Part shown: piece by piece, positions 1-64,000 of the stretch
Position numbering within the stretch: position 1 is the first letter of the stretch
How the letters are laid out: every line of letters begins with the position of its first letter
Source: Rathayibacter sp. VKM Ac-2754
Lineage (GTDB): Bacteria; Actinomycetota; Actinomycetes; Actinomycetales; Microbacteriaceae
DNA: 64,000 nt
Assembly (NCBI RefSeq): GCF_009807095.1
Contig: NZ_WUCC01000001.1
Location: 434,001 to 498,000, forward strand
Direction: 5' to 3'
Position numbers and translations under genes: made by a program
The notes under the pieces: model-generated
Seen by the model: only the letters and a program-made list of their open reading frames with translations
The model's database searches: none
Told to the model about the DNA's origin: nothing

Positions 1-720
1 GGCGAAGGCCGCGGTCGGCATCGCACCGACATCGCGCAGCACCGTGGACAGCAGGCGGTTCGGCCGCACCTGCGATCCGTCGGAGTCGATGCCGATCGGC
101 GCGACAGCGTGCGCGGCGATGACGTCGGCGTAGGTGCTCGAGACCTCGGCGACCGCGGCCTCGTACTCGGCGATCAGCTCGTCGGCGCGATCGAGCGTGC
201 CGGTCGCCCGGCCGACCAGCCTGAGATCGTCCTGCCAGGTCGAGACGTCCTGCTCGCCGATCGCCAGCACCGGAGCGATGACCTGGAGCTCCTCGAGGAT
301 CGGCTCGACGTCGTCGGATCGGCTGATGATGAGCGACGGCGCTGCGGCGGCGATCGCCTCCACATTGATCTCGTCGGCGAGGAACAGCGGCTCCGCGCCG
401 CTCGCGACCGCGGCGTCGAGGGCACCGGCGAGCGGCGACTCGAGCTCGAGGGCCCCCTCCTCCTCCCGCGGGAAGCCGACCACGGGGAGCCCGAGCGACA
501 GGGCGATGTCCAGATCGCGGCGCCCCTCGATCACGACGACCGACTCGATGCGGTCCGGCACGGTGACCTCGCCGAGCACGGTCTCGACCGTGACTCCTCC
601 GGCTTCCGGGCTCGCCGCCGTCGCACCGCTGCAGCCGGCGCTGAGGGCGAGGACGACGACCGCGGCGGCGACCGTCGAGGCTGAGCGGAGGAGCGGGCGG
701 GCCGAGGAGGTCGAGTTCAT
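1..720 (-). CDS. Iron-siderophore ABC transporter substrate-binding lipoprotein (3' part, cut by window edge)
   Basis: Lipid-anchored binding protein that would capture ferric-siderophore or heme-type iron complexes outside the membrane and pass them to an ABC permease. The first 240 residues are visible. A short basic N-terminus and hydrophobic stretch lead to a lipobox LSAGC with Cys30 as the acylation site. The body has the PBP type II layout, including an RIESVVVIEG-like segment after the first strand and an IIISRSDDVEPILEEL helix region typical of FepB/FhuD relatives. The ATG at 718-720 is preceded by a -10 hexamer at a leaderless distance and by a DtxR/IdeR-like box. The gene runs off the left end, so the C-terminus and any permease partners are unseen. 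Substrate is inferred from family and iron box only. Confidence 0.85.
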   Translation of the reverse strand, partial: MNSTSSARPLLRSASTVAAAVVVLALSAGCSGATAASPEAGGVTVETVLGEVTVPDRIESVVVIEGRRDLDIALSLGLPVVGFPREEEGALELESPLAGALDAAVASGAEPLFLADEINVEAIAAAAPSLIISRSDDVEPILEELQVIAPVLAIGEQDVSTWQDDLRLVGRATGTLDRADELIAEYEAAVAEVSSTYADVIAAHAVAPIGIDSDGSQVRPNRLLSTVLRDVGAMPTAAFA

Positions 721-738
721 AAGGGCAGGCTAACCTGA
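720..738 (-). promoter_or_regulatory. DtxR/IdeR-type iron box overlapping a leaderless -10
   Basis: Read on the minus strand, TCAGGTTAGCCTGCCCTTA matches the DtxR/IdeR consensus TTAGGTTAGGCTAACCTAA at most positions, with an intact left half (AGGTTAGCCT). The -10 TAGCCT (727-732) lies inside it, 6 nt before the ATG of the iron-binding lipoprotein. Iron-loaded repressor would cover the promoter, giving induction under iron starvation. A perfect 12-bp palindrome ATTGTCGACAAT follows at 739-750; its role is unknown. Confidence 0.7.
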
Positions 739-867
739 ATTGTCGACAATCTCGTGCATCCGCGGGTGACGTCGCCAGGTGGTGCCGGAGCGTCCTCCGA
801 GCCCGACACGCCGGGCGGATCGGCGCAGGCACGCGGATCCGGGGCCTCCACGGTGCAGGCTGGGACC

Positions 868-1518
868 GTGACAGAGCTGGTCCAGATCCCGTCGCCGGGC
901 ATCGCCCTCGAGTTCGGGCGCCCCGGTCGTCCGGTCGTGGTCGTGCTGCACGACGTCCACGGCCGGCTCCCCTGGATGGAGCCGTTCGCCGAGGCCGTCG
1001 CGAAGCACGGCTACCACGTGCTCGTCCCCGACCTCTACGACGGCTGGGCGACCCTCGCTCCCGAGGACGCGGAGGACCTGGCCGCGATGGCCGCCGAGGA
1101 CCGCGCGCTCGCCTCCGTCACCGAGGCGGTGCGCTCGGGGGCGGCAGCGGGTGCCGAGCGCAGCGCCATCATCGGGTTCGGGTTCGGCGGGCGCCTCGGG
1201 CTGCTCGCGGCCGCCACGGGTCTGGTCGACGCGGTCGTCGCCTACTACGCGACCCTCGGACGCGAGGAGCACGCCCTCGTCCCGTGCCCGACCCTCCTGC
1301 ACTACGCGCAGCACGACGAGTGGACGGAGGGGGACGATCCGGAGTCGTTCGTCGGCCGGCTCAAGGACGCGGGCACCCCCGTCACGGCGCACACCTACCC
1401 CGGCGCGGGGCGGCACTTCGCCAACGGGAACCTCGTCGACGCGGTCAGCCCCGCCTCGGCGGCCCTCGCCTACGCGCGGACCCTGTCGTTCCTGAATCCG
1501 CAGCTCATCGACTACTGA
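868..1518 (+). CDS. Dienelactone hydrolase-family protein lacking the nucleophile Cys
   Basis: An alpha/beta-hydrolase of dienelactone hydrolase type, 216 aa from the GTG at 868; the 38-residue Gly/Ser/Pro-rich extension from an upstream ATG (754) looks non-coding. Family features visible: VVVVLHDVHG after strand 3, LVPDLYDG, a nucleophile-elbow region IIGFGFGGRLG (about 101-111), and GAGRHFANGN carrying the expected His. In the family the elbow reads G-x-C-x-G-G; here the Cys position is Gly105. The protein may therefore be non-catalytic or use another residue. Start choice rests on conservation only; the ribosome-binding site is weak. Confidence 0.75.
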   Translation: MTELVQIPSPGIALEFGRPGRPVVVVLHDVHGRLPWMEPFAEAVAKHGYHVLVPDLYDGWATLAPEDAEDLAAMAAEDRALASVTEAVRSGAAAGAERSAIIGFGFGGRLGLLAAATGLVDAVVAYYATLGREEHALVPCPTLLHYAQHDEWTEGDDPESFVGRLKDAGTPVTAHTYPGAGRHFANGNLVDAVSPASAALAYARTLSFLNPQLIDY

Positions 1519-1527
1519 CGAGCCGGC

Positions 1528-2046
1528 TCAGCCGTCGACGTCGTGCAGGTGGTGCACCACGTCGTGCAGGTAGTAGCGCGCCATCGTCGCGACCGTGAAG
1601 GCCGCTCCGTCGCTGCGGCGGCCCGGGCGAGACCACTGGTCGCCCGATACCCCCTCGAAGGCGGCCGCGATCAGCTCGGCCTCGTCGACCAGCTCCCGCC
1701 CGACGACCGCGGGGTCCTGCTCGGAGTAGCGGTCCTCCACGGCGGTGACGTCCTGGTCCCAGTTGGGGAAGAGCGGGTCGTCGCCCTCGAGCATCAGCCC
1801 GAGGCGCAGGCGGTAGATGCGGTGGACGTCGCGCACGTGCGCCGCGTACTCGAGCGGCGACCAGGTCTCGTCGTCGGGCCGACCGGCGGCGTCGTCGCGC
1901 TCGAGGACGTACGGCCAGCCGGCCGCGTTCTCGCGGATGAGATGGGGGACGGCGGCAGGCTCCACCAGCGAGGCGTCGAAGCCGCACTCGAGGCAGGGGC
2001 GCTCGGCCGCCCACGTCCAGTCCTTGGTGTCGGGAACGATCGGCAT
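1528..2046 (-). CDS. DinB-family protein (mycothiol-dependent enzyme fold)
   Basis: 172-aa four-helix-bundle protein of the DinB/YfiT/maleylpyruvate-isomerase N-terminal type. The candidate metal ligands are His residues in EYAAHVRDVHRIY and in YYLHDVVHHLHDV near the C-terminus, the usual His triad layout. Many actinobacterial members use mycothiol or other thiols; the substrate cannot be told from sequence. The ATG at 2044-2046 is supported by a leaderless promoter, TACCCT at 2053-2058, 6 nt upstream. It faces the dienelactone hydrolase-like gene with a 9-nt gap between the two stop codons. Confidence 0.8.
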   Translation of the reverse strand: MPIVPDTKDWTWAAERPCLECGFDASLVEPAAVPHLIRENAAGWPYVLERDDAAGRPDDETWSPLEYAAHVRDVHRIYRLRLGLMLEGDDPLFPNWDQDVTAVEDRYSEQDPAVVGRELVDEAELIAAAFEGVSGDQWSRPGRRSDGAAFTVATMARYYLHDVVHHLHDVDG

Positions 2047-2058
2047 GGCTCCAGGGTA
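2047..2058 (-). promoter_or_regulatory. Leaderless -10 of the DinB-family gene
   Basis: TACCCT (2053-2058) is followed by 6 nt and the ATG, so transcription should begin at the start codon. This matches the TANNNT-N6/7-start pattern seen at many genes in the window. Confidence 0.5.
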
Positions 2059-2120
2059 GGGCGCACCGCCGGAGGGCGGCGGCACCGGACGGACAGCCGG
2101 CACCGCTCGCCTGCCACGCG

Positions 2121-3395
2121 TCAGCAGCGCGGGTAGCCGGTCAGGATCGCGGTGCGCTCGCTGTCGACCGTCCACGGCAGACCGGGCGCGGTGCCCTCGC
2201 CGGCCTGCGCCACGGCGATCGCCGCGAGTCCGCGCGCGACGTTCGCCGCGAAGTCGGGGCCGGGCGTGGAGCTGTTCAGGGAGACCGCGACGGTGAGGCC
2301 CGACTCGGGATCCGAGTAGGCGGCCGTGACGAAGCCGGGTGCGACTCCCGAGAACCCGCGCAGCGGACCGGCCTGGTGACCGCCGAGACCGGCGAGCAGC
2401 CAGTCGGGGCGCCCCTGGCCCTGCGGGACGGCGTCGGCCCAGACGGCGTCGCCCGCGGGGTCGGCCGCGAGCCCGAACGCCAGGCGGCGGAGGTCCTCGA
2501 GGTCGGTGACCGCGCCTCCCGCGGCGCCGAGAGCCGACGGGGAGGCGGTGCCCACGTCGCGGCGGACGTCGCAGCGCACGCCTCCGTCGGGGGCGAGGGC
2601 GGCCGAGTAGCCGCGCGGCGCGGGCGCGGGCAGGTCGACGTCGCGCGCCGAGGGCAGCCGGGTGCTCCGGAGGCCGTACCGCGGGACCACGTAGTCGTCG
2701 TAGAGGGTGGCGACGCTGCGCCCCGTCACCTCCGAGATCACGAGCCCGGCGAGCAGCGGGCCTGTGGAGGAGTCGGACCACGCCGCACCGGGGGCGGCGG
2801 TGGGCGAGCGGACCTGGGCGGCCGAGATCAGCTCCATCGTCGGCCACTCGCGGATCGGGTTCTGGATCACGGTCGGCCAGAGCGCCGAGCGGAAGTCGGC
2901 GAGACCCGAGGTGTGCGCGCAGAGCTGGCGCAGGGTGAGCCCCTCGATGCCGGGGAGCGAGGTCAGCGACTCCCCCACGTCGGCGTCGAGGTCGACGCGC
3001 CCCTCCTCGGCGAGAGCGACCACGACGTCGCAGGTCATCGCCTCGGTGCCGCCTGTGCCCAGGCGCACGTGCGCGTCGGTGGTCAGCGGAGTCGGGTCGG
3101 CGTCGCCGACGACCCCGATCGCGGTCTCCCAGCCGCCGGCCCACGGCGACCAGACGCCGGCGACGGCTCCGGTGGCACCGGAGGCGGCCTGCGCCTCGCC
3201 GAGGAACCCCGAGAGCGCGGTCGCGAGCTCGTCCGGGACCGGCCCGTCCGGCGCGGCGGGCACCGAGGAGGCGGTGCCGCCGGTGCACCCGGCGAGCGCC
3301 AGGACCAGTGCAGAAGCGAGGAGGCGCGAGGACCTCGCCCGCAGGCCCTTCGGCAGCACGGCCGTCGACGGCACGGCCTTCAGTTGCAGAGCCAT
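2121..3395 (-). CDS. Serine beta-lactamase-fold lipoprotein, catalytic motifs degraded
   Basis: 424-aa exported protein related to class C beta-lactamase/D-alanyl-D-alanine carboxypeptidase hydrolases. Lipobox LALAGC places the lipid-modified Cys at 37. The characteristic segment EEGRVDLDADV followed by LTLRQLCAHTSGL (about 130-165) identifies the fold. The SxxK site normally found just upstream (RIGSxTK) reads RLGTGGTEAMT (111-121), losing both Ser and Lys, and the YxN region reads WSDSSTG. It is probably not a hydrolase but a cell-surface binding protein. Start at 3395 is favoured over upstream candidates because it places a standard lipoprotein signal at the N-terminus. Confidence 0.75.
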   Translation of the reverse strand: MALQLKAVPSTAVLPKGLRARSSRLLASALVLALAGCTGGTASSVPAAPDGPVPDELATALSGFLGEAQAASGATGAVAGVWSPWAGGWETAIGVVGDADPTPLTTDAHVRLGTGGTEAMTCDVVVALAEEGRVDLDADVGESLTSLPGIEGLTLRQLCAHTSGLADFRSALWPTVIQNPIREWPTMELISAAQVRSPTAAPGAAWSDSSTGPLLAGLVISEVTGRSVATLYDDYVVPRYGLRSTRLPSARDVDLPAPAPRGYSAALAPDGGVRCDVRRDVGTASPSALGAAGGAVTDLEDLRRLAFGLAADPAGDAVWADAVPQGQGRPDWLLAGLGGHQAGPLRGFSGVAPGFVTAAYSDPESGLTVAVSLNSSTPGPDFAANVARGLAAIAVAQAGEGTAPGLPWTVDSERTAILTGYPRC

Positions 3396-3591
3396 GCCCT
3401 CGAATCCCCCCGGACGCCTTGTGGAATGCCCTCCACTGTACGGGCGCCGCCTCGACGACCGGGCGGCCCCCGGCGCGGCACGGGCCATTCGTGTCCGGAC
3501 CGTGACGCGGATCGCTCCAAACCGCTCGGGCCGGTGCTCCGAAGAGAGGATGTGCGGCGAGAGGCCGCCGGTTCGAGGAGGCTGCGAGACC

Positions 3592-4005
3592 ATGACCGGT
3601 TCACCCAATCGTCTGATCGCCTCGGTCTTCGGCGCCGTCTACGTCGTCGTCGGGCTGCTCGGCTTCGTCGTCACCGGCGGAGTGCAGTTCCTCGCCACCG
3701 ACGGCGGGCTCCTGCTCGGCATCTTCGAGGTCAATCCTCTCCACAACGTCGCGCACCTGCTGATCGGCGGCGCGCTGCTGATCGCCGGGCTCTCGACGGC
3801 GCCGGCCGCGAAGACCGTCAACGCGACGGTCGGGGGCCTGTACCTGCTCCTCGGGGTCGTCGGCTTCTTCCTCGTCAACACGTCGCTCAACGTGCTCGCG
3901 CTCAACACCGCGGACCACTTCCTGCACCTCGCCAGCGCCCTGGTGCTCCTCGGAGCGGGCCTCGGCCTCGAGAAGCGCTCGGGAGCACGCACCGCGACCG
4001 CATGA
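3592..4005 (+). CDS. DUF4383 membrane protein
   Basis: 137-aa integral membrane protein with four hydrophobic helices. It matches the DUF4383 pattern: NRLIASVFGAVYVVVGLLGF at the N-terminus, the NPLHNVAHLLIGG motif between helices 1 and 2, and a mirrored TADHFLHL near helix 4. Function is unknown in the family. A GAGGAGG ribosome-binding site precedes the ATG. It is followed after about 150 bp by another small membrane-protein gene on the same strand. Confidence 0.85.
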   Translation: MTGSPNRLIASVFGAVYVVVGLLGFVVTGGVQFLATDGGLLLGIFEVNPLHNVAHLLIGGALLIAGLSTAPAAKTVNATVGGLYLLLGVVGFFLVNTSLNVLALNTADHFLHLASALVLLGAGLGLEKRSGARTATA

Positions 4006-4161
4006 CCCGGGCGGTTCGCCGCCCCCACAGACTCCGTCCGCCGCGGGCCCGCCGTTTTCCGCGGCGGACGGACCGAACGGCCCCGGACGACACGATGCGG
4101 TGTGTCGATCCGGGGCCTCCTTCCGCGCTCCCCCGGGAGCCGCCGCCCCTGGAGCCGAGAG

Positions 4162-4650
4162 ATGTCCACCGTCGCCCGCTGCAACGCCGCCTTCGCCGCT
4201 CTCGGCGCGGGGCTCGTGCACGTCTCGTCGGCCGCGGGCCGGGGCGACGCGGCCGCCGTGCCCCTGGCCGCGCTGGGCGTCGTCGAGCTGGCCTGGGCCG
4301 TCGCCGTCCTCGCGCTCGGCCGCTTCCCGCTGCCCCGGACGGCTCTCTCGGTGGCCGCCATCGCCACGGCGGGCCTGGTCCTCGTGATCGCGGCGGGCCT
4401 CCTCCGCGACCCGCTCCCCCTGATCGCCGCGGGAGCCCTGCTGCTCGCCGCCGCGGCCGTCGTCGCCCGGACGCTGAGGGCGCCGCGCGCGCCCGAGCGC
4501 TCGGTGCCGGCCTCGCGCGCCGTGATCGGCCTGCTCGCCGGTGCGCTGACCGTCTCGGCGCTGGCGACTCCGGCCCTCGCGGCCTCGTCGGAGGGGACGG
4601 GCGACATGGGCGGGATGATGAGCAGCGTCGACGGCGGGCACGGGCACTGA
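4162..4650 (+). CDS. Small membrane protein with Met/His-rich C-terminal tail
   Basis: 162 aa, unrecognised family. Four to five hydrophobic segments are followed by a signal-like Ala-rich stretch and a terminal tail DMGGMMSSVDGGHGH, rich in Met and His. Such tails often bind copper or other soft metals, but this is inference. The ATG at 4162 is chosen over an in-frame ATG at 4102 because GGAG lies 8 nt upstream and the protein becomes membrane-like from residue 1. It lies downstream of the DUF4383 gene and upstream of the heme oxygenase-like gene. Confidence 0.7.
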   Translation: MSTVARCNAAFAALGAGLVHVSSAAGRGDAAAVPLAALGVVELAWAVAVLALGRFPLPRTALSVAAIATAGLVLVIAAGLLRDPLPLIAAGALLLAAAAVVARTLRAPRAPERSVPASRAVIGLLAGALTVSALATPALAASSEGTGDMGGMMSSVDGGHGH

Positions 4651-4726
4651 ATCGCCTCCGCCCCTGGCAGCGGCCGGTCGGCTCGGCTACGGTAAGGCCA
4701 TCCTAAGAAACCGGACGGAGGCCACC

Positions 4727-5374
4727 GTGTCGAACGTGATCCCGTTCTCGGAGGCGCTGCGCGAGCGGATCGGCCAGTCGGGAGCCGACGACGAGGGCGC
4801 CGCCTTCATGACCGCCCTGATGACCGGCTCCGGCAGCCGCGACGACTACATCGCGATGATCTCCCAGCACTACTTCGTCTACGAGGCGCTCGAGGCCGTC
4901 GCCGACTCGATGGCCGACGATCCGGTCGCCGCCGTCTTCCTCTCCCCCCAGCTGACCCGCCTGCCGGCGATCGCGGAGGACCTGCGCTTCCTGGTCGGCG
5001 AGGACTGGCGCGAGCGGATCGCTCCGCTGCCCTCGACCGCCGAGTACGTCGAGCGGATCCGCACGGTGGCGGACGGCTGGAGCGGCGGCTTCATCGCCCA
5101 CCACTACACGCGCTACCTCGGCGATCTGTCGGGCTGCGCCATCGTGCGGACGCTCCTCCAGCGCCGCTTCGGCTTCGAGACGAACGGCGTCGGCTTCTTC
5201 CTGTACGCCGAGATCGCCGCGCCCTCCGCCTTCCGCGCGGTCTACCGCGAGCAGCTCGACGCGGCGGGGTGGGACGACGCCGAGCGCGATCGCGTCATCG
5301 CCGAGGTGGCGGAGGCGTACCGGCTCACCAGCGAGCTGTTCCGCGAGCTCGCGCGCTCGCGGATGGCGGCCTGA
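4727..5374 (+). CDS. Heme oxygenase-like protein (proximal His replaced)
   Basis: 215-aa all-helical protein of the biliverdin-producing heme oxygenase family, whose members open heme to release iron, CO and biliverdin. It aligns over its length: FMTALMTGSGSRDDYI near the N-terminus, QHYFVYEALEAVADSM, and the distal-helix motif YLGDLSG (family GDLSGG, here GDLSGC). The residue that should be the proximal heme ligand His, 11 residues before FM in relatives reading xHxxxEGAxFM, is Gly19. GTG at 4727 follows GGACGGAGG. Its 3' end meets the convergent helicase gene with only 3 nt between stop codons. Heme-degrading activity is uncertain. Confidence 0.8.
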   Translation: MSNVIPFSEALRERIGQSGADDEGAAFMTALMTGSGSRDDYIAMISQHYFVYEALEAVADSMADDPVAAVFLSPQLTRLPAIAEDLRFLVGEDWRERIAPLPSTAEYVERIRTVADGWSGGFIAHHYTRYLGDLSGCAIVRTLLQRRFGFETNGVGFFLYAEIAAPSAFRAVYREQLDAAGWDDAERDRVIAEVAEAYRLTSELFRELARSRMAA

Positions 5375-5377
5375 GAC

Positions 5378-6688
5378 TCAGCTCGCCTCGGTCGGCGCGG
5401 TGTCGGCGATCGCGGCGGGCTCCGCGCGGCGCTCGGACATGAAGCGCAGCACGTCCTTGTCGACGATGATGTCGCTCGGCCGCAGCGGCCGGGTGAGGTA
5501 CAGACCCTCGAGGCTCGTGATCCGGCTGAGCGCCACGTAGGTCTGCCCCGGCGCGAACGCGCGCTGACCGAGGTCGACGACGGCGGCGTCGTAGGTCTTG
5601 CCCTGCGACTTGTGGATGGTCACGGCCCAGGCGAGCCGCAGCGGGAACTGCGCGAACTCGGCCACGATCTCGCGCGTCAGCTTCTTGGTGGCCGCCGAGT
5701 AGGAGTAGCGGTAGCGCTCCCACGTCGCGGGCTCGACCTCGTGCACCTCGCCGTCGACCTCGACCCACACCGTGCCGGCGACCTTGGTCACGCGGCCGAT
5801 CGTGCCGTTGACCCAGCGCTGCTCCGCGTCGTTGCGGAGGAACATGACGTGCGCGCCGATCTTGAGCTCGAGGTTCTGATCGGCCGGGTAGGTGCGCCCG
5901 CCGAAGTCGCCGCTGATCTCGGCGGTGGCCGTCTTGAGCGGGCCCTTCAGTCGGGCGAGCGCGGTCTGGTTGATCCGGTTGACGGTGTCGTTGCGCGTCG
6001 CGAGGGTGATCGCGTCGTTGTCCGGAGGCGTGCGCGCACCCGCCTCGTTGAGGACGTCGGCGATCTCCTTCGTGACCATCCCGAAGCGCACGGCGTTGAG
6101 CATCCACTTGAAGCGCTCGTCGCTCTGGCGGTGGATCCGGCCGAGCTCGACGATCCGCAGCGGAGCCTCCTGCCAGACCAGCGCGTCGAAGAACCACAGC
6201 GAGCGGTAGCGGTCGGCGAAGTAGGCGCGCTCCTCCGGATCACCGGGAACGGGCGCGAGCTGGAACGGGTCTCCGAAGAGGACGACCTGGACGCCTCCGA
6301 ACGGCTCGGACCGCCGCTGCCGCGCCTGGCGGAGGCTGCGGTCGATGCCGTCGAGCAGATCGGCGTTGACCATCGAGATCTCGTCGATCACGAGGGTGTC
6401 GATGGTGTTGAGGAGCTTGCGCAGCTCGGGCGGCTGATCGAGGTCGGAATCGGCGATGACGCCGATCGGCAGGCGGAACAGGGAGTGGATGGTCTGGCCG
6501 CCCACGTTGAGGGCGGCGACTCCGGTCGGGGCGCAGATCACGATCTGCTTCTCGGTGTTCCAGCTGAGGTGGTTGAGGAGGGTGGACTTGCCGGTGCCCG
6601 CACGGCCGGTGACGAAGAGGTGCTCGCGGGTGTTCTCGATGAGGTCGAACACCCGCTGCTGCTCGTCGGAGAGGGTCGGGTTCGTCAC
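5378..6688 (-). CDS. PIF1-like ATP-dependent DNA helicase
   Basis: 436-aa superfamily 1B helicase. Walker A GRAGTGKST (about 30-38), motif II DTLVIDEISM, motif III VVLFGDPFQLAPV, and the C-terminal LAWAVTIHKSQGKTYDAAVVDLG plus QTYVALSRITSLEGLYL correspond to motifs V and VI of PIF1/RecD2-like enzymes. Expected to unwind DNA 5' to 3' during repair, recombination or at G-quadruplexes. The GTG at 6686-6688 has a leaderless -10 (TACAGT) 6 nt upstream, which fixes the start. Single-gene unit. Confidence 0.9.
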   Translation of the reverse strand: MTNPTLSDEQQRVFDLIENTREHLFVTGRAGTGKSTLLNHLSWNTEKQIVICAPTGVAALNVGGQTIHSLFRLPIGVIADSDLDQPPELRKLLNTIDTLVIDEISMVNADLLDGIDRSLRQARQRRSEPFGGVQVVLFGDPFQLAPVPGDPEERAYFADRYRSLWFFDALVWQEAPLRIVELGRIHRQSDERFKWMLNAVRFGMVTKEIADVLNEAGARTPPDNDAITLATRNDTVNRINQTALARLKGPLKTATAEISGDFGGRTYPADQNLELKIGAHVMFLRNDAEQRWVNGTIGRVTKVAGTVWVEVDGEVHEVEPATWERYRYSYSAATKKLTREIVAEFAQFPLRLAWAVTIHKSQGKTYDAAVVDLGQRAFAPGQTYVALSRITSLEGLYLTRPLRPSDIIVDKDVLRFMSERRAEPAAIADTAPTEAS

Positions 6689-6700
6689 CGGTCCACTGTA
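6689..6700 (-). promoter_or_regulatory. Leaderless -10 of the PIF1-like helicase gene
   Basis: TACAGT at 6695-6700 lies 6 nt before the GTG start codon, implying a transcript without a leader. Confidence 0.5.
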
Positions 6701-6774
6701 CCCAGCCCTCCCGGGCGCGCCGCGCTCCTCCCCAGGCGCTCCGCGCGGAGCGGGCCTGGGGAGGAGCGCTCGGG

Positions 6775-7599
6775 TCACACGTCGCGCAGGCGGGTGACCA
6801 GCAGGGCGGGCATCCAGACGGCGAGGACCCACGCGACGCTGGCGAGCGCGGCCGCGGGAGCCTCGATCAGCCCCTGGCCGGGCAGGCTCGACAGCGTCAG
6901 GCCGAGGTTCGACAGCAGGTACGGGCTCGCGTCGTCGATCCAGCGCGCCTCGAGCAGCGCCCCCGCGAGCGAGGCGACGATCGGAAGCACGAACAGCGCA
7001 CCGACCGACAGGCCGATCGCCGCGGCGGTGCTGCGCACGAGCGCGGCGAGGCCGACCGAGAACGCGCCGATCACCGCGAGGTAGAAGGCGCCTCCGAGGA
7101 GCCCCGCGAGCACCCCGTCGTCGAACAGGGACACGTCGACGCCCTCGGGTGCGAGCATCGCCGCGATGATCAGGAACGAGCCGACCGTGGTGACGACGCC
7201 GACCAGGAACGACGCGATCGCGACCACTCCCCCTCGGGCGAGGAGCGACGGCAGGCGCTTCGGGACCGCGGTGTAGGTCGAGCGGATCATGCCCGTCGAG
7301 TACTCGCCGCCGATCGAGAGCGCCCCGAGCACCGCGACCACCAGGCCGACGAACTGCAGATGGGCGGTCGCTCCGCTGACGACGAGTGTAGGGGCGCCGA
7401 GCACCGACGCGGTGTCGGGTGTGAAGCTGGCGCCCAGGAGCAGCGCGAGCCCGAGGGCGAGCACGATGCAGATGCCGAACGACCACCAGGTCGAGCGGAC
7501 GGTGGCGAGCTTGAGCACCTCGGAGGCGATGACGCCTCCGGCGCGCAGGCGCACGCCGTCGAGGTCGGGACGTCGGACGGCGGGGGCCTGCGCGGTCAT
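6775..7599 (-). CDS. ABC transporter permease
   Basis: 274-aa membrane subunit with six predicted helices and a cytoplasmic N-terminus (VIASEVLKLATVRSTWW), typical of ABC-2/NatB-type permeases paired with an antibiotic- or lantibiotic-type ATPase. The motif GGEYSTGMIRSTYTAVPKR after helix 2 is common in these proteins. Its ATG overlaps the ATPase stop (ATGA, 7596-7599), so the two are translationally coupled. Substrate is unknown. Confidence 0.85.
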   Translation of the reverse strand: MTAQAPAVRRPDLDGVRLRAGGVIASEVLKLATVRSTWWSFGICIVLALGLALLLGASFTPDTASVLGAPTLVVSGATAHLQFVGLVVAVLGALSIGGEYSTGMIRSTYTAVPKRLPSLLARGGVVAIASFLVGVVTTVGSFLIIAAMLAPEGVDVSLFDDGVLAGLLGGAFYLAVIGAFSVGLAALVRSTAAAIGLSVGALFVLPIVASLAGALLEARWIDDASPYLLSNLGLTLSSLPGQGLIEAPAAALASVAWVLAVWMPALLVTRLRDV

Positions 7600-8522
7600 C
7601 GGGCCGCTCCTTCCAGGGGCTGCGAAGCGGGGGTGGAGTACTCGAGCGCGTCCGCGGTCATGGCGGTGTACGCCTCCTCGAGCGAGCGGGTGAGCGGGGT
7701 GAGGCCGTGCAGGGCGATCCCGCTGCCGAGCGCGAGGTCGCCGATCGTCGGCGCGTCCATCCCGTCGACGTCGAGCCCGCCGGAGACCGACTCGACGTGC
7801 GCGCCGCGGAGCGCGAGCAGCTCCGCGAGACGCGGCGCCTCCGGGCTCTCGACGCGCACGCGCGGCCGGGACTCGGCGAGGAAGTCGGCCAGCGGGGCAT
7901 CCGCGAGGACCCGGCCGCGCCCGAGGACGATGATGTGGTCGGCGGTCTGCGCCATCTCGCTCATCAGGTGCGAGGAGAGCAGCACGCAGCGGCCGTCCGC
8001 CGCCTGCGAGCGCACGAAGTCGCGGACCCAGCGCACCCCCTCCGGATCGAGGCCGTTGACCGGCTCGTCGAGCAGCAGTGTCTGCGGGTCGCCCAGCAGA
8101 GCCGTCGCGATGCCGACCCGCTGGCCCATGCCGAGCGAGAAGCCTCCGACGCGCTTGCGGGCGACGCTCTCGAGGCCCACGAACTCGATGACCTCCTCGA
8201 CCCTCGCACGCGGGATGCGGTGGGTCGCGGCGATGACGCGCAGGTGGTCGCGGAGCGAGCGCCCGCGGTGCGCCGCCTTCGCGTCGAGCAGGGCGCCCAC
8301 CTCGCGCAGCGGCGCGGCGTGCTCGGCGTAGGGGCGGCCGTTCACCCGCACGGAGCCGGCGGTCGGCCGGTCGAGCCCCACGATCATCCGCATCGTCGTC
8401 GACTTGCCGGCCCCGTTGGGTCCGAGGAACCCCGTCACCTTCCCCGGCGCCACGGTGAAGTCGATCGCGTCGACAGCCGTCTTCGCCCCGAACCTCTTCG
8501 TCAGTCCTCGTGCCTCGATCAT
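7596..8522 (-). CDS. ABC transporter ATP-binding protein
   Basis: 308-aa ATPase for the downstream permease. Walker A GPNGAGKST (about 38-46), signature FSLGMGQR, Walker B TLLLDEPVNGLDPEG and the H-loop LLSSHLMSE are intact. The C-terminal third is the variable regulatory domain found in CcmA/NatA-type exporters. MIEARGLTKRFG is taken as the start (ATG 8520-8522, downstream of GGGGGAT). Likely exports a lipid, peptide or drug; no substrate evidence is visible. Confidence 0.88.
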   Translation of the reverse strand: MIEARGLTKRFGAKTAVDAIDFTVAPGKVTGFLGPNGAGKSTTMRMIVGLDRPTAGSVRVNGRPYAEHAAPLREVGALLDAKAAHRGRSLRDHLRVIAATHRIPRARVEEVIEFVGLESVARKRVGGFSLGMGQRVGIATALLGDPQTLLLDEPVNGLDPEGVRWVRDFVRSQAADGRCVLLSSHLMSEMAQTADHIIVLGRGRVLADAPLADFLAESRPRVRVESPEAPRLAELLALRGAHVESVSGGLDVDGMDAPTIGDLALGSGIALHGLTPLTRSLEEAYTAMTADALEYSTPASQPLEGAAR

Positions 8523-8660
8523 GGATCCCCCTTCTGGTCGGACGCCGCCTCGCACCTCGGACCCGCGTCGGCACGGGCCGGGTCGAGCGGCGGGGCCAGC
8601 CTAGGAAGGGCTCTGGGGCTCCCGGCCCGCGATCGTGCGATGCGGGGGTGCGCTCAGGGG

Positions 8661-8680
8661 AAAAGGGGGGACAACCCCCA
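8661..8680 (-). terminator. Intrinsic terminator of the copD-ctaG gene
   Basis: On the minus strand GGGGGTTGTCCCCCCTTTT forms a 5-bp G/C stem with a short loop followed by four T, directly after the stop codon at 8682-8684. Confidence 0.6.
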
Positions 8681-8681
8681 C

Positions 8682-10748
8682 TCAGCCGCGCTTCTGGAGG
8701 GTCGCCAGGCGGTCGTTGTAGGCCGAGAGCTCGGCCTCGCCCGTGCGGTCGGCCTGGCGATCGCGGCGCTTGGTCTCGCGGTCGTCGGAGCGGCTCCACA
8801 TCATGGCCACGACGATCGCGAGGGCGAGCGTCGGGATCTCGCCGATGCTCCACGCGATGCCGCCGGCCGCCTGCTGGTCGGCCAGCGCATCGGTTCCCCA
8901 GCCCATCGCGCCGTACCAGTCGGCGAGGAGGAGGCCCGTGCCGGTCATCAGGGCGAGGCCGAAGAACGCGTGGAAGGCCATCGTGCCCAGCAGCAGCAGG
9001 AGGCGCATCGGGTAGGGGACGCGGTGGACGCTGGGGTCGACTCCGATCAGCACGCTCACGAAGAGGTAGCCCGTGATCAGGAAGTGCACGATCATCCACT
9101 CGTGCCCGATGTGGTCGGTGGTCGCCCAGCGGAACAGCGGCGAGTAGTAGAAGCCCCAGAGCGAGCCGACGAACAGCAGCGCGGCGACGATCGGGTGCGA
9201 GACGGCCGTCGCGAAGCGCGAGTGCACGGCGAGGAGGACCCACTCGCGGGGTCCGCGGGAGCCGTCGGTCCGGCGCGTCGCGGCACGAGCGATGAGGGTC
9301 ACCGGCGCGGCGGGGACCAGCAGGAGCGGGACGGCCATCGTCAGCACCATGTGCGAGAGCATGTGCGCGCTGAACAGGTACTTCTCGTAGGCGTTCACTC
9401 CGCCGTTCGTGATGTAGGCGAGCAGGAGCATCCCGGCGATCCAGAGGACCGTGCGGTGGACGGGCCAGCTGTCGCCGCGGCGGTGCAGGCGGACGACGCC
9501 CGCGACGTAGAAGGCGATGCCGAAGGCGCAGAACAGCAGCCAGACCAGGTCGACGTTCCAGAGGGTGACGAAGTTCAGGGCGCTCGGAGCCGGCGGCAGC
9601 GGCTCGCCGGTCAGCAGCTCGGCGGGGGTCGGGTTGGTGAGCTGCGACGCCGCGACCTGGTCGACGGGCGTCGCGGTGCGGGCGAGGGCCGCCGCGACTC
9701 CCGAGGCGATGCCCATGAAGGTGAGCTCGGCGGCGACCAGCCACCAGAAGCTGCGCCCGCCCGAGCCGCCCGCGGCCCGCATGCGCGCGATCAGGACGCG
9801 GCGCTGAAGCACGCCGAAGAGTCCGAGCGCGATGAGGACGGCGACCTTGACGAGGACGAGGACGCCGTAGCCCGTCAGCAGGTTGTCGAGCGTGGCGAGG
9901 CGGAGCTCGGCGCTGACGTAGCCGGAGGCGGCCACGACCACGAAGCTCACGAGAGCGAGGCTCGAGTAGCGCTCGATCACGGGGAGCAGGCGCGCACCGG
10001 CGAGGAGGGGGCGCAGCACGATGATCGTGATCAGCCCGCCGAGCCAGATCGCGGCGAAGACGAGGTGCAGGCCGAGCGCGGTGACGGCGGCGTCGTGCCC
10101 GCTGGCGCCCGCGGCGTGGCCCTGCTGCGCCATCGGCAGGAGGGTGAGGAGCGCGATGCCCGTCACGAAGACGAGCGCGGTCTGGTTGCGCACGGCGAAG
10201 CAGAGCACCGTGACGACCGCCGCCAGCAGGGTCGTGATGAGCCAGGACTGGCCGACGGGGATGCTGCCGATGAAGTAGCTGAGCTTGGTGCCGAAGTCTC
10301 GGTCGAGGCTCAGCGGCGTCTGCGTGACGTTGAGGAAGGTGAAGAAGCCCGTGACGGCGGAGGCGGCGGCGAAGAACGCGGCGCTCGCGGCGGCGACGTC
10401 GAGGGCGACGGTGAACTCGGTGCGCGGCTCCGGGGCGGCGGCGGGCTCGGGACGGGCCTCGCGGACGGGGGCGCCCGCTCCGACCAGGACCCTGCGATCG
10501 GCCGCCGCGCGCGCGACGGCGCGGGGGCTGAGCGCGAAGAGCGTCAGCACGAGGGAGCCGATCATCCCGGCGGCGCCGAGGTTGACGGCGAGCTTCGCGA
10601 GCGGGAGGCCGTAGCGGACGACGGGGCCGGGATCGCTGATGGCCTGCGCGTCGGCACCGCGGCCGAACGCCAGCGCTGCCAGGAGCGCGACGAGGGCGGC
10701 GGCCACCAGGAGCAGCGCCGGGCCGACGATCCGGACGGTTCGATTCAC
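8682..10748 (-). CDS. CopD-CtaG fusion: copper import / cytochrome c oxidase assembly membrane protein
   Basis: 688-aa polytopic protein. The N-terminal ~330 residues resemble CopD (paired helices, GHDAAVTALGLHLVFAAIWLGGL), which moves copper across the membrane. The C-terminal half is a caa3-type oxidase assembly factor CtaG with conserved histidines in SAHMLSHMVLT, HEWMIVHFLITG and AFHAFFGLAL. The fusion suggests direct copper delivery to cytochrome oxidase. The tail is cytosolic and Arg/Asp-rich. The GTG at 10746-10748 is preceded by a leaderless -10 (TAGGCT), and a terminator follows the gene. Confidence 0.88.
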   Translation of the reverse strand: MNRTVRIVGPALLLVAAALVALLAALAFGRGADAQAISDPGPVVRYGLPLAKLAVNLGAAGMIGSLVLTLFALSPRAVARAAADRRVLVGAGAPVREARPEPAAAPEPRTEFTVALDVAAASAAFFAAASAVTGFFTFLNVTQTPLSLDRDFGTKLSYFIGSIPVGQSWLITTLLAAVVTVLCFAVRNQTALVFVTGIALLTLLPMAQQGHAAGASGHDAAVTALGLHLVFAAIWLGGLITIIVLRPLLAGARLLPVIERYSSLALVSFVVVAASGYVSAELRLATLDNLLTGYGVLVLVKVAVLIALGLFGVLQRRVLIARMRAAGGSGGRSFWWLVAAELTFMGIASGVAAALARTATPVDQVAASQLTNPTPAELLTGEPLPPAPSALNFVTLWNVDLVWLLFCAFGIAFYVAGVVRLHRRGDSWPVHRTVLWIAGMLLLAYITNGGVNAYEKYLFSAHMLSHMVLTMAVPLLLVPAAPVTLIARAATRRTDGSRGPREWVLLAVHSRFATAVSHPIVAALLFVGSLWGFYYSPLFRWATTDHIGHEWMIVHFLITGYLFVSVLIGVDPSVHRVPYPMRLLLLLGTMAFHAFFGLALMTGTGLLLADWYGAMGWGTDALADQQAAGGIAWSIGEIPTLALAIVVAMMWSRSDDRETKRRDRQADRTGEAELSAYNDRLATLQKRG

Positions 10749-10760
10749 CCGTCAAGCCTA
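10749..10760 (-). promoter_or_regulatory. Leaderless -10 of copD-ctaG
   Basis: TAGGCT (10755-10760) precedes the GTG start by 6 nt, matching the local leaderless pattern. Confidence 0.5.
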
Positions 10761-10795
10761 CGTTCTCGCGGCTGATCGGGAGCCGCGACTGCGGA

Positions 10796-10831
10796 CGACG
10801 ACGGCCCCGGCGCGTACCGGGGCCGTCGTCG
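10796..10831 (-). terminator. Strong hairpin terminating the HU gene
   Basis: A perfect 15-bp G/C-rich inverted repeat (arms 10796-10810 and 10817-10831) with a 6-nt loop lies 32 bp after the HU stop. No T-run follows, as is common in actinobacteria. Confidence 0.65.
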
Positions 10832-10863
10832 GAGGGCCGTCGGAGACGGCCGGGTCGCAGCGA

Positions 10864-11151
10864 CTACTTCGCGGCGGCCTTGAGCTTGGTGCCCGCGGAG
10901 ACCTTGACCGAGTGGCCGGCGGCGATCTGGATGGTCTCACCGGTCTGCGGGTTGCGGCCGGTGCGCGCGGCGCGGGAGGTGCGCTCGACGGCGATCCAGC
11001 CCGGGATGGTCACCTTCACGTCGTTCGAGACGGAGTCGGCGAGGGTGGTGAAGAGCGAGTCGAGGACGCCGTTGACGGCGGCCTGGCTCTGGCCGGAGTC
11101 CGCGGCGATCTTCGCGACGAGCTCGGTGCGGTTGAGCGACTTGTCAGCCAT
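10864..11151 (-). CDS. hup: HU-family nucleoid DNA-binding protein
   Basis: 95-aa histone-like protein. MADKSLNRTELVAKIAADSG is the helical dimerisation part, DVKVTIPGWIAVERTSRAARTGRNPQTGETIQI is the beta-arm region containing the conserved GRNPQTG motif, and the C-terminus is a short Lys-rich end rather than the long tail of mycobacterial HupB. It bends and compacts DNA as a homodimer. A GGGAGGA ribosome-binding site lies 7 nt before the ATG. It is monocistronic, with a leader containing an inverted repeat and a strong terminator. Confidence 0.93.
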   Translation of the reverse strand: MADKSLNRTELVAKIAADSGQSQAAVNGVLDSLFTTLADSVSNDVKVTIPGWIAVERTSRAARTGRNPQTGETIQIAAGHSVKVSAGTKLKAAAK

Positions 11152-11176
11152 TGGAGTGTCCTCCCAGGACGTTCGC

Positions 11177-11191
11177 GCTGTTGAGAACAGC
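11177..11191 (-). promoter_or_regulatory. Inverted repeat in the HU leader
   Basis: GCTGTT-GAG-AACAGC, two 6-bp arms around 3 nt, lies 26 nt upstream of the HU start codon. It could be an operator or a short leader hairpin. The rest of the 285-bp gap up to 11436 shows no gene. Confidence 0.35.
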
Positions 11192-11436
11192 TGGTGAATG
11201 TGGATCGTCCTCGGTCGGGGACGGACGCCCTCGACCGGTCGGACCGTCCGTAACCTACCAGCCCGATCCCCGATTCCTCGCGAATCACGCCCCGCGAAGC
11301 CCGGAACGACGCCGATCCGCGCTCGAGGAAGGGTCCGATCGCGCCGATCGTCCTCCACAGGGGGCGCTCGGCCGACCCCTCCACCGAACCGCGCTCCCCC
11401 GGCCCACCGAGCTCGGCGGCTCGTGAGGATCGTGGC

Positions 11437-11805
11437 ATGTCGATCCTCCTCCTCGCCCCCGCCGCCGTTCTCCCGCCGCCACCCGCCCTCGATCGCCCGC
11501 CCGTCGCCCGCCTCAGGAGACGGTCGCCGCGGGAGCCCGGGCTCGCGGCGCTCGCCCTCGGGCTCCTCGCCGTGACCTCGGCGGTGCATCCGCTCTGGGC
11601 CCTCCCGTCCGTCGGCACCGGGGTCGCCGGCGTGGTCGTCGGGGCCGTGGCGCTGCTGCACCGCGGCGAGCGCCGGTCGGGCGCCGTCGGGCTCGTCTGC
11701 GCGCTGCTCGGGCTCGCAGTCGCCTCCGTCACGGTGCCGGCGTCGATCGGAGGGGCGGCCGAGGTGCTGGTCTGGCTCGCGGCCCAGCGGCCCGGAGCGG
11801 CGTGA
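11437..11805 (+). CDS. Hypothetical small membrane protein
   Basis: 122 aa, not recognised. It begins with a hydrophobic Leu/Pro stretch, then a basic Arg-rich loop, and three hydrophobic helices (PGLAALALGLLAVTSAV, GTGVAGVVVGAVALL and GAVGLVCALLGLAVASVTV). The pattern resembles actinobacterial DUF4190-like membrane proteins. A GTGAGGAT sequence precedes the ATG. It ends 78 bp before the GH13 gene and could share a transcript with it. Confidence 0.55.
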   Translation: MSILLLAPAAVLPPPPALDRPPVARLRRRSPREPGLAALALGLLAVTSAVHPLWALPSVGTGVAGVVVGAVALLHRGERRSGAVGLVCALLGLAVASVTVPASIGGAAEVLVWLAAQRPGAA

Positions 11806-11883
11806 CGATGCCCGGGGACGGGTCAGTCGGCGTCGCTACACTCCCTCCGGCGCGCGCCCGAGCTCGCCGAAGGGATCGCGACG

Positions 11884-13158
11884 ATGACGCAGACGACGAA
11901 CGACTGGATCACGACAGCCATCTGGTGGCAGGTGTACCCCCTCGGATTCACCGGCGCGGAGGCCACGGCCGCCGAGGGCCCTGGTCCAGGCGACGAGCCG
12001 CGGCACCGCCTCCGCTCGATCCTCCCCTGGCTCGACGACCTGCTGGCGGTGGGCTGCAACGGCCTCCTGCTCGGCCCGGTCTTCTCGTCGATGACCCACG
12101 GGTACGACACGATCGACCACTTCACGGTCGACCCGCGCCTCGGCGACGAGCGCGACCTCGACGAGCTGATCGCCGCGTGCCGCGAGCGCGGGATCCGCGT
12201 GCTCTTCGACGGCGTCTTCAACCACGTCGGCCGCGACCACCCGTGGTGGCGCGAGGCCGTCGCCGCCGGTGCCGGCTCCGCCGCCGCGGCGCGGTTCTCG
12301 CGCGGGCCGTCGGCGCGCGAGGTCGACGGGTTGCCGGTGGACGTGTTCGAGGGGCACGAGGCGCTCGTCGAGCTCGACACCGCGAATCCGGAGGTCGCCG
12401 AGTACGTGTCCTCGGTGATGGCGCACTGGCTCGAGCGCGGCATCGACGGGTGGCGGCTCGACGCGGCCTACGCGGTCGACCCGAGCAGCTGGCGCGCCGC
12501 GATCGATCCGCTGCGCGAGCGCTTCCCCGGGGCGTGGTTCGTCGGCGAGGTCATCCACGGCGACTACTCGGAGTACGTCCGCGAGTCGGGGCTCGACTCC
12601 GTCACCCAGTACGAGCTGTGGAAGTCGGTGCGCTCGTCGATCGAGCAGGGCAACCTCTTCGAGCTCGACTGGACGCTGCAGCGGCACGGCGGGTTCCTCG
12701 ACGAGTTCCTCCCCCTCACCTTCATCGGCAACCACGACGTGACCCGACTGGCGAGCGCGATCTCGGACAGCAGGCACCACGGGCACGCGACCGCGATCCT
12801 CGGCTTCGTCGGCGGAGTCCCGAGCGTGTACTCGGGCGACGAGCGCGGGCTCGAGGGAGTGAAGGAGGAGCGCGCGGGCGGCGACGACGCGATCCGCCCC
12901 GAGTTCCCGGCCGACCCGGGCGAGTGGCCGCGCGGCGACGCCTACCGGACCCACCAGGAGGTCATCGCCTTCCGGCGGCGGCACCCGTGGCTCGCCCGGT
13001 CGCGCACCAGGACGGTCGACCTCTCGAACACCGCCGTCCTGCTGATCGCGGACGGTCCCGATGGCGAGACGGCTCGCCTGGCCCTCAATCTCGGTGACGA
13101 GACGGTGACGGTCGGCGGCGTGACCGTGGGGCCGCACGCGTGGGTCCTGCCCGACTGA
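11884..13158 (+). CDS. GH13 alpha-amylase-family glycoside hydrolase
   Basis: 424-aa TIM-barrel enzyme acting on alpha-glucosidic bonds. Conserved regions are in order: FDGVFNHVGRDHP (region I), GWRLDAAYAVD with nucleophile Asp (region II, about residue 194), VGEVIHGDY with acid/base Glu (region III), and FIGNHDVTR (region IV). It lacks a signal peptide, so it should be cytoplasmic, acting on maltodextrins, sucrose-like or trehalose-like substrates; the subfamily is unclear. An AAGGGAT sequence lies before the ATG, and TACACT at 11834-11839 is a candidate -10. A structured repeat follows its stop. Confidence 0.88.
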   Translation: MTQTTNDWITTAIWWQVYPLGFTGAEATAAEGPGPGDEPRHRLRSILPWLDDLLAVGCNGLLLGPVFSSMTHGYDTIDHFTVDPRLGDERDLDELIAACRERGIRVLFDGVFNHVGRDHPWWREAVAAGAGSAAAARFSRGPSAREVDGLPVDVFEGHEALVELDTANPEVAEYVSSVMAHWLERGIDGWRLDAAYAVDPSSWRAAIDPLRERFPGAWFVGEVIHGDYSEYVRESGLDSVTQYELWKSVRSSIEQGNLFELDWTLQRHGGFLDEFLPLTFIGNHDVTRLASAISDSRHHGHATAILGFVGGVPSVYSGDERGLEGVKEERAGGDDAIRPEFPADPGEWPRGDAYRTHQEVIAFRRRHPWLARSRTRTVDLSNTAVLLIADGPDGETARLALNLGDETVTVGGVTVGPHAWVLPD

Positions 13159-13175
13159 CGGGACGGTCGCCAGGG

Positions 13176-13328
13176 CGTGTTGGACACGAGACCGCCGTCG
13201 CGAGCACGGCCTGATCGTGCGAGCTGCAAGGAGCGGATCGAAGGCCCATGCGGGCATGGGACGAGATCCGCGACGCCGCAGATCGAGCGATCAGGCCGAG
13301 CGGAGCACGCGGGATCGTGTTCAACACG
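13176..13328 (+). repeat. Structured foldback repeat, copy A
   Basis: 153-bp element that recurs at 57441-57594. Its ends are inverted copies of CGTGTTGRACACGA, themselves near-palindromic. Inside are a small hairpin GCACG/CGTGC (13204-13220) and a long helix: GCGGATC (13233-13239) pairs with GATCCGC (13265-13271), then a 4x4 internal loop, then CCCATGC (13245-13251) pairs with GCATGGG (13254-13260). Copy B changes four pairs in compensating fashion. It sits just after the GH13 stop. It may be a MITE-like element, an extragenic palindrome or an RNA structure; no open frame is convincing. Confidence 0.8.
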
Positions 13329-13405
13329 CCCTACGCTCGGGGCAGGCGACCCGTCGCGACCGACCGCTCCGGCGGACCGCGGCCGGGAGCGAGTCAGGAG
13401 TGGAC

Positions 13406-13726
13406 ATGTCGGCGAGGCAGCAGGACCGGGCGACCGGGATCGGCGAGGCGTCCGCCTCTCCCGCGGATCCGACGGGCGACCCCGGACCGGGTGAGCGCAG
13501 CGGCCTCTCGAGCCGCGTCGCCGACGACATCCTGAGCGGCACGGACGACTTCGGAGCGGACTTCGCCGAGGACGAGGGCGGCGGCGCCCCGGGCGGCGGT
13601 CCCGAGTCGGCCGAGGGGCTCGGCGATCTGCGTGCCGCCGAGATCGACGATCCCGCGCAGGCGGTCGGCGACGACCCGGCGAATCCGATCCACGGATCGC
13701 TGGCGGAGGAGTTCGAGGCGCGCTGA
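13406..13726 (+). CDS. Small acidic, disordered protein
   Basis: 106 aa, unrecognised. Rich in Asp, Glu, Gly and Pro with one short potential helix (RSGLSSRVADDILSG, about 32-46) and a C-terminal AEEFEAR. AGGAG 6 nt before the ATG at 13406 supports translation. It resembles in composition five other acidic small proteins in this window. No domain assigned; a stress-related or hydrophilin-like role would be speculation. Confidence 0.6.
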   Translation: MSARQQDRATGIGEASASPADPTGDPGPGERSGLSSRVADDILSGTDDFGADFAEDEGGGAPGGGPESAEGLGDLRAAEIDDPAQAVGDDPANPIHGSLAEEFEAR

Positions 13727-13735
13727 CCCGCGCCC

Positions 13736-15625
13736 TCACGCGGAGCGGTCGTCCGCGGCCCGTTCCTCGCCCGTGAGAGCGTCGCCGAGGAACCGCAGCA
13801 GGCCGAGGAGCAGCAGCTCCTTCGACTCCGAGCGCCGGTACTCGTGGCCCTCGCCCTCGAGGCGCAGGTACTCGACCGGCCGGCCCCGCTCCTCCAGCGC
13901 CGCGACGATCTGCTCGGCCTCGCCGATCGGCACGTTCGTGTCGAGCTCGCCGTGGACCACCAGGAGCGGCACGTCGATCGCCGACACGCTCCCCAGCGGC
14001 GAGAGCCGCTCGAGCAGGTCGACGTCGTGCTCGGGGTGCCCGTACTTGGTGACGGCGGCCGAGGCGATCCACGGCTCGGTGTCGCGGTAGAAGGTCCGCA
14101 GATCGGACATGCCGCAGATGTCCACACCGGCGGCGAACACGCCGGGCGAGAACGCGAGCGAGGCCAGGGTCAGGTAGCCGCCGTAGGAGCGGCCGGTCAC
14201 CGCGATGCGGGCCCGATCGGCGATGCCGGAGTCGACCAGGAAGTCGGCCGCCGCGAGCACGTCGGCGAACGCGTCCGTCCGCTTCTCGACGTCGTCGGCG
14301 TGCACGAAGTCGCGTCCGAAGCCCGAGGAGCCGCGGACGTTCGGCGCGAAGACCGTGATCCCCGACGCCGCGACCGCCTGGTGCTGCGCGGCGAAGGTCG
14401 GCCGCTCCTGCGACTCCGGCCCGCCGTGCAGGCTCAGCATCGCCGGACCGCCGGTCGGCACTCCCCGGGCGCGGTAGAGCCAGCCCGAGAGCGCCAGCCC
14501 GTCGCGGCCGGCGAAGCGCTCGAGCGTCGGGACCACGAGGGGCTCGGCCGGCAGCGCGGGCACCTGCGTGAGCCGCGACCACTCGTGGGTCGCCGTGTCC
14601 ATCCGCCAGAGCTCCCGCGGACGCTCCGGCCCCTCGACGCCGAGCACGACGCTCCCGCCGTCCCGTGAGAGGACCGGCGTGGTCGCCACCAGCCCCGGCA
14701 GCCCCGAGACGGGGACGCGCGCACCGGTCGTGGTGTCGAAGAGCTCGATCTCGCTCGAGCCGGCGACGTTCCAGACAAGCAGGAGGAGGCGCCCCGCGTC
14801 GTCGGCGTCGAGGCCCTCGAGCTCGGCGTCGTCGCGGGCGGCGAGCCGGCGGATCCGGCCGCGCCAGCCGTCGGGCCCGAGCGGCATCGCGACGAGCTGG
14901 CGACGCGGGAGGTCGACGTCGGTCGCGAGGTAGGCCACGATCGGGCTCTCGTTGTCGTTCGGCGCGGAGGGGCGCAGCAGCGCCACGTCGGTCGACCCGG
15001 TGCCCGAGTCGGGCAGCAGCGCGTGGTTCTCGTTGGTGAGGCGGTCGACGACGACGCAGTACTGGTGTCCGCGCTGGCCGTCGCGGACGACCACGAGCCG
15101 CTCCTCGACGGAGAGGTCGAGCACCGAGATGAGGTCGCCGTCCACGAGCGGCCGGCGCTCACCCGACGCGGGATCGACGAGGAAGGAGCGCGTCGGCTGC
15201 TCGGGCTCGGCGGAGGGCACGGTGACGACGACGTGGTGCCCGCTCCGCGTCCACGGGCCGAGCTCGGCGTGGGCGTCGCGGGAGCCTGCGATGCGGCGGG
15301 CGTCGGAGCCGTCGGGCCGGACCACCCAGACCTGCGTGCGGACGCCTCCGTCGGTCGCGACCAGGCAGGCGAGCCAGGCGGAGTCGGCGGACCACGAGAC
15401 GGAGAGGACGGGGTCGTCGGTGAAGCGGATGCAGTGCGCGGCGGGCGGCTCTCCCGCGGCGGCGACGTCCTGCACCCAGACCTCGGGCGAGCCTCCGCGG
15501 TCGCTGATGAAGGCGGTGCGCGCGGCGTCGGGAGTCATCGTGGGACCCCAGCTGCCCCAGGCGTGCGCGAGTGCGAGACCGAGCCGCTCGGCAGCGGCGA
15601 GCCGGTCGGGTGCGAGGAGGGTCAT
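13736..15625 (-). CDS. S9-family serine peptidase (prolyl oligopeptidase / acylaminoacyl-peptidase type)
   Basis: 629-aa cytoplasmic peptidase. The N-terminal ~370 residues form a beta-propeller with repeated W-S-x-D-S-x-W and DGSDARRI-like blades. The C-terminal alpha/beta-hydrolase domain carries the triad: Ser near residue 480 in VTGRSYGGYLTL, Asp near 562 in GELDTNVPIG, and His near 593 in GEGHEYRRSESK. It cleaves short peptides, often after Pro or at acylated N-termini. ATG at 15625 follows GGATGGAGG. The gene converges on the acidic-protein gene and lies beside a repeat locus. Confidence 0.9.
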   Translation of the reverse strand: MTLLAPDRLAAAERLGLALAHAWGSWGPTMTPDAARTAFISDRGGSPEVWVQDVAAAGEPPAAHCIRFTDDPVLSVSWSADSAWLACLVATDGGVRTQVWVVRPDGSDARRIAGSRDAHAELGPWTRSGHHVVVTVPSAEPEQPTRSFLVDPASGERRPLVDGDLISVLDLSVEERLVVVRDGQRGHQYCVVVDRLTNENHALLPDSGTGSTDVALLRPSAPNDNESPIVAYLATDVDLPRRQLVAMPLGPDGWRGRIRRLAARDDAELEGLDADDAGRLLLLVWNVAGSSEIELFDTTTGARVPVSGLPGLVATTPVLSRDGGSVVLGVEGPERPRELWRMDTATHEWSRLTQVPALPAEPLVVPTLERFAGRDGLALSGWLYRARGVPTGGPAMLSLHGGPESQERPTFAAQHQAVAASGITVFAPNVRGSSGFGRDFVHADDVEKRTDAFADVLAAADFLVDSGIADRARIAVTGRSYGGYLTLASLAFSPGVFAAGVDICGMSDLRTFYRDTEPWIASAAVTKYGHPEHDVDLLERLSPLGSVSAIDVPLLVVHGELDTNVPIGEAEQIVAALEERGRPVEYLRLEGEGHEYRRSESKELLLLGLLRFLGDALTGEERAADDRSA

Positions 15626-15712
15626 GCCTCCATCCTTCTGCACCGGTCGGTGCGCGTGTTCCGCGCCGGGCGAACGCGGCGCGAACGATCGAGAGCCGAC
15701 GCGACTCCGGGC

Positions 15713-15797
15713 TCACCTCCGGCTCGCAGGATCGCGGTCGGCTCGTCAGAACGGGCGGATTCCGCGAGCCGAAGCACGTCTCGCGAGCCGGAGGTGA
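15713..15797 (+). repeat. Dispersed repeat (family R3) bounded by 15-bp inverted ends
   Basis: TCACCTCCGGCTCGC at 15713-15727 is mirrored perfectly at 15783-15797. The interior contains the GTCGGCTCG...GCGGATTCCGCGAGCCGAA core also seen twice at 32101-32275. It lies between the amidotransferase and S9 peptidase genes. Confidence 0.75.
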
Positions 15798-15813
15798 TCA
15801 GCGAGGGGCGCGG

Positions 15814-17595
15814 TCAGCCGACGCCGTGCTCCTGGAGCCACATCTCGAGGAGGGCGAGCTGCCAGAGCTCGTTCGAGCCGAGGCGGGTGCGGGTCGCGTT
15901 CGGGTCGGCGAGGAGCGCGTCGACCGTCGCCGGGTCGAAGATCGCGCGTTCGCGGGCCGACGGGTCGGTCAGCGCCGCGCGGACGCGCTCGAGGTACGGG
16001 CCCTCGAGCTGGCGGATCGCGGGCACCGGGAAGTAGCCCTTGGTGCGGTCGATCACCTCGTCGGGCACGATGCCGCGCACGGCGCGCTTCAGCACGCCCT
16101 TGCCGCCGTCGGAGAGCTTGAGCTCCGGTGGGATCCGGCCGACGAGCTCGACGAACTCGTGGTCGAGGAACGGCACGCGCGCCTCGAGGCCCCACGCCAT
16201 CGTCATGTTGTCGACGCGCTTCACGGGATCGTCGACGAGCATCACGGTCGTGTCGTTCCGCAGCGCCGCATCGACCGACGTCTCGGCGCCGGGGCGGCCG
16301 AAGCGCTCGGCGATGAAGGCGGTCGCCGCATCCGCGCCGCGCCAGTCCGGGGTGAGCAGCGCCTGCAGCTCGGGGAAGCGACGGTCGAAGAAGACCGACG
16401 CGTACGCCTCCGCGGCGCTCTCGCGCGGGACCCCGGCGAGCGGCGGGTACCAGTCGTAGCCGCCGAGCACCTCGTCGGCGCCCTGGCCCGACTGCACGAC
16501 CTTGACGTGCTGCGAGACGTCCTCGCTCAGCAGGTAGAAGGCGACGGCGTCGTGCGAGACCATCGGCTCGCTCATCGCGGCGATCGCCCCGTCGATCCCG
16601 GGCAGCAGGCGCGCGGAGTCGATCGCGATGCGGTGGTGATCGGTGCCGAAGCGCTCGGCGACGAGGCCGGAGAACTCGAACTCGTTCCCCGACTCCCCGC
16701 CCGCCGAGTCGAAGCCGATCGAGAAGGTCTGCAGCCCGGTCTGGCCGGCCTCGGCGAGCAGCGCGACGACGAGGCTCGAGTCGATGCCTCCCGAGAGCAG
16801 CACGCCGACCGGCACGTCGGCGACCATGCGGCGCTCGACGGCGGTGCGGAACGACGCGATGAGCGCCTCCTGCCAGTCCTGCTCGCTCCAGTCGGTGCGG
16901 GAGGGATCGCGGGCGAAGACGGGCTCCCAGTAGACGTGCTCGCGACTCGTGCCGTCGGGCTCGATCACGCGCACGGTCGCGGGCGGCAGCTTCGTGACTC
17001 CGGACAGGATCGTGCGCGGCGCCGGCACGACCGAGTGGAAGCTCAGGTAGAACATCAGCGCGGTGCGGTCGATCGTCGTGTCGGCGACTCCGCCCGCGAG
17101 CAGCGCCTGCACGGTCGAGGCGAAGCGGATCCGCTCCCGCGTCTCGTCGAGGTAGAGGGGCTTGATGCCGAGGCGGTCGCGCGCCATCACGACGCGCCCC
17201 GAGACGTGCTCGACGATCACGAAGGCGAACATGCCGAGGAACCGGTCGACGCAGTCCGCACCCCACTCGGCGTAGGCCTTGCCGATCACCTCGGTGTCGG
17301 AGTGCGAGAAGAAGCGGTGCCCCTTGCCCTCGAGCTCGGTGCGCAGCTGCTCGTAGTTGTAGATGCAGCCGTTGAACACGATCGAGAGCCCGAGGGCCGG
17401 ATCGATCATCGGCTGCGATCCGGCGGGCGAGAGGTCGATGATCGAGAGCCGCCGATGACCGAGCGCGACCGGTCCGCGCGCCCACAGGCCGTCGCCGTCC
17501 GGTCCGCGGTGCACCATGCAGCCCGTCATCCGCTCGACCGCCGCCGCATCGGCGCGGGCGCCGTCGAGCCTGATCTCACCGCCCAGTCCGCACAT
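15814..17595 (-). CDS. Asparagine-synthase-like amidotransferase (trio / N-acetylglutaminylglutamine amidotransferase type)
   Basis: 593 aa. N-terminal glutamine amidotransferase with catalytic Cys2 (MCGLGG), RGPDGDG and FNGCIYNYEQL; C-terminal synthetase with the PP-loop LLSGGIDSSLV (about residues 253-263), SGQGADEVLGGYDWYPPL and WGLEARVPFLDHEFVEL. It activates a carboxylate as an acyl-adenylate and amidates it with ammonia from glutamine. The SGQGADEV-GYxWYPPL segment is characteristic of the amidotransferase of N-acetylglutaminylglutamine amide synthesis. The GCS2/ATP-grasp gene lies 1 nt upstream, so the two form an operon. Confidence 0.85.
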   Translation of the reverse strand: MCGLGGEIRLDGARADAAAVERMTGCMVHRGPDGDGLWARGPVALGHRRLSIIDLSPAGSQPMIDPALGLSIVFNGCIYNYEQLRTELEGKGHRFFSHSDTEVIGKAYAEWGADCVDRFLGMFAFVIVEHVSGRVVMARDRLGIKPLYLDETRERIRFASTVQALLAGGVADTTIDRTALMFYLSFHSVVPAPRTILSGVTKLPPATVRVIEPDGTSREHVYWEPVFARDPSRTDWSEQDWQEALIASFRTAVERRMVADVPVGVLLSGGIDSSLVVALLAEAGQTGLQTFSIGFDSAGGESGNEFEFSGLVAERFGTDHHRIAIDSARLLPGIDGAIAAMSEPMVSHDAVAFYLLSEDVSQHVKVVQSGQGADEVLGGYDWYPPLAGVPRESAAEAYASVFFDRRFPELQALLTPDWRGADAATAFIAERFGRPGAETSVDAALRNDTTVMLVDDPVKRVDNMTMAWGLEARVPFLDHEFVELVGRIPPELKLSDGGKGVLKRAVRGIVPDEVIDRTKGYFPVPAIRQLEGPYLERVRAALTDPSARERAIFDPATVDALLADPNATRTRLGSNELWQLALLEMWLQEHGVG

Positions 17596-17596
17596 C

Positions 17597-20110
17597 TCAG
17601 CGCCCCACGATCCAGGTGTCCTTCGCGCCGCCGCCGCGGGAGGAGTTGACGATCATGCTGCCCTCGGCCGCCACGCGGGTCAGCGCGAGGTCGGCGAGGC
17701 GGACGTCGTCGGGCCCCGTCCCCGTGACGAAGACGAAGGCGCGGAGGTCGACGTGCCGCGGCTGCAGCTCGGTGCCCGAGAAGGAGGGCAGGGACGACAG
17801 GCGGACGACCTCCTGGGCGACCCACGCCTCCGGTTCGGCCGCGATGGCGGCCCGTCGCTCGGCGACTCGCGCGGCAGCGGCGGAGGGTCCGATCATCACG
17901 CCGCGACCGCCCCAGCCGTCGACCGGCTTGGTGACCAGCTCGCCGACGCGCTCGAGCACGATGCGGCGCTCCGCCTCGTCCTCCGGGCGGTAGGTCGGCA
18001 CCGACTCGAGCAGCGGCCGCTCGTCGAGGTAGTAGCCGATGAGCTCGGGCACGGCGCAGTAGAGCGCCTTGTCGTCGGCGATGCCGTTGCCGGGGGCGTT
18101 GGCGAGGAAGACGTGGCCGGCCGCGGCGACCTCGAGCACCCGTTGACCGATCGCGCGGTCGTCGGCGACCAGGTCGGCCAGCTCGACGTCGAGGCGGAGG
18201 TAGAGGGCGTCGACGGTCCGGCCCTGCGCCCGGACCCGCCCGCCCTCGACGACGAGGTCCTCGGCCTCGAGCAGCAGGAGCCCCGCACCGTCGGCCAGGG
18301 CGCGGTGCTCGAACCAGGCCGAGCTCGACGCTCCGCTCGAGAGCAGGGCCAGGACGGGCTCGGTGACCTCGGGGGCGACGCCCTGCAGGAGCGTGCGCCG
18401 CAGCCCGGCGAACGCGCTCGACGGATCGAGCAGCCCCTCCGGCCGGGGCAGCTCGGGCAGCAGATCGTCGACGAGCGAGCGGATGCCCATCGCGTAGGCC
18501 AGGCCGCTGGGGTTCCGCAGATTGTCCTCGAGCACGCGCCATCCGCCGAACTCGTTGCGGACGAGGTCGAAGCCCATCACGGCACCCCGCACGGTGCCCG
18601 GAGGCAGACGGGTGCCCTCCTCGCGCCAGCCGGCGGATCCGCGGAGCGTGCGGACGATGCCGTCGCGCTCGGCCCGCTTCTCGCCGTACGCGTCCTGGAG
18701 GAAGCACTCGAGCGCGCGCGCCCGCTGCTCGAGACCCGCGGCCAGCTCCGACCACTCGTGCGCCTGCAGGACCCGCGGCACGAGGTCGACCGGGAAGGGC
18801 CGGTCCTCGTCCTCGACGCGGAAGGTGATGCCGGCCGCCTCGACCAGGCGGTCGCGCGACTCGTGCAGCTCGCCGAGCCGCTCGGCGCCGAGATCGCGGA
18901 AGTGCTCGAGGATCGGCTGGTAGGCGCTGCGGGGGCGGCCGCCGGTGGCGACGGCCTCGTCTCCGGCGCGCACGCGGTAGGTGCGGAGGCTCGGCGCCGG
19001 CAGGATCGGTCCGCTCGCGGGTCCGTGGGTCTCGGCGACCACGGAGTCGACGACGGCGTCGAGGGTGCCGCGCTCGGCGTAGACGGCGCGCTGACGGTCG
19101 GCGGAGTTGCCGCGCGCGATCAGCGCCTCGGTCAGCTCGCGCACCTGCTCGAGGTCGCCGAGCTCGTCGAGCGCGGGCTGGAGGCGCGCGATCATGCTGC
19201 GCAGCGCCTCCGCCGCGGGGACCGGACGGGGGTGCTCGGTGTGGTCGAGGAGCTGCCCGGCGAGACCGCCGCGCGCGGCCTGCCAGGTGGCGGCGCGCTG
19301 GATCGGCGGCGGGGTGTGCCGGAACGGGCGTCCCGCCTCGATGTCGAGCTCGGCCGCGCGCACGAGGCCGCGGAAGAGCCCGGCGACCAGGACCGCGTCG
19401 TCGACGATCGGCATCGCGTCGCAGACCCGGAGCTCCAGGGTCGGCGCGTGCGAGGAGGGTCGCACGTCGAAGTACGCCATCTTGGAGTCGGCGATGACGC
19501 CGGTCGCGATGAGGTCGGCGAGGAGGCGGTCGTACTCCGCCGCGGAGGCCAGCGGTCCGGTCGCCCCGGCGCTCGGCCAGCGCTGCCAGATGATCGTGCG
19601 GATGCTCGCGTAGCCGGTGTCCTGGCCGTTCCAGTACGGACTGCTGGCGCTCGCCGAGAGCAGCACCGGCAGATCCCGGGCGATCCGCTGCGCGATCTGG
19701 ATCGCGAGCTCGCGATCGGAGACCCCGACGTGGATCTGGGTGCCGCAGATCAGCTGCTCGTCCACGAGCATCCGGTACTGCTCCTGCATCCGGCCGTAGC
19801 GGCCGGTGCTGGTGAGCTCGAAGTCCTTGTGCTCCGATCGCGGTGCGGTGCCGACGGCGGCGATGCCGATGCCGTCGGGGGCCGCCGCGTCGATGACCGC
19901 CTGGCGGAGGGTGATGAGCTGCTCCCGGAGCCCGTCGAGCGAGTCGACGACCGGTGTGTTCGTCTCGACCGTCGTCCGCTGCAGCTCTGCCGAGAAGTTC
20001 TCTCGCGGCAACCGCGCGAGCACCTGGGGTGCGTGCGCGGAGAGCTGCCTCGTCTCGAGGTCGATCAGGTGGAGCTCTTCCTCCGCGCCGAGTGTGAGTT
20101 CTGCGCGCAT
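17597..20110 (-). CDS. GCS2 carboxylate-amine ligase fused to a circularly permuted ATP-grasp domain
   Basis: 837-aa bifunctional ligase. Residues 1-370 are a YbdK-like glutamate-cysteine-ligase-2 domain (LGAEEELHLIDL, ETNTPVV, GTQIHVGVSD, LELRVCDAMPIVDDAV). Residues about 390-837 are a circularly permuted type 2 ATP-grasp (GFDLVRNEFGGWRVLEDNLRNPSG, LANAPGNGIADDKALY, VTKPVDGWGGRGV, AEGSMIVNSSRGGGAKDTWIV). Both catalyse ATP-dependent amide or peptide bond formation. Together with the following amidotransferase this suggests synthesis of a small modified peptide. The ATG at 20108-20110 has a leaderless -10 (TACGGT). Confidence 0.88.
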   Translation of the reverse strand: MRAELTLGAEEELHLIDLETRQLSAHAPQVLARLPRENFSAELQRTTVETNTPVVDSLDGLREQLITLRQAVIDAAAPDGIGIAAVGTAPRSEHKDFELTSTGRYGRMQEQYRMLVDEQLICGTQIHVGVSDRELAIQIAQRIARDLPVLLSASASSPYWNGQDTGYASIRTIIWQRWPSAGATGPLASAAEYDRLLADLIATGVIADSKMAYFDVRPSSHAPTLELRVCDAMPIVDDAVLVAGLFRGLVRAAELDIEAGRPFRHTPPPIQRAATWQAARGGLAGQLLDHTEHPRPVPAAEALRSMIARLQPALDELGDLEQVRELTEALIARGNSADRQRAVYAERGTLDAVVDSVVAETHGPASGPILPAPSLRTYRVRAGDEAVATGGRPRSAYQPILEHFRDLGAERLGELHESRDRLVEAAGITFRVEDEDRPFPVDLVPRVLQAHEWSELAAGLEQRARALECFLQDAYGEKRAERDGIVRTLRGSAGWREEGTRLPPGTVRGAVMGFDLVRNEFGGWRVLEDNLRNPSGLAYAMGIRSLVDDLLPELPRPEGLLDPSSAFAGLRRTLLQGVAPEVTEPVLALLSSGASSSAWFEHRALADGAGLLLLEAEDLVVEGGRVRAQGRTVDALYLRLDVELADLVADDRAIGQRVLEVAAAGHVFLANAPGNGIADDKALYCAVPELIGYYLDERPLLESVPTYRPEDEAERRIVLERVGELVTKPVDGWGGRGVMIGPSAAAARVAERRAAIAAEPEAWVAQEVVRLSSLPSFSGTELQPRHVDLRAFVFVTGTGPDDVRLADLALTRVAAEGSMIVNSSRGGGAKDTWIVGR

Positions 20111-20122
20111 GCGCCCACCGTA
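20111..20122 (-). promoter_or_regulatory. Leaderless -10 of the ligase/amidotransferase operon
   Basis: TACGGT (20117-20122) stands 6 nt before the ATG of the GCS2/ATP-grasp gene. Confidence 0.5.
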
Positions 20123-20195
20123 CGACGCCTTTGTTTCGGGCAGCTACGGGGTGTCCGCGACTCGAGTGTGCGCGCGGACTCAGCAGGCACCGAGG

Positions 20196-20909
20196 TCACC
20201 GCGGAAGCTCCCCGTCGCCCGCCCCGCTGAAGTAGCGCCACATCAACCGGACGGTGAGCGAGTATCGAGCGCCCGACTGACGGACGTCCTCCGGAGTCCC
20301 CTCGGTGATGGTGCCGTCGTAGGACACCCGGTTGAAGCCGTCGGCGAGGGGCAGACCGTCGACCGCGAGCCGGTCGGCGTCGCCGAACTCCCACGAGAGC
20401 GAGACGGCTCCGCCTGCCCCTCCGCCGGGGAGGTCTCGTCCGCCACCTCCCTCGAGCGCGGGCCCGGTCAGGAGGTCGCGGTCGGACAGCCCGTCGACGA
20501 CCGTTCCCTGACCGCTGTGGATCCCGTTGCGCTCGAGGAAAGCGTCGACAGCCCGGGCGGCGTCCGCCTGATCGGCACCCTGCACCGCGTACACGACCGC
20601 GCCCTCGAGCAGGCAGACGGTGCTGTACACGGCCCCGGAGGGACCCAGCGTCAGACCGGTCGGGCCGCCTTCCGAGAAGCACCAGTCCGCCCTGGCCCGC
20701 GCGATCTCGTCGATCCCTTCGGTGCCCGAGAGCGCGAGCGCGTCATCGAACGGCGCCGACGCCTCGACGCGCTCCCTGCTCACCAGCGGAGACGTCGGCG
20801 ATGGACCGGGCACGTCCGCCGCGCATCCCGCTGTCCCTGCCAGTGCGAGCACGCAGGCAGCGAGACCAGTGACCCTGACCGCCCGACGGCTGGAGGAGGT
20901 GCGCCTCAT
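20196..20909 (-). CDS. Hypothetical lipoprotein
   Basis: 237-aa exported protein of unknown function. The basic start RRTSSSRRAVR and hydrophobic stretch lead to a lipobox AGTAGC with the acylated Cys near residue 29. The mature part is a mixed alpha/beta domain with two Cys (ADWCFSEGG and STVCLLEG) that could form a disulfide, and a Gly-rich linker before the C-terminal beta strands (RYSLTVRLMWRYF). Its ATG overlaps the stop of the YbaK gene (ATGA), so translation is coupled. Confidence 0.7.
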   Translation of the reverse strand: MRRTSSSRRAVRVTGLAACVLALAGTAGCAADVPGPSPTSPLVSRERVEASAPFDDALALSGTEGIDEIARARADWCFSEGGPTGLTLGPSGAVYSTVCLLEGAVVYAVQGADQADAARAVDAFLERNGIHSGQGTVVDGLSDRDLLTGPALEGGGGRDLPGGGAGGAVSLSWEFGDADRLAVDGLPLADGFNRVSYDGTITEGTPEDVRQSGARYSLTVRLMWRYFSGAGDGELPR

Positions 20910-21451
20910 GCGGGTTGGCGGAGGCCGAGCCCCGCGACGACCTCGGCGCCGGTGAGGCGGGCGAGCACCGCTCCCGGGAGGACGATCTTCGACCGGCGGA
21001 CGCCGCTGCCGATCACGACGGCGGGGCGCTCGAGCACGCGCTCGTCGATCAGGAGGCGCCAGCCGCCGGGCAGGCCGATCGGGGTGATGCCGCCGTACTC
21101 CATGCCCGACTCGGCGACCGCCCTCTCCAGCCCGAGGAACGACGCCTTGCGGACGTCGAGCAGCCGGCGGACGGCGCCGTTCACGTCGGCGCGGGAGTCG
21201 GCGAGAACGACGCACGCCGCTATCCGCTCGTCGCCGGCCCGCGATCCGGCGACGACCACGCAGTTCGCGAGGTCGCGGTCCTCGAGCCCGTAGCGCTCCT
21301 TCGTGACGGCAGTGTCGGAATCGGCGGCGTCGATCTCGACGACCTCCAGCCGGTCGAGCAGGCCGTCGCGCTGGGCTCCGGCGCGGACCGCCTCGGCGAG
21401 CAGGTCGGGGCGGTCTGCGGCGGGGGCGGTGCTGAGCGAGCCGAGGGTCAT
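20906..21451 (-). CDS. YbaK/ProX-type aminoacyl-tRNA deacylase
   Basis: 181 aa. Members of this family hydrolyse mischarged tRNAs such as Cys- or Ala-tRNA(Pro). The core fold segments are visible: CVVVAGSRAGDERIAACVVLADSRADVN, VRRLLDVRKASFLGLERAVAESGMEYGGITPIGLPG (the invariant GGITPIGLP loop), and VVIGSGVRRSKIVLPGAVLARLTGAEV. GGAGA precedes the ATG. It is the first gene of a two-gene unit with the lipoprotein. Confidence 0.85.
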   Translation of the reverse strand: MTLGSLSTAPAADRPDLLAEAVRAGAQRDGLLDRLEVVEIDAADSDTAVTKERYGLEDRDLANCVVVAGSRAGDERIAACVVLADSRADVNGAVRRLLDVRKASFLGLERAVAESGMEYGGITPIGLPGGWRLLIDERVLERPAVVIGSGVRRSKIVLPGAVLARLTGAEVVAGLGLRQPA

Positions 21452-21504
21452 GCGGTCTCCGTTCGTCCGGGTGCGGATCCCATCGTCGCGCACCCGGGGC
21501 GGGG

Positions 21505-22491
21505 TCAGGAGGCGTGCTCGGCGGCGGCGGGACCGATCCGTCCGGCGTGCACGTCGGCGAAGAAGTCGGGGCGCAGGACGCGGCGCTCGATCTCGAACCA
21601 GCCCGAGGTCCAGCCGTCGCCGAGCGGGTTCTGCGGATCGAGCAGGACGTGACCGGGCGTGGAGGTGCGCCCGAGCGCGGCGGCCGCGGCGCGGTCGGGG
21701 TCGTAGAGGGCGTGCTCGACCAGCGGCGCGAAGACCTCGTGCGCGGCGAAGGCCTCCGGCGCACCGAGGAACACCGGCACGAGCTCCTCGCCCTCGCGCA
21801 GCCCGTTCGGCCACCAGCGGAACCGCGCGACCAGCTCGTGGCACGAGATGCAGTTCGGCGAGAAGAACACCAGGTGGGTCGGCGGCTGCGCGAAGTCCGC
21901 CAGCGGGATCCGCTCCCCCGCGAAGGTGCGCAGCTCGAGACCGTCGGTGACGGCGCCCGGGACGGAGGGGGACGGCGCCGCTCGGCGGTCGCGGACCAGC
22001 ACCAGGACGACGGCGACGAGCGCGGCGGCGAGCCCCGAGGCGATCGTCGACGCGACGACGGGGCCGAGCAGCGCAGCGGGTGCCGGGCCCGCGAGTCCCG
22101 CGAGGGCGAGCGCCAGGAGCAGGGCGTTGCGCGCGACCGTCCGGCCGGTCATCCGCGACTCCCCGAGACCGCCGAAGCACTCGCAGTCGACGGGCTCCGG
22201 CGCCCGGGAGGCGCGCACCGCGACGACCAGGAACACGGCGTAGACGAGGGCGGCGACCACCAGCGCGAGCCGGTGCGCCGGAGCGGGCGCCAGCACGATC
22301 GCGAGGCCCAGGAGGATCTCGCCGACGGGGAAGAGCCGCGCGAACAGCGGACCGCGCGCGAGGAGCGCCGGCAGACCGAGCGCGCCGAGGCTGTCGCGGA
22401 ACGCGTCGGCCCGCCCGAGCTTCAGCGCGCCGCTCGCCACGAGCACCGCGCCCGCGAACCAGCCGGCGAGCGCGAGAAGGGCGTCGAGCAT
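21505..22491 (-). CDS. MauE/DoxX-like membrane protein with C-terminal thioredoxin-like domain
   Basis: 328 aa. The N-terminal ~165 residues hold four helices of the MauE type with the cysteine pair CECFGGLGES between helices 3 and 4, as in vitamin-K-epoxide-reductase/MauE redox proteins. The C-terminal half (about 195-328) is a thioredoxin-like domain with active-site CISC in FFSPNCISCHELVARF. The fusion implies a self-contained electron path for disulfide chemistry at the membrane. GGAGA precedes the ATG. Partner substrate unknown. Confidence 0.8.
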   Translation of the reverse strand: MLDALLALAGWFAGAVLVASGALKLGRADAFRDSLGALGLPALLARGPLFARLFPVGEILLGLAIVLAPAPAHRLALVVAALVYAVFLVVAVRASRAPEPVDCECFGGLGESRMTGRTVARNALLLALALAGLAGPAPAALLGPVVASTIASGLAAALVAVVLVLVRDRRAAPSPSVPGAVTDGLELRTFAGERIPLADFAQPPTHLVFFSPNCISCHELVARFRWWPNGLREGEELVPVFLGAPEAFAAHEVFAPLVEHALYDPDRAAAAALGRTSTPGHVLLDPQNPLGDGWTSGWFEIERRVLRPDFFADVHAGRIGPAAAEHAS

Positions 22492-22617
22492 GGGTCGTCT
22501 CCGTTCCGAACTCGCTGTTGCGGGGCCGCCGGTCGTGGGGTCACCGTCCGGTGAGCACGGTATCCCAGCCGCCGACGGCCTCCGACGCGTCGGCGGCAAT
22601 CGACGGCCGGCAGGCGC

Positions 22618-22947
22618 TCAGCCGGCCGTGAGGTAGACCTTCCGCAGCGTCTCGGTGACGGTCCAGCGGCTCCGAGCGCCCTCGGCGAGTCGCACGATCA
22701 CCCCGGGCTCGAGCTCGATGACGTCTCCGGCGATCTCGACGCGCCCGCGACCCGCGACCACGACGAACACCTCCTCCGCCTCGGTGTCGACGGCCTCGCC
22801 GACCGCCATCTCCCACACTCCGATCTCGAGGCCGCCGAGGGTGGCGAGCGCCCGCACACCCGTGGCGGGGGCGCCCTCCCCCGCGTCCAGGGGCTCGAGG
22901 GCGACGTCGGCGATGCGGACGGCGGTGTGCTGGGCGAGGAGCGGCAC
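22618..22947 (-). CDS. Cupin-domain protein
   Basis: 109-aa single cupin of the DUF861 / ureidoglycine aminohydrolase-like group: IGVWEMAVGEAVDTEAEEVFVVVAGRGRVEI, then VIELEPGVIVRLAEGARSRWTV. The metal-binding His of motif 1 is absent (EAEEVF), as in many DUF861 proteins. GTG at 22947 is chosen as it begins the conserved region. It lies 23 bp downstream of the FAD oxidase gene on the same strand, an arrangement frequent for PuuB-like oxidases. Confidence 0.7.
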   Translation of the reverse strand: MPLLAQHTAVRIADVALEPLDAGEGAPATGVRALATLGGLEIGVWEMAVGEAVDTEAEEVFVVVAGRGRVEIAGDVIELEPGVIVRLAEGARSRWTVTETLRKVYLTAG

Positions 22948-22970
22948 GGCGGCTCTTTCCGGGTCGAGGG

Positions 22971-24392
22971 TCAGGAGTCGAAGCCGAGCCCGAGGGCGTC
23001 GAGGGACTTCAGGAGGAGGTTCCGCCGCCCGCCGTCGTGATCGGCGCGGTCCAGGGACCAGCGGGTCGCCTGGATGCCGATCGACGCGAGCGGCTCGGGC
23101 GGGAAGGGCAGGGGCGGGCTCCGGACCATCTCGAGCTCCGTCCGCTCGGTGCGCTCGCCCGCGAGGAGGTCGAGCATCACATCGGCGGCGAAGGCCGTGG
23201 TGCCGACTCCGAGCCCGGTGTAGCCCGCGGCGTAGGCGACCCGGCCGCCGAGGGCGGTGCCGTAGAAGGCGGCGAACTGCGTGCTGGTGTCGATCACTCC
23301 CGCCCAGCGGTGGCTGAAGCCCAGCCCCTCGAGCTGCGGGAAGGTCGTCAGGAAGTGCGAGGCGAGGGCGCGGTAGGTGTCGGGCCGCTCCTCGTAGCGC
23401 GAGCGGATGCGTCCGCCCGGGTGGTAGACGGCGTCGTAGCCGCCCCACAGGATGCGGTCGTCGGCGGTGCGCCGGTAGTAGTGGAACTGGTTCGCGACGT
23501 CACTCAGGCCCTCGCGCCCCTCCCAGCCGATCGCGCGCTGCTGCGCCGCGTCGAGCGGCTCGGTCATCAGGACGTAGTCGTAGACGGGGACCGTCATCAG
23601 CCGGGTCCGAGCGAGCAGCGACGGGAACGCGCTGGTGCCGAGGATCGCCTGGGCCGCCGTGACGCTGCCCCCCTCGGTGCGCACCCGCACGCGGTCGCCG
23701 ACGCTCTCGAGGCCGAGGACGCGGCTGTCCTCGTGGATCTCGACCCCGAGCTCCTCGGCGACCCGCGCGAGCTCGCGGGCGAGCCGGCCGGGGTGCACCA
23801 GGGCGCACTGCTCGGCGGGCGCAGTCAGGCCTGCGAGGAAGGTGGGTGAGTCGACGACTCCGCGGACCTGCTCGGCGTCGAGGAATCGGCCGCCCGCCAC
23901 TTCGTCACCCTCGGCGAGCCACTCGACCTGGTGCTCCTCGACCGCGACCGCGAGCGATCCCGTCCGCTCGAAGTCGCAGTCCATGCCGTACCGCGCGATC
24001 GTCCGCTGGATGCCGTCGAGGTTCTCGACGCCGAGCCGCTCGAGCGTCTCGGACTCGGCGGGCCAGCGGGCCAGCCCGTTCTCGCGGCCGTGGGTGAGGC
24101 TCGACTCGACGAAGCCGCCGTTGCGGCCGGAGGCGGCCCAGCCGATCGAGCGCGCCTCGAGCAGGATCACTCGCCGCTCGGGATCGCGCTCCTTGGCGCG
24201 CAGGGCGCTCCACAATCCGGAGTAGCCGCCGCCGATGATCACGAGATCGGCGGTCGCGGAGGCCGCCAGCGGAGGGCGGGGCGCGGGGGCGCCCTCGAGC
24301 CAGAAGACGCCGCGCCGCGAGCCGGCGAGAGCGTCGTCGACGAGGGAGGGCGCGGGCCCCTGACGTTCGAAAACCGTTGTCCTGGTGGGCAT
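22971..24392 (-). CDS. FAD-dependent amine oxidase, PuuB-like (gamma-glutamylputrescine oxidoreductase type)
   Basis: 473-aa DAO-family flavoprotein. Dinucleotide-binding motif LVIIGGGYSGLWSALRAKE (about 49-67), the FAD-contact ARSIGWAASGRNGGFVESSL, and near the C-terminus AYAAGYTGLGVGTTAFAADVMLDLL. In the family these oxidise gamma-glutamylated polyamines or related amines to aldehyde plus peroxide. A weak -10 (TAATAG, 24400-24405) lies 7 nt before the ATG. It is followed by a cupin gene in the same unit. Confidence 0.85.
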   Translation of the reverse strand: MPTRTTVFERQGPAPSLVDDALAGSRRGVFWLEGAPAPRPPLAASATADLVIIGGGYSGLWSALRAKERDPERRVILLEARSIGWAASGRNGGFVESSLTHGRENGLARWPAESETLERLGVENLDGIQRTIARYGMDCDFERTGSLAVAVEEHQVEWLAEGDEVAGGRFLDAEQVRGVVDSPTFLAGLTAPAEQCALVHPGRLARELARVAEELGVEIHEDSRVLGLESVGDRVRVRTEGGSVTAAQAILGTSAFPSLLARTRLMTVPVYDYVLMTEPLDAAQQRAIGWEGREGLSDVANQFHYYRRTADDRILWGGYDAVYHPGGRIRSRYEERPDTYRALASHFLTTFPQLEGLGFSHRWAGVIDTSTQFAAFYGTALGGRVAYAAGYTGLGVGTTAFAADVMLDLLAGERTERTELEMVRSPPLPFPPEPLASIGIQATRWSLDRADHDGGRRNLLLKSLDALGLGFDS

Positions 24393-24492
24393 AGTGCCTC
24401 TATTAGGTCATCGATCGGCGCTGCAGGCAACCGGATCCGTCGAATCGGTCGATCGACGGACGGGCGCCGGGCGACGCCCCAGACCCGTGTCG

Positions 24493-24518
24493 CCCCTCCG
24501 CTCTACACTGCGGAGGGG
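24493..24518 (+). promoter_or_regulatory. Inverted repeat enclosing a putative -10 (AI-2E transporter operon)
   Basis: CCCCTCCG (24493-24500) and CGGAGGGG (24511-24518) are perfect 8-bp arms; the 10-bp centre holds TACACT, a good -10. A repressor binding this site would block the promoter of the gene starting at 24531. Confidence 0.45.
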
Positions 24519-24530
24519 ATCGGAGGGGCC

Positions 24531-25634
24531 ATGCGGCGACGTCGAGTGCAGGACCGGGCCGTCGCGGGCGCGGCGCCCGCCGCCGTCGACTCCGCGGACT
24601 CCACCGACGTCACCCCCGGCATGCGCCTCGCCGCCGCCTGGAGCTGGCGGTTCCTCGCCGTCGCCGCGATGCTCTACCTCGTCGTGCGCCTGGTCGCCCT
24701 GGTCCCCGTCGTCGTCATCCCCGTGCTGATCGCGCTGCTGCTGACGGCGCTGCTCACTCCGCTGCGCGATCGCCTCGAGCGGCTGCGCTGGCCGCGCTGG
24801 CTCTCGGTGCTGGTCTCGATCCTCGCGATGCTGCTGGCGCTCCTCGGCCTGATCGGCCTCGTCGTCGCCCAGTCGCGCTCGGGTTTCAGCGGCATCGGGC
24901 AGCGCCTGCTCGACTCGGTCGACGACGTGGAGGCGTGGCTGCAGGGCCCGCCGCTCTCGTTCACCGACGTGCAGCTCGGCGACTGGGCGCAGGAGGCGGT
25001 GTCGTGGGCCGACATGCAGGCCGCGACGATCGCCTCCGGGGCGCTCGCGGTCGGCTCGCAGGTCGTCGAGCTCTTCGCCGGCGCCCTGCTCACCCTGTTC
25101 TCGCTGATCTTCCTGCTGCTCGACGGGCGGCGCATCTGGGAGTGGATCCTCCGCCTGCTGCCGCCGCGCGCCCGGCCGCCGCTCGAGCGCGGCGGCGCCG
25201 CCGGGTGGCGCACCCTGAGCCAGTTCGTGCGGGCCCAGCTCGGAGTCGCGGCGATCAACGCCGTGGGGATCGGGATCGGCGCCCTCGCCCTGCAGCTGCC
25301 GCTCGTCGTGCCGATCGCGATCGTGGTGTTCCTCGGGTCGTTCGTGCCGATCCTCGGGGCGATCGTCACCGGGGCGCTCGCCGCGCTGGTGGCGCTGCTG
25401 TTCAGCGGGCCGGTCGCCGCACTGGTGATGATCGGCGTCGTCATCGTGGTGCACCTGCTCGAGGGGCACGTGCTGCAGCCGCTCATCCTCGGGACGGCGG
25501 TGAAGGTGCATCCGCTCGCCGTGGTGCTCGGAGTGGCGACGGGGCTCGAGGTGGGCGGCCTCGCGGGCGCGCTGTTCGCGGTGCCGGTGATCGCGACGCT
25601 GAACGCGGCCGTCACCGCGATGCGGGCCCCGTGA
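24531..25634 (+). CDS. AI-2E family transporter (YdiK/PerM-like permease)
   Basis: 367-aa polytopic protein. Two N-terminal helices, a soluble loop (about 110-160), then the typical block GALALQLPLVVPIAIVVFLGSFVPILGAIVTG and HLLEGHVLQPLILGTAVKVHPLAVVLGVATG, which identifies the AI-2E/PerM family. Family members export varied compounds or ions; substrate unknown. GGAGGGG lies before the ATG. It overlaps the methyltransferase start by GTGA. A second paralog lies at 49279. Confidence 0.88.
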   Translation: MRRRRVQDRAVAGAAPAAVDSADSTDVTPGMRLAAAWSWRFLAVAAMLYLVVRLVALVPVVVIPVLIALLLTALLTPLRDRLERLRWPRWLSVLVSILAMLLALLGLIGLVVAQSRSGFSGIGQRLLDSVDDVEAWLQGPPLSFTDVQLGDWAQEAVSWADMQAATIASGALAVGSQVVELFAGALLTLFSLIFLLLDGRRIWEWILRLLPPRARPPLERGGAAGWRTLSQFVRAQLGVAAINAVGIGIGALALQLPLVVPIAIVVFLGSFVPILGAIVTGALAALVALLFSGPVAALVMIGVVIVVHLLEGHVLQPLILGTAVKVHPLAVVLGVATGLEVGGLAGALFAVPVIATLNAAVTAMRAP

Positions 25635-26488
25635 GCGCGTTCGATCCCGAGGTCGCGCCGGGCTCGGTGGTGCTGCCGGCTCTGGCGTGCCCCGTCTGCG
25701 GAGACTCCCTCGCGCCGGACGCGCTGCCGCGACCGACCGTGCTCCGCTGCCCGCTCGGGCACAGCGCCGATGTCGCGCGGCAGGGCTACGTCTCGCTCCT
25801 GCGCGGCCGGCACGCGACCTCGGGCGACACCGCGGCGATGGTGCAGGCGAGGTCCGAGCTTCTCGCCACCGGGCACTTCGGGGCGATCCAGGCGGCGGTG
25901 GCGGAGGCGGTGCCGGGCGATGCGCGGCTCGTCGTCGATCTGGGCTGCGGCACGGGGGCCTACCTCGCGGCCGTGCTCGACGCGCGACCCGGGGCGTCGG
26001 GACTCGGGCTCGACCTCTCGGCGGCGGCGGCGCGCCGTGCCGCGCGAGCGCACCCGCGGGCGGCGATCGCGACGGCCGACCTCTGGCAGCCGCTCCCCCT
26101 CGCCGACGCCAGCGCCGACGCGCTGCTCACGGTCTTCGCGCCGCGGAACGCGCCCGAGATGCTGCGCGTGCTGCGGCCGGGCGGGGTCGCGGTCGTGGTC
26201 ACGCCGCGCGAGCGGCACCTGCACGAGATCCGGACGGAGCTCGGGATGCTCGGGATCGACGCGGGCAAGGCGGAGCGGCTCGACGAGCAGCTGGCGGAGT
26301 TCTCGCTCGCCGCGCGGCGCGAGCTCGACTACGGGGTGCTGATGACGCGGGACGAGCTGCGGGCGGAGGTGCTGATGGGGCCGAGCGCGCACCACGTCGA
26401 TGCGGCGGCGCTCGAGGGGGCGCTGGCGGGGCACGGCGCGGAGACCGCGGTGACGGTCGCGGTGACGGTGTCGGTGTTCACGCGGTAG
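25631..26488 (+). CDS. RlmA-type 23S rRNA (guanine-N1) methyltransferase
   Basis: 285 aa. N-terminal zinc knuckle CPVCGDSL...CPLGH (Cys20, Cys23, Cys40, His44) followed by SADVARQGYVSLL, the signature of RlmA enzymes; then the SAM-binding Rossmann fold VVDLGCGTGAYLAAVL (about 99-114). RlmA(I) methylates G745 in Gram-negatives and RlmA(II)/TlrB methylates G748 in Gram-positives, sometimes giving resistance to tylosin-type macrolides. GTG at 25631 overlaps the transporter stop, so the pair is coupled; a link between export and ribosome protection is inference. Confidence 0.85.
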   Translation: MSAFDPEVAPGSVVLPALACPVCGDSLAPDALPRPTVLRCPLGHSADVARQGYVSLLRGRHATSGDTAAMVQARSELLATGHFGAIQAAVAEAVPGDARLVVDLGCGTGAYLAAVLDARPGASGLGLDLSAAAARRAARAHPRAAIATADLWQPLPLADASADALLTVFAPRNAPEMLRVLRPGGVAVVVTPRERHLHEIRTELGMLGIDAGKAERLDEQLAEFSLAARRELDYGVLMTRDELRAEVLMGPSAHHVDAAALEGALAGHGAETAVTVAVTVSVFTR

Positions 26489-26527
26489 ACGGGGGGGGTC
26501 GGCGTCCTCGCGGAACGGCCGGGACTG

Positions 26528-26774
26528 CTGACGCTGGTGGGTCTCGATACGCCCCTGCGGGGCTACTCGACCAGCATGCAGGGCGGCGCGCGCCGCCTCC
26601 TGCCCGAGAAGAGGGACCTCACGCCGGCCGCCCGGCCCATGCTGATCGAGTAGCCCGCGGAGCGGGCGTATCGAGATCCACCAGCGTCGGAAGGCCGGCT
26701 CGGAAGGCCGATCTCTGACGCTGGTGGGTCTCGATACGCCCCTGCGGGGCTGCGGGCTCGACCAGCGAGCAGGC
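26528..26774 (+). repeat. Repeat cluster R1 in a convergent intergenic region
   Basis: Three copies of the motif GGTGGGTCTCGATACGCCCC...GGGGCTACTCGACCAGCATG: direct at 26528-26586, inverted at 26638-26689, direct and divergent at 26715-26774. Each copy has an internal GCCCC/GGGGC hairpin. The first two form a long inverted pair. The cluster fills the 296-bp gap between the 3' ends of the methyltransferase and photolyase genes; no gene is seen in it. The same family recurs at 38143-38280. Confidence 0.85.
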
Positions 26775-26784
26775 GCGGGGGGCG

Positions 26785-28260
26785 TCAGTAGCTCTCGCGG
26801 TGGCGCTCCTGGGCGACGACGGCCTCGCGGTCGGACAGGCGGCGCAGGCCCGCGAGGGGCTGCGCCATCCGGTGGTTGCCGCGGAGGGCGGGCTCGACGC
26901 GGTCGAGGAACGACCAGTAGCCGGCGGTCACCGGGCAGGCGTCCTCGCCGAGGCGCACCTTCGGGTTGAAGCGGCAGCCGCCGCAGTAGTCCGACATCTT
27001 GTTGATGTAGGCGCCGCCCGACGCGTACGGCTTGGTCGCGACGATGCCGCCGTCGGCGTGCTGCGACATGCCGATCACGTTCGCCGGCATCACCCACTCC
27101 GTGCCGTCGACGAAGACGTCGACGAACCAGTCGTTGAACTCCCCCGGGTCCCAGCCGCGCTGCAGCCCCCAGTTGCCGAGCACCATCAGCCGCTGGATGT
27201 GGTGCGCCCAGCCGTGGCGGCTGACGTCGTCGAGGGTCTCGTGCAGGCAGTTCGCCTCGATGCCCGCCGGGTCCAGGGTGAGCAGCGCCTCCGGGAGCGG
27301 CGTCCTCGCCCCCAGCGCGTTGCTGCGCTCGCGGTAGTCGGGCCCGAGGTGCCAGTAGAGGTGCCAGACGTAGTCGCGCCAGCCCATCACCTGACGGACG
27401 AAGCCCTCGACGCCCGAGAGCGGAGCACCTCCCGACGCGTACTCGGCCTCGGCCGCCTCGACGACGGTGCGGGGGTCGAGCAGTCCGAGATTCAGCGGCG
27501 CGCTCAGCAGCGAGTGCGCCATCGTCCAGTCGCCCGAGAGCATCGCGTCCTCGTAGGTGCCGAAGTCGCCCAGGCGCGACGACACGAAGTCGGCGAGTGC
27601 CGCCTCCGCCTCGGCCGGAGTCGCGGCGAAGCGGCGCGGGCCGTCCTCGCCGACCAGGCGCACAGCCCCCTCGCGCTCCCACTTCGCGAGGTCGGCGCGC
27701 ACCTCCTCGTCGATGTCGTCCTCCTCGGGCCACCACGGGTCGGGGAGGCCGAGCCGCGACGCGCCCTTCGGCGGCGGATTGCGGTTGTCGTGGTCGTAGT
27801 TCCACTTGCCGCCCTCGGGCTGGGCGCCGCGCATCAGGATCCCCGTGCGCTCGCGGCTCCAGCGGTAGAAGTCCTCGAGCAGGAGGCGGGACCCCGCCCG
27901 CGAGAGCGCCCACTCGCGGAAGTCCTCCTCCTCGGTCACGAAGCCGCGGCTGGGGAGGACGCTCATGCCCATCCGGCGCGCGAGACGGCGTCCGCCGCGC
28001 GTCGGCGGGTCGATGACCTCGAGGTCGTCGCGACCCGCCAGGCCCTCGGCGAACGTCTCGGCGCGGACGTACTCGACCCGGTCGCCGAGCTCGCGCCCGC
28101 GGTGCCGCAGCGCCGAGAGGAGCAGCTGCGCCTTCGCCCGGTGCATCGGCCGCCGACCGAAGGCCGAGCGGGCTTCGACGAGCAGCATCGGACCGCCGTC
28201 GTCGAAGAGGGGGCCGAGCTGTCCGATGACACTCCAGCGGGTTCGGGTCGGTGCGCTCAC
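26785..28260 (-). CDS. Iron-sulfur bacterial cryptochrome/photolyase (FeS-BCP, (6-4) photolyase type)
   Basis: 491 aa, PhrB/CryB-like. Conserved GGKWNYDHDNR (about residue 150-165), VEGFVRQVMGWRDYVW, HHIQRLMVLGNWGL and MGWRDY-type FAD contacts. Four cysteines (338, 426, 429, 442) show spacing 88/3/13, identical to the known [4Fe-4S] ligands of Agrobacterium PhrB. Expected to repair (6-4) photoproducts using FAD, a lumazine antenna and light. The GTG at 28258-28260 has a leaderless -10 (TAGCGT). Single-gene unit. Confidence 0.93.
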   Translation of the reverse strand: MSAPTRTRWSVIGQLGPLFDDGGPMLLVEARSAFGRRPMHRAKAQLLLSALRHRGRELGDRVEYVRAETFAEGLAGRDDLEVIDPPTRGGRRLARRMGMSVLPSRGFVTEEEDFREWALSRAGSRLLLEDFYRWSRERTGILMRGAQPEGGKWNYDHDNRNPPPKGASRLGLPDPWWPEEDDIDEEVRADLAKWEREGAVRLVGEDGPRRFAATPAEAEAALADFVSSRLGDFGTYEDAMLSGDWTMAHSLLSAPLNLGLLDPRTVVEAAEAEYASGGAPLSGVEGFVRQVMGWRDYVWHLYWHLGPDYRERSNALGARTPLPEALLTLDPAGIEANCLHETLDDVSRHGWAHHIQRLMVLGNWGLQRGWDPGEFNDWFVDVFVDGTEWVMPANVIGMSQHADGGIVATKPYASGGAYINKMSDYCGGCRFNPKVRLGEDACPVTAGYWSFLDRVEPALRGNHRMAQPLAGLRRLSDREAVVAQERHRESY

Positions 28261-28273
28261 CCGGCTCACGCTA
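28261..28273 (-). promoter_or_regulatory. Leaderless -10 of the photolyase gene
   Basis: TAGCGT (28268-28273) lies 7 nt before the GTG start, fixing the start codon. Confidence 0.5.
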
Positions 28274-28442
28274 GGCCGCAGGGCGGATCCCCACCAGGAG
28301 TTGCGCAGGGGGCGACCGGCACGGATGTGCAGCCGCAACACCTTGCACCGCCCGCCCGGATGCAGAATCGTCGGACGAGCAGAACCCGGCGCCCCCGATC
28401 AGGTGGCGCGCCGCTCCGGACGCGATGAAGCGAGGACCCGAC

Positions 28443-28733
28443 ATGGCACACGACGACGAGACTCCCGAGACCGACAGCGCCGCCCGCCGCGGCCGCCACC
28501 TGGCGGACGAGACCGCGCACACCGAGACGACCGCGACCGACACGACCGCGACTCCCGATGGCGAGTACACCTCGACCGAGGGCGTCTCGCACACCGCGAG
28601 CGACGAGCAGGGCAGCTACGTCGACACCTCCGCGCACGAGGAGGAGAGCGACGAGAAGGGCAGCTACGTCGACACCGAGACGGCTGGCGCCGACTCGGAC
28701 GTCGAGGGCGAGTACACCGACCGCGACGAGTGA
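28443..28733 (+). CDS. Small acidic protein with G-E/S-Y-T/V repeats
   Basis: 96 aa, unrecognised. Highly acidic and Thr/Ser-rich, no hydrophobic core. Four short repeats GEYTST, GSYVDT, GSYVDT and GEYTDR are spaced 15-20 residues apart from residue 40 on, each centred on a single Tyr. GAGGA precedes the ATG. Probably intrinsically disordered; repeated Tyr could be phosphorylation or binding sites, which is speculation. Confidence 0.65.
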   Translation: MAHDDETPETDSAARRGRHLADETAHTETTATDTTATPDGEYTSTEGVSHTASDEQGSYVDTSAHEEESDEKGSYVDTETAGADSDVEGEYTDRDE

Positions 28734-28749
28734 CCCTCGGCGCGCCCGC

Positions 28750-29982
28750 TCACTGCGAGCGGGCGCGCCGCAGCCTCGCGAAGCGGTAGACCGCCCCGAT
28801 CGCGAAGACGGCGACGCCTCCGAGGATCGAGCCGATCGGAAGCGTGACGACGAGGACCACGCAGCCGATCGCCCCGCCGACGGCGACGGCGCGCGGGTAG
28901 CGGCGGAACGGCGGCTCCTGCCGCAGCGCCGACAGGTTCGCGACCAGGTAGTAGAGCAGCACCCCGAACGACGAGAAGCCGATCGCCGAGCGCAGGTCGA
29001 GCGTCAGCACCAGGAGGATCACGACGGCGCCGAGGGCGACCTCGGCGCGGCGCGGGACGCTGCGCACCGGATCGACGTGGGCCAGCGTCCGCGGCAGGTC
29101 GCCCTCGCGTGCCATCGCCAGCGTCGTGCGGCCGATGCCCGCGATCAGGGCGAGCAGTGCGCCGAGGCTCGCCGCCGCCGCGCCGACGCGGACGACCGGG
29201 GCGACCCACGGCCAGGCCGCGGTCGCCTCGACGAGCGGCTCGGTCGACTCCGCCAGCCCCTCGGGGCCGAGGGCGGCGAGCAGCGACGACCCGATCACGG
29301 CGTAGACGAGCACGGCGAGCGCGAGGGCGCCGAGGACCGCCCGCGGGATCGTGCGGGACGGATCCCGCACCTCCTCCCCCATCGTCGCCAGGCGCGCATA
29401 GCCGGCGAAGGCGAAGAACAGCAGTCCGGCCGACTGCAGCACCCCGTAGGCGTCGAACGCGCCGGTGAACGCCCCGACCGGCGCGGGGCCGCCCGCGACC
29501 GACGCGGCGACCGCCAGCGCGAGCACCACCAGCACGATCGACACGATGATGCGCGTCGCGAGCGCGGTCCGGGTGACCCCGAGCGTGTTCACGGCGACCA
29601 GGGCGGCCACGGCGAGCGCCGCGATCGGTCGCTCCCACCCCGGAGGCGCCGCGTAGGCCGCGAAGGTCAGCGCCATCGCCGCGCAGCTGGCCGTCTTGCC
29701 GACGACGAAGCCCCAGCCGGCGAGGAACCCGGGCCACTCGCCGAGGTGCTCGCGGCCGTAGACGTAGGTGCCGCCCGAGCGGGGGTGCTGTGCGGCGAGC
29801 TGCGCCGAGGAGGAGGCGTTGGCCCAGGCGACGAGCGCGGCGAGCGCGAGGCCGGCGAGCAGCCAGGGGCCCGCCGCGGCGGCGGCCGGGGCGAACGCCG
29901 AGAAGAGCCCGGCGCCGAGCATCGAGCCGAGCCCGATGAACACGGCGTCGCCGGTGCCGAGGCGGCGCTGCAGATCGGTCAT
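28750..29982 (-). CDS. APC-superfamily amino acid/polyamine permease
   Basis: 410 aa with about 12 helices. Helix 1 carries the unwound motif GLGSMLGAGLFSAF and the first loop SSAQLAAQHPRSGGTYVYGREHLGEWPGFLAGW, both diagnostic of the APC family; FAFAGYARLATMGEEVRDPSRTIPRA is the conserved helix 6 region with a cytoplasmic loop. Slightly short for the family. Substrate unpredicted. The ATG at 29980-29982 was chosen over an upstream in-frame ATG because homologous permeases begin near this point. Confidence 0.88.
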   Translation of the reverse strand: MTDLQRRLGTGDAVFIGLGSMLGAGLFSAFAPAAAAAGPWLLAGLALAALVAWANASSSAQLAAQHPRSGGTYVYGREHLGEWPGFLAGWGFVVGKTASCAAMALTFAAYAAPPGWERPIAALAVAALVAVNTLGVTRTALATRIIVSIVLVVLALAVAASVAGGPAPVGAFTGAFDAYGVLQSAGLLFFAFAGYARLATMGEEVRDPSRTIPRAVLGALALAVLVYAVIGSSLLAALGPEGLAESTEPLVEATAAWPWVAPVVRVGAAAASLGALLALIAGIGRTTLAMAREGDLPRTLAHVDPVRSVPRRAEVALGAVVILLVLTLDLRSAIGFSSFGVLLYYLVANLSALRQEPPFRRYPRAVAVGGAIGCVVLVVTLPIGSILGGVAVFAIGAVYRFARLRRARSQ

Positions 29983-30024
29983 CCCCCGTGTGTACCGCAC
30001 GCGGGGAAACATCGGGTGCCCAGA

Positions 30025-30043
30025 GCTTCAGGCGGGCTTCAGC
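30025..30043 (+). promoter_or_regulatory. Direct-repeat operator GCTTCAG-N4-GCTTCAG (regulator operon)
   Basis: GCTTCAG at 30025-30031 and 30036-30042, an 11-bp period typical for OmpR/PhoB-family regulators. A -10 TAGCCT follows at 30055-30060. The same arrangement occurs at 32288 before the PepSY gene, implying autoregulation. Confidence 0.7.
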
Positions 30044-30106
30044 AGGGTCGCCGCTAGCCTGGGCCGAGCCGCGCGGGGCGCGCGAGCCGAGCCTCGGGAG
30101 GCCGCC

Positions 30107-30778
30107 ATCCGCATCCTGGTCGTCGACGACGAGATCAACCTGCTGCGCGCGCTCGAGACCGGGCTCGAGGCCGAGGGCTTCGCCGTCGACACCGCCACGA
30201 CCGGCACCGACGCGCTCTGGCTCGCGAGCTAGGCCGACTACGCCGCGATCGTGCTCGACCTGATGCTCCCCGATGTCAGCGGCTTCCGGGTCTGCGAGCG
30301 GCTCCGCGCCGCGGAGGACTGGACGCCCATCCTGATGCTGACCGCGAAGGACGGCGACCTCGACCAGGTCGAGGCGCTCGACACCGGAGCCGACGACTAC
30401 CTCACCAAGCCGTTCTCGTTCCCGGTGCTCGTGGCGCGGCTGCGCGCGCTGATCCGCCGCGGCGCCGCCGAGCGCCCGACCGTGCAGGTGGTGGGCGACC
30501 TCGTGCTCGACCCGGCCGCGCGGCGCGTCGAGCGCGGCGGGATGCCGATCGCGCTCACCGCGCGCGAGTTCAGCGTGCTCGAGTACCTGGTCTCGCGCGC
30601 CGGCGACGTCGTCTCGAAGCGCGACGTGCTCGGCGCCGTCTGGGACTTCGACTTCGACGGCGACCCCAACATCGTGGAGGTCTACATCCGCACCCTCCGC
30701 AACAAGATCGACCGGCCGTTCGGCGTCGACACCATCCGCACGCAGCGCGGTGCGGGCTACTCGCTGGTGGCGCCGTGA
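30107..30778 (+). pseudogene. OmpR/PhoB-type response regulator, interrupted by TAG and lacking a standard start codon
   Basis: Encodes a 223-codon regulator: receiver domain IRILVVDDEINLLRALETGLE with acidic pocket, phospho-Asp51 in VLDLMLPD, TAKDGDLDQVEALDTGADDYLTKPF, then a winged helix (LTAREFSVLEYLVSRAGDVVSKRDVL, VEVYIRTLRNKID). Two lesions are visible. Codon 42 is TAG (30230-30232) where relatives have a sense codon, probably GAG. The codon after the GGGAGG site, where ATG is expected (MRILVVDDE), is ATC. No alternative ATG, GTG or TTG lies in frame nearby. The downstream kinase is intact. Recent decay, sequencing error or recoding are all possible. Confidence 0.8.
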
Positions 30779-32079
30779 GGAGGCGGTCGCTGCGCACCCG
30801 CATCGTGCTCGCGGCCACGGCCGTGGTCGCCCTCGCGGCGGTGCTCGGCGGGATCGCGTTCGTGCTCGTGCTCTCGTCCGTTCTCGCGGCGAGCGCGGCG
30901 ACCTCGGCCGAGGCGGAGGCGGAGCGGATCGGCGCGCTGGTCGAGAGCGGCGGTGCCGGTGCGGTGCGGGCCTCGGAGGGCGTGGTGCAACTGGTGGTCG
31001 ACGGGCGCGTCGTGGCGGCCGGCGAGGACGCCGAGGACCTCCCCCCTCTCGCGACCGACGAGGTGGACGAGCCGTTCACCGCGACACCCGAGGACGAGGA
31101 TCCCGTCGTCGTGGCGACGCAGCAGCTCGACGACGGCTCGCTCGTGGTCGTCGGCGTCCCCGACGAGGGCCGGGCGGAGGCGGTCGCGACGACGATCGCG
31201 CTGCTCGCGGTGGCGGTGCCGCTGCTCGTGCTCTTCGTCGCCGTCGTCTGCGCGGTGGTGGTCGGGCGCGCGCTGCGCCCCGTGGACCGGATGCGCGCGG
31301 AGGCCGACGCGGTCACCGCCTCCGCGCTGGACCGGCGGGTCGCCGAGCCGGGGTCGGGCGACGAGATCGACCGCCTGGCGCAGACCCTCAACCGGATGCT
31401 GGAGCGACTCGAGAGCGCGCAGTCGCGGCAGCGGAGGTTCGTGTCCGACGCGTCGCACGAGCTGCGGTCGCCGGTCGCGGCGCTGCGGCAGACGGCGGAG
31501 GTGGCGCTCGCGCACCCGGACAGGCTCGACTCCGCTCGGCTCGCCACGACGGTGGCCGAGGAGTCGGTGCGGATGGGCGGGCTGATCGAGGGTCTGCTGC
31601 TGCTCGCGCGCGCCGACGAGGCACGGCTGGCGGTGGTCGCCGCGCCGGTCGACCTCGACGATCTGGCGCTCGGCGAGGTGCGGCGGCTGCGCGACTCCGG
31701 AGTCGCCGTCGAGGCGGGCGGGGTCTCGCCGGTGCAGGCCGTGGCCGACGGAGCACTGCTCGGGCGGGCGCTGCGGAACCTGGTCGACAACGCCGTGCGT
31801 CACCGGCACTCGCGACTGGCGGTGGCGACGCGCGCCGAGGGGGCGTGGGCGGTGCTCGCGGTCGACGACGACGGGCCGGGGATCCCGGTCGGGGAGCGAG
31901 CGCGGGTGCTGGAGCGCTTCGTGCGGCTCGACGAGGGGCGTGCGCGCGACGCCGGAGGGTCGGGGCTGGGTCTCGCGATCGTGGCCGAGATCGCGGCGGC
32001 GCACGGCGGCTCGGTCGAGGTCGAGGCGTCGCCGCTCGGGGGTGCACGGGTGACGCTGCGGGTGCCGCGCGAGCGCTGA
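30775..32079 (+). CDS. Sensor histidine kinase (EnvZ/PhoR class)
   Basis: 434 aa. Helix 1 (about 10-40), an extracytoplasmic loop, helix 2 near 135-160, HAMP domain (GRALRPVDRMRAEADAVTASALDRRV), dimerisation/phosphoacceptor helix RRFVSDASHELRSPVAALRQ with His in SHELRSP, and ATPase with N box LRNLVDNAVRHRHS, G1 VDDDGPGIPVGE and G2 GGSGLGLAIVAEIAAAHGGS. It starts at GTG 30775 overlapping the regulator stop, so it depends on the broken regulator for coupling. Likely senses an envelope signal and pairs with the PepSY gene downstream. Confidence 0.88.
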   Translation: MRRRSLRTRIVLAATAVVALAAVLGGIAFVLVLSSVLAASAATSAEAEAERIGALVESGGAGAVRASEGVVQLVVDGRVVAAGEDAEDLPPLATDEVDEPFTATPEDEDPVVVATQQLDDGSLVVVGVPDEGRAEAVATTIALLAVAVPLLVLFVAVVCAVVVGRALRPVDRMRAEADAVTASALDRRVAEPGSGDEIDRLAQTLNRMLERLESAQSRQRRFVSDASHELRSPVAALRQTAEVALAHPDRLDSARLATTVAEESVRMGGLIEGLLLLARADEARLAVVAAPVDLDDLALGEVRRLRDSGVAVEAGGVSPVQAVADGALLGRALRNLVDNAVRHRHSRLAVATRAEGAWAVLAVDDDGPGIPVGERARVLERFVRLDEGRARDAGGSGLGLAIVAEIAAAHGGSVEVEASPLGGARVTLRVPRER

Positions 32080-32100
32080 GCGGGCTCGTGGCGGGCGCAG

Positions 32101-32275
32101 GTTCGGCTCGTGAGAACAGGTTCGGCTCGCGAGAACGAGCGGCTTCCGCGAGCCGAACGCGATTCTGCGAGCCGGAGATGGGCGGACGGCGAGTTCGGCT
32201 CGTGAAAACACACTCGGCTCGCGAGAACGAGCGGATTCGGCGAGCCGAACGCGATTCTGCGAGCCGGAGGTAGTC
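32101..32275 (+). repeat. Two tandem copies of repeat family R3
   Basis: Near-identical units begin at 32101 and 32193 (92-bp period). Each contains an inverted pair; in unit 1 GTTCGGCTCGCG (32120-32131) and CGCGAGCCGAAC (32147-32158) are perfect 12-bp arms, followed by GCGATTCTGCGAGCCGGAG. A third copy lies at 15713. Located between the kinase and PepSY genes; no gene in this 284-bp gap. Confidence 0.8.
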
Positions 32276-32287
32276 GGGCGGGACGGC

Positions 32288-32305
32288 GCTTCAGGGGGGC
32301 TTCAG
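32288..32305 (+). promoter_or_regulatory. Direct-repeat operator GCTTCAG-N4-GCTTCAG (PepSY gene)
   Basis: GCTTCAG at 32288-32294 and 32299-32305, again with an 11-bp period and at the same distance to the start codon (about 58-63 nt) as the copy upstream of the regulator gene. It marks the PepSY gene as a target of this two-component system. Confidence 0.7.
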
Positions 32306-32363
32306 CGGGGGCGGGCGAGAGTGGGCGCGGCGTCGACGAGCGGCGCCGGAGACGGAGCGGATC

Positions 32364-32918
32364 ATGCAGAAGAAGACGAAGATCATCACGGGGATCGCCG
32401 GAGTGATCGTGCTGGTCGGTGCGGGCACGGGGATCGCGTACGCGGCGACGGACGGCTTCGAGGGCTCGGACCGGCTGACCGGCTCCGACCTCGATCGCGC
32501 CAGTGAGGCCGCGATCGCCGAGATCGGCGGCGGGATCGTGACCTCGGCCGAGCGCGACGACGACGGTGCCACCGGGTACGAGCTGGAGCTGCGCGGCGAC
32601 GACGGCATCGAGTACGACGTGAGGCTCGACGACTCCTTCGGCGTGATCGTCGTCGACGCGGACGACGACCGCGACAGCACGGCGGCAGCCTCCGCGCCCA
32701 CGGACGCTCCGGCGGTCGACCCCGACGACCTCGTCGGCGACGAGCTCGCCCGCGCGAGCGAGGCCGCGCTCGCGGCGGTCGGCGGCGGCACCGTGACTGA
32801 GGCGGAGCGCAGCGATGACGCCGACCACGCCTACGACGTCGAGGTGACCCGCGCCGACGGGACCGACGTGGACGTCGACCTCGACGCCTCCTTCGCGGTC
32901 ACCGCCACTCGGGACTGA
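32364..32918 (+). CDS. Membrane-anchored protein with two PepSY domains
   Basis: 184 aa. A single N-terminal helix (IITGIAGVIVLVGAGTGIAYA) anchors two PepSY repeats, about 35-95 (LDRASEAAIAEIGGGIVTSAERDDD, YELELRGDDGIEYDVRLD) and 125-184 (LARASEAALAAVGGGTVTEAER, YDVEVTRADGTDVDVDLD). PepSY domains commonly inhibit proteases or sense envelope conditions and often lie next to two-component systems. Here it follows the kinase and carries the same operator as the regulator gene. Confidence 0.85.
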   Translation: MQKKTKIITGIAGVIVLVGAGTGIAYAATDGFEGSDRLTGSDLDRASEAAIAEIGGGIVTSAERDDDGATGYELELRGDDGIEYDVRLDDSFGVIVVDADDDRDSTAAASAPTDAPAVDPDDLVGDELARASEAALAAVGGGTVTEAERSDDADHAYDVEVTRADGTDVDVDLDASFAVTATRD

Positions 32919-32938
32919 CGCGCGGGCACGGCGACGGT

Positions 32939-33601
32939 TCAGCCGTTGCCGTTGCCGTTCCCGTTGTTCCCGTTCCCGTTCCCGTTCCCGTTGTTCCCGT
33001 TGCCGTTGCCGTTGCCGTTCCCGTTCCCGTTGTTGCCGTTGCCGTTGCCGTTGCCGTTGTTGCCGGTCCCGGGCTCCTCCTCGGCCGGCTCCGACTCGAC
33101 AGGCGCCGGCTCCTCCTCGACCGGCTCGGTCTCCTCCGGGCTCGGCGCGGGCTCCTCCTCGGGGGTCTCGACGGGCGCGGGATCCTCCTCGACGGGAGCC
33201 TCCTCGACGGGCGTCTCCTCGACGGGCGTCTCCTCCACCGGGGCCTCCTCGACCGGGGTCTCCTCCTCGGGGACGGGGTCCTCGGTCGGCGTCTCGACGG
33301 GGGCGGGCTCGGCGACCAGGGCGGCGAGATCCGCGCGCACCGTGTCGACCTCGATCTGGATCGCGGCGGCGCGCTCGGCGGTGACTCCTCCGCCGTTCAG
33401 GGCCTCGGTGAGCGCCGCCTGCAGGGCGTCGAGCTCGGTCATCGCACCGGCGTAGTCGTCGGCGGAGGCGCGCTCGGCGACCGCGACGACCCCGTCGTCG
33501 AGGGTCTGCGCGGTGGAGTCGTCGATCGCCGGATCGGCGGCGGAGCATCCGGAGAGCACGAGGGCGGCGGCCAGGACGATCCCGGCGCGGAGGCGGTTCA
33601 C
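32939..33601 (-). CDS. Lipoprotein with Pro/Glu linker and Gly-Asn repeat tail
   Basis: 220 aa. Lipobox VLSGC with acylated Cys near residue 19, a helical domain (about 25-95, DDYAGAMTELDALQAAL and AAAIQIEVDTVRADLAAL), then a long Pro/Glu/Val/Thr linker of PVEE-type hexapeptides, and 41 C-terminal residues made only of Gly and Asn. The GTG start overlaps the kinase stop (GTGA, 33598-33601), so it is co-translated with the Ser/Thr kinase. It probably spans the cell wall; its function is unknown. Confidence 0.75.
   Translation of the reverse strand: MNRLRAGIVLAAALVLSGCSAADPAIDDSTAQTLDDGVVAVAERASADDYAGAMTELDALQAALTEALNGGGVTAERAAAIQIEVDTVRADLAALVAEPAPVETPTEDPVPEEETPVEEAPVEETPVEETPVEEAPVEEDPAPVETPEEEPAPSPEETEPVEEEPAPVESEPAEEEPGTGNNGNGNGNGNNGNGNGNGNGNGNNGNGNGNGNNGNGNGNG
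32942..33066 (-). repeat. Hexanucleotide repeat array coding the Gly-Asn tail
   Basis: About 20 imperfect units of GGCAAC/GGGAAC (minus strand) with occasional extra AAC codons. Unit length is a multiple of three, so slippage changes tail length without a frameshift. Confidence 0.85.
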
Positions 33602-34863
33602 GAGCGGATGCTCTCGCGCAGGCGCTGCAGGTTCTCCCCGAGCTCGCCGTCGACGGCGGGCAGCGGGGTCTGCTGATCGCCCCCGAGCAGGACGACCGCC
33701 AGCCCGACGGCGATCGCGACCAGCGCGAGCATCAGGACGAGGAGCCAGGGATTCGGTCCGCGGCGACGGGGCGCGGCGGCCGCGGCCGACCGGGTCGGAG
33801 CGGGCTCCGCGGGCATCGGGCGGGTCCCGGTCGTCGGGTGCACCGCCGTCGCCGCGGGGAGCAGCTGGGTCGCGGAGATCGCCTCCGCGGCCCGCGTCGG
33901 CTCCTGGAGCAGCTCGGTCGCGGCCCCGGTCATCGGCATCCGCTCGGTCGCGGGCTCGGCGGCCCTGACCACATCGGGGACGATGATCGCCGTCGGCGGC
34001 CCGTCCCTCCGGGGATCGATGAGCCTGCGCGCCGACTCGGCGACCTCGATCGCGGTCGGGCGCTCCTCCGGCTCGCGGTGGGTCATCGAGTTCAGGAGAG
34101 ACGTCCAGCCGCCGCCGAGCGACTCGGAGACCTCGGGGTCTCGGAGCAGCCGCGCCATCGTCACCTCGATCGCCGATCCGGTGAAGGGGCGGCGCCCGGT
34201 CAGCGACTCGAGCAGCACCAGACCGAGCGAGTAGATGTCGCTCGCGGAGGTGAGCGGATCGCCGTGCGCCTGCTCGGGGCTGAGGTAGGCGGCGGTGCCG
34301 ATCAGCGTGCCCGGCGAGGTGATGCGGGTGGCGTCGATCAGGTACGCGATGCCGAAGTCGGCGAGCTTGGGCCGGAACTCGCGGCTCGTGAGCGGACTGG
34401 GCACGAGGAGGACGTTCGACGGCTTCACGTCGCGGTGCACGACTCCGGCCGCGTGGACGGTGTGCAGGGCCTCGCCGAGATCGGCGGCCATCGAGGCGAC
34501 GTCGTTCGGCGCGACCGGTCCGGAGGCGAGGCGCTCGGCCAGGCTCGGGCCCTCGGCGAGCTCCATGACCATGTAGGCCTGGCCGCCGGTGTCGTCGCCG
34601 CCGTCGTCCGCGTCGTAGAGCGTCACGAGGGCGGGGTGGTTGAGGGCGGCGAGCAGCCGGATCTCGGAGGACTTGCGCTGGAGGTCCTGCGCGTCGTCGA
34701 TGCCCGGCGCGAACATCTTCAGGGCGACGGAGCGGCCGAGGATCTCGTCGCGAGCCCGGTAGACGGTCGCCATGCCGCCCTTGCCGATCAGCTCCTCGAT
34801 CGTGTAGCGATCGCCGACGGTCGTGCCGACCACGCGGGTCTCGCCCGTTCGATGCGATGCCAC
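33598..34863 (-). CDS. Eukaryotic-type serine/threonine protein kinase
   Basis: 421 aa. Kinase domain at about 18-285: Gly loop IGKGGMATVYRA, catalytic Lys in VALKMF, HRDVKPSNVLL, DFG in LADFGIAYLI, activation-loop GTAAYLSPEQA. A variable juxtamembrane linker follows (Thr/Ala/Pro-rich), then one helix (NPWLLVLMLALVAIAVGLAVVLL, about 370-395) and a short external tail without PASTA repeats. The GTG start follows GGAGGAA. It is coupled to a wall-spanning lipoprotein, a possible sensor partner. Confidence 0.88.
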   Translation of the reverse strand: MASHRTGETRVVGTTVGDRYTIEELIGKGGMATVYRARDEILGRSVALKMFAPGIDDAQDLQRKSSEIRLLAALNHPALVTLYDADDGGDDTGGQAYMVMELAEGPSLAERLASGPVAPNDVASMAADLGEALHTVHAAGVVHRDVKPSNVLLVPSPLTSREFRPKLADFGIAYLIDATRITSPGTLIGTAAYLSPEQAHGDPLTSASDIYSLGLVLLESLTGRRPFTGSAIEVTMARLLRDPEVSESLGGGWTSLLNSMTHREPEERPTAIEVAESARRLIDPRRDGPPTAIIVPDVVRAAEPATERMPMTGAATELLQEPTRAAEAISATQLLPAATAVHPTTGTRPMPAEPAPTRSAAAAAPRRRGPNPWLLVLMLALVAIAVGLAVVLLGGDQQTPLPAVDGELGENLQRLRESIRS

Positions 34864-35053
34864 TGTTCCTCCTCGCGCGGGTGCGGGCGTTCGGCGCGCC
34901 CCCGGGTGCGACCTCCGCCCCAGGGTAGTACGTCCTCCATTCGGGGCGCAGTGTGAGAGTGGGGCTGGCGGAGTCGGGGCTCGGTGCTGTCAAGCCGGTG
35001 CCGGCCTCCGGGCCCGCACGTAGCGTGGAGAGCTCCGACGAAGGGTGACCACC

Positions 35054-35350
35054 ATGGACGACGCAGAGCAGGGTTCGACGATCGGCGCTCCCGACGGGGC
35101 GGCCCCGGCCATCTCGACGAGCAGCGAGCAGGTGCAGAAGGACCGCGCGGAGTCGCCCGGCAGCGAGCGCGAGACCGAGGCGAAGCAGGACCAGGACCCG
35201 ACGACGAGCCGGACGGAGACGTCGGGCTCGGCCGACGTGACGACCGTGCCCGGCACGGGCGGCCCGGACGACGTCGGCACGGTCGAGGTGGACCCGAGCG
35301 AGGTGTCCCTCAACGGCAAGCCCTTCCCGGGTCATGCCGGAACGAAATGA
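35054..35350 (+). CDS. Small acidic, Ser/Thr-rich protein
   Basis: 98 aa, unrecognised, hydrophilic throughout. The C-terminal part VEVDPSEVSLNGKPFPGHAGTK is the only stretch with local conservation character. ATG at 35054 follows AAGGGTG; a GTG 9 nt earlier (35045) is an alternative. TAGCGT near 35020 is a possible -10. The last codons lie inside one arm of the terminator hairpin. Confidence 0.6.
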   Translation: MDDAEQGSTIGAPDGAAPAISTSSEQVQKDRAESPGSERETEAKQDQDPTTSRTETSGSADVTTVPGTGGPDDVGTVEVDPSEVSLNGKPFPGHAGTK

Positions 35351-35366
35351 TCCGGCATGACCCGGG
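35326..35366. terminator. Bidirectional terminator: 16-bp perfect inverted repeat overlapping a coding 3' end
   Basis: Arms 35326-35341 and 35351-35366 pair perfectly around a 9-nt loop that contains the TGA stop of the acidic-protein gene. A second small hairpin (CCGGC-TTC-GCCGG) follows near 35380. It separates the acidic-protein gene from the convergent SRAP gene. Confidence 0.7.
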
Positions 35367-35442
35367 AGTGTCCTTCTACCGGCTTCGCCGGAGGGGCCAC
35401 GCGGGAACGAAGTAGCTCGCCGAAGCTCCGGGTTCCCTCGCG

Positions 35443-36138
35443 CTAGGACGCGAGCGGCGTCAGCAGCCCCGGATCGTGCCGGTCGACCGTTCGGGAGTTG
35501 TTGACCCGGCGGTCGACGGGGTACGCGGTGATCGTGGCGGCGACGGCGACCGAGGCGCGGTCGAGGGTCGCGAGCATCTCCTCCGTCGACGCGAGGGGTG
35601 TCGGGTCCAGCCACTCGTCGCGGACATCCGGTGTCAGGAAGACCGGCATCCGGTCGTGCACGTCGCCGGAGGCGTCCCTCGCCTCGCGGGTGATGATCGT
35701 GAACGAGACCTGCCACTCCTCCGCCACCTTGCGCGCCGTGTAGAGGCCCGCCGCCGCGAGGATCGGCTCGTCGCCGTGGAGGAAGAACGGCTGCTTGCCG
35801 TCCTCGCGCGCCTCCCACTCGTAGTAGCCGCGCATCGGCACGATCGCCCGCTGCTTCGCGAAGGCGCTGCGGAACAGGCCGTTCGACGCGACCGACTCGA
35901 GCCGGGCGTTGATCGGCGACGGCCCCTTGCCCTTCGACCACGAGGGCGTGAAGCCCCACGAGGCCAGCTCGATCTCGCGCTCGACGGCGTCGTCACGAAT
36001 GCGCTCGCGGACGATCGGTGCGGAGTCGGTGGGCGCGACGCTGAAGTCGGGCGCCCAGTCGGCCGCCCGGCCGCCCGCCGCGACGAACTCGCGGATCAGC
36101 TCGTCGGTCTCGGAGTCCATCGCGAAGCGTCCGCACAT
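35443..36138 (-). CDS. SRAP-domain protein (YedK/HMCES-like abasic-site shield)
   Basis: 231 aa. The mature N-terminus is Met-Cys-Gly-Arg-Phe; Cys2 forms the covalent crosslink to abasic sites in single-stranded DNA. Other active-site parts are visible: NARLESV, YYEWEARE with the catalytic Glu, and the His in HDRMPVFL. Start at 36138 rather than an ATG 9 nt upstream is required for Cys2 and is backed by a leaderless -10 (TAGGGT). It is not part of an operon. Confidence 0.92.
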   Translation of the reverse strand: MCGRFAMDSETDELIREFVAAGGRAADWAPDFSVAPTDSAPIVRERIRDDAVEREIELASWGFTPSWSKGKGPSPINARLESVASNGLFRSAFAKQRAIVPMRGYYEWEAREDGKQPFFLHGDEPILAAAGLYTARKVAEEWQVSFTIITREARDASGDVHDRMPVFLTPDVRDEWLDPTPLASTEEMLATLDRASVAVAATITAYPVDRRVNNSRTVDRHDPGLLTPLAS

Positions 36139-36151
36139 GCCGCACACCCTA
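36139..36151 (-). promoter_or_regulatory. Leaderless -10 of the SRAP gene
   Basis: TAGGGT (36146-36151) is 7 nt before the ATG that yields the obligatory Met-Cys start. Confidence 0.5.
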
Positions 36152-37030
36152 CGCCGGAGCGACCTCCGGGACAGCCCCGCGGCGGCGCACGGTGGCGACG
36201 GCGAGACCGGCGACCATCACCGCGCCTCCGATGAGCTCGCCCACCGACGGCGTCTCGCCGAGGAGGAGCCACGCCGAGAGCACGCCGATCACCGGCACGA
36301 GCAGGGTGAACGGCACGACCGCCGCGGCGGGGTAGCGGGCGAGCAGCGAGTTCCAGATGCCGTAGCCGATCAGCGAGGCGAACACCGCCGTGTACAGCGT
36401 GCTCAGCACCGCCACGAGCGACAGACCCTGCAGCGCGCTCGCGACCGCCGGTCCGCCGTCGACGACCAGCGACAGCAGCAGCGCCGGCACGGGCACCACG
36501 AGCGCCGACCAGACCACGAGCGAGAGTCCGGAGGCGCCCTTCGCGCGGCGGGTCAGCACGTTGCCGATCGCCCACGACAGCGCACCGCCGAGGCAGACGA
36601 CGAACGGCAGCCACGGCGCGACCGCCCCGTGCGAGACGGCGACGACGACGAGGCCCGCCACCCCTACTCCCACGCCCACGAGCTGCCTCGGCGACGGCCG
36701 CTCGCGCAGCACGACGGCGGCGATCAGCACCGTGAACACGATCTGCGCCTGCACGACCAGCGAGGCGAGACCGGCGGGCATCCCGAGCGCCAGGGCGAGG
36801 TAGAGCAGCGCGAACTGGCCGAAGCTCATGAACGCGCCGATCATCGCGATGGTGCGCCACGGCGCCTCCGGCCGCTTCACGAAGAAGACCGCGGGGACGG
36901 CGACCACCGCGAACCGCAGCGCGAGGAAGAGCAGCGGCGGCACATCCGCGAGCCCTGAGTCGATGACGACGAAGTTCAGCCCCCAGAGGACGACGACGAG
37001 GAGGGCGAGGAGGCTGTGCCGACGGGTCAT
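36149..37030 (-). CDS. EamA-family (DMT) metabolite exporter
   Basis: 293 aa with ten helices in two EamA repeats: LLALLVVVLWGLNFVVIDSGL opening the first, FVVCLGGALSWAIGNVLTRRAKG opening the second, with the E-R-P loop LRERPSPRQ and LLGETPSVGELIGGAVMVAGL. Exports amino acids or other metabolites; substrate unknown. It is divergent from a LysR regulator 72 bp away, the usual arrangement for its control. Confidence 0.88.
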   Translation of the reverse strand: MTRRHSLLALLVVVLWGLNFVVIDSGLADVPPLLFLALRFAVVAVPAVFFVKRPEAPWRTIAMIGAFMSFGQFALLYLALALGMPAGLASLVVQAQIVFTVLIAAVVLRERPSPRQLVGVGVGVAGLVVVAVSHGAVAPWLPFVVCLGGALSWAIGNVLTRRAKGASGLSLVVWSALVVPVPALLLSLVVDGGPAVASALQGLSLVAVLSTLYTAVFASLIGYGIWNSLLARYPAAAVVPFTLLVPVIGVLSAWLLLGETPSVGELIGGAVMVAGLAVATVRRRGAVPEVAPA

Positions 37031-37075
37031 GCGTCGAGCCTCGCGCAGGCGACCCGGCAGCACTAGCGCAGGCTC

Positions 37076-37093
37076 CTACCGGCGATTCGGTAG
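37076..37093. promoter_or_regulatory. Inverted repeat in the eamA-lysR divergent promoter
   Basis: CTACCG-N6-CGGTAG, perfect 6-bp arms, overlapping the -10 TAGCGT (37091-37096) of the LysR gene, whose ATG follows 6 nt later (leaderless). Likely the LysR regulator's own binding site. Confidence 0.6.
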
Positions 37094-37102
37094 CGTTGCT
37101 GC

Positions 37103-38017
37103 ATGATCGAGCCATCGGCCCTCCGCGCCCTGATCGCGGTGCGCGACTGCGGCACGATCGCGGCGGCCGCGGAGGCGCTGGGCTTCACTCCCTCCGCCGT
37201 GTCGCAGCAGCTCAAGCGGCTCGAGCGGCAGTCGGGGGCGCCGGTCGCCGAGCGCTCGGGGCGCACCGTGTTCCTCACGGAGCACGGCCGCTCGCTGGCG
37301 GGGCGGGGCGAGCGACTGCTGGCCGAGCTCGAGGCGCTCGAGCACCTCGGTGCGGCGCCGGCGGAGGAGGTGACCGGCACGCTGCGCGTCGTCGCGTTCT
37401 CGACGGCGATGCGGGGGCTGCTCGTTCCCGCGCTCGGCGAGATCCGGCGGCGGGCGCCGCGCCTGCGCCTGACCCTCGACGAGCTCGACCCGTGGGAGGC
37501 GTCGGGGCGGCTCGAGCGGGGTGCCGCGGATCTCGCGATCCTGCACGACTGGCCGGGACTCTCGCTCGACCTGCCGCCGTCGATCGAGACCGAGACCCTG
37601 CTCGAGGACCGGGCCGACGTGCTGCTGCACCGCGATCATCCGCTCGCCGGCCTCGCCGAGATCGCGTCGAGCCGCCTCGCCGACGAGACCTGGGTGAGCA
37701 TCCCCGCGGGCGCGATCTGCCACGCATGGCTGCTGCGCACCTTCGCCGGCACCGGGCGCCGACCCGACATCGCCTTCTACGACGAGGACTTCAGCACGCA
37801 CATCTCGCTGGTCGAGGCGGGGGCGGCCGTCGCCCTGGTGCCGCGGCTGGGCCGCGAGCCGCTCCCGGAGGCGGTGGTCGCCGTTCCCGCGGTCGACCCG
37901 GTCTCGAGGCGCATCGTCAGCGCGGCCTGGCGCCGCTCGAGCGGTGCGAACCCGGCGCTGGCGCTGGTGCTCGACGCCCTGCGGCCGGTGGTCGGCGCGC
38001 CATTGCCGCAGAACTGA
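37103..38017 (+). CDS. LysR-family transcriptional regulator
   Basis: 304 aa. N-terminal winged helix (MIEPSALRALIAVRDCGTIAAAAEALGFTPSAVSQQLKRLERQ region, about 1-60) and a C-terminal periplasmic-binding-like effector domain (GTLRVVAFSTAMRGLLVPAL, EDRADVLLHRDHPLAG). ArgP/IciA-like features such as regulation of an exporter are plausible: it faces the EamA gene. Leaderless start. It should control the exporter and itself from the shared 72-bp region. Confidence 0.88.
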   Translation: MIEPSALRALIAVRDCGTIAAAAEALGFTPSAVSQQLKRLERQSGAPVAERSGRTVFLTEHGRSLAGRGERLLAELEALEHLGAAPAEEVTGTLRVVAFSTAMRGLLVPALGEIRRRAPRLRLTLDELDPWEASGRLERGAADLAILHDWPGLSLDLPPSIETETLLEDRADVLLHRDHPLAGLAEIASSRLADETWVSIPAGAICHAWLLRTFAGTGRRPDIAFYDEDFSTHISLVEAGAAVALVPRLGREPLPEAVVAVPAVDPVSRRIVSAAWRRSSGANPALALVLDALRPVVGAPLPQN

Positions 38018-38142
38018 GGCTGGAAGGGCCGAAACCCTGGATTCCCGGGACTTCGCGGCTGCTGGCCTTCGTTGTGCGGCGCGTGAGGCGGCGACGGTGG
38101 GGGTCTCTGGAGGATCGCCCCCGTACACGTCGCCCCCTCCTC

Positions 38143-38280
38143 GCTCATCGAGCCCGCAGCCCGCGCAGCGGGCGTGTCGAGATCCACATCCGTCAGCAGG
38201 CCAGGGCTGAGGGCTGATCCGCTGAAGCCGGTGGGTCTCGATACGCCCCTGCGGGGCTACTCGACCAGCATGCAGGGCGG
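38143..38280 (+). repeat. Repeat pair R1 in a second convergent gap
   Basis: An inverted copy (38143-38196, ending GTCGAGATCCACATCCGTCAG) and a direct copy (38228-38280, GGTGGGTCTCGATACGCCCC...) of the family seen at 26528. It lies between the 3' ends of the LysR and aquaporin genes; the rest of the 287-bp gap shows no gene. Confidence 0.8.
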
Positions 38281-38304
38281 GCGGCGGGCGGGCCCGATCA
38301 GCGC

Positions 38305-38994
38305 CTATCGGACCCCGGCGGGGGACGTTCGGGGGACGAGGGCGCGGACGACTCCGCAGCCCAGCAGCGCGCCGAGGAGCTGCGCGGCGACGAAGAGTGG
38401 CGCGGAGCCGGGGGCGATGCCGGCGAAGGTGTCGCTGAACATCCGGCCGACGGTGATCGCGGGGTTCGCGAAGCTCGTCGAGCTGGTGAAGAAGTAGGCG
38501 GAGCCGATGTAGGCCGCCACCGCCCCCGCCGCGAAGACCGACCGGCCGGTGGCGGCGAGGACGAAGATCACGATGACGAGCCCCGCGGTCGCGACGACCT
38601 CGGCGACGAGGTGCCCCGGCGTGATCCGATCTGTGCCGCTGAACGCGACGGGCGGGAGGTCGAACATGACGTTCGCGAGCACGCTGCCCGCGACGCAGCC
38701 GAGGATCTGCGCGGCGACGTACGGTGCGATGTCGCGGGCGCCGCGGTGGCCGAGAGCGAGGTCGACCATCGAGACGACCGGGTTGAAGTGGGCGCCGCTG
38801 ATCGGGCCGAGGACCGTTAGCAGTACGAACAGGCCGAACGCGGTGGCGATGGCGTTGATCAGCAGCTGCACGCCGACGTCGTCGGAGAGGCCGGTCGCGG
38901 CGATGCCGGAGCCGACGACGATCGCGGTCAGCGCGGCGGAGCCGCCGAACTCGGCGGCGACGCGGCGGAGGAGGGCTGCGGGGGCTGGGGTCAC
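38305..38994 (-). CDS. Aquaporin/MIP-family channel, AqpS-like
   Basis: 229 aa, six helices and two half-helices with NPA-type motifs: GAHFNPVVSM (first, Asn-Pro-Val) and FANPAITVGR (second, Asn-Pro-Ala). In some ars operons (for example rhizobial) an aquaporin of this kind replaces ArsB and lets arsenite leave the cell. It is divergent from the ArsR-ArsC gene across a 28-bp gap that carries an ArsR-type operator. The GTG start at 38992-38994 begins the conserved N-terminal helix. No ArsB or Acr3 is present nearby. Confidence 0.85.
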   Translation of the reverse strand: MTPAPAALLRRVAAEFGGSAALTAIVVGSGIAATGLSDDVGVQLLINAIATAFGLFVLLTVLGPISGAHFNPVVSMVDLALGHRGARDIAPYVAAQILGCVAGSVLANVMFDLPPVAFSGTDRITPGHLVAEVVATAGLVIVIFVLAATGRSVFAAGAVAAYIGSAYFFTSSTSFANPAITVGRMFSDTFAGIAPGSAPLFVAAQLLGALLGCGVVRALVPRTSPAGVR

Positions 38995-39007
38995 GCGCCC
39001 AGCCTCG

Positions 39008-39025
39008 CATAGACTTCGATCTATG
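39008..39025. promoter_or_regulatory. ArsR-type operator containing the arsR start codon
   Basis: CATAGA-N6-TCTATG, perfect 6-bp arms. The final ATG is the ArsR start codon (39023-39025), and the leaderless -10 TAGACT (39010-39015) is inside the operator. It also lies just upstream of the divergent aquaporin gene. An identical-pattern operator is at 39938. Confidence 0.75.
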
Positions 39026-39922
39026 GATGCCGCGATGTCGACCAGCGCGCTGCGACTGCTCGCCGATCCGACGCGCGCCCGGATCGCGGCGATGATCCTC
39101 GACAGCACGGACGGGCGTCAGCTCGTCGGGAGGATGGCCGCCGAGCTCGCACTGCGGCAGCCCACGGTGAGTCATCACGTCCGAGTCCTGGTCGATGAGG
39201 GACTCCTGGTGCGCGATCCCCAGGGTCGGAACGTCTGGTACTCGATCGTGCCGGAGCAGCTGGATCGTGTGTCCGAGTATCTCCGTGATGCCCCGGCGCC
39301 GACGCGCGTCGAGGGCGACGTCCTCGAGCGGATCATCGCCGACCTCGCCACCCGCTTCGCCGGCACCTTCTCGCCCGAGACCGTCGAGCGCTACGTCCGC
39401 GAGAGCCACGATCTGCTCATCGACCGCGGCCACGTGACCCGGCACCTCACCTCGCTGACCTCCCGGTTCGCAACCGACCGCCTCACCGCCCTCGACGCCT
39501 CTGCCGCGGGACGCTCGGGCGTCCCGGAGGTGCTGTTCGTCTGCGTGCAGAACGCCGGCCGATCGCAGCTGGCCGCCGCGATCCTCCGCCACCTCGCGGG
39601 CGACCGGGTGCGGGTGCGCACGGCCGGTTCGGCGCCCGCCGACGCCGTGCGCTCGGTGATCGTGACCGCTCTCGACGAGATCGGCGTGCCGATCGGGGGC
39701 GAGTACCCCAAGCCGCTGACCGACGAGGTGGTCCGCGCCTCCGGTGTGGTGATCACGATGGGCTGCGGTGACGCGTGCCCGATCTACCCCGGTCGCAGCT
39801 ACCTCGACTGGGATCTCGAGGACCCGGTCGGCCTGCCGCTCGCGCAGGTGCGCGCGATCCGCGACGACATCGAGGGGCGGGTCCGCGAACTGCTGGCCTC
39901 GCTCGAGGCGACCGCAGCCTGA
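39023..39922 (+). CDS. ArsR repressor fused to an arsenate reductase (LMW-phosphatase type)
   Basis: 299 aa. Residues 1-90: ArsR winged helix (LRLLADPTRARIAAMIL, ELALRQPTVSHHVRVLVDEGLLVRD). Residues 95-150: helical linker domain common in such fusions. Residues 168-299: low-molecular-weight phosphatase fold with P-loop CVQNAGRSQ (Cys174), MGCGDACPIYPG and DWDLEDP, as in mycothiol-coupled ArsC. The HTH part has no cysteine, so it lacks a classical As(III) site; sensing may reside in the ArsC part. Divergent from the aquaporin, followed by a free ArsC. Confidence 0.85.
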   Translation: MDAAMSTSALRLLADPTRARIAAMILDSTDGRQLVGRMAAELALRQPTVSHHVRVLVDEGLLVRDPQGRNVWYSIVPEQLDRVSEYLRDAPAPTRVEGDVLERIIADLATRFAGTFSPETVERYVRESHDLLIDRGHVTRHLTSLTSRFATDRLTALDASAAGRSGVPEVLFVCVQNAGRSQLAAAILRHLAGDRVRVRTAGSAPADAVRSVIVTALDEIGVPIGGEYPKPLTDEVVRASGVVITMGCGDACPIYPGRSYLDWDLEDPVGLPLAQVRAIRDDIEGRVRELLASLEATAA

Positions 39923-39937
39923 GCCCCTGGCGCAATA

Positions 39938-39955
39938 CATAGACAGCGGTCTATG
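39938..39955 (+). promoter_or_regulatory. ArsR-type operator upstream of arsC
   Basis: CATAGA-N6-TCTATG, the same arms and spacing as the operator at 39008, 27 nt before the arsC start codon. It gives arsC its own arsenic-controlled promoter. Confidence 0.75.
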
Positions 39956-39982
39956 CTTCGGGTGTTCGAGGAAGGAACACCC

Positions 39983-40393
39983 ATGACCGAGAAGCCCACC
40001 GTCCTGTTCGTCTGCATCCACAACGCGGGCCGCTCGCAGATGGCCGCGGGCTACATGCGCCAGCTCTCCGGGGGCGCCGTCGAGGTGCTCTCCGGCGGCT
40101 CCGAGCCCGGCGACCAGATCAACCCGATGGCGATCGCGGCCATGGCGGAGGAGGGCATCGACATCTCGCAGGCCGTCCCGGCGCTGATGACCACCGAGCA
40201 GGTCCGCGAGTCGGACGCCGTGATCACGATGGGCTGCGGCGACGTCTGCCCGATCTTCCCCGGCAAGCGCTACGAGGACTGGGAGCTCACCGACCCGAAG
40301 GGCAGGTCGCTCGACGAGGTCCGCCCGATCCGCGACGACATCAAGGCGCGCGTCGAGGCACTGCTCGCCGAGCTGCTGCCCGCGACGGTCTGA
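39983..40393 (+). CDS. arsC: Arsenate reductase, mycothiol/mycoredoxin-type
   Basis: 136-aa LMW-phosphatase-fold enzyme reducing arsenate to arsenite. P-loop VCIHNAGRSQMAAGYM with nucleophile Cys, MGCGDVCPIFPGKRY and DWELTDPKG; the short Cys spacing fits the Corynebacterium ArsC1/ArsC2 group that forms an arseno-mycothiol intermediate. ATG at 39983 is preceded by GAGGAAGGA; the in-frame ATG at 39953 lies inside the operator. Second reductase of the cluster, beside the fused one. Confidence 0.92.
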   Translation: MTEKPTVLFVCIHNAGRSQMAAGYMRQLSGGAVEVLSGGSEPGDQINPMAIAAMAEEGIDISQAVPALMTTEQVRESDAVITMGCGDVCPIFPGKRYEDWELTDPKGRSLDEVRPIRDDIKARVEALLAELLPATV

Positions 40394-40491
40394 CGACGAC
40401 CGACGTCATCCTCGACCGGGCCTCCGCCGCAGCAGTCCTCACCCCGGCACGCGACCACCTCGTGCCGCCCGGACACGCCGAGACGCGGAGA

Positions 40492-40515
40492 AGGGCCGCC
40501 CCGCGGGACGACCCT
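40492..40515 (-). terminator. Hairpin after the alkaline phosphatase gene
   Basis: AGGGTCGTCC/GGGCGGCCCT (minus strand) forms a ~10-bp stem with G-T wobbles and a 4-nt loop, 37 bp after the stop; a short T-containing tail follows. Confidence 0.5.
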
Positions 40516-40551
40516 CCTCCGTTCACCCCTCCCGACGGAGAGGCTGCAGTG

Positions 40552-42300
40552 CTACTCGGTGACTGTGAACGCCAGGCTGATGGCCTTGCCGGTCTGGGCA
40601 CCGGTCACGGTGACGGTGTAGTCGCCGGGCGTGGTGGGCGCCTTCGCGGAGACGGTGAGGCCTCCGTCGACGAGATCCTGCGTCGCGGTGCGCTCGGTGA
40701 ACATCGGAGCGGAGCCGATCAGCTGGGTGTCGCCGTCGAAGCCGTCGGCGGTCAGGGTGATCTTCTCGCCGGGCGCGAACGACGTGCCCGAGAGCTCGGC
40801 GGTCGCGGAGAAGCTCAGCGAGCGGATGTCGCGGTCGAGGCCGAGCGCGTTCGAGATGGTGAAGAACGTGTCGGTCTGGTCGGTGAGGCCGGCGACGTTC
40901 GCCGCGCCCGGTCCGTAGCCCGCGACGCGGAGCTGAGTTCCGGTGTGCTGCTGCGAGCCGCCCTCGGCGGCCGTGCCGTACGAGACCTTCATCGTGCTGC
41001 CGTCGGCGGTCTTCAGCGCGGTGCTGAGCGACGTGGGGGGCGTGCTGTCCACGATCTGGCTGGTGTGGGCGTGGTCGGCGGTGACGATGACGAGCGTGTT
41101 GCCGTCGGCCTTCGCGAAGGCGAGAGCGGCCTGGACGGCCTCGTCGAGGTCGACGGTCTCACCGATCTGACCGCAGGCGTTCGCGGCGTGGTCCTGCTTG
41201 TCGATGCTGGCGCCCTCGACCTGGAGGAAGAAGCCCTTGTCGCCGGTGTCGAGGAGGTCGATCGCCTTCTCGGTCATGGCGCGGAGGGTGGGCTGGTCAG
41301 CGGGACGGGCCGGGTTGGCGACACAGGTCTGGGGAGCGGCGTCGCCGCCTCCGACCGTCGCGGGGGTCGGTGCGTAGCGGACGGGCAGGTTGCCCGAGCC
41401 GAAGAGGCCGAGGACGGGGGCGTCCTGGTCGGCCACGGTCAGGGCCTCGAGCTCCGCGGCGGTGCCGGCGGTGGTCGCGTCGCCGAGCACCTGGTAGCCG
41501 CGGTCGTCGGCCTGCTGGAACAGGGTCCGGCCGCTCCAGTCGCCGGCCTTCGCGGTCTGCGCGAAGGTGGCGGAGCCGCCACCGAGGGTGAGGTCGGCGC
41601 GGGTGCCGAGGATCTGCTCGCTGATCGAGCCGAGTCCGCCGTTCTCGAGCGCGTCGTTGCCGCAGGTGGGGCTGTCGGGTCCGTAGCAGCTGCGGGCGTC
41701 GACGTGGGCCGCCTGCACGGCGGGCGTCGCGTCCTGGATCTCGGAGGTCGTGACGTTGCCGGTCTTCAGGCCGTTCGCCTTCGCGATCTCCAGCAGCGTG
41801 TCCTCGCGGTTCTGGTCGATGTCGACCGACACCGCGTTGTCGTACGTCTTGGTGCCGGTCGCCCAGGCGCTGCCGGTGGCGGCGGAGTCGGGGACGTAGT
41901 CCGGAGCGCCCTTGACGGCGCCGGTGGCGGGATCGTCGGCGCGGTACAGCGAGTACGTCGTGTACTGGCCCGTGATGGGGAGGGCGTCGATGCCGGGGAA
42001 GCGGCCGGCCGCGCCGTACGTGTAGTTGCGGGCGACGGTGATCTCGGAGTCGCCCATGCCGTCGCCGATGAGGAGGATGACGTTCTTCGCGTCCTGCTCC
42101 TTCACCTCGGCGCGCAGCTCGTCGGAGAGGTCGGCGTCGACCGGGGAGATGCGCGCGGCGCCTCCGGTGGCGCTGAGGTCGGCGGAGCCGACTGCGGTGG
42201 CGATGCTCGGAGCGGCGAGGGCCGCTCCCGAGATCAGTGCGATGGCCGCGAGGGTCACCGCGGTGCGCCCGCGACGAGCGGGGCTGAGAAGTCGTGACAC
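40552..42300 (-). CDS. phoA: Secreted alkaline phosphatase
   Basis: 582 aa with a Sec-type signal (basic start, [23 protein letters not shown]). Metal and substrate residues: [14 protein letters not shown], the nucleophile Ser in [41 protein letters not shown] and [13 protein letters not shown]. The C-terminal ~85 residues form an extra immunoglobulin-like domain ([14 protein letters not shown] to the end). Releases phosphate from organic esters outside the cell. GTG at 42300 follows AAGGAGA. A PHO-box-like sequence lies upstream. Confidence 0.92.
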
Positions 42301-42367
42301 GTCGTGTTCTCCTTGGAGATCGGAGGCCCGGACGGGCCCACCTCAAGCACACCCCGCGCTCACCCCT

Positions 42368-42400
42368 TCCGGGTGGACGGCAGAGGCGATCTCGATGAAC
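42368..42400 (-). promoter_or_regulatory. Candidate PHO box upstream of phoA
   Basis: Minus strand 11-nt units GTTCATCGAGA, TCGCCTCTGCC and GTCCACCCGGA. Outer units fit the actinobacterial PhoP consensus built on GTTCACC; the centre unit is poor. It lies 68 nt upstream of phoA. Confidence 0.35.
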
Positions 42401-42473
42401 ATCGCACGGCTATCGATCTGCAGCACAGGCCGCTCCGAGGACCCTGCGGTGTCGGTGCGGTAGCGGTGTGCAG

Positions 42474-43109
42474 TCACGCACCCCGTCGAGTCGCGCCGGC
42501 GCCGGCGTCGACCGGTGCCGCCGCGCGCGACTTCGCCGACCAGAAGCGCATCAGCGCGCCCGCCAGCAGCGATCCCACCGCGCCCGCGGCCAGGTCGCCG
42601 AGCGTGTCCTCGTAGCCGACGAAGATCGACGAGTCGACGAAGCGGTGGCCCGCCCACTCGCCCCACTCCCACAGCACGCCCGCCGTCGTCCCGAAGCAGG
42701 CGCAGAGCACGATCGCCGGGGCGAGCGGACCGCGGTCGCCGGCGACGGCAGGCACGACTCCGGCCCGCGCCGCGACGATGTACGCGACCGCCGCGACAAG
42801 GCCGTTCAGCACGAAGTGCACGACCACGTCCCACGACGCCCACGCCTGGTACAGGTCGAGCACGCTGCTCCAGGAGGCGACCAGCAGCGCGACGCCGAAC
42901 GCCGCGTCGAGCGCGGGACGGATGCCGAGGAAGCGCGGGATCACGAGCCCGATCGCGGACAGCGCGAAGACCATCACGTCGACGAAGCCCCAGCCGATCC
43001 CCGCCGCCACCATGCTCGCCACACCGGCCAGGCGGACCACATCGGCGAACCACTCGCCCCTGGTGCGCGGCGGCACCAGGAAGGTCTCGACGAGGACGAC
43101 GCCTCTCAC
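42474..43109 (-). CDS. Membrane protein, DUF2238/YjdF-like
   Basis: 211 aa with about six helices. Conserved-looking motifs are WDVVVHFVLNGLVAAVAY, LWEWGEWAGHRF and YEDTLGDLAAGAVGSLLAGALMRF, the last typical of YjdF/VanZ-like membrane proteins. Function unknown. The GTG at 43109 overlaps the stop of the upstream nuclease-fold gene (GTGA, 43106-43109), so the two are co-expressed. Confidence 0.75.
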   Translation of the reverse strand: MRGVVLVETFLVPPRTRGEWFADVVRLAGVASMVAAGIGWGFVDVMVFALSAIGLVIPRFLGIRPALDAAFGVALLVASWSSVLDLYQAWASWDVVVHFVLNGLVAAVAYIVAARAGVVPAVAGDRGPLAPAIVLCACFGTTAGVLWEWGEWAGHRFVDSSIFVGYEDTLGDLAAGAVGSLLAGALMRFWSAKSRAAAPVDAGAGATRRGA

Positions 43110-43936
43110 GGCGACGTGAAGCGGAGCAGCGCCTGCACCGGCTCGTGGTCGGAGGCGGCCGCGCCGTCGTAGCGCACCGCGTTGATCCCGGCGGCGACGA
43201 CCTCGAAGGCGTTCGCTGTCGCGACCAGCCAGTCGATGCGGCGGCCCGGCTTCGGCGGTCGGTAGTTCGAGAAGGTGCTCCAGGAGTGGCTGAGGTGGCG
43301 ACCGGCGACCACCCACGAGTCGGCCAGGCCGGCCTCGTCGAGCAGCGCCCGGTACGGAGCCGTCCCGGCGTCGGTGTTCGCGTCCCCCATCACGATCGCG
43401 GGCTGCCCGAGAGCGAGCACCCGCCGGGCGAGCAGCTCGGCCGAGCACAGGCGCGACCGCTGCGAGAGGTGGTCGAAGTGGGTCGAGACGACGGTCAGGT
43501 CGCGGTGGGTGGCGTGATCGGTCAGCTCGGCGATCACGGCCGTGCGCGGGATCCGGTTGCCCCAGCTCCGCGAGCCGGCGACGTCGGGAGTCGCGGAAAG
43601 CGCGATCTGCGACCAGTCGCGCACGGCGAACCGGCTGCGGTCGACGAAGAGCATCACGCGCTCGCCGCCCCGATCGGGGTCGCGGCCGAAGCCCATGCCC
43701 TCGAACGACGAGCCGAGCACGTCCTGCACGAACGCGGCCTGATCAGGCAGCGCCTCCTGGATCGCGAGGATCGAGGGCTGCTCGGCCTCGAGCAGCCGGC
43801 GGATCAGCGGGCGGCGGTGCTCCCACTGGTCGACCGCGCGGGCGGTGAGCCGGGGCATGCGCCGACGGATGTTGTAGGTCATCGCGTGCAGCTCGGGCGC
43901 CTCGGTCCGGCCGATCAGAGGCGTCGGAACGGTCAT
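43106..43936 (-). CDS. Endonuclease/exonuclease/phosphatase-family protein
   Basis: 276 aa with the EEP fold: MTYNIRRR (first strand with Asn), ILAIQEALPDQ with the metal-binding Glu, STHFDHLSQRSR, VMGDANTDAGT and the terminal SDHEPVQALLRF with the catalytic Asp-His. No signal peptide, so cytoplasmic; substrate could be DNA, a lipid head group or another phosphodiester. First gene of a two-gene unit. Confidence 0.87.
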   Translation of the reverse strand: MTVPTPLIGRTEAPELHAMTYNIRRRMPRLTARAVDQWEHRRPLIRRLLEAEQPSILAIQEALPDQAAFVQDVLGSSFEGMGFGRDPDRGGERVMLFVDRSRFAVRDWSQIALSATPDVAGSRSWGNRIPRTAVIAELTDHATHRDLTVVSTHFDHLSQRSRLCSAELLARRVLALGQPAIVMGDANTDAGTAPYRALLDEAGLADSWVVAGRHLSHSWSTFSNYRPPKPGRRIDWLVATANAFEVVAAGINAVRYDGAAASDHEPVQALLRFTSP

Positions 43937-44013
43937 GCTCCCACCCTAAGCGGGAGCAGACTCGCGGCGAGGAGGCTTGCGGTGGCCCTCCCGCGTCGCT
44001 CACGCTTCGAGAC

Positions 44014-44412
44014 ATGACCCTCTCCCCCGCCCTCGCCGCGCTCGCCGACGAGTCGTTCGTCTCGCTGACCACCTTCCGCAAGACGGGTGCCGGCGTCTCG
44101 ACGCCGGTCTGGATCGCCCGCGACGGCGCAGAGCTGATCATCACCACGCCCCGGAAGAGCGGCAAGGTGAAGCGGCTGCGGAACGATCCGCGGGTGACGC
44201 TCGTCCCCTGCGACCGCCGGGGACGCGTGAAGGAGGGCGCGCCGGTGGTCGAGGCGTCGGCCCGCATCGTCTCGGACGAGGAGACCGTCGAGCGGCTCGG
44301 CCGCGTCTTCGCGCGCAAGTACCGGCTCGAGTACCGCGTCTTCCTCTTCATCGAGGGGATCGTGACCCGCGGCGACCGCACGCGCGTGATGCTGCGTCTC
44401 TCCGACCGCTGA
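44014..44412 (+). CDS. PPOX-class F420-dependent oxidoreductase
   Basis: 132 aa, split beta-barrel flavin/deazaflavin-binding fold. FVSLTTFRKTGAGVSTPVWIARDGAELIITTPRKSGKVKRLRNDPRVTLVPCDRRG region is typical of the PPOX class F420-dependent family. Likely reduces a small organic substrate with F420H2; substrate not known. The ATG follows a weak purine-rich site. Divergent from the nuclease-fold gene (77 bp apart). Confidence 0.85.
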   Translation: MTLSPALAALADESFVSLTTFRKTGAGVSTPVWIARDGAELIITTPRKSGKVKRLRNDPRVTLVPCDRRGRVKEGAPVVEASARIVSDEETVERLGRVFARKYRLEYRVFLFIEGIVTRGDRTRVMLRLSDR

Positions 44413-44537
44413 GCCCTACACCGCGGCGGGTGGCCTCCGATAGGGCCTCCGCGGCGTCGCTGCCCGGGTCTACCGTGGGGGCGCCGGTGCGGATGCACGC
44501 CCTCGCGCGCACGCCGGCGTTCGCAGAAGGAGCACGT

Positions 44538-44795
44538 ATGAGCATCGGAGCAGGAATCTTCCTCCTCGTCGTCGGCGCGGTCCTCGCGTTCGCCGTGGAC
44601 GTGCAGCTGTCGGGTGTCGACCTGAAGCTGATCGGCTACATCCTGATGGCGGCGGGCGCCATCGGCCTGGTGCTCGGCCTCGTGCTGATGACCCGGCGCC
44701 GCCAGTCCGTGGCGACCACGCGCTCGGCCGTCGACCCGGCCAGCGGCGAGCAGGTCACCCGCCGCACGAGCGAGAGCGACGGACCGCTGGTCTGA
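44538..44795 (+). CDS. DUF6458 small membrane protein
   Basis: 85 aa, two helices (GAGIFLLVVGAVLAFAVDV and IGYILMAAGAIGLVLGLVLM) and a polar tail with DPASGEQVTRR. It matches the DUF6458 family of small actinobacterial membrane proteins of unknown role. AGAAGGAG lies before the ATG; TACCGT at about 44470 is a possible -10. A strong terminator follows. Confidence 0.85.
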   Translation: MSIGAGIFLLVVGAVLAFAVDVQLSGVDLKLIGYILMAAGAIGLVLGLVLMTRRRQSVATTRSAVDPASGEQVTRRTSESDGPLV

Positions 44796-44804
44796 GGACC
44801 GAGA

Positions 44805-44833
44805 AAGGGCGGGGCGTTCGCCGCCCCGCCCTT
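44805..44833. terminator. Bidirectional intrinsic terminator
   Basis: Perfect 12-bp arms AAGGGCGGGGCG and CGCCCCGCCCTT around a 5-nt loop, with purine/pyrimidine runs on both sides (GAGAA / CTTC). It separates the convergent DUF6458 gene and the 43-aa acidic-protein gene. Confidence 0.8.
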
Positions 44834-44848
44834 CTTCGTGCGCGGGCG

Positions 44849-44980
44849 CTACTCGTCCGCGTCGCCGCCCGAGACCGTGTCCGTGTCGCCGCCACCGGGC
44901 GAGGTGTCGGTCCCCGTGCCGTCGGGCAGCTCCTCGGTCTTCTCGATGTCCTCACCGGTGGTGCGGTCGTTCTGATCCAT
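44849..44980 (-). CDS. Very small acidic protein (43 aa)
   Basis: Starts MDQNDRTTGEDIEKTEELP and continues with Gly/Thr/Asp-rich repeats ending GGDADE; no hydrophobic residues to speak of. GGAAGGAGAAGG just before the ATG is a strong ribosome-binding site, which is the main evidence that it is real. Composition matches the other acidic proteins in this window. Function unknown. Confidence 0.55.
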   Translation of the reverse strand: MDQNDRTTGEDIEKTEELPDGTGTDTSPGGGDTDTVSGGDADE

Positions 44981-45078
44981 GGCGCCTTCTCCTTCCGGCC
45001 GGCGACCTGCCGGCTCCCCCACTCTCCTCCCGACCCCACCGGCCCGGGCAAGGGGGTAGCGGAGGAGCGCGCCGGGTG

Positions 45079-45507
45079 TCAGGAGGCGTCGCCCAGGTTC
45101 TCGGCGATGCGGCGGAGGGTCGCCACGGTGCGCTCGTAGTCCTCCTCGCTCACGCCCTCGGTCACCGCGGTCCGCGCCGCGCCGACCACCTCCTCGAGGC
45201 GGGCGGTCGCGACTCCGCCGCGCTCGGTCAGCGCGAAGCGCTCGCCCTCGGCGGTCACCCAGCCGCTCTCGACGAGCTCGGCGAGGTGCTCGACGACGCT
45301 CGCGGGCTCCTCCGCCGGCGCCGACCGCAGGAAGGGCGCGAGCGCCCTGTCGAGCTCGTCCACCGCGGCGGGGGCGCGGCGCAGCAGTTCGAGCAGCTGC
45401 CACTGCATCCGGGTCACGCCGTGCTCCTCGAGCGTCAGCGCGAAGCGCTCCTCGATCAAGCGGTCGACGAGGGTCAGCCAGTATCCGATCGGTCGTTGAT
45501 CAGCCAT
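45079..45507 (-). CDS. MarR-family transcriptional regulator
   Basis: 142 aa, winged helix. RPIGYWLTLVDRLIEERFALTLEEHGVTRMQWQLLELLRR, then DNA-reading region PASVVEHLAELVESGWVTAEGERFALTERGG, then a dimerisation helix. Leaderless start (TATCGT 6 nt before ATG). It is divergent from the alpha/beta-hydrolase/DoxX pair, which it may regulate. Confidence 0.85.
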   Translation of the reverse strand: MADQRPIGYWLTLVDRLIEERFALTLEEHGVTRMQWQLLELLRRAPAAVDELDRALAPFLRSAPAEEPASVVEHLAELVESGWVTAEGERFALTERGGVATARLEEVVGAARTAVTEGVSEEDYERTVATLRRIAENLGDAS

Positions 45508-45519
45508 GCCGTCACGATA
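45508..45519 (-). promoter_or_regulatory. Leaderless -10 of the MarR gene
   Basis: TATCGT at 45514-45519, 6 nt before the ATG. Confidence 0.5.
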
Positions 45520-45654
45520 CGCCGGGGGCGTCGGAGGAGGTACCGCCCACCCCGCGCACCGTCCACCCCTCGCACAAGGCCCTCTCGTGGGGCGCCGCAG
45601 TCCGCTTGACTGGGGGCTGCTCCGCCGATCGACGGCGGCGCGTACGGAGGCGAC

Positions 45655-46545
45655 ATGGCGAACCACCGTTTCGAGCTGCGGTCCGGCCGCGGGATCGGCG
45701 TCTCGGCGGCGGGTGATCCGATCGCCGACCGGCTGGTCGTCTTCTGCCACCCCACCCCGGGTGCCGGCGGCTTCGACCCCGATCCGCTGGTCACCGGGCC
45801 GTGGGGCCTGCACCTGCTGATCCTCGACCGGCCCGGCTACGGCGCCTCCGACCCGGTCAGCGCCGCGCAGGCGACCGTGCAGGACCGCGCCGACGACCTC
45901 GCGGAGTACCTGCGGCGGTCGGAGCGCACCGCGCGCATGGTCGACGGCGCCCGGTTCGGCAGCGTCGGCGTGGTCGGCTGGGGCTCGGGAGGCGCGTTCG
46001 CCCTCTCGCTGGCGGCCCGGCACCCCGATCTCGTCGACCGGCTCGCGATCATCGGCACCCCCGCGCCTCCGCAGGCCGGCGTGCTGGTGCGCCCGACCGA
46101 CGCCTGGGAGCGGCGCGAGATCCTCGAAGGCGAGGACTCGACGATGATCGCCGCCGGCCTCCCCGACGGCGAGCCCGGCCTCGACGCACTGGGGGTGGAC
46201 TCCGACGACCCCGTCCTCGCGAGCCACGGCGGGCTGCGCAACCGCCTGCAGCGGATGCTCGGCGAGGGCTGGCGGCAGGGTCCGAGCGGAGCGGCGACCG
46301 ACCTCGCCGCGCTGCGCGACGGATCGTGGGCCGACGAGCTCGACCGGGTGACCGCCTCCGCCCTGATCGTGCACGGCGACGCCGACCCGGTCGCGAGTGC
46401 CGAGGACGGCCGCTGGTACCGCGGCCGCCTCGCCGATGCCCGCACGGCGAGCGTCGACGGCACGGGCCGACTCGCCGTGGTGCGCGAGTGGCGGCGGATC
46501 CTCGACCACGTCGCTCCTCTCGAGCGCGGCGCGGAGGACCGGTGA
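45655..46545 (+). CDS. Alpha/beta-hydrolase-fold protein, catalytic His replaced
   Basis: 296 aa. Oxyanion region VVFCHPTPGAGG, DRPGYGASDPV, nucleophile elbow VGWGSGGAFALSLAARHPDLV with Ser111, and acid loop VHGDADPVA. The C-terminal position that normally holds the catalytic His (G-x-G-H) reads GTGRLAVVRE with Arg272. It may be non-hydrolytic or use another residue. A GGAGG site precedes the ATG; a CCGCCG/CGGCGG hairpin sits in the leader (45622-45638). Its stop overlaps the DoxX-like gene. Confidence 0.8.
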   Translation: MANHRFELRSGRGIGVSAAGDPIADRLVVFCHPTPGAGGFDPDPLVTGPWGLHLLILDRPGYGASDPVSAAQATVQDRADDLAEYLRRSERTARMVDGARFGSVGVVGWGSGGAFALSLAARHPDLVDRLAIIGTPAPPQAGVLVRPTDAWERREILEGEDSTMIAAGLPDGEPGLDALGVDSDDPVLASHGGLRNRLQRMLGEGWRQGPSGAATDLAALRDGSWADELDRVTASALIVHGDADPVASAEDGRWYRGRLADARTASVDGTGRLAVVREWRRILDHVAPLERGAEDR

Positions 46546-46916
46546 CCCGCGAGCCGCTCGGCACCGGCCCCCTGGTGCTCGCCTCGGCCATGGCCGTATC
46601 GGGAGTCGTGCACCTGGCGCACCCGAGCACCATCGACGCGGTCGTGCCGCGAGGGATGCCCGGCTCCGCGCGGGGCTGGGTGCTCGTCTCCGGAGTCGCC
46701 GAGATCGCCTGCGCCGCCGCGATGATGTGGCCGCCGACGCGGGCGGCGGGCGGTCTCGCCTCCGCCGCGCTGATGGCCGCCGTGTTCCCCGGCAACGTGC
46801 AGATGGCCCGGGACGCCCGGCGCCCGCGCACCCGCGCGATCACGCTCCTGCGCCTCCCGCTGCAGATCCCGCTCGTGCTCTGGGGGCTCGAGGCGGCCCG
46901 CGGCTCCGAGCGCTGA
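46542..46916 (+). CDS. DoxX-like membrane protein
   Basis: 124 aa, four helices. LVLASAMAVSGVVHLAHP, GWVLVSGVAEIACAAAMMWP, FPGNVQMARDARRPRTRAITLLRLPLQIPLVLWGL match the DoxX/SURF4-like family. Likely membrane redox-associated; role unknown. The GTG start overlaps the hydrolase stop (GTGA), so both are expressed together. Confidence 0.8.
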   Translation: MTREPLGTGPLVLASAMAVSGVVHLAHPSTIDAVVPRGMPGSARGWVLVSGVAEIACAAAMMWPPTRAAGGLASAALMAAVFPGNVQMARDARRPRTRAITLLRLPLQIPLVLWGLEAARGSER

Positions 46917-46957
46917 GGGCCCCGCGCAACCCCACGCGGGCACGGCGAGCGCACTGC

Positions 46958-46969
46958 TACCGTCCAGGG
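46958..46969 (+). promoter_or_regulatory. Leaderless -10 of the acidic-protein/diacylglycerol-kinase operon
   Basis: TACCGT (46958-46963) followed by 6 nt and ATG. Confidence 0.5.
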
Positions 46970-47155
46970 ATGAGCGACCAGATGGCGGATGATCGCCGAG
47001 ACCAATTGACCAGTGCGCCGAAGGCGACCGAGGCCGATGCCGCTCCCCGCATCGACGTCTCGACGACCGATGCGGGCGACACGCACATCGAGATCCGCGA
47101 CGACGCCGCCGTGCGGCCGGGCCGCATCGAGGACGAGGACGGATCGGATGACTGA
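46970..47155 (+). CDS. Small acidic protein upstream of diacylglycerol kinase
   Basis: 61 aa, unrecognised. Asp/Ala/Thr-rich with APRIDVSTTDAGDTHIEIRDDAA in the centre. It starts at an ATG with a leaderless -10 (TACCGT, 46958-46963) and overlaps the diacylglycerol-kinase start by 8 nt, so it is probably the first gene of that operon and may act as a leader for translational coupling. Confidence 0.6.
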   Translation: MSDQMADDRRDQLTSAPKATEADAAPRIDVSTTDAGDTHIEIRDDAAVRPGRIEDEDGSDD

Positions 47156-48116
47156 GCGCCGCCGTGCCGCGATGATCTACAACCCGGTGAAGGTCGACCT
47201 CGAGGCCGTCGAGGCCGCGGTCGCCCGCGCCGAGCAGCTCGCGGAGTGGGACGAGACGCTCTGGTTCGAGACCTCGGTCGAGGACCCGGGCGCGGGCCAG
47301 ACCCGCGAGGCCCTCGAGGCCGGCGTCGACATGGTGATCGCGGCCGGAGGCGACGGCACGGTCCGCGTGGTCGCCGAGGCGCTGCGCGGCTCCGACACCT
47401 CGCTCGCGCTGCTGCCCTCGGGCACCGGCAACCTGCTGGCGCGCAACCTCGATCTCACGCTCGACGACGTCGACAACGCGCTGACCGTGGCCTTCACCGG
47501 CAAGGACCGCCCGATCGACGTCGGGATGATCGACATCGAGGTGAGCGGGGGCGGCCGCGAGCGGCGCGCCTTCGTCGTCATGGCCGGACTCGGCATCGAC
47601 GCGAAGATGCTCGCGAACACCGACGACGACCTCAAGAAGCGCGCCGGCTGGCTCGCCTACGTCGACGCACTGCGGAAGGCGCTGCTGGACAAGAACCAGC
47701 TCGAGTTCCGCTACCGCCTCGACGGCTCGAAGACCCGCAAGGTGCGCGCGCACACGATCATCGTGGGCAACTGCGGCTCGCTGCCGGCGAACATCCTGCT
47801 GCTGCCCGACGCGGCGGTCGACGACGGAGAGTTCGACATCGTGCTGCTGCGGCCCGAGGGGTTCTTCGGCTGGGTCCAGATCATCTTCAAGGTGGTCTGG
47901 GAGAACGGCGTCCTGCGCCGCACCGGCGTGGTCGGCCAGAAGCTGATGGGTCTGACGAAGGAGGTCGCGGCCCTCCGCTACGTGAAGGGCCGCGAGCTCG
48001 TCGTGCGCCTCGAGCGCGAGCAGGAGATCGAGCTCGACGGCGATCCCTTCGGCTCGACCTCGGCGTTCCGCACCTGGATCGAGCCCGGCGGGCTCACGGT
48101 GCGCGTTCCGGCCTGA
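47148..48116 (+). CDS. Diacylglycerol kinase-family lipid kinase
   Basis: 322 aa. N-terminal catalytic domain with AAGGDGTVRVVAEALRG (GGDGT nucleotide loop, about 65-80) and LPSGTGNLLARNLDL; C-terminal beta-sandwich with IDVGMIDIEV, GLGIDAKML and ELDGDPFGST. Family members phosphorylate diacylglycerol, sphingosine-type bases or related lipids at the membrane; the exact substrate is unknown. Its ATG overlaps the preceding small gene. Confidence 0.9.
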   Translation: MTERRRAAMIYNPVKVDLEAVEAAVARAEQLAEWDETLWFETSVEDPGAGQTREALEAGVDMVIAAGGDGTVRVVAEALRGSDTSLALLPSGTGNLLARNLDLTLDDVDNALTVAFTGKDRPIDVGMIDIEVSGGGRERRAFVVMAGLGIDAKMLANTDDDLKKRAGWLAYVDALRKALLDKNQLEFRYRLDGSKTRKVRAHTIIVGNCGSLPANILLLPDAAVDDGEFDIVLLRPEGFFGWVQIIFKVVWENGVLRRTGVVGQKLMGLTKEVAALRYVKGRELVVRLEREQEIELDGDPFGSTSAFRTWIEPGGLTVRVPA

Positions 48117-48133
48117 CTCCGGGCTGCCCTCCG

Positions 48134-48190
48134 CGAGAGGCCGCTCCGGTACGCGACACGCCGCGCGCGGCGTACCGGACCGGCCTCTCG
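48134..48190. terminator. Bidirectional terminator with 21-bp stem
   Basis: Arms 48134-48154 and 48170-48190 pair at 20 of 21 positions around a 15-nt loop. It lies between the convergent lipid-kinase and secreted-protein genes. Confidence 0.75.
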
Positions 48191-48195
48191 ACGGA

Positions 48196-48828
48196 TCAGT
48201 AGGCGGTGTCGCCCCAGGAGGGGGCGGCGACCGTCTCGGCGTTCGGCGCGGAGGCCGTGGCCGAGAGCCGCACCTGACCGGGGACGTCGGCGCTGAGCGT
48301 GTACGTCAGCTCGGGAGTCGAGCGCGACGCTGCGAGCGCCGCCCCCGACCAGGTGAAGACGTACTCGACGGCGCCTCTGGCATCGGCCGTCGCGGTGGTC
48401 CAGCTCCAGCCCTCGCCCGCGAGGGCGACCGGGCGAGCGCCGACCCGCGCCGACGCCGGGTAGCGCACGCGGACCGACAGCGTCGGCACCGGCGCCCCCA
48501 CCATCGGGTGGTCGGAGCCCGACCAGTACCGGTTCTGCACCTGGATGCGGGTGTCGATGCCGGTGCGGTGACCGGAGCCGTCCCAGTGCGCGTTGTTCTG
48601 CCAGGTGTCGAAGACGAGGGTCGACGTCGTGCGGCTCACGGGCGGCTCGGGAGCGGCGGAGGTGGCGGCAGCGGGTGCGGCGAGCGCGATCGCGACCACA
48701 GGGGTGCTCCAGAGCGCGGCGCGGACGAGGGATCGGCGATCGGTGGACGGGGTGCCTGCGGGCACGGCGGAGGACTCAGGCAGGCGCGCAGGCGTGCCGG
48801 AGTCACCCCGCGGAGGGGTGGTGGACAT
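48196..48828 (-). CDS. Hypothetical secreted protein (Tat-like signal)
   Basis: 210 aa, unrecognised. A ~30-residue polar N-terminus leads to RRSLVRAALWSTPVVAIALAAPAAATSA, a twin-arginine-like signal with an Ala-x-Ala cleavage region. The mature part is a beta-rich, Trp-containing domain (TLVFDTWQNNAHWDGSGHRTGIDTR, VRVRYPASARVGARPVALAGEGWSW), compatible with an immunoglobulin-like fold. Function unknown. It is followed by a bidirectional terminator. Confidence 0.7.
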   Translation of the reverse strand: MSTTPPRGDSGTPARLPESSAVPAGTPSTDRRSLVRAALWSTPVVAIALAAPAAATSAAPEPPVSRTTSTLVFDTWQNNAHWDGSGHRTGIDTRIQVQNRYWSGSDHPMVGAPVPTLSVRVRYPASARVGARPVALAGEGWSWTTATADARGAVEYVFTWSGAALAASRSTPELTYTLSADVPGQVRLSATASAPNAETVAAPSWGDTAY

Positions 48829-49265
48829 AGGGGTAGAGCTCCAGGGTGTGCGGGTGTTCCGGGGTGGGATCCGCCGTGACGCGACCGGGAGTTTCGGGTT
48901 CCCTGTCGTGCTGCGCGAGAGCTTCGGGTTCTCGACGCGGGCGGTGTTCTCGGTGCGGACGGGAGTTTCGGGTCCCCGGCCGTCGAGGCGATCGCGAGCA
49001 GGCGCAGTGCTGCGGTGCGGCTTCGGGTGCCGCACCCCATACGCTTGCATGGACATCGCGACCATAGTGCGCATTCCGTCGCGAGAGCAACTGATCCGGC
49101 ACCGGATCGGTGCGATCGCCCCGCTCTGGGGTGTTATTCATCGGCGATACGTCGTCGAGACGACGGATCCAGCACAGGTCCTGACTCGTCGGACGGCTGG
49201 GCGGGATGCGGCCCCGCAGCCCCGGTCCGCCCCGTCAACCCGCGGCGGCCGATCCCCCGCTCCAC
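48829..49265. other. Gene-free divergent region with a triplicated motif
   Basis: No convincing gene. It holds three copies of a 16-17-bp motif, GGGAGTTTCGGGTTCCC at 48887-48903, GAGAGCTTCGGGTTCTC at 48917-48933 and GGGAGTTTCGGGTCCC at 48961-48976, where the outer arms change in step (GGGA/TCCC, GAGA/TCTC). These could be operator half-site pairs or small hairpins for the secreted protein gene. The remainder to the AI-2E promoter at 49266 shows nothing clear. Confidence 0.55.
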
Positions 49266-49278
49266 TACGTTTCACCCC
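49266..49278 (+). promoter_or_regulatory. Leaderless -10 of the second AI-2E transporter
   Basis: TACGTT (49266-49271) 7 nt before the ATG; there is no ribosome-binding site. Confidence 0.55.
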
Positions 49279-50442
49279 ATGGGCTTCTTCGACCGCACCG
49301 TCCGACCCGCGACCCCCGACCGTGAGCCGCGTCCCGAGCCGACTCCGGCGCCGGCACCGGTACCGGCACCGACGGTGTGGAGGGACGGAGCGGGCCGCTT
49401 CGCGCTCCGCTGCCTCCAGGTGATCATCGTCCTGGCCCTCGCGACCGTGCTGGTCTTCGCGATGACGCAGCTCACGATCGTGCTCATCCCGGTGATGATC
49501 GCGATCATCCTCGCCTCGGCGATCCACCCGTTGCTGGCCTGGATGCGCCGGAAGGGCGTCCCGTCGATCCTCGCCACCTGGATCGCGCTCCTCGGCCTCC
49601 TCGCGATCCTCGGCGCCGTCGGCTGGCTGATCACCGTCGCCGTGCGCAACCAGTGGGACGAGCTGGTCAGCAGCGCCTCCGACGGCATCTCGTCGCTGCA
49701 GGACTACGTGCAGCACCTGCCGTTCCAGATCGACGAGCAGCAGATCGAGGACGCGCGCCAGAGCGTCGTGGACTTCCTCACCTCGAGCAGCTTCGGCTCC
49801 GGTGCTCTGGCGGGCGCAGCAGCTGCGGCGAACTTCGTCACCGGCCTCGTGCTGATGATCGTCGTCCTCTTCTTCTTCATGAAGGACGGCCCCAAGATCT
49901 GGGAGTTCCTCCTCCGCCCCTTCACAGGCTCGAGCTACGACCGCGCCCAGCGCGTCGGCGGCAAGGCGGTCGACGTCCTGGGCGGCTACGTCCGCGGCAC
50001 GGCGACCATCGCCGCCGTCGACGCGATCGGGATCGGAGTCGCCCTCGCGATCCTCCAGGTGCCGCTGGCGATCCCGCTCGCCGTCATCGTCTTCATCACG
50101 GCCTTCATCCCGATCGTCGGAGCCACGGCCGCCGGGATCCTCGCCGCACTCGTCGCACTCGTCGACGGCGGACCAGGCCCCGCGCTGATCGTGATCATCG
50201 TCGTCATCGTGGTCAACCAGCTCGAGGGCAACTTCCTCCAGCCCGTCGTGATGGCCCGCTCGCTCAAGCTGCACCCGCTGATCGTGCTGATCGCGCTGAC
50301 CATCGGCACCGTCCTGGCCGGCATCGTCGGAGCCGTGCTCGCCGTGCCGATCGCGGCGGTGGCCTGGGGCATCGTCTCGATCTGGAACGGGCCCGATCAG
50401 CCGGCCGAGCCCGCCCGGCAGAAGCGGCGCGAGACCGTCTGA
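49279..50442 (+). CDS. AI-2E family transporter, second paralog
   Basis: 387 aa. A Pro/Ala-rich N-terminal cytoplasmic segment (about 1-35), two helices, a soluble loop (TSSSFGSG region), then LQVPLAIPLAVIVFITAFIPIVGATAAG and NQLEGNFLQPVVMARSLKLHPLIVLIALTIG, the family hallmark. Paralog of the protein at 24531, but monocistronic. Substrate unknown. Confidence 0.88.
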   Translation: MGFFDRTVRPATPDREPRPEPTPAPAPVPAPTVWRDGAGRFALRCLQVIIVLALATVLVFAMTQLTIVLIPVMIAIILASAIHPLLAWMRRKGVPSILATWIALLGLLAILGAVGWLITVAVRNQWDELVSSASDGISSLQDYVQHLPFQIDEQQIEDARQSVVDFLTSSSFGSGALAGAAAAANFVTGLVLMIVVLFFFMKDGPKIWEFLLRPFTGSSYDRAQRVGGKAVDVLGGYVRGTATIAAVDAIGIGVALAILQVPLAIPLAVIVFITAFIPIVGATAAGILAALVALVDGGPGPALIVIIVVIVVNQLEGNFLQPVVMARSLKLHPLIVLIALTIGTVLAGIVGAVLAVPIAAVAWGIVSIWNGPDQPAEPARQKRRETV

Positions 50443-50613
50443 CACCCGCAAGGGTGGCATCTGCCCCCCGTTAATGCCGGACCCTCGAAATGGGGACGGA
50501 GGCGTGGCAGCATCACTCGTGCGACGGACCCGATACGCCGCACAGGCCCTCCGGCCGGAGACCTGCCCTGTCCACCGCGCATCCCGTGCGCGGCCACCGA
50601 AGCCCCTGCGCCG

Positions 50614-51288
50614 TCAGTGCTTGCGGATGATGCCGTCGCGCAGCGCCTGAGCGCGCAGCGCGATCTTCGTGCTGACGCTCCTGCCGTCGATCCGGTACTT
50701 GGCGCGCGCACTGCGGAGCGAGCTCCGCGCGGCGTCCTGCGTGATCCCGAGGGCGCTCGCGACCTGCTTCAGCGACATCCCGTCGACGAAGAGGCCGACG
50801 ATCCGCCGCTCGCGCGCGCTGAGGAGACCCGCGCCGCCTCCGGTCACCGCCGCCTGCGCCCCGGAGGTCGGCACCCGCTCTCCCGCCGCGGCCCTGCGGA
50901 TGGCGTCGATGATGACCTCGGTCGGCTCGCTCTTGACGAGGTAGCCGCAGGCCCCGGCGTCGAGAGCGCGGGCGATCACCTCGGGGTGCGAGTGCGTGCT
51001 GATGATGATCGTCGCGGCGCCCGCGGTGGTCAGGGTGCGGATCTTCATCGCGAGGTCGAGGTCGTCGCCCAGGTCGATGTCGAGCAGGACGACGTCGGTG
51101 GGGAAAGCGGGATGCGCGAGCAGGTCGATCCAGCGGCTCGCCGTCGCGACGACGCTGATGCGCGACTCCGAGCGGTGGATCCAGTCGGTCAGGGCGGTCA
51201 GGAGGATCGGGTGGTCGTCGAGGATCGCGACGGCGATCTCGGCCGGATCCGCGACGTCTGCCGCGCCCGTCGCCTCGGCGTCGCTCAT
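50614..51288 (-). CDS. NarL/FixJ-family response regulator
   Basis: 224 aa. Receiver domain (IAVAILDDHPILLTALTDW, phospho-Asp in VVLLDIDLGDD, IIISTHSHPEVI with Thr/Ser, YLVKSEP with Lys) followed by a LuxR-type helix-turn-helix (LSARERRIVGLFVDGMSLKQVASALGITQDAARSSLRSARAKY). Its ATG overlaps the stop of the middle gene (ATGA). Last gene of a three-gene signalling operon. Confidence 0.9.
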   Translation of the reverse strand: MSDAEATGAADVADPAEIAVAILDDHPILLTALTDWIHRSESRISVVATASRWIDLLAHPAFPTDVVLLDIDLGDDLDLAMKIRTLTTAGAATIIISTHSHPEVIARALDAGACGYLVKSEPTEVIIDAIRRAAAGERVPTSGAQAAVTGGGAGLLSARERRIVGLFVDGMSLKQVASALGITQDAARSSLRSARAKYRIDGRSVSTKIALRAQALRDGIIRKH

Positions 51289-52499
51289 GGCGAGGTCCTC
51301 CGTCCGACGGCGTGGTCGAGGCGGAGTGTGGTGCGTTCGCCGACCGCGGCGACCCGATAGTCGCCCAGCTCGCTCAGGATGCCCCAGATCGCCGCGTCCA
51401 GGTCGCGCGACCGCACGCCGCGTGCCTCCAGAACGAGGGTCACGGCCGACGCGCCCTCGGCCCCCGAGACGGTGAGCCCGATCGCGGGGCGCCTCGACGA
51501 GGCCGACGGCGCCGAGAGCAGCCAGAGCACCGACAGCAGCCGCCCGCGAGCGGGAGGGCCGAGCGCCGCGGCGAGCTTCCCGGGATCCTCGAGCGACACC
51601 GTCTCGGACAGGTGCGCCGACTCCTCGATCGCGATGCCCAGCCAGGTCTGGTCGTGGCTGCGGGCCAGCGCGGTGCGCAGCTCGTCGCCGAGTCGCCGGG
51701 CCCGCTCGCCGAGGTCGTCGTCGATCGGCCGGGTCCGCACCTGCCCGAGCAGGTCGCCGATCCGCGCGTCGACCCTCGAGATCTCGGAGGAGGCGATGCT
51801 GCCGGGCCCGGTGCCCGGCCCGTCCACCACGCTGTCGGCGATGGAGCGGTCGAGAGCGCGGTCCACGCGGCGATCGAGGGTCGCGATCAGCGAGACGCAC
51901 ACGACGACGGGGGCGAGCGCGAGCAGGACGGTGGTGACGGCCAGACCGGGACCGCGGTGGTCGACCAGCGCCTGCAGGAGCATCCCGATCCCGCTCAGAC
52001 CCACCAGGAGGCCCGTCGCCACCCAGGTGCGCGAGAGCGGCTGGAACGAGATCAGCGCCATCACCGTCGCTCCGATGCCCACGCAGACCGTGGGGTAGTA
52101 CGTCCGCGACGGGTCCCCCAGACCGAAGTCGGAGAACTCGAGGAGCAGCGCGGCCGTGTCGAGCGCGAGGACGAGGGCGAGCACCCCCTTCGGCAGCTCG
52201 CCCCGCCGGAGGAGCGCGATCGTCACTCCGATCACGAGCCCCGCGATCACCATCAGCCAGGCGAGACCGCTCAGCCACGTGACCGCGAACGAGCTGAGGG
52301 CCCAGAGGAACGAGGCCAGCCCCCGGATCACGATGAGCACCGCCATCCCGACGAAGCCGAGTCCGAAGTAGCTCGCGGTGAGCCGGTGCGTCCGCCTGAT
52401 CCGGTCGCGGACCGACTCGAGCGTCCGCGACCCGGTCTCGGCCGCACGGACGAGCTCGAGGAGCGTGCCCTCCTCGGCCGGATGCTCGCGCCGGCTCAT
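51285..52499 (-). CDS. Membrane protein between kinase and regulator, degenerate kinase-like
   Basis: 404 aa. About six N-terminal helices (75-235) are followed by a cytosolic half containing short helices (LGDLLGQVRTRPIDDDLGERARRLGDELRTALARSHD) and a beta-rich end (AIGLTVSGAEGASAVTLVLEARG). Position, topology and the terminal region resemble a sensor kinase, but no H-box, N-box or glycine-rich ATP site is visible. It may be a signal-input or inhibitory partner of the neighbouring kinase. Start and stop overlap both neighbours by ATGA. Confidence 0.7.
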   Translation of the reverse strand: MSRREHPAEEGTLLELVRAAETGSRTLESVRDRIRRTHRLTASYFGLGFVGMAVLIVIRGLASFLWALSSFAVTWLSGLAWLMVIAGLVIGVTIALLRRGELPKGVLALVLALDTAALLLEFSDFGLGDPSRTYYPTVCVGIGATVMALISFQPLSRTWVATGLLVGLSGIGMLLQALVDHRGPGLAVTTVLLALAPVVVCVSLIATLDRRVDRALDRSIADSVVDGPGTGPGSIASSEISRVDARIGDLLGQVRTRPIDDDLGERARRLGDELRTALARSHDQTWLGIAIEESAHLSETVSLEDPGKLAAALGPPARGRLLSVLWLLSAPSASSRRPAIGLTVSGAEGASAVTLVLEARGVRSRDLDAAIWGILSELGDYRVAAVGERTTLRLDHAVGRRTSP

Positions 52500-53788
52500 C
52501 GCGGCACGCTCAGCAGCACGGTCGTGCCCGCCCCCGGAGCCGAGAACACCCGGACGCTGCCGCCGACGGCCTCGATGCGGGCGGCGACCGACTCGGCGAG
52601 CCCGAGCCTGTCGGAGGCGACCTCGCCGGGCGAGAAGCCGCTCCCCGCATCCGAGACGGCGACCCGGACGCTCCGCGGGTCCTCCGCGACGGTGACGTCG
52701 ACGGCGAGCACTCCGGCGTGCCGCCGCACGTTCTCGAGGCACTCCCCCGTGGCGCGCACGAGCGCGTCGAGCGCGGGGCCCGAGAGCGCCGGACCGGCGA
52801 GCGACGCGGGTTCCGAGGCGCCCGCCCCGCTCACCGAGTGCCAGGTGATCTCGAGTCCGACCGCCTCGTAGCGCCGCCCGAGCGCGGAGAACGCCCCGGG
52901 CAGCGGGACGGGCTCCGAGCCGGCCGGGGCGGCCTCGTGCGCTCCCGGCCGGTCCAGGCGCCGGAGCAGCTCGAGATCGGCGGCGGCCTGAGACCTCATG
53001 GTGTCGGGAGCGACCCCCTCGCCGCGGTGCGCGACGAGGGTGAGGGTGCTGAGGATCGTGTCGTGCAGCAGTCGCGCGTCGTACCGGCGCCGGGCCTCGC
53101 TCTCGCTGGAGCGGCGCTCGGCGGCGTGCGCCGTGCGCAGCTGCTCCGTGCCGGTGTGCGCGCGCTCGACGCTCGCGGCGAGCCAGCGCGACGCGGCCGC
53201 GAGCACCGCCCAGCAGACGACGACCGAGAGGGCGACGAAGAACCCGCGGCCCGACTCCCAGGTGGCGGCGAGGGCCAGGACGAGGACGGGCGCGATGCCC
53301 GCGAGGGCGATCAGCGGGAGGCGCCGTGCCGATCCGATCGCGAAGAGCGCCGACGGCACCGCCATCGACGCGATCATCGTGACGCTCCCGATCACGGCGG
53401 GCACGGTGCCGTCGATCCCCGGAGCGAGCGCGGCCACGAGACCCGCGAAGCCGAGGACGGTGCCGGCGACCAGAGCGCGGGCGCCGGCGCGGCCCGGGCG
53501 GCGCCCGACGAGGAGGACGGCGGTCGCGAGCGCGAGCAGGATCAGCATCGGCGCGGCGGCGGCCAGACCGGGCGGGGCGAGCGTGGGCAGGTGCAGGGCG
53601 GAGGCGGCGGTGAAGATCCCGCCCGCCAGCCGGGCGCAGACGATCCCGACGTCGGCCTGCTCGCGGCGGAGCGCGGTGCCGGACGATCGGCCGCGGGTTC
53701 TCGGAGCGGGCAACGGAGACCTCGGCGAGGAAGGCTCCCTGCGGTGCAGCGGCACGGAGACGGTGGACGGGGGATCATCGTGGCACAT
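52496..53788 (-). CDS. Sensor histidine kinase, NarL-partner (HisKA_3-like)
   Basis: 430 aa. Helices from about 50 to 200, phosphoacceptor RRRYDARLLHDTILSTLTLVAHR (His-Asp of the HisKA_3 group), then ATPase: ATGECLENVRRHAGV (N box), VSDAGSGFSPGE (G1), SDRLGLAESVAARIEAVGG (G2). The start is uncertain; the ATG at 53786-53788 is the first that avoids a non-coding-looking upstream stretch with 23-bp repeats, but a downstream GTG is possible. First gene of the three-gene operon. Confidence 0.82.
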   Translation of the reverse strand: MCHDDPPSTVSVPLHRREPSSPRSPLPAPRTRGRSSGTALRREQADVGIVCARLAGGIFTAASALHLPTLAPPGLAAAAPMLILLALATAVLLVGRRPGRAGARALVAGTVLGFAGLVAALAPGIDGTVPAVIGSVTMIASMAVPSALFAIGSARRLPLIALAGIAPVLVLALAATWESGRGFFVALSVVVCWAVLAAASRWLAASVERAHTGTEQLRTAHAAERRSSESEARRRYDARLLHDTILSTLTLVAHRGEGVAPDTMRSQAAADLELLRRLDRPGAHEAAPAGSEPVPLPGAFSALGRRYEAVGLEITWHSVSGAGASEPASLAGPALSGPALDALVRATGECLENVRRHAGVLAVDVTVAEDPRSVRVAVSDAGSGFSPGEVASDRLGLAESVAARIEAVGGSVRVFSAPGAGTTVLLSVPR

Positions 53789-54396
53789 CGCCGAGGACGA
53801 CGGCACGGACGGCTCGAGTCCTCCGCGCCGGGAGGGCCGAGTCCTCTTCGCCGGCAGGGCCGACTCCTCTTCTCCGGTAGGGCTGACTCCTCCTTCTCCA
53901 GCCGGACCATCGGAGCGGCGCGTGACGCCGAGTTGCGGCCCCCGGTCGCGCTCGGCCGCTCCCATCGCGTAGGCTGGAGACATCTCCTGGGCATTCGCCC
54001 GAATTCCACGGCTGAGAAGTCGCAAGACGAAGAGACTCAGCCCCTGATAGAGACCGCCGCGATCGACGGCGCAGAGCCTTGCTGCTCAGGCCTTGATCGC
54101 ACGGTTCGAACGCCCGCCTCGCACGCGGGTACCGCCCTTCACAGGACGCCGCGGAAGCCGCGCCGTTCCTCGTTCGACCCCCGCCCCACCGACTCCGTCG
54201 GCTCGCGGGACGTTCTCCCCCGCAGAGTCCCTGCCTCCCTCGGGAGCAGCGCACTCCGCCCCCATGACTACCCGAACGACTCCCTCCCGACGCGTGATTC
54301 ATCCGCGCAGAGGCGGAGCCGGTCGGGTGCCGCACACTCGTGCGGAATCTAGACGACGTCGGCCCCGGCCGCGTCACCATCACGTAAGGAAAAGAC
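53789..54396. other. 608-bp region without a gene; 23-bp tandem repeats and cold-shock leader
   Basis: Starting at about 53837, three imperfect 23-bp units GGGCCGASTCCTCTTCKCCGG follow each other, just upstream of the kinase start. Because 23 is not a multiple of three, the repeats would shift frame, so this part is unlikely to be coding. Near the right end a 6-bp hairpin CCGCAC-ACTC-GTGCGG (54330-54345) precedes the cold-shock gene leader. Nothing else is recognised. Confidence 0.5.
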
Positions 54397-54606
54397 ATGC
54401 CTACTGGCACCGTTAAGTGGTTCAACTCCGAAAAGGGCTTCGGCTTCATCGCTCCCGACGACGGAGGCGCCGACGTGTTCGCGCACTTCTCCGCCATCGC
54501 GAAGCAGGGCTACCGCGAGCTCGTCGAGAACCAGCACGTCGAGTACGACGTCGAGCAGGGCCGCAAGGGCCCGCAGGCCGCGAACATCCGCGGCGTCGGC
54601 GAGTAA
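54397..54606 (+). CDS. Cold-shock protein, CspA family
   Basis: 69 aa, single OB fold. RNP1 KGFGFIAP and RNP2 VFAHFSAI are intact, opening [14 protein letters not shown]. An RNA chaperone that melts secondary structure in mRNA. AAGGAAAAG precedes the ATG. The leader holds a small hairpin and a strong terminator follows. Typical actinobacterial length. Confidence 0.95.
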
Positions 54607-54635
54607 TTCTCCGACTTCGAGCCCTCCAGCTCAGC

Positions 54636-54682
54636 GAACGCCCCGTCGGCCGTGATCCCAGGATCCGGCCGGCGGGGCGTTC
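54636..54682 (+). terminator. Terminator of the cold-shock gene
   Basis: 17-bp arms (54636-54652 and 54666-54682) with one G-T wobble around a 13-nt loop, 30 bp after the stop, ending GGGGCGTTCGTCGTC. Confidence 0.75.
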
Positions 54683-54761
54683 GTCGTCTCTCCTCGGTGA
54701 CGGCCCGACTCACCGGACCGCGTTCACCGGGCCCGTGTCCCTCGGCGCCGAACCGAATCGG

Positions 54762-54774
54762 TAGGCTCGGCAGC
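54762..54774 (+). promoter_or_regulatory. Leaderless -10 of the DUF7882 gene
   Basis: TAGGCT (54762-54767) 7 nt before the ATG. Confidence 0.5.
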
Positions 54775-55080
54775 ATGGGACGACTGATCTACGGGCCGCA
54801 ATCACTCGAGATCGACTTCGACGACCGCCTTCTGGCGCATCTCAAGGTCGCGATGTTCACCAAGATGCGCCGCAACGAGTCGTTCAGCCTCTCGTGGTCG
54901 GAGCCCGAGGCGACCGGCTTCGGCCGGAGCTCGGTGTGGATCCACCCGACGACTCCGCTGCACTTCCGCTTCCAGGTGGGCAAGCGCCCCGGCCTCAACC
55001 GTGTCTGGATCGAGCAGTTCGTCGCGAGCGCGAACAACACGGGAGAGATGATCGTCGGGCCGGAGCCCGAGGGCGACTGA
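54775..55080 (+). CDS. DUF7882 protein
   Basis: 101 aa. Begins MGRLIYGPQSLEIDFDDRLLAHLKVAM and contains FSLSWSEPEATGFGRSSVWIHPTTPLHFRF, a pattern characteristic of a Microbacteriaceae-specific family often mislabelled as ATP-dependent DNA ligase. It has no ligase motif. Function unknown; strongly lineage-specific, so it supports the host assignment. Leaderless start. Confidence 0.85.
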   Translation: MGRLIYGPQSLEIDFDDRLLAHLKVAMFTKMRRNESFSLSWSEPEATGFGRSSVWIHPTTPLHFRFQVGKRPGLNRVWIEQFVASANNTGEMIVGPEPEGD

Positions 55081-55093
55081 GCCCTGGCCCGGC

Positions 55094-55789
55094 TCAGACC
55101 ACGCGGGGTCGCGCGGTGTGCACGAGCTCGTCGCACGGCAGCGCACCGAGCCTCGCCGCGATCTCGGCGGACGCCGCCGCGTCGACGCTCGCCACCGCGT
55201 ACTCCTCCGGCCACAGCGGAGTGAGGGTCACGAGCTCGGCCTGGCCCGTCGCGAGCTCCATCCGCTCGGGGAGGCACGCACTGCGCAGACCGAGGAGCAC
55301 CCCGACACCGCCGGTCTCGTCGGTCCAGGAGCCGGGGGCGGCCACGCCGGTCAGCCGGCTGGTGCCGATCCCGGCGCGGCAGCAGATGCCCTGCAGCGCC
55401 GCGAGCCGGGCCGACTCGTAGAGCAGATGGAACTGCCAGTGATTCGAGAGCTCGGCCGTCGGCACTCCGCGCAGGGCGGACGTCTCGAGGCACAGCTCGA
55501 GACCCAGACCGGTGCCGGGGCGGGCGAGCCGGTCGAACGGGTCGCTCAGGCCGTCGGTGGCGAGGACGACGGAGGCGCCGCGATCGACGCGGAGGAACGC
55601 CCGGTGATCGGTGGGCCATCGGGCGCCGCCGCGGACTCCGGGATCCTCGGTCGAGACGACGACGGTGCGGTCGAGCTCGCCGATCCCGCGCCACAGCTCC
55701 GCGCGGTCCTCGGCGACGGCCTCGGCGAGGGCCCGACGTTCATCCGGGGTCCAGCGGACCTCCCGGGTGCGGTTCAGGAACAACGACAT
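55094..55789 (-). CDS. Hypothetical protein, suppressor-of-fused-like
   Basis: 231 aa. The central segment VVLATDGLSDPFDR...GLGLELCLETSA and HWQFHLLYESARLAA resemble bacterial suppressor-of-fused (SUFU) domain proteins, which often act as immunity or scaffold proteins. Three Cys (ICCRAG and ACLPE) are scattered. GGAGTGCC precedes the ATG. Assignment is tentative; no toxin gene is next to it. Confidence 0.55.
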   Translation of the reverse strand: MSLFLNRTREVRWTPDERRALAEAVAEDRAELWRGIGELDRTVVVSTEDPGVRGGARWPTDHRAFLRVDRGASVVLATDGLSDPFDRLARPGTGLGLELCLETSALRGVPTAELSNHWQFHLLYESARLAALQGICCRAGIGTSRLTGVAAPGSWTDETGGVGVLLGLRSACLPERMELATGQAELVTLTPLWPEEYAVASVDAAASAEIAARLGALPCDELVHTARPRVV

Positions 55790-55917
55790 GGCACTCCCTG
55801 TCCGCGCGACCGGTCCGGCCGCGCTCCCGGCACGCTACGGGGCGCGCCGGAGGGACTCCTCCGAGCCACCGGGGTAGTTCCTGGACATCGGGCAGCCCCT
55901 CGACAGGGGGATCCGGG

Positions 55918-56310
55918 TCAGCCGAGCGGGTCGACGCCGTTGTCGCGCCAGCGCTCGTCGGCGAGCTGGCCGGCGGAGCCCTCGGCTCGGAGCGGCTCGG
56001 CGTGCTCCGAGGGGACGGCGCCCAGGGAGGTGCCGCTGCCCTCCGCGGTGCTGCCGGGGGCGAGCAGTCCCTCCTCGTCCTCGGAGTCGGTCACCTCGTC
56101 CTCTGCCGCGTTCTCGGAGCCGCTCTCGGCCATCGGGTCGTAGCCGTGATCGGGGTCGCGGCTCTCGTCGGGAGTCGTGCTCTCCTCGACCTCGGCGTCG
56201 GCGGGCTGCACGTCGTCGGGGGCCCTGGCGCCGCCCGCGCCGCTCGGGTCGGCACCGCTCAGGCCCTCGCCGTTCCAGCCGGAGAACTCGGGACTCGTGT
56301 CTGCGCTCAT
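55918..56310 (-). CDS. Acidic, disordered protein (130 aa)
   Basis: Unrecognised. Asp/Glu/Ser/Gly/Pro-rich with DPDHGYDPMAESGSEN and a C-terminal QLADERWRDNGVDPLG that looks more ordered. ATG at 56310 has a leaderless -10 (TACCGT, 56317-56322). It is the largest of six similar acidic proteins in the window. Confidence 0.6.
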   Translation of the reverse strand: MSADTSPEFSGWNGEGLSGADPSGAGGARAPDDVQPADAEVEESTTPDESRDPDHGYDPMAESGSENAAEDEVTDSEDEEGLLAPGSTAEGSGTSLGAVPSEHAEPLRAEGSAGQLADERWRDNGVDPLG

Positions 56311-56322
56311 GGGGGCACGGTA
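56311..56322 (-). promoter_or_regulatory. Leaderless -10 of the 130-aa acidic-protein gene
   Basis: TACCGT (56317-56322) 6 nt before the ATG. Confidence 0.5.
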
Positions 56323-56472
56323 GCACCGGCGATCCCTCCGCCCCGAGGGGTCGACACGGAGCTCAAGCGCCTCTCCCACGCCACCGCCTAGGCTTGTCCG
56401 GAGCCGTGACAGCGGCGCAGGCCGGACGAGCAGCGCGGAGCCGCGACGGCGGCCCAGGCGAACGGGAGCACC

Positions 56473-57435
56473 ATGCGACGACTCGGTTACGAACGTTTCG
56501 GCGGGCCCGACGTCCTCTCGTGGCGGACCGCGGCGCTGCCGATGCCGGGCCGCGGCGAGGTCCTCGTCCGCACCCGCGCGGCGAGCATCAACGCGACCGA
56601 CGAGAAGATCCTCTCGGGCAGCGCGCGCATCATGAAGGTCGGCCGGCGGCGCCCGTTCGGCTTCGGACTCGACATCGCCGGCACCGTGGAGGCGCTCGGC
56701 CCGGGTGCCCACGGCGTCTCGATCGGCGACCGTGTCGTCGGGATGACCCGCGACGGCGACGCCTTCGCCGACGCCTCGATCGCGAAGAGCACCGCGCTCG
56801 TCCGGCTGCCCGACTCCCTCGACTTCGTCCAGGGCGTGACGCTCGCGATGTCGGGAGGCACGGCCATCGGCCTCGTCGATGCGCTCCGGGTCCACGCGGG
56901 CGAGCGGGTGCTCGTCGGCGGCGGCTCCGGCGCGATAGGCGACCCGACGGTGCAGCTGCTGGTGCGCGCGGGGTGCACGGTCGCCGCGACCGGCTCCGCC
57001 TCCTCCGCCGACCTGCTGCGGGGCCTCGGCGCCGAGCCGCACGACTACCGGGCGCTCGACCTCGGCGTGCTCGCGGGCCGCTTCGACGTCGTGGTCGACG
57101 TCTCCGGGCATCTGCCGGCGTCCGACGCGGCGCTGCTCCTGGCCGACGGCGGCCGCTACGCGACCCTCGTGCCCAGCGGCGCCGCACTCGGCGCCCAGGC
57201 GGCGGGCGTCGTGCTCCGCGACCGCCCGCGCGTGCAGAACCTGATCGTCACGGCGACGGCCGAGCGGATCGGACGCGCGGTCTCGCTCGCCGCCTCCGGC
57301 GACCTGCGGCCCGAGACCGGTGCCGTGCATCCGCTCGAGGACGTCGTCGAGGTGCTGAAGCGCCGGGCCGCCGGCACCGACCGCACCCACGGGAAGATCG
57401 TGTTCACGGCCGACGACTCGGCGCAGCTGAGCTGA
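56473..57435 (+). CDS. NAD(P)-dependent quinone oxidoreductase-like MDR protein
   Basis: 320-aa zinc-free medium-chain dehydrogenase. N-terminal GroES-like domain (PGRGEVLVRTRAASINATDEKIL, GFGLDIAGTVEALGPGA), nucleotide-binding VLVGGGSGAIGDPTVQLL (about 157-175; canonical AxxGxxG variant) and the C-terminal HGKIVFTADD. It lacks the structural zinc cysteines. Reduces quinones or enones with NADPH; substrate unknown. Copy B of the structured repeat follows its stop. Confidence 0.87.
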   Translation: MRRLGYERFGGPDVLSWRTAALPMPGRGEVLVRTRAASINATDEKILSGSARIMKVGRRRPFGFGLDIAGTVEALGPGAHGVSIGDRVVGMTRDGDAFADASIAKSTALVRLPDSLDFVQGVTLAMSGGTAIGLVDALRVHAGERVLVGGGSGAIGDPTVQLLVRAGCTVAATGSASSADLLRGLGAEPHDYRALDLGVLAGRFDVVVDVSGHLPASDAALLLADGGRYATLVPSGAALGAQAAGVVLRDRPRVQNLIVTATAERIGRAVSLAASGDLRPETGAVHPLEDVVEVLKRRAAGTDRTHGKIVFTADDSAQLS

Positions 57436-57440
57436 CAGGT

Positions 57441-57594
57441 CGTGTTGAGCACGAGACCGCCGTCGCGAGCACGGCCTGGTCGTGCGAGCTGCAAGGAGGG
57501 AATCGAAGGCCACTGCGGTGCAGTGGTCGAGATTCCCGACGCCGCAGATCGTGCGATGAGGACGAGCGGAGCACGCGGGATCTTGTTCGACACG
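57441..57594 (+). repeat. Structured foldback repeat, copy B
   Basis: 154 bp, same plan as copy A at 13176: near-palindromic inverted ends, GCACG/CGTGC hairpin, and helix GGGAATC (57498-57504) with GATTCCC (57531-57537), inner CCACTGC (57510-57516) with GCAGTGG (57520-57526). Four base pairs differ from copy A, all compensated. It fills the convergent gap between the oxidoreductase and MFS genes and ends 2 nt before the MFS stop codon. Confidence 0.8.
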
Positions 57595-57596
57595 GC

Positions 57597-59165
57597 CTAG
57601 ACCTCCTCGGGTCGACCGCTCCCGAGGGAGAGGGTCGCGGCGAAGCCGATCGCGAGGAAGCCCGCCGCGGCGAATGCGGCGTATCGGGTGCCGTCCGAGA
57701 ACGCCTCCTCGGCCGCCCGGGCGACGTCGGCCGTCGCGTCGGAGGCGGCCAGCCCGGCGATGGCGGCGCCCGAGGAGTCGACGACCGCGTCGACGGTGCT
57801 CGAGACCTGCGCGGCCGGCAGACCCTGCTCCTCGAGCGACGCCGTGAGCGTCGCGGCGGTCGAGGCGTAGAGGACCGTCCCGAGCACTGCGATGCCGAGC
57901 GCCGAGCCGATCTGGCGCGCCGTCGACTGCGTGCCCGAGCCCTGGCCGCTCCGCTCGACCGGCACGTCGCGCAGCACGACTCCGGTCAGCTGTGCGGTCG
58001 CCAGGCCGACGCCGAAGCCGTAGACGGCGAGGAACGGCACGAGCGCCCACCACGGCGTCGAGTCGGAGATCACGGCACCGATGCCCGCGACTCCGACGAT
58101 CTCGGCCGCGAGGCCCACCCGCACGATCAGCACGGGCGAGACCCGGTTGCCGTAGGCGCCCGCGAACCCGGAGGCGACGAACGAGCCGAGCGCGAGGGCG
58201 ATCAGCACCAGCCCCGTCTGCACCGCCGAGTAGCCGAGCACGTTCTGCAGCCAGATCGGCAGGGCGAGGATGATGCCGAACTCGCCCAGCGAGACGATCA
58301 TCGCGGCCACGTTGCCGTTGCGGAACGACGGGAGGCGGAAGAGCTCGAGCGAGAGCATCGCCGAGCGGCCCGCCCGCTCGCGCGCCCGGGCCCAGAGCAC
58401 GAAGGCGACTCCGGCGAGCACGGCGACGGCGAAGGCGATCGGCACCGGCGAGAGATCGAGCGGCCAGCTCCAGTCGCCGGCCGAGAGGCGCTCGTCGACG
58501 CCCCACCAGCCGAGCGTGCGGCCCTCGATCAGCGCGAAGACGAGCGCGGCGGAGGCGACGACCGACAGCAGGGCGCCCACGAGGTCGACCCGGCGGCCGT
58601 CGGCCTGACGCGACTCGTCGACGAAGAGCAGCGCGCCGACGACGATGACGATGCCGAGCGGGATGTTGATGCCGAAAGCCCAGCGCCACGAGAAGTCGGT
58701 CGTGAGCCAGCCGCCGAGCAGCGGACCGACGGCGGTCATGCCTCCGATGGTCGAGCCCCAGACGGCGAAGGCCACGGCGCGCTCGCGTCCGCGGAAGGTC
58801 GCGTTGATCAGCGACAGCGTGGTCGGCAGCACCATCGCGCCGCCGATGCCCTGCACCACCCGCGAGAGGATCAGCAGGTCGCCGGTGGGAGCGAACGCCG
58901 CGGCGATCGAGGACAGGGCGAACAGCGAGATGCCGATGATCAGCATCCGGCGTCGGCCCCACCGGTCGGCCAGGGTGCCGAAGGCGAGCAGGAGGGCCGC
59001 GAACACGAGGGTGTACGACTCCTGCACCCATTGCACCTGCGTCGAGGTGATGCCGAGATCGGCGACGATCGACGGGATCGCGACGTTCACGATGGTCGAG
59101 TCGACGATGATCGTCGCTACGCCGAGACTGATGACGACCAGTCCGATCCACCTGCGATTGCGCAT
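57597..59165 (-). CDS. MFS drug:H+ antiporter, DHA2 family (14 helices)
   Basis: 522 aa. Opens WIGLVVISLGVATIIVDSTIVNVAIPSI with motif D1, motif A GTLADRWGRRRMLI, motif C-like GPLLGGWLTTDFSWRWAFGINIPLG, and about 14 helices. Exports lipophilic drugs or metabolites. A TetR-like 18-bp palindrome overlaps its -10. GAGGAGAGG precedes the ATG. No regulator gene is adjacent. Confidence 0.9.
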   Translation of the reverse strand: MRNRRWIGLVVISLGVATIIVDSTIVNVAIPSIVADLGITSTQVQWVQESYTLVFAALLLAFGTLADRWGRRRMLIIGISLFALSSIAAAFAPTGDLLILSRVVQGIGGAMVLPTTLSLINATFRGRERAVAFAVWGSTIGGMTAVGPLLGGWLTTDFSWRWAFGINIPLGIVIVVGALLFVDESRQADGRRVDLVGALLSVVASAALVFALIEGRTLGWWGVDERLSAGDWSWPLDLSPVPIAFAVAVLAGVAFVLWARARERAGRSAMLSLELFRLPSFRNGNVAAMIVSLGEFGIILALPIWLQNVLGYSAVQTGLVLIALALGSFVASGFAGAYGNRVSPVLIVRVGLAAEIVGVAGIGAVISDSTPWWALVPFLAVYGFGVGLATAQLTGVVLRDVPVERSGQGSGTQSTARQIGSALGIAVLGTVLYASTAATLTASLEEQGLPAAQVSSTVDAVVDSSGAAIAGLAASDATADVARAAEEAFSDGTRYAAFAAAGFLAIGFAATLSLGSGRPEEV

Positions 59166-59185
59166 GCCGGAGCCTCTCCTCGATT

Positions 59186-59205
59186 TAGTCAGCCGGCTGA
59201 CTATA
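59186..59205. promoter_or_regulatory. 18-bp perfect palindrome (TetR-type operator) over the MFS promoter
   Basis: TAGTCAGCCGGCTGACTA at 59186-59203; the minus-strand -10 TATAGT (59200-59205) overlaps it. Length and symmetry fit TetR-family operators. The regulator gene is not in the neighbourhood. Confidence 0.7.
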
Positions 59206-59527
59206 TGCCCTCGGGGCGCGTGGACGCCAGTGGAGGGCATCCGCGAACCCGCTGTGGCCGCGAGGTCGCCTCCGCTGGACGCTCCTCGCCCCCATCACGG
59301 CTGCGAAGCGGCGGATTCCGTCGAACCGATGCGAGGCCAGCGCCGGCATCCGGCACTTCTCGCCCCCACCGCAGAGGCGAAGCAGCGGATCCCGTCGGAC
59401 CCCCTCGCTCCGCAGAGTCCCGGACACCGGACAGATCCCTCCACGGAAGGGGTCCGGAAGGTTACCGGGCGCGAGCCGTGCGGGCAAGGATGCGAAGCGC
59501 CCGGAGGCGCCCCGTCAGGATGGTCGC
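59206..59527. other. Gene-free divergent region with a 74-bp-period repeat
   Basis: Two related stretches begin TCGCCCCCA at 59286 and 59360 and continue with GCGAAGCRGCGGATYCCGTCG. Together they make an imperfect direct repeat. No gene or obvious promoter motif other than that near the GlgX start. Confidence 0.5.
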
Positions 59528-61575
<2,048 letters not shown>

Positions 61576-61576
<1 letters not shown>

Positions 61577-62223
61577 TGCCCGGCCGAGCCTCGCGGCGGC
61601 TGCGCTTCAGCGGGCGCATCGCGGGGTTCGGCACGGCCTCGGGCACCCGCGTGGTGCTCGGGCTCTGGGAGTCGACTCCGTACGGCGCCTTCGCGGACGC
61701 GATGATCGAGCGGGGCGACGGGCACCGGATGCTGATCGCCCCCTCGGACGACGTCGCCGAGTTCATCGCCTCGACCTACTCCTTCGACGACGTGCGGGTG
61801 GCACCGGTCTCGTGGCGGCGGGTCGACGGCGGACTGTCGGTCTCGGCCGGCCCGCTGCATGCGGCGCTGCGGCTCGGGGGGCTCACTCCGCTCGGGCGCC
61901 TGCTGCGGATCGTGCCGGGCGCGATCGCCGAGCACCCCGCGTGGCTGACCGCGATCTCGCCGGCCGCCTCGCTGCTCGTGCGCGGAGTGAGCACGGCCGG
62001 ATCGGCCGGGAACGGCCGCCGCGAGTACTACGGAGTGCGGACGATCCGCCGCGTGCTCGGGGTCGACGCGTCGCTCGACGGGGTCGCCCTCGGGTCGCTC
62101 CGGCCGCTGTCGCCTCCCGTGCGCTTCGGCTTCTCTTCGGCGCCGGCCGCCCCGGCGATCGTCGACGTCACCACCACGATCGCGCTCCCGCGCGATGCCA
62201 CGACCGCGTTTCCGCGGCACTGA
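61576..62223 (+). CDS. Hypothetical protein coupled to glgX
   Basis: 215 aa, unrecognised. The ATG overlaps the GlgX stop (TGATG). It reads as an alpha/beta protein of moderate hydrophobicity (FSGRIAGFGTASGTRVVLGLWESTPYGAFADAMIERGDGHRMLIAP, FIASTYSFDDVRVAPVSWRRV), with no signal peptide or membrane helices. Co-expression with glgX is clear; function is not. Confidence 0.7.
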
Positions 62224-62240
62224 GAGAAGGGACGCTCCTC

Positions 62241-62438
62241 ATGAAGAAGGGCGACAAGATCAGCTGGAACACCTCGCAGGGCGAGACCCACGGGAAGCTC
62301 GTCGAGAAGAGGACGAAGGAGTTCCAGTTCGAGGGCCAGACGTTCAAGGCCTCGGACGACGAGCCGTACTGGATCGTCCAGAGCGACAAGACCGACGCGA
62401 AGGCCGCGCACAAGGAGTCGTCGCTGAAGAAGAAGTAG
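62241..62438 (+). CDS. DUF2945 / hypervirulence-associated TUDOR-domain protein
   Basis: 65 aa. MKKGDKISWNTSQGETHGKLVEKRTKEFQFEGQTFKASDDEPYWIVQSDK matches the small TUDOR-like DUF2945 family (KGDKVSWNTSQGxTxGxV pattern). Lys-rich C-terminus. Role unknown. GAGAAGGGA precedes the ATG; it lies 17 bp after the previous gene. Confidence 0.85.
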   Translation: MKKGDKISWNTSQGETHGKLVEKRTKEFQFEGQTFKASDDEPYWIVQSDKTDAKAAHKESSLKKK

Positions 62439-62547
62439 GGCGGCGGCTCCACCGCGGGATCCCCAGACCGTCGAGGGGGCCAGTACTCCGTGGCCACCTC
62501 GACGGATCGGGTTCCCTCGCGTCGTGCGAGCGGACGGGAGGCCGCGG

Positions 62548-63150
62548 TCAGAGCCAGCCGCGCTCCTCCGCGAGCAGGACGGCCTGCTGGCGGGTGCGGA
62601 CGGCGAGCTTCGCCAGCACGGCCGAGACGTGGTTGCGCACAGTGCCGGGGGCGAGCGACAGGGCGCGCGCGATCTGGCCGGTGGTCTCGCCGCGGCGGCC
62701 CGCGCGGAGCACGTCGAGCTCGCGATCGGTGAGCGGGCAGCGCTGGTCGCTGAGCGCGTCGGCCGCGACCTCCGGGTCGACGTAGCGGCCGCCCGCCGCG
62801 ACCCGGCGGATCACCTCGGCGACCTCGTGCGCATCCCGCGACTTGGGGAGGAACCCAGAGACCCCCGAGGCCAGCGCCCGCCGCAGCACTCCCGGCCGAG
62901 CGTGGCGGGTGACCACGATGCAGCGCGTCGCGACCGTGCGCACCAGGCGCTCGGCGACGTCGACGCCGTCGAGCCCCGGCATCTCGAGGTCGAGCAGGCA
63001 GATGTCGGGGGTGAGGCGGGCGGCCTCGACGAGCGCCTCCTCGCCGTCGGCGCACTGCGCGACGACCTCGATGTCGTCCTCGAGCCCCAGGAGGGACGCC
63101 AGAGCCGAGCGGATCATCGCCTCGTCGTCGGCGATCAGCACGCGGATCAT
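62548..63150 (-). CDS. NarL/DesR-type response regulator
   Basis: 200 aa. Receiver (MIRVLIADDEAMIRSALASLLGLE, phospho-Asp in ICLLDLEMPGLDGV, VVTRHARPGVL, FLPKSRDAHEVA) and LuxR helix-turn-helix (LTDRELDVLRAGRRGETTGQIARALSLAPGTVRNHVSAVLAKL). Its ATG overlaps the kinase stop (ATGA, 63147-63150). Likely paired with the upstream kinase for membrane-state sensing, as in DesK/DesR. Confidence 0.92.
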   Translation of the reverse strand: MIRVLIADDEAMIRSALASLLGLEDDIEVVAQCADGEEALVEAARLTPDICLLDLEMPGLDGVDVAERLVRTVATRCIVVTRHARPGVLRRALASGVSGFLPKSRDAHEVAEVIRRVAAGGRYVDPEVAADALSDQRCPLTDRELDVLRAGRRGETTGQIARALSLAPGTVRNHVSAVLAKLAVRTRQQAVLLAEERGWL

Positions 63151-64000
63151 CGTGCGGCCCCCGCCACCGGCACCGTCACGACGACGGTGAACGACCGGGC
63201 CCCGTGCTGCACCTCCAGCGAGCCGTCGGCTTCGGCGACCCGGCGGCCGATGCCCTCGAGCCCCGCCCCGCCGCCGTTGTCGGCCTCGACGGGCGCCGCC
63301 TCGGCGTCGTTCTCGATCGTGAACCGCCAGGCCCCCGCCTCCGGTCGCAGCGACAGCCGCGCCCACTTGCCGCCGCCGTGGCGGAGGACGTTCGTGGTCG
63401 TCTCGCGCACCACCGGCCCGAGGACGTCGGCCGGGGCGAGATCGGCGGAGGGGTCGACGGCCGCCTCCGCCGCGACTCCGGCCGCGCGCAGCAGATCGAC
63501 CGCGTTGGCCAGCTCGTCGCCGAGCGGGACGGAGCGGAACCGGGTGGCCAGGTCGCGCGTACCCTGCCGCGCCTCGTCGACGCTGGTGCGGGCGGCGCGC
63601 AGCTGGGCGAGCGCCGCCTCCTGATCGTGCGCCATCAGGCGCTCGGCGAGCTCGAGCTGCAGGGCGATCACCTGCAGGTGGTGCCCCTGCAGGTCGTGCA
63701 CATCGGTCGCGACCCTCAGCCGCTCCTGCGTGGCGCCGAGCCGCGCTTCGGAGGCACGGGCCTGATCGAGCGAGACCAGCACGTCCCACCACCACAGCGA
63801 GAGCACCGACATCCACGGCAGCGCGATCGAGTAGAAGCCGACGAGCGCGCTGCTCACGCCCTCGTCGGTCAGCGGCGCGACGTGCAGATCGATGAACCAG
63901 AGGGCGGCGAGCAGCAGCGTCCCGGCGAGCACGATCCGGCGGCGGAGGCCGGGGGCCCAGGGCAGCAGCACGAGCATCTGCACGACCGGGAGGACCGCGA
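63147..64000 (-). CDS. Sensor histidine kinase, DesK-like (5' end cut by window edge)
   Basis: At least 284 residues visible, open at the right edge. Membrane helices (RRRIVLAGTLLLAALWFIDL, YSIALPWMSVLSLWWWDVLV), phosphoacceptor VATDVHDLQGHHLQVIALQLELAERL, and ATPase with ETTTNVLRHGGG (N box) and GGGAGLEGIGRRVAEADGS (G box). Partner of the DesR-like regulator. The start and first helices lie beyond base 64000. Confidence 0.88.
   Translation of the reverse strand, partial: AVLPVVQMLVLLPWAPGLRRRIVLAGTLLLAALWFIDLHVAPLTDEGVSSALVGFYSIALPWMSVLSLWWWDVLVSLDQARASEARLGATQERLRVATDVHDLQGHHLQVIALQLELAERLMAHDQEAALAQLRAARTSVDEARQGTRDLATRFRSVPLGDELANAVDLLRAAGVAAEAAVDPSADLAPADVLGPVVRETTTNVLRHGGGKWARLSLRPEAGAWRFTIENDAEAAPVEADNGGGAGLEGIGRRVAEADGSLEVQHGARSFTVVVTVPVAGAAR

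Follow-up and report, generated by a model that had tools for sequence, protein, structure and literature searches.

The window, the whole stretch of 64,000 nucleotides analysed here, carries two copies of a mobile element whose body evolves under constraint on its fold. We consider it probable, from the sequence comparisons described below, that this element is a miniature inverted-repeat transposable element (MITE) of about 165 bp which is moved by IS5-family transposases and has a fold-constrained body whose + strand works as RNA. MITEs are commonly viewed as decayed IS remnants. The element offers quantitative, strand-resolved evidence of a MITE body evolving as a structured RNA, and the presence of several end classes in one family means that the exchange of transposase specificity can be traced. 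With loops, strand and comparison copies named, whether MITE transcripts have a function becomes directly testable.

Copies, distribution and mobility of the element

The original prediction described a two-copy repeat, with elements of 153-154 bp lying 44 kb apart. Both elements are present, but in a family alignment they extend several bases more on each side, as far as the terminal CTAG or what is left of it (Table 1). The pair exists, but it belongs to a larger set: a search of the home genome (G000) with copy 1 (L001) returned 15 match rows, comprising 6 full-length copies, several short or partial copies, and reverse-strand palindrome self-matches. A further short copy of the home genome, of ~66 bp with inverted ends, lies outside the window (L270, G000:C2:527341). 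The terminal tetramers are CCAG and CTAC in copy 1, while in copy 2 the left CTAG is lost and the right CTAG is intact. The self-palindrome CGTGTTGRACACG initially noted at the ends is not general, as other copies have CCTGGTG, GTGTCTGAC or GTGTCTCCC there, but mutual pairing of the two ends is. Similarly, copies were said to follow directly after a stop codon. This holds for copy 2, which starts on the last base of the dehydrogenase TGA and whose far end holds the TAG stop of the oppositely oriented MFS gene, but copy 1 starts 11 bases past the alpha-amylase stop.

Table 1. Features of the two window copies and their neighbours, with the G371 IS5 ends
Feature	Position	Strand	Details
Alpha-amylase family gene, upstream of copy 1	11884..13158	+	PF00128, 5.1e-39
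Copy 1, full-length, class I ends	13170..13334	+ (best-folding strand)	Model score 185.3 bits
Copy 1 left terminal inverted repeat	13170..13189	+	CCAGGGCGTGTTGGACACGA; CCAG in place of majority CTAG
Tandem G.A loop A, 5' side	13190..13191	+	3' side 13313-13314; G.A 16/17, A.G 17/17 class I
Tandem G.A loop B and one-base bulge, 5' side	13202..13203	+	3' side 13302-13304; GCGAGC/GCGGAGC 17/17 class I
Loop C, GCAAGGAG/CGACGCCGC, tandem G.A 5' side	13231..13232	+	3' side 13272-13273
Tandem G.A loop D and one-base bulge (CGAAG/CGAG), 5' side	13240..13241	+	3' side 13263-13264
Copy 1 right terminal inverted repeat	13315..13334	-	GTAGGGCGTGTTGAACACGA
Small ORF, 106 aa, downstream of copy 1	13406..13726	+	Without Pfam match; start region conserved in G007 and G004
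Zinc-binding dehydrogenase gene, upstream of copy 2	56473..57435	+	PF08240/PF13602
Copy 2, full-length, class I ends	57435..57600	+	Model score 176.1 bits
Copy 2 right terminal inverted repeat	57581..57600	-	CTAGGCCGTGTCGAACAAGA; MFS gene's TAG stop inside
MFS transporter gene, convergent, beyond copy 2	57597..59240	-	PF07690, 9.1e-52; stop codon within copy 2's terminal CTAG
G371 IS5 ends			CTAGGGC[AG]TGTCTGACAAAG

Matches to the element were found in 8 of 15 Rathayibacter genomes, 6 of which have full-length copies. We collected 24 full-length copies of 164-183 bp (about 165 bp being typical): 18 from Rathayibacter, 5 from two other genera of its family and 1 from another family of the order. 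Their ends fall into classes that we named I to V, with 17 class I copies and one class IV copy in Rathayibacter, three class II copies in genus g73, two class III copies in genus g5, and a single class V copy in genome G661. A covariance model built from 17 copies (R1) was positive in 8 of 398 family genomes, in three genera, and a model built from 23 copies (R2) in 2 of 396 order genomes, namely the home genome and G661, whose copy (L277) scored 89.7 bits with R2; both wide searches were run with stricter filters, and weak members can be absent from these counts. The covariance-model search proposed with the original prediction thus reached divergent members outside the genus, in two more genera and a second family.

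The core of the element (columns 41-64 and 103-126) is 73-86% identical between classes I-IV, compared with 41-72% for the ends and 36-72% for the apex. Since core identity exceeds that of the ends, the body persists while the ends adopt the forms of different IS5 groups. The same body may have come to carry different IS5-type ends by recombination, or because the two ends drifted together while selection kept them paired. Weak partial matches in G001, G005 and G013 (query 60-118) fell in a conserved coding region, by eye that of an AMP-binding enzyme, and were rejected as chance. No match was found in plasmid and phage records for L001 or L277, or in plasmid records for L062 and L064. Rfam gave 0 matches in the window, L062, L064 and L065, and a search with copy 1 by itself, relaxed to E up to 5, returned two hits far below the gathering threshold.

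By its sequence features the element is a non-autonomous MITE: it is short and dispersed, has terminal inverted repeats, and its sites are found empty in relatives with target duplication. CTAG stands at both ends of 14 of the 24 full-length copies, and 7 more have one intact CTAG. The copy 1 site is empty in the close relatives G007 and G004, where the flanks are joined as GTCGCC-TA-CGCTC and GTCCCC-TA-CGCTC, respectively. At the copy 2 site the element is absent in relatives, but its place is taken by 22-38 other bases in the two closest, which makes this junction an unclean one. We then queried the genus with the joined flanks of 15 more copies (12 full-length and 3 short or partial). For 14 of the 15, some relative has the two flanks 70 bases or less apart, and for 8 a relative carries CTAG at the junction; at L002, for example, three genomes read gagc-CTAG-ggcg. 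Other junctions were CTCAG (L015), GTACG (L023) and CTGA (L029); the empty-site match of L024 was poorly aligned, and the relative of L022 retains a stretch resembling an element end. The target duplication may be TA, CTA or CTAG. CTAG is scarce in the window, with 9 occurrences observed against 154 expected from base composition, and 20 of 57 neighbour genes called with a heuristic caller have their stop codon within the element's terminal CTAG. Copies stand directly after genes because the CTAG target often falls in a stop codon.

Several sites carry shortened forms. At one orthologous site the element is complete in G005 (L016) and reduced to 64 bp in G001 (L076), the difference being an internal deletion between the GAGCACG repeats of the two arms. 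Other copies of 64-88 bp resemble internal-deletion products, with end points that are not all identical. Two such short copies, L066 (G007, 88 bp) and L071 (G001, 64 bp), follow the same gene, a shared position that suggests an old origin for at least one of the insertions. At the L002 site, where three other genomes have plain CTAG, relatives carry short sequences (L182, L190 and L193) that begin with CTAGGGCCTGGTCAC or CTAGGGGCTGGTCAC and may be what is left of a deleted element.

Constraint on the fold and strand polarity

Each window copy is predicted to fold end to end into a single long rod, with a free energy of -112.5 kcal/mol (z -11.0) for copy 1 and -102.0 kcal/mol (z -9.2) for copy 2, and 0 of 200 dinucleotide shuffles folded as well in either case. 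We confirmed the four compensated pair changes originally read between the two copies: two lie where GCGGATC/GATCCGC became GGGAATC/GATTCCC, and two where CCCATGC/GCATGGG became CCACTGC/GCAGTGG. The selection on the folded form that had been proposed from these changes is supported by the wider family. Rather than losing pairing, further copies keep it (97.3% of cells in 17 copies and 95.0% in 23), and their covariation score lies beyond all 500 shuffles.

Both sides changed in 17 of 62 pairs among the 17 class I copies and in 29 of 62 among 23 copies; short derivatives were excluded from the pair counts, and L277 from the 23-copy covariation, class identity and co-change counts. With 17 copies the covariation score was reached by 0 of 500 shuffles and the further-pair-types measure by 42 of 500, and with 23 copies 0 of 500 shuffles reached any of five covariation measures. 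Partners also changed together on the same branch more often than expected, with 20.5 co-changes against 6.0 (sd 2.1, maximum 13 in 600 null draws) for 17 copies and 34.7 against 16.3 (maximum 27) for 23 copies. Between L001 and the distant L277, 25 of the 62 pairs changed on both sides and are still paired, 26 are identical, 5 differ on a single side and 6 are unpaired in one copy; this alignment was fitted to the model, and such pair counts lean towards the model. Minus-strand rows (20 of 44) of alignment A5 were dropped before these L277 counts, and alignment A3 was inspected only. Identity between L001 and L277 is 48% in paired and 59% in unpaired columns, the opposite of that between L001 and L064 (66% and 44%).

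The rod is interrupted by four tandem G.A loops (Table 1). Loop C is identical in 16 of 17 class I copies save for a covarying flanking pair, and its GCAAGG/ACGCCGC form also occurs in L277. Loop D has G.A in 17 and A.G in 16 of the 17 class I copies and is retained in L277. By eye, class II has no tandem G.A at loop C, and class III does not retain loops A, B and D. Two of the four loops start two columns from a covarying stem at columns 65-69, which argues against copying of whole arms.

The fold had been read as that of either RNA or cruciform DNA. This can now be narrowed, since both the conserved G.A loops and the preponderance of G.U over A.C speak for + strand RNA. If a DNA palindrome were selected the two strands would be expected to be equal, so a strand bias points to RNA. 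We limited the count to pairs in which Watson-Crick combinations form the majority (9 or more of 17), adding three pairs that RNAalifold left open, and obtained 41 G.U and 6 A.C cells. By parsimony these amount to about 28.7 Watson-Crick-to-G.U events and 5.0 Watson-Crick-to-A.C events (rounded to 29:5, p = 4e-5), and reversions numbered 16.0 from G.U and 5.6 from A.C. Including the distant copies gave 49 G.U and 11 A.C cells. The polarity varies with the pair set: the 40 pairs common to both strands hold 16 G.U and 4 A.C cells, and the union of pairs predicted on either strand holds 73 G.U and 88 A.C cells, because pairs predicted on the minus strand only enter this count. The + strand also folded better in all 24 full-length copies (the 23 and L277), by 5.0 to 31.5 kcal/mol, and in 5 of 6 short copies. 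Copy-private departures comprised 12 G.U and 4 A.C (p = 0.08) and show the polarity weakly; for this reason the comparison of copies is taken to show a fold constraint on the lineage rather than on each resident copy. Part of the strand bias is inherited by common descent.

These observations also bear on whether the element could be an ordinary MITE with no RNA function, in which covariation arises from hairpin-templated repair or template switching together with transposase selection on matching ends. The ends must suit the transposase, and covariation is strong there (both sides changed in 15 of 25 helix 1 pairs in 23 copies). Long palindromes are susceptible to templated correction. The in-place deletion between direct repeats is an instance of replication acting on the hairpin, and the union of both strands' pairs is without a G.U excess. 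However, the inner stems covary as well, with both-side changes in 4 of 7 pairs of helix 4 and 6 of 9 pairs of helix 5 in the same 23 copies. In 16-17 of 17 class I copies, G.A mismatches and single-base bulges are kept at a distance of two columns from covarying pairs, although arm copying would have erased them. In addition, an ordinary MITE gives no reason for a favoured strand, yet one is seen both in the roughly 29:5 ratio of G.U to A.C events in Watson-Crick-majority pairs and in the better folding of the same strand in 24 of 24 copies. We consider this explanation unlikely.

Gene context and possible roles of the RNA

If the + strand does work as RNA, it would be produced by read-through of neighbouring transcription, since the element starts with its own hairpin. 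We examined the gene context of 29 copies (23 full-length and 6 short, including the orthologous-site pairs L016/L076 and L066/L071) with a home-made GC3 heuristic caller. This placed 12 copies between convergent genes, 7 in codirectional sense, 6 between divergent genes and 3 in codirectional antisense, with 1 lacking an upstream call; the caller had missed the 106-aa ORF beside copy 1, and hand correction gave 11, 8, 6, 3 and 1, respectively. Genes point at the element from upstream in 19 of 28 cases and from downstream in 16 of 29, with no clear preference for + sense. A role specifically as a sense-orientation 3' UTR was set aside, as the orientation of the neighbour genes gives it no clear support.

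A bidirectional terminator or 3' stabiliser owned by the host and maintained at gene ends would fit the position of copy 2 exactly between two convergent stop codons, the 12 of 29 copies found between convergent genes (11 when hand-corrected), and the very stable rod. We nevertheless regard this as very unlikely. The element is patchy, with full-length copies found in 6 of 15 Rathayibacter genomes and orthologous sites without them; 6 of 29 copies lie between divergent genes, and at one orthologous site the copy is down to 64 bp. T runs in the 25 bases past the element reach 3 at most, counting all 24 copies and both directions, which does not match the T run of an intrinsic terminator, and the CTAG target accounts for the link to stop codons.

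Within our preferred explanation, an IS5-moved MITE whose + strand works as RNA, several roles can be considered. The rod at a gene end might act as a 3' UTR hairpin which ends or protects the transcript, so that insertion is tolerable. This role, which we put forward tentatively, is favoured because CTAG insertion so often hits a TAG stop codon. A trans-acting RNA and an RNA role in the element's own spread are, taken together, about as likely. A bolder reading, which we hold to be possible but doubtful, is that of a mobile RNA gene, in which the selected unit would be the folded + strand RNA: one RNA lineage would use several transposases and spread between genera, with its body and loops persisting in two or more families of the order and its DNA ends adopting different IS5 forms.

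Probable transposase partner and relation to known repeats

The element is most likely moved in trans by IS5-family transposases recognising CTAGGGC-N-TGT ends, judging from the match between the ends of the two. IS5-like ends occur in three of the five end classes (II, III and V), with 16-18 of 20 bases in common. Genome G371 holds two class II elements together with two IS5 copies of 945 and 953 bp, measured from CTAG to CTAG. The ends of these IS5 copies (Table 1) match class II (L062, from the same genome) at 17-18 of 20 bases, classes III and V at 13-15, and class I at 14-15. Against the NF033580 profile, one of the copies aligns at 4-257 with two internal stops, and the second aligns as two segments, 4-109 and 101-257. 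Rathayibacter G001 carries an IS5 of 977 bp with an end that matches classes III and V at 16-17 of 20 bases and classes I and II at 13; this IS5 stands in a different genus from the class III and V elements that it matches. Similar DNA was found in 289 plasmid records, and among the 15 best of these, 10 bear the annotation 'IS5 family transposase'.

In all these comparisons the ends are all that the element and IS5 have in common at E below 0.01. For class I, to which the window copies belong, neither the NF033580 profile (18 genomes) nor the exact end pattern (398 genomes) revealed an IS5 with such ends, and no IS5 partner was found for class IV either. The exact class I end pattern is confined to Rathayibacter among the 398 family genomes, and NF033580 gave no match in G000, G004, G005 and G013.

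Mobilisation as an IS630/Tc1-mariner MITE with TA duplication, like RUP, is suggested by TA at both ends, the CTAG target, a copy 1 empty site (CTAC) that best fits TA duplication, and some IS630-profile loci with CTAG-ended inverted repeats of other sequence, but we consider it highly improbable, and rejected IS630 as the partner, because 0 of 15 Rathayibacter genomes have NF033545 over cut-off (G000 has no match at all) while IS5 elements in the group have the element's ends and flanking CTAG. No IS630 over cut-off with the element's ends was present among the fetched loci. The CTAG-flanked inverted repeats, 1.08-1.61 kb apart, were seen at IS630-profile loci in other genomes of the order (L194, L196, L199, L200, L207, L220 and L221), and their sequences differ from the IS5 ends.

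Structured MITEs are already known, for example BOX and RUP of Streptococcus pneumoniae, which are described as typically under 200 bp and, by proposal, IS-mobilised (PMC3049150). In that account, as here, the inverted ends are predicted to pair in the transcript in an end-to-end, alignment-based RNA fold, and copies are over-represented between convergent genes (PMC3049150). It differs from BOX and RUP in sequence and phylum, and in having a handful of copies per genome compared with 125 BOX and 110 RUP, and the sections of the account drawn on here mention no strand polarity, conserved G.A loops or several end classes per body (PMC3049150). ERIC and Correia elements are described as short mobile repeats whose insertion into transcripts alters mRNA decay (PMC10969869); by description their hosts differ from those of our element, whose partner group is IS5-like with CTAG ends. 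BOX, RUP and ERIC were compared with the element at the level of their descriptions. REP elements, described as 20-40 bp intergenic palindromes with GTAG or CGTC tags (PMC3733652), share with the element its palindromic and intergenic character, but the element is about 165 bp with IS5-like inverted ends, and its size and ends do not fit the class of REP/REPIN with RAYT. The element also resembles the IS5-family IS of Actinobacteria (NF033580), which have CTAGGGC-N-TGT ends, flanking CTAG, and 16-18 of 20 end bases in common with classes II, III and V. Unlike the element, these are 945-977 bp with a transposase, and the element body has no match to them at E below 0.01. No Rathayibacter or Microbacteriaceae MITE was found among the titles listed in our literature search, with subscription journals and preprints outside its scope. 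As far as these tools reach, what is new is the family itself, its one-strand signature and the finding of a single body with several end classes.

The model also matched 26528-26769 and 32120-32269 in the window, and we rejected both as different repeats that are not family members. A palindromic repeat, TCTCGATACGCCC ... GGCTACTCGACCAGC, distinct from the element, occurs at 26528-26769 and 38236-38269, with TCTCGATACGCCC at 26542, 26729 and 38236 on the + strand and at 26664 on the - strand; the stretch 26520-26775 has a predicted fold of -162.8 kcal/mol (z -8.6). The region 32120-32269 is a direct repeat with 92-base spacing, in which GCGAGCCGAACGCGATTCTGCGAGCCGGAG stands at 32148 and 32240.
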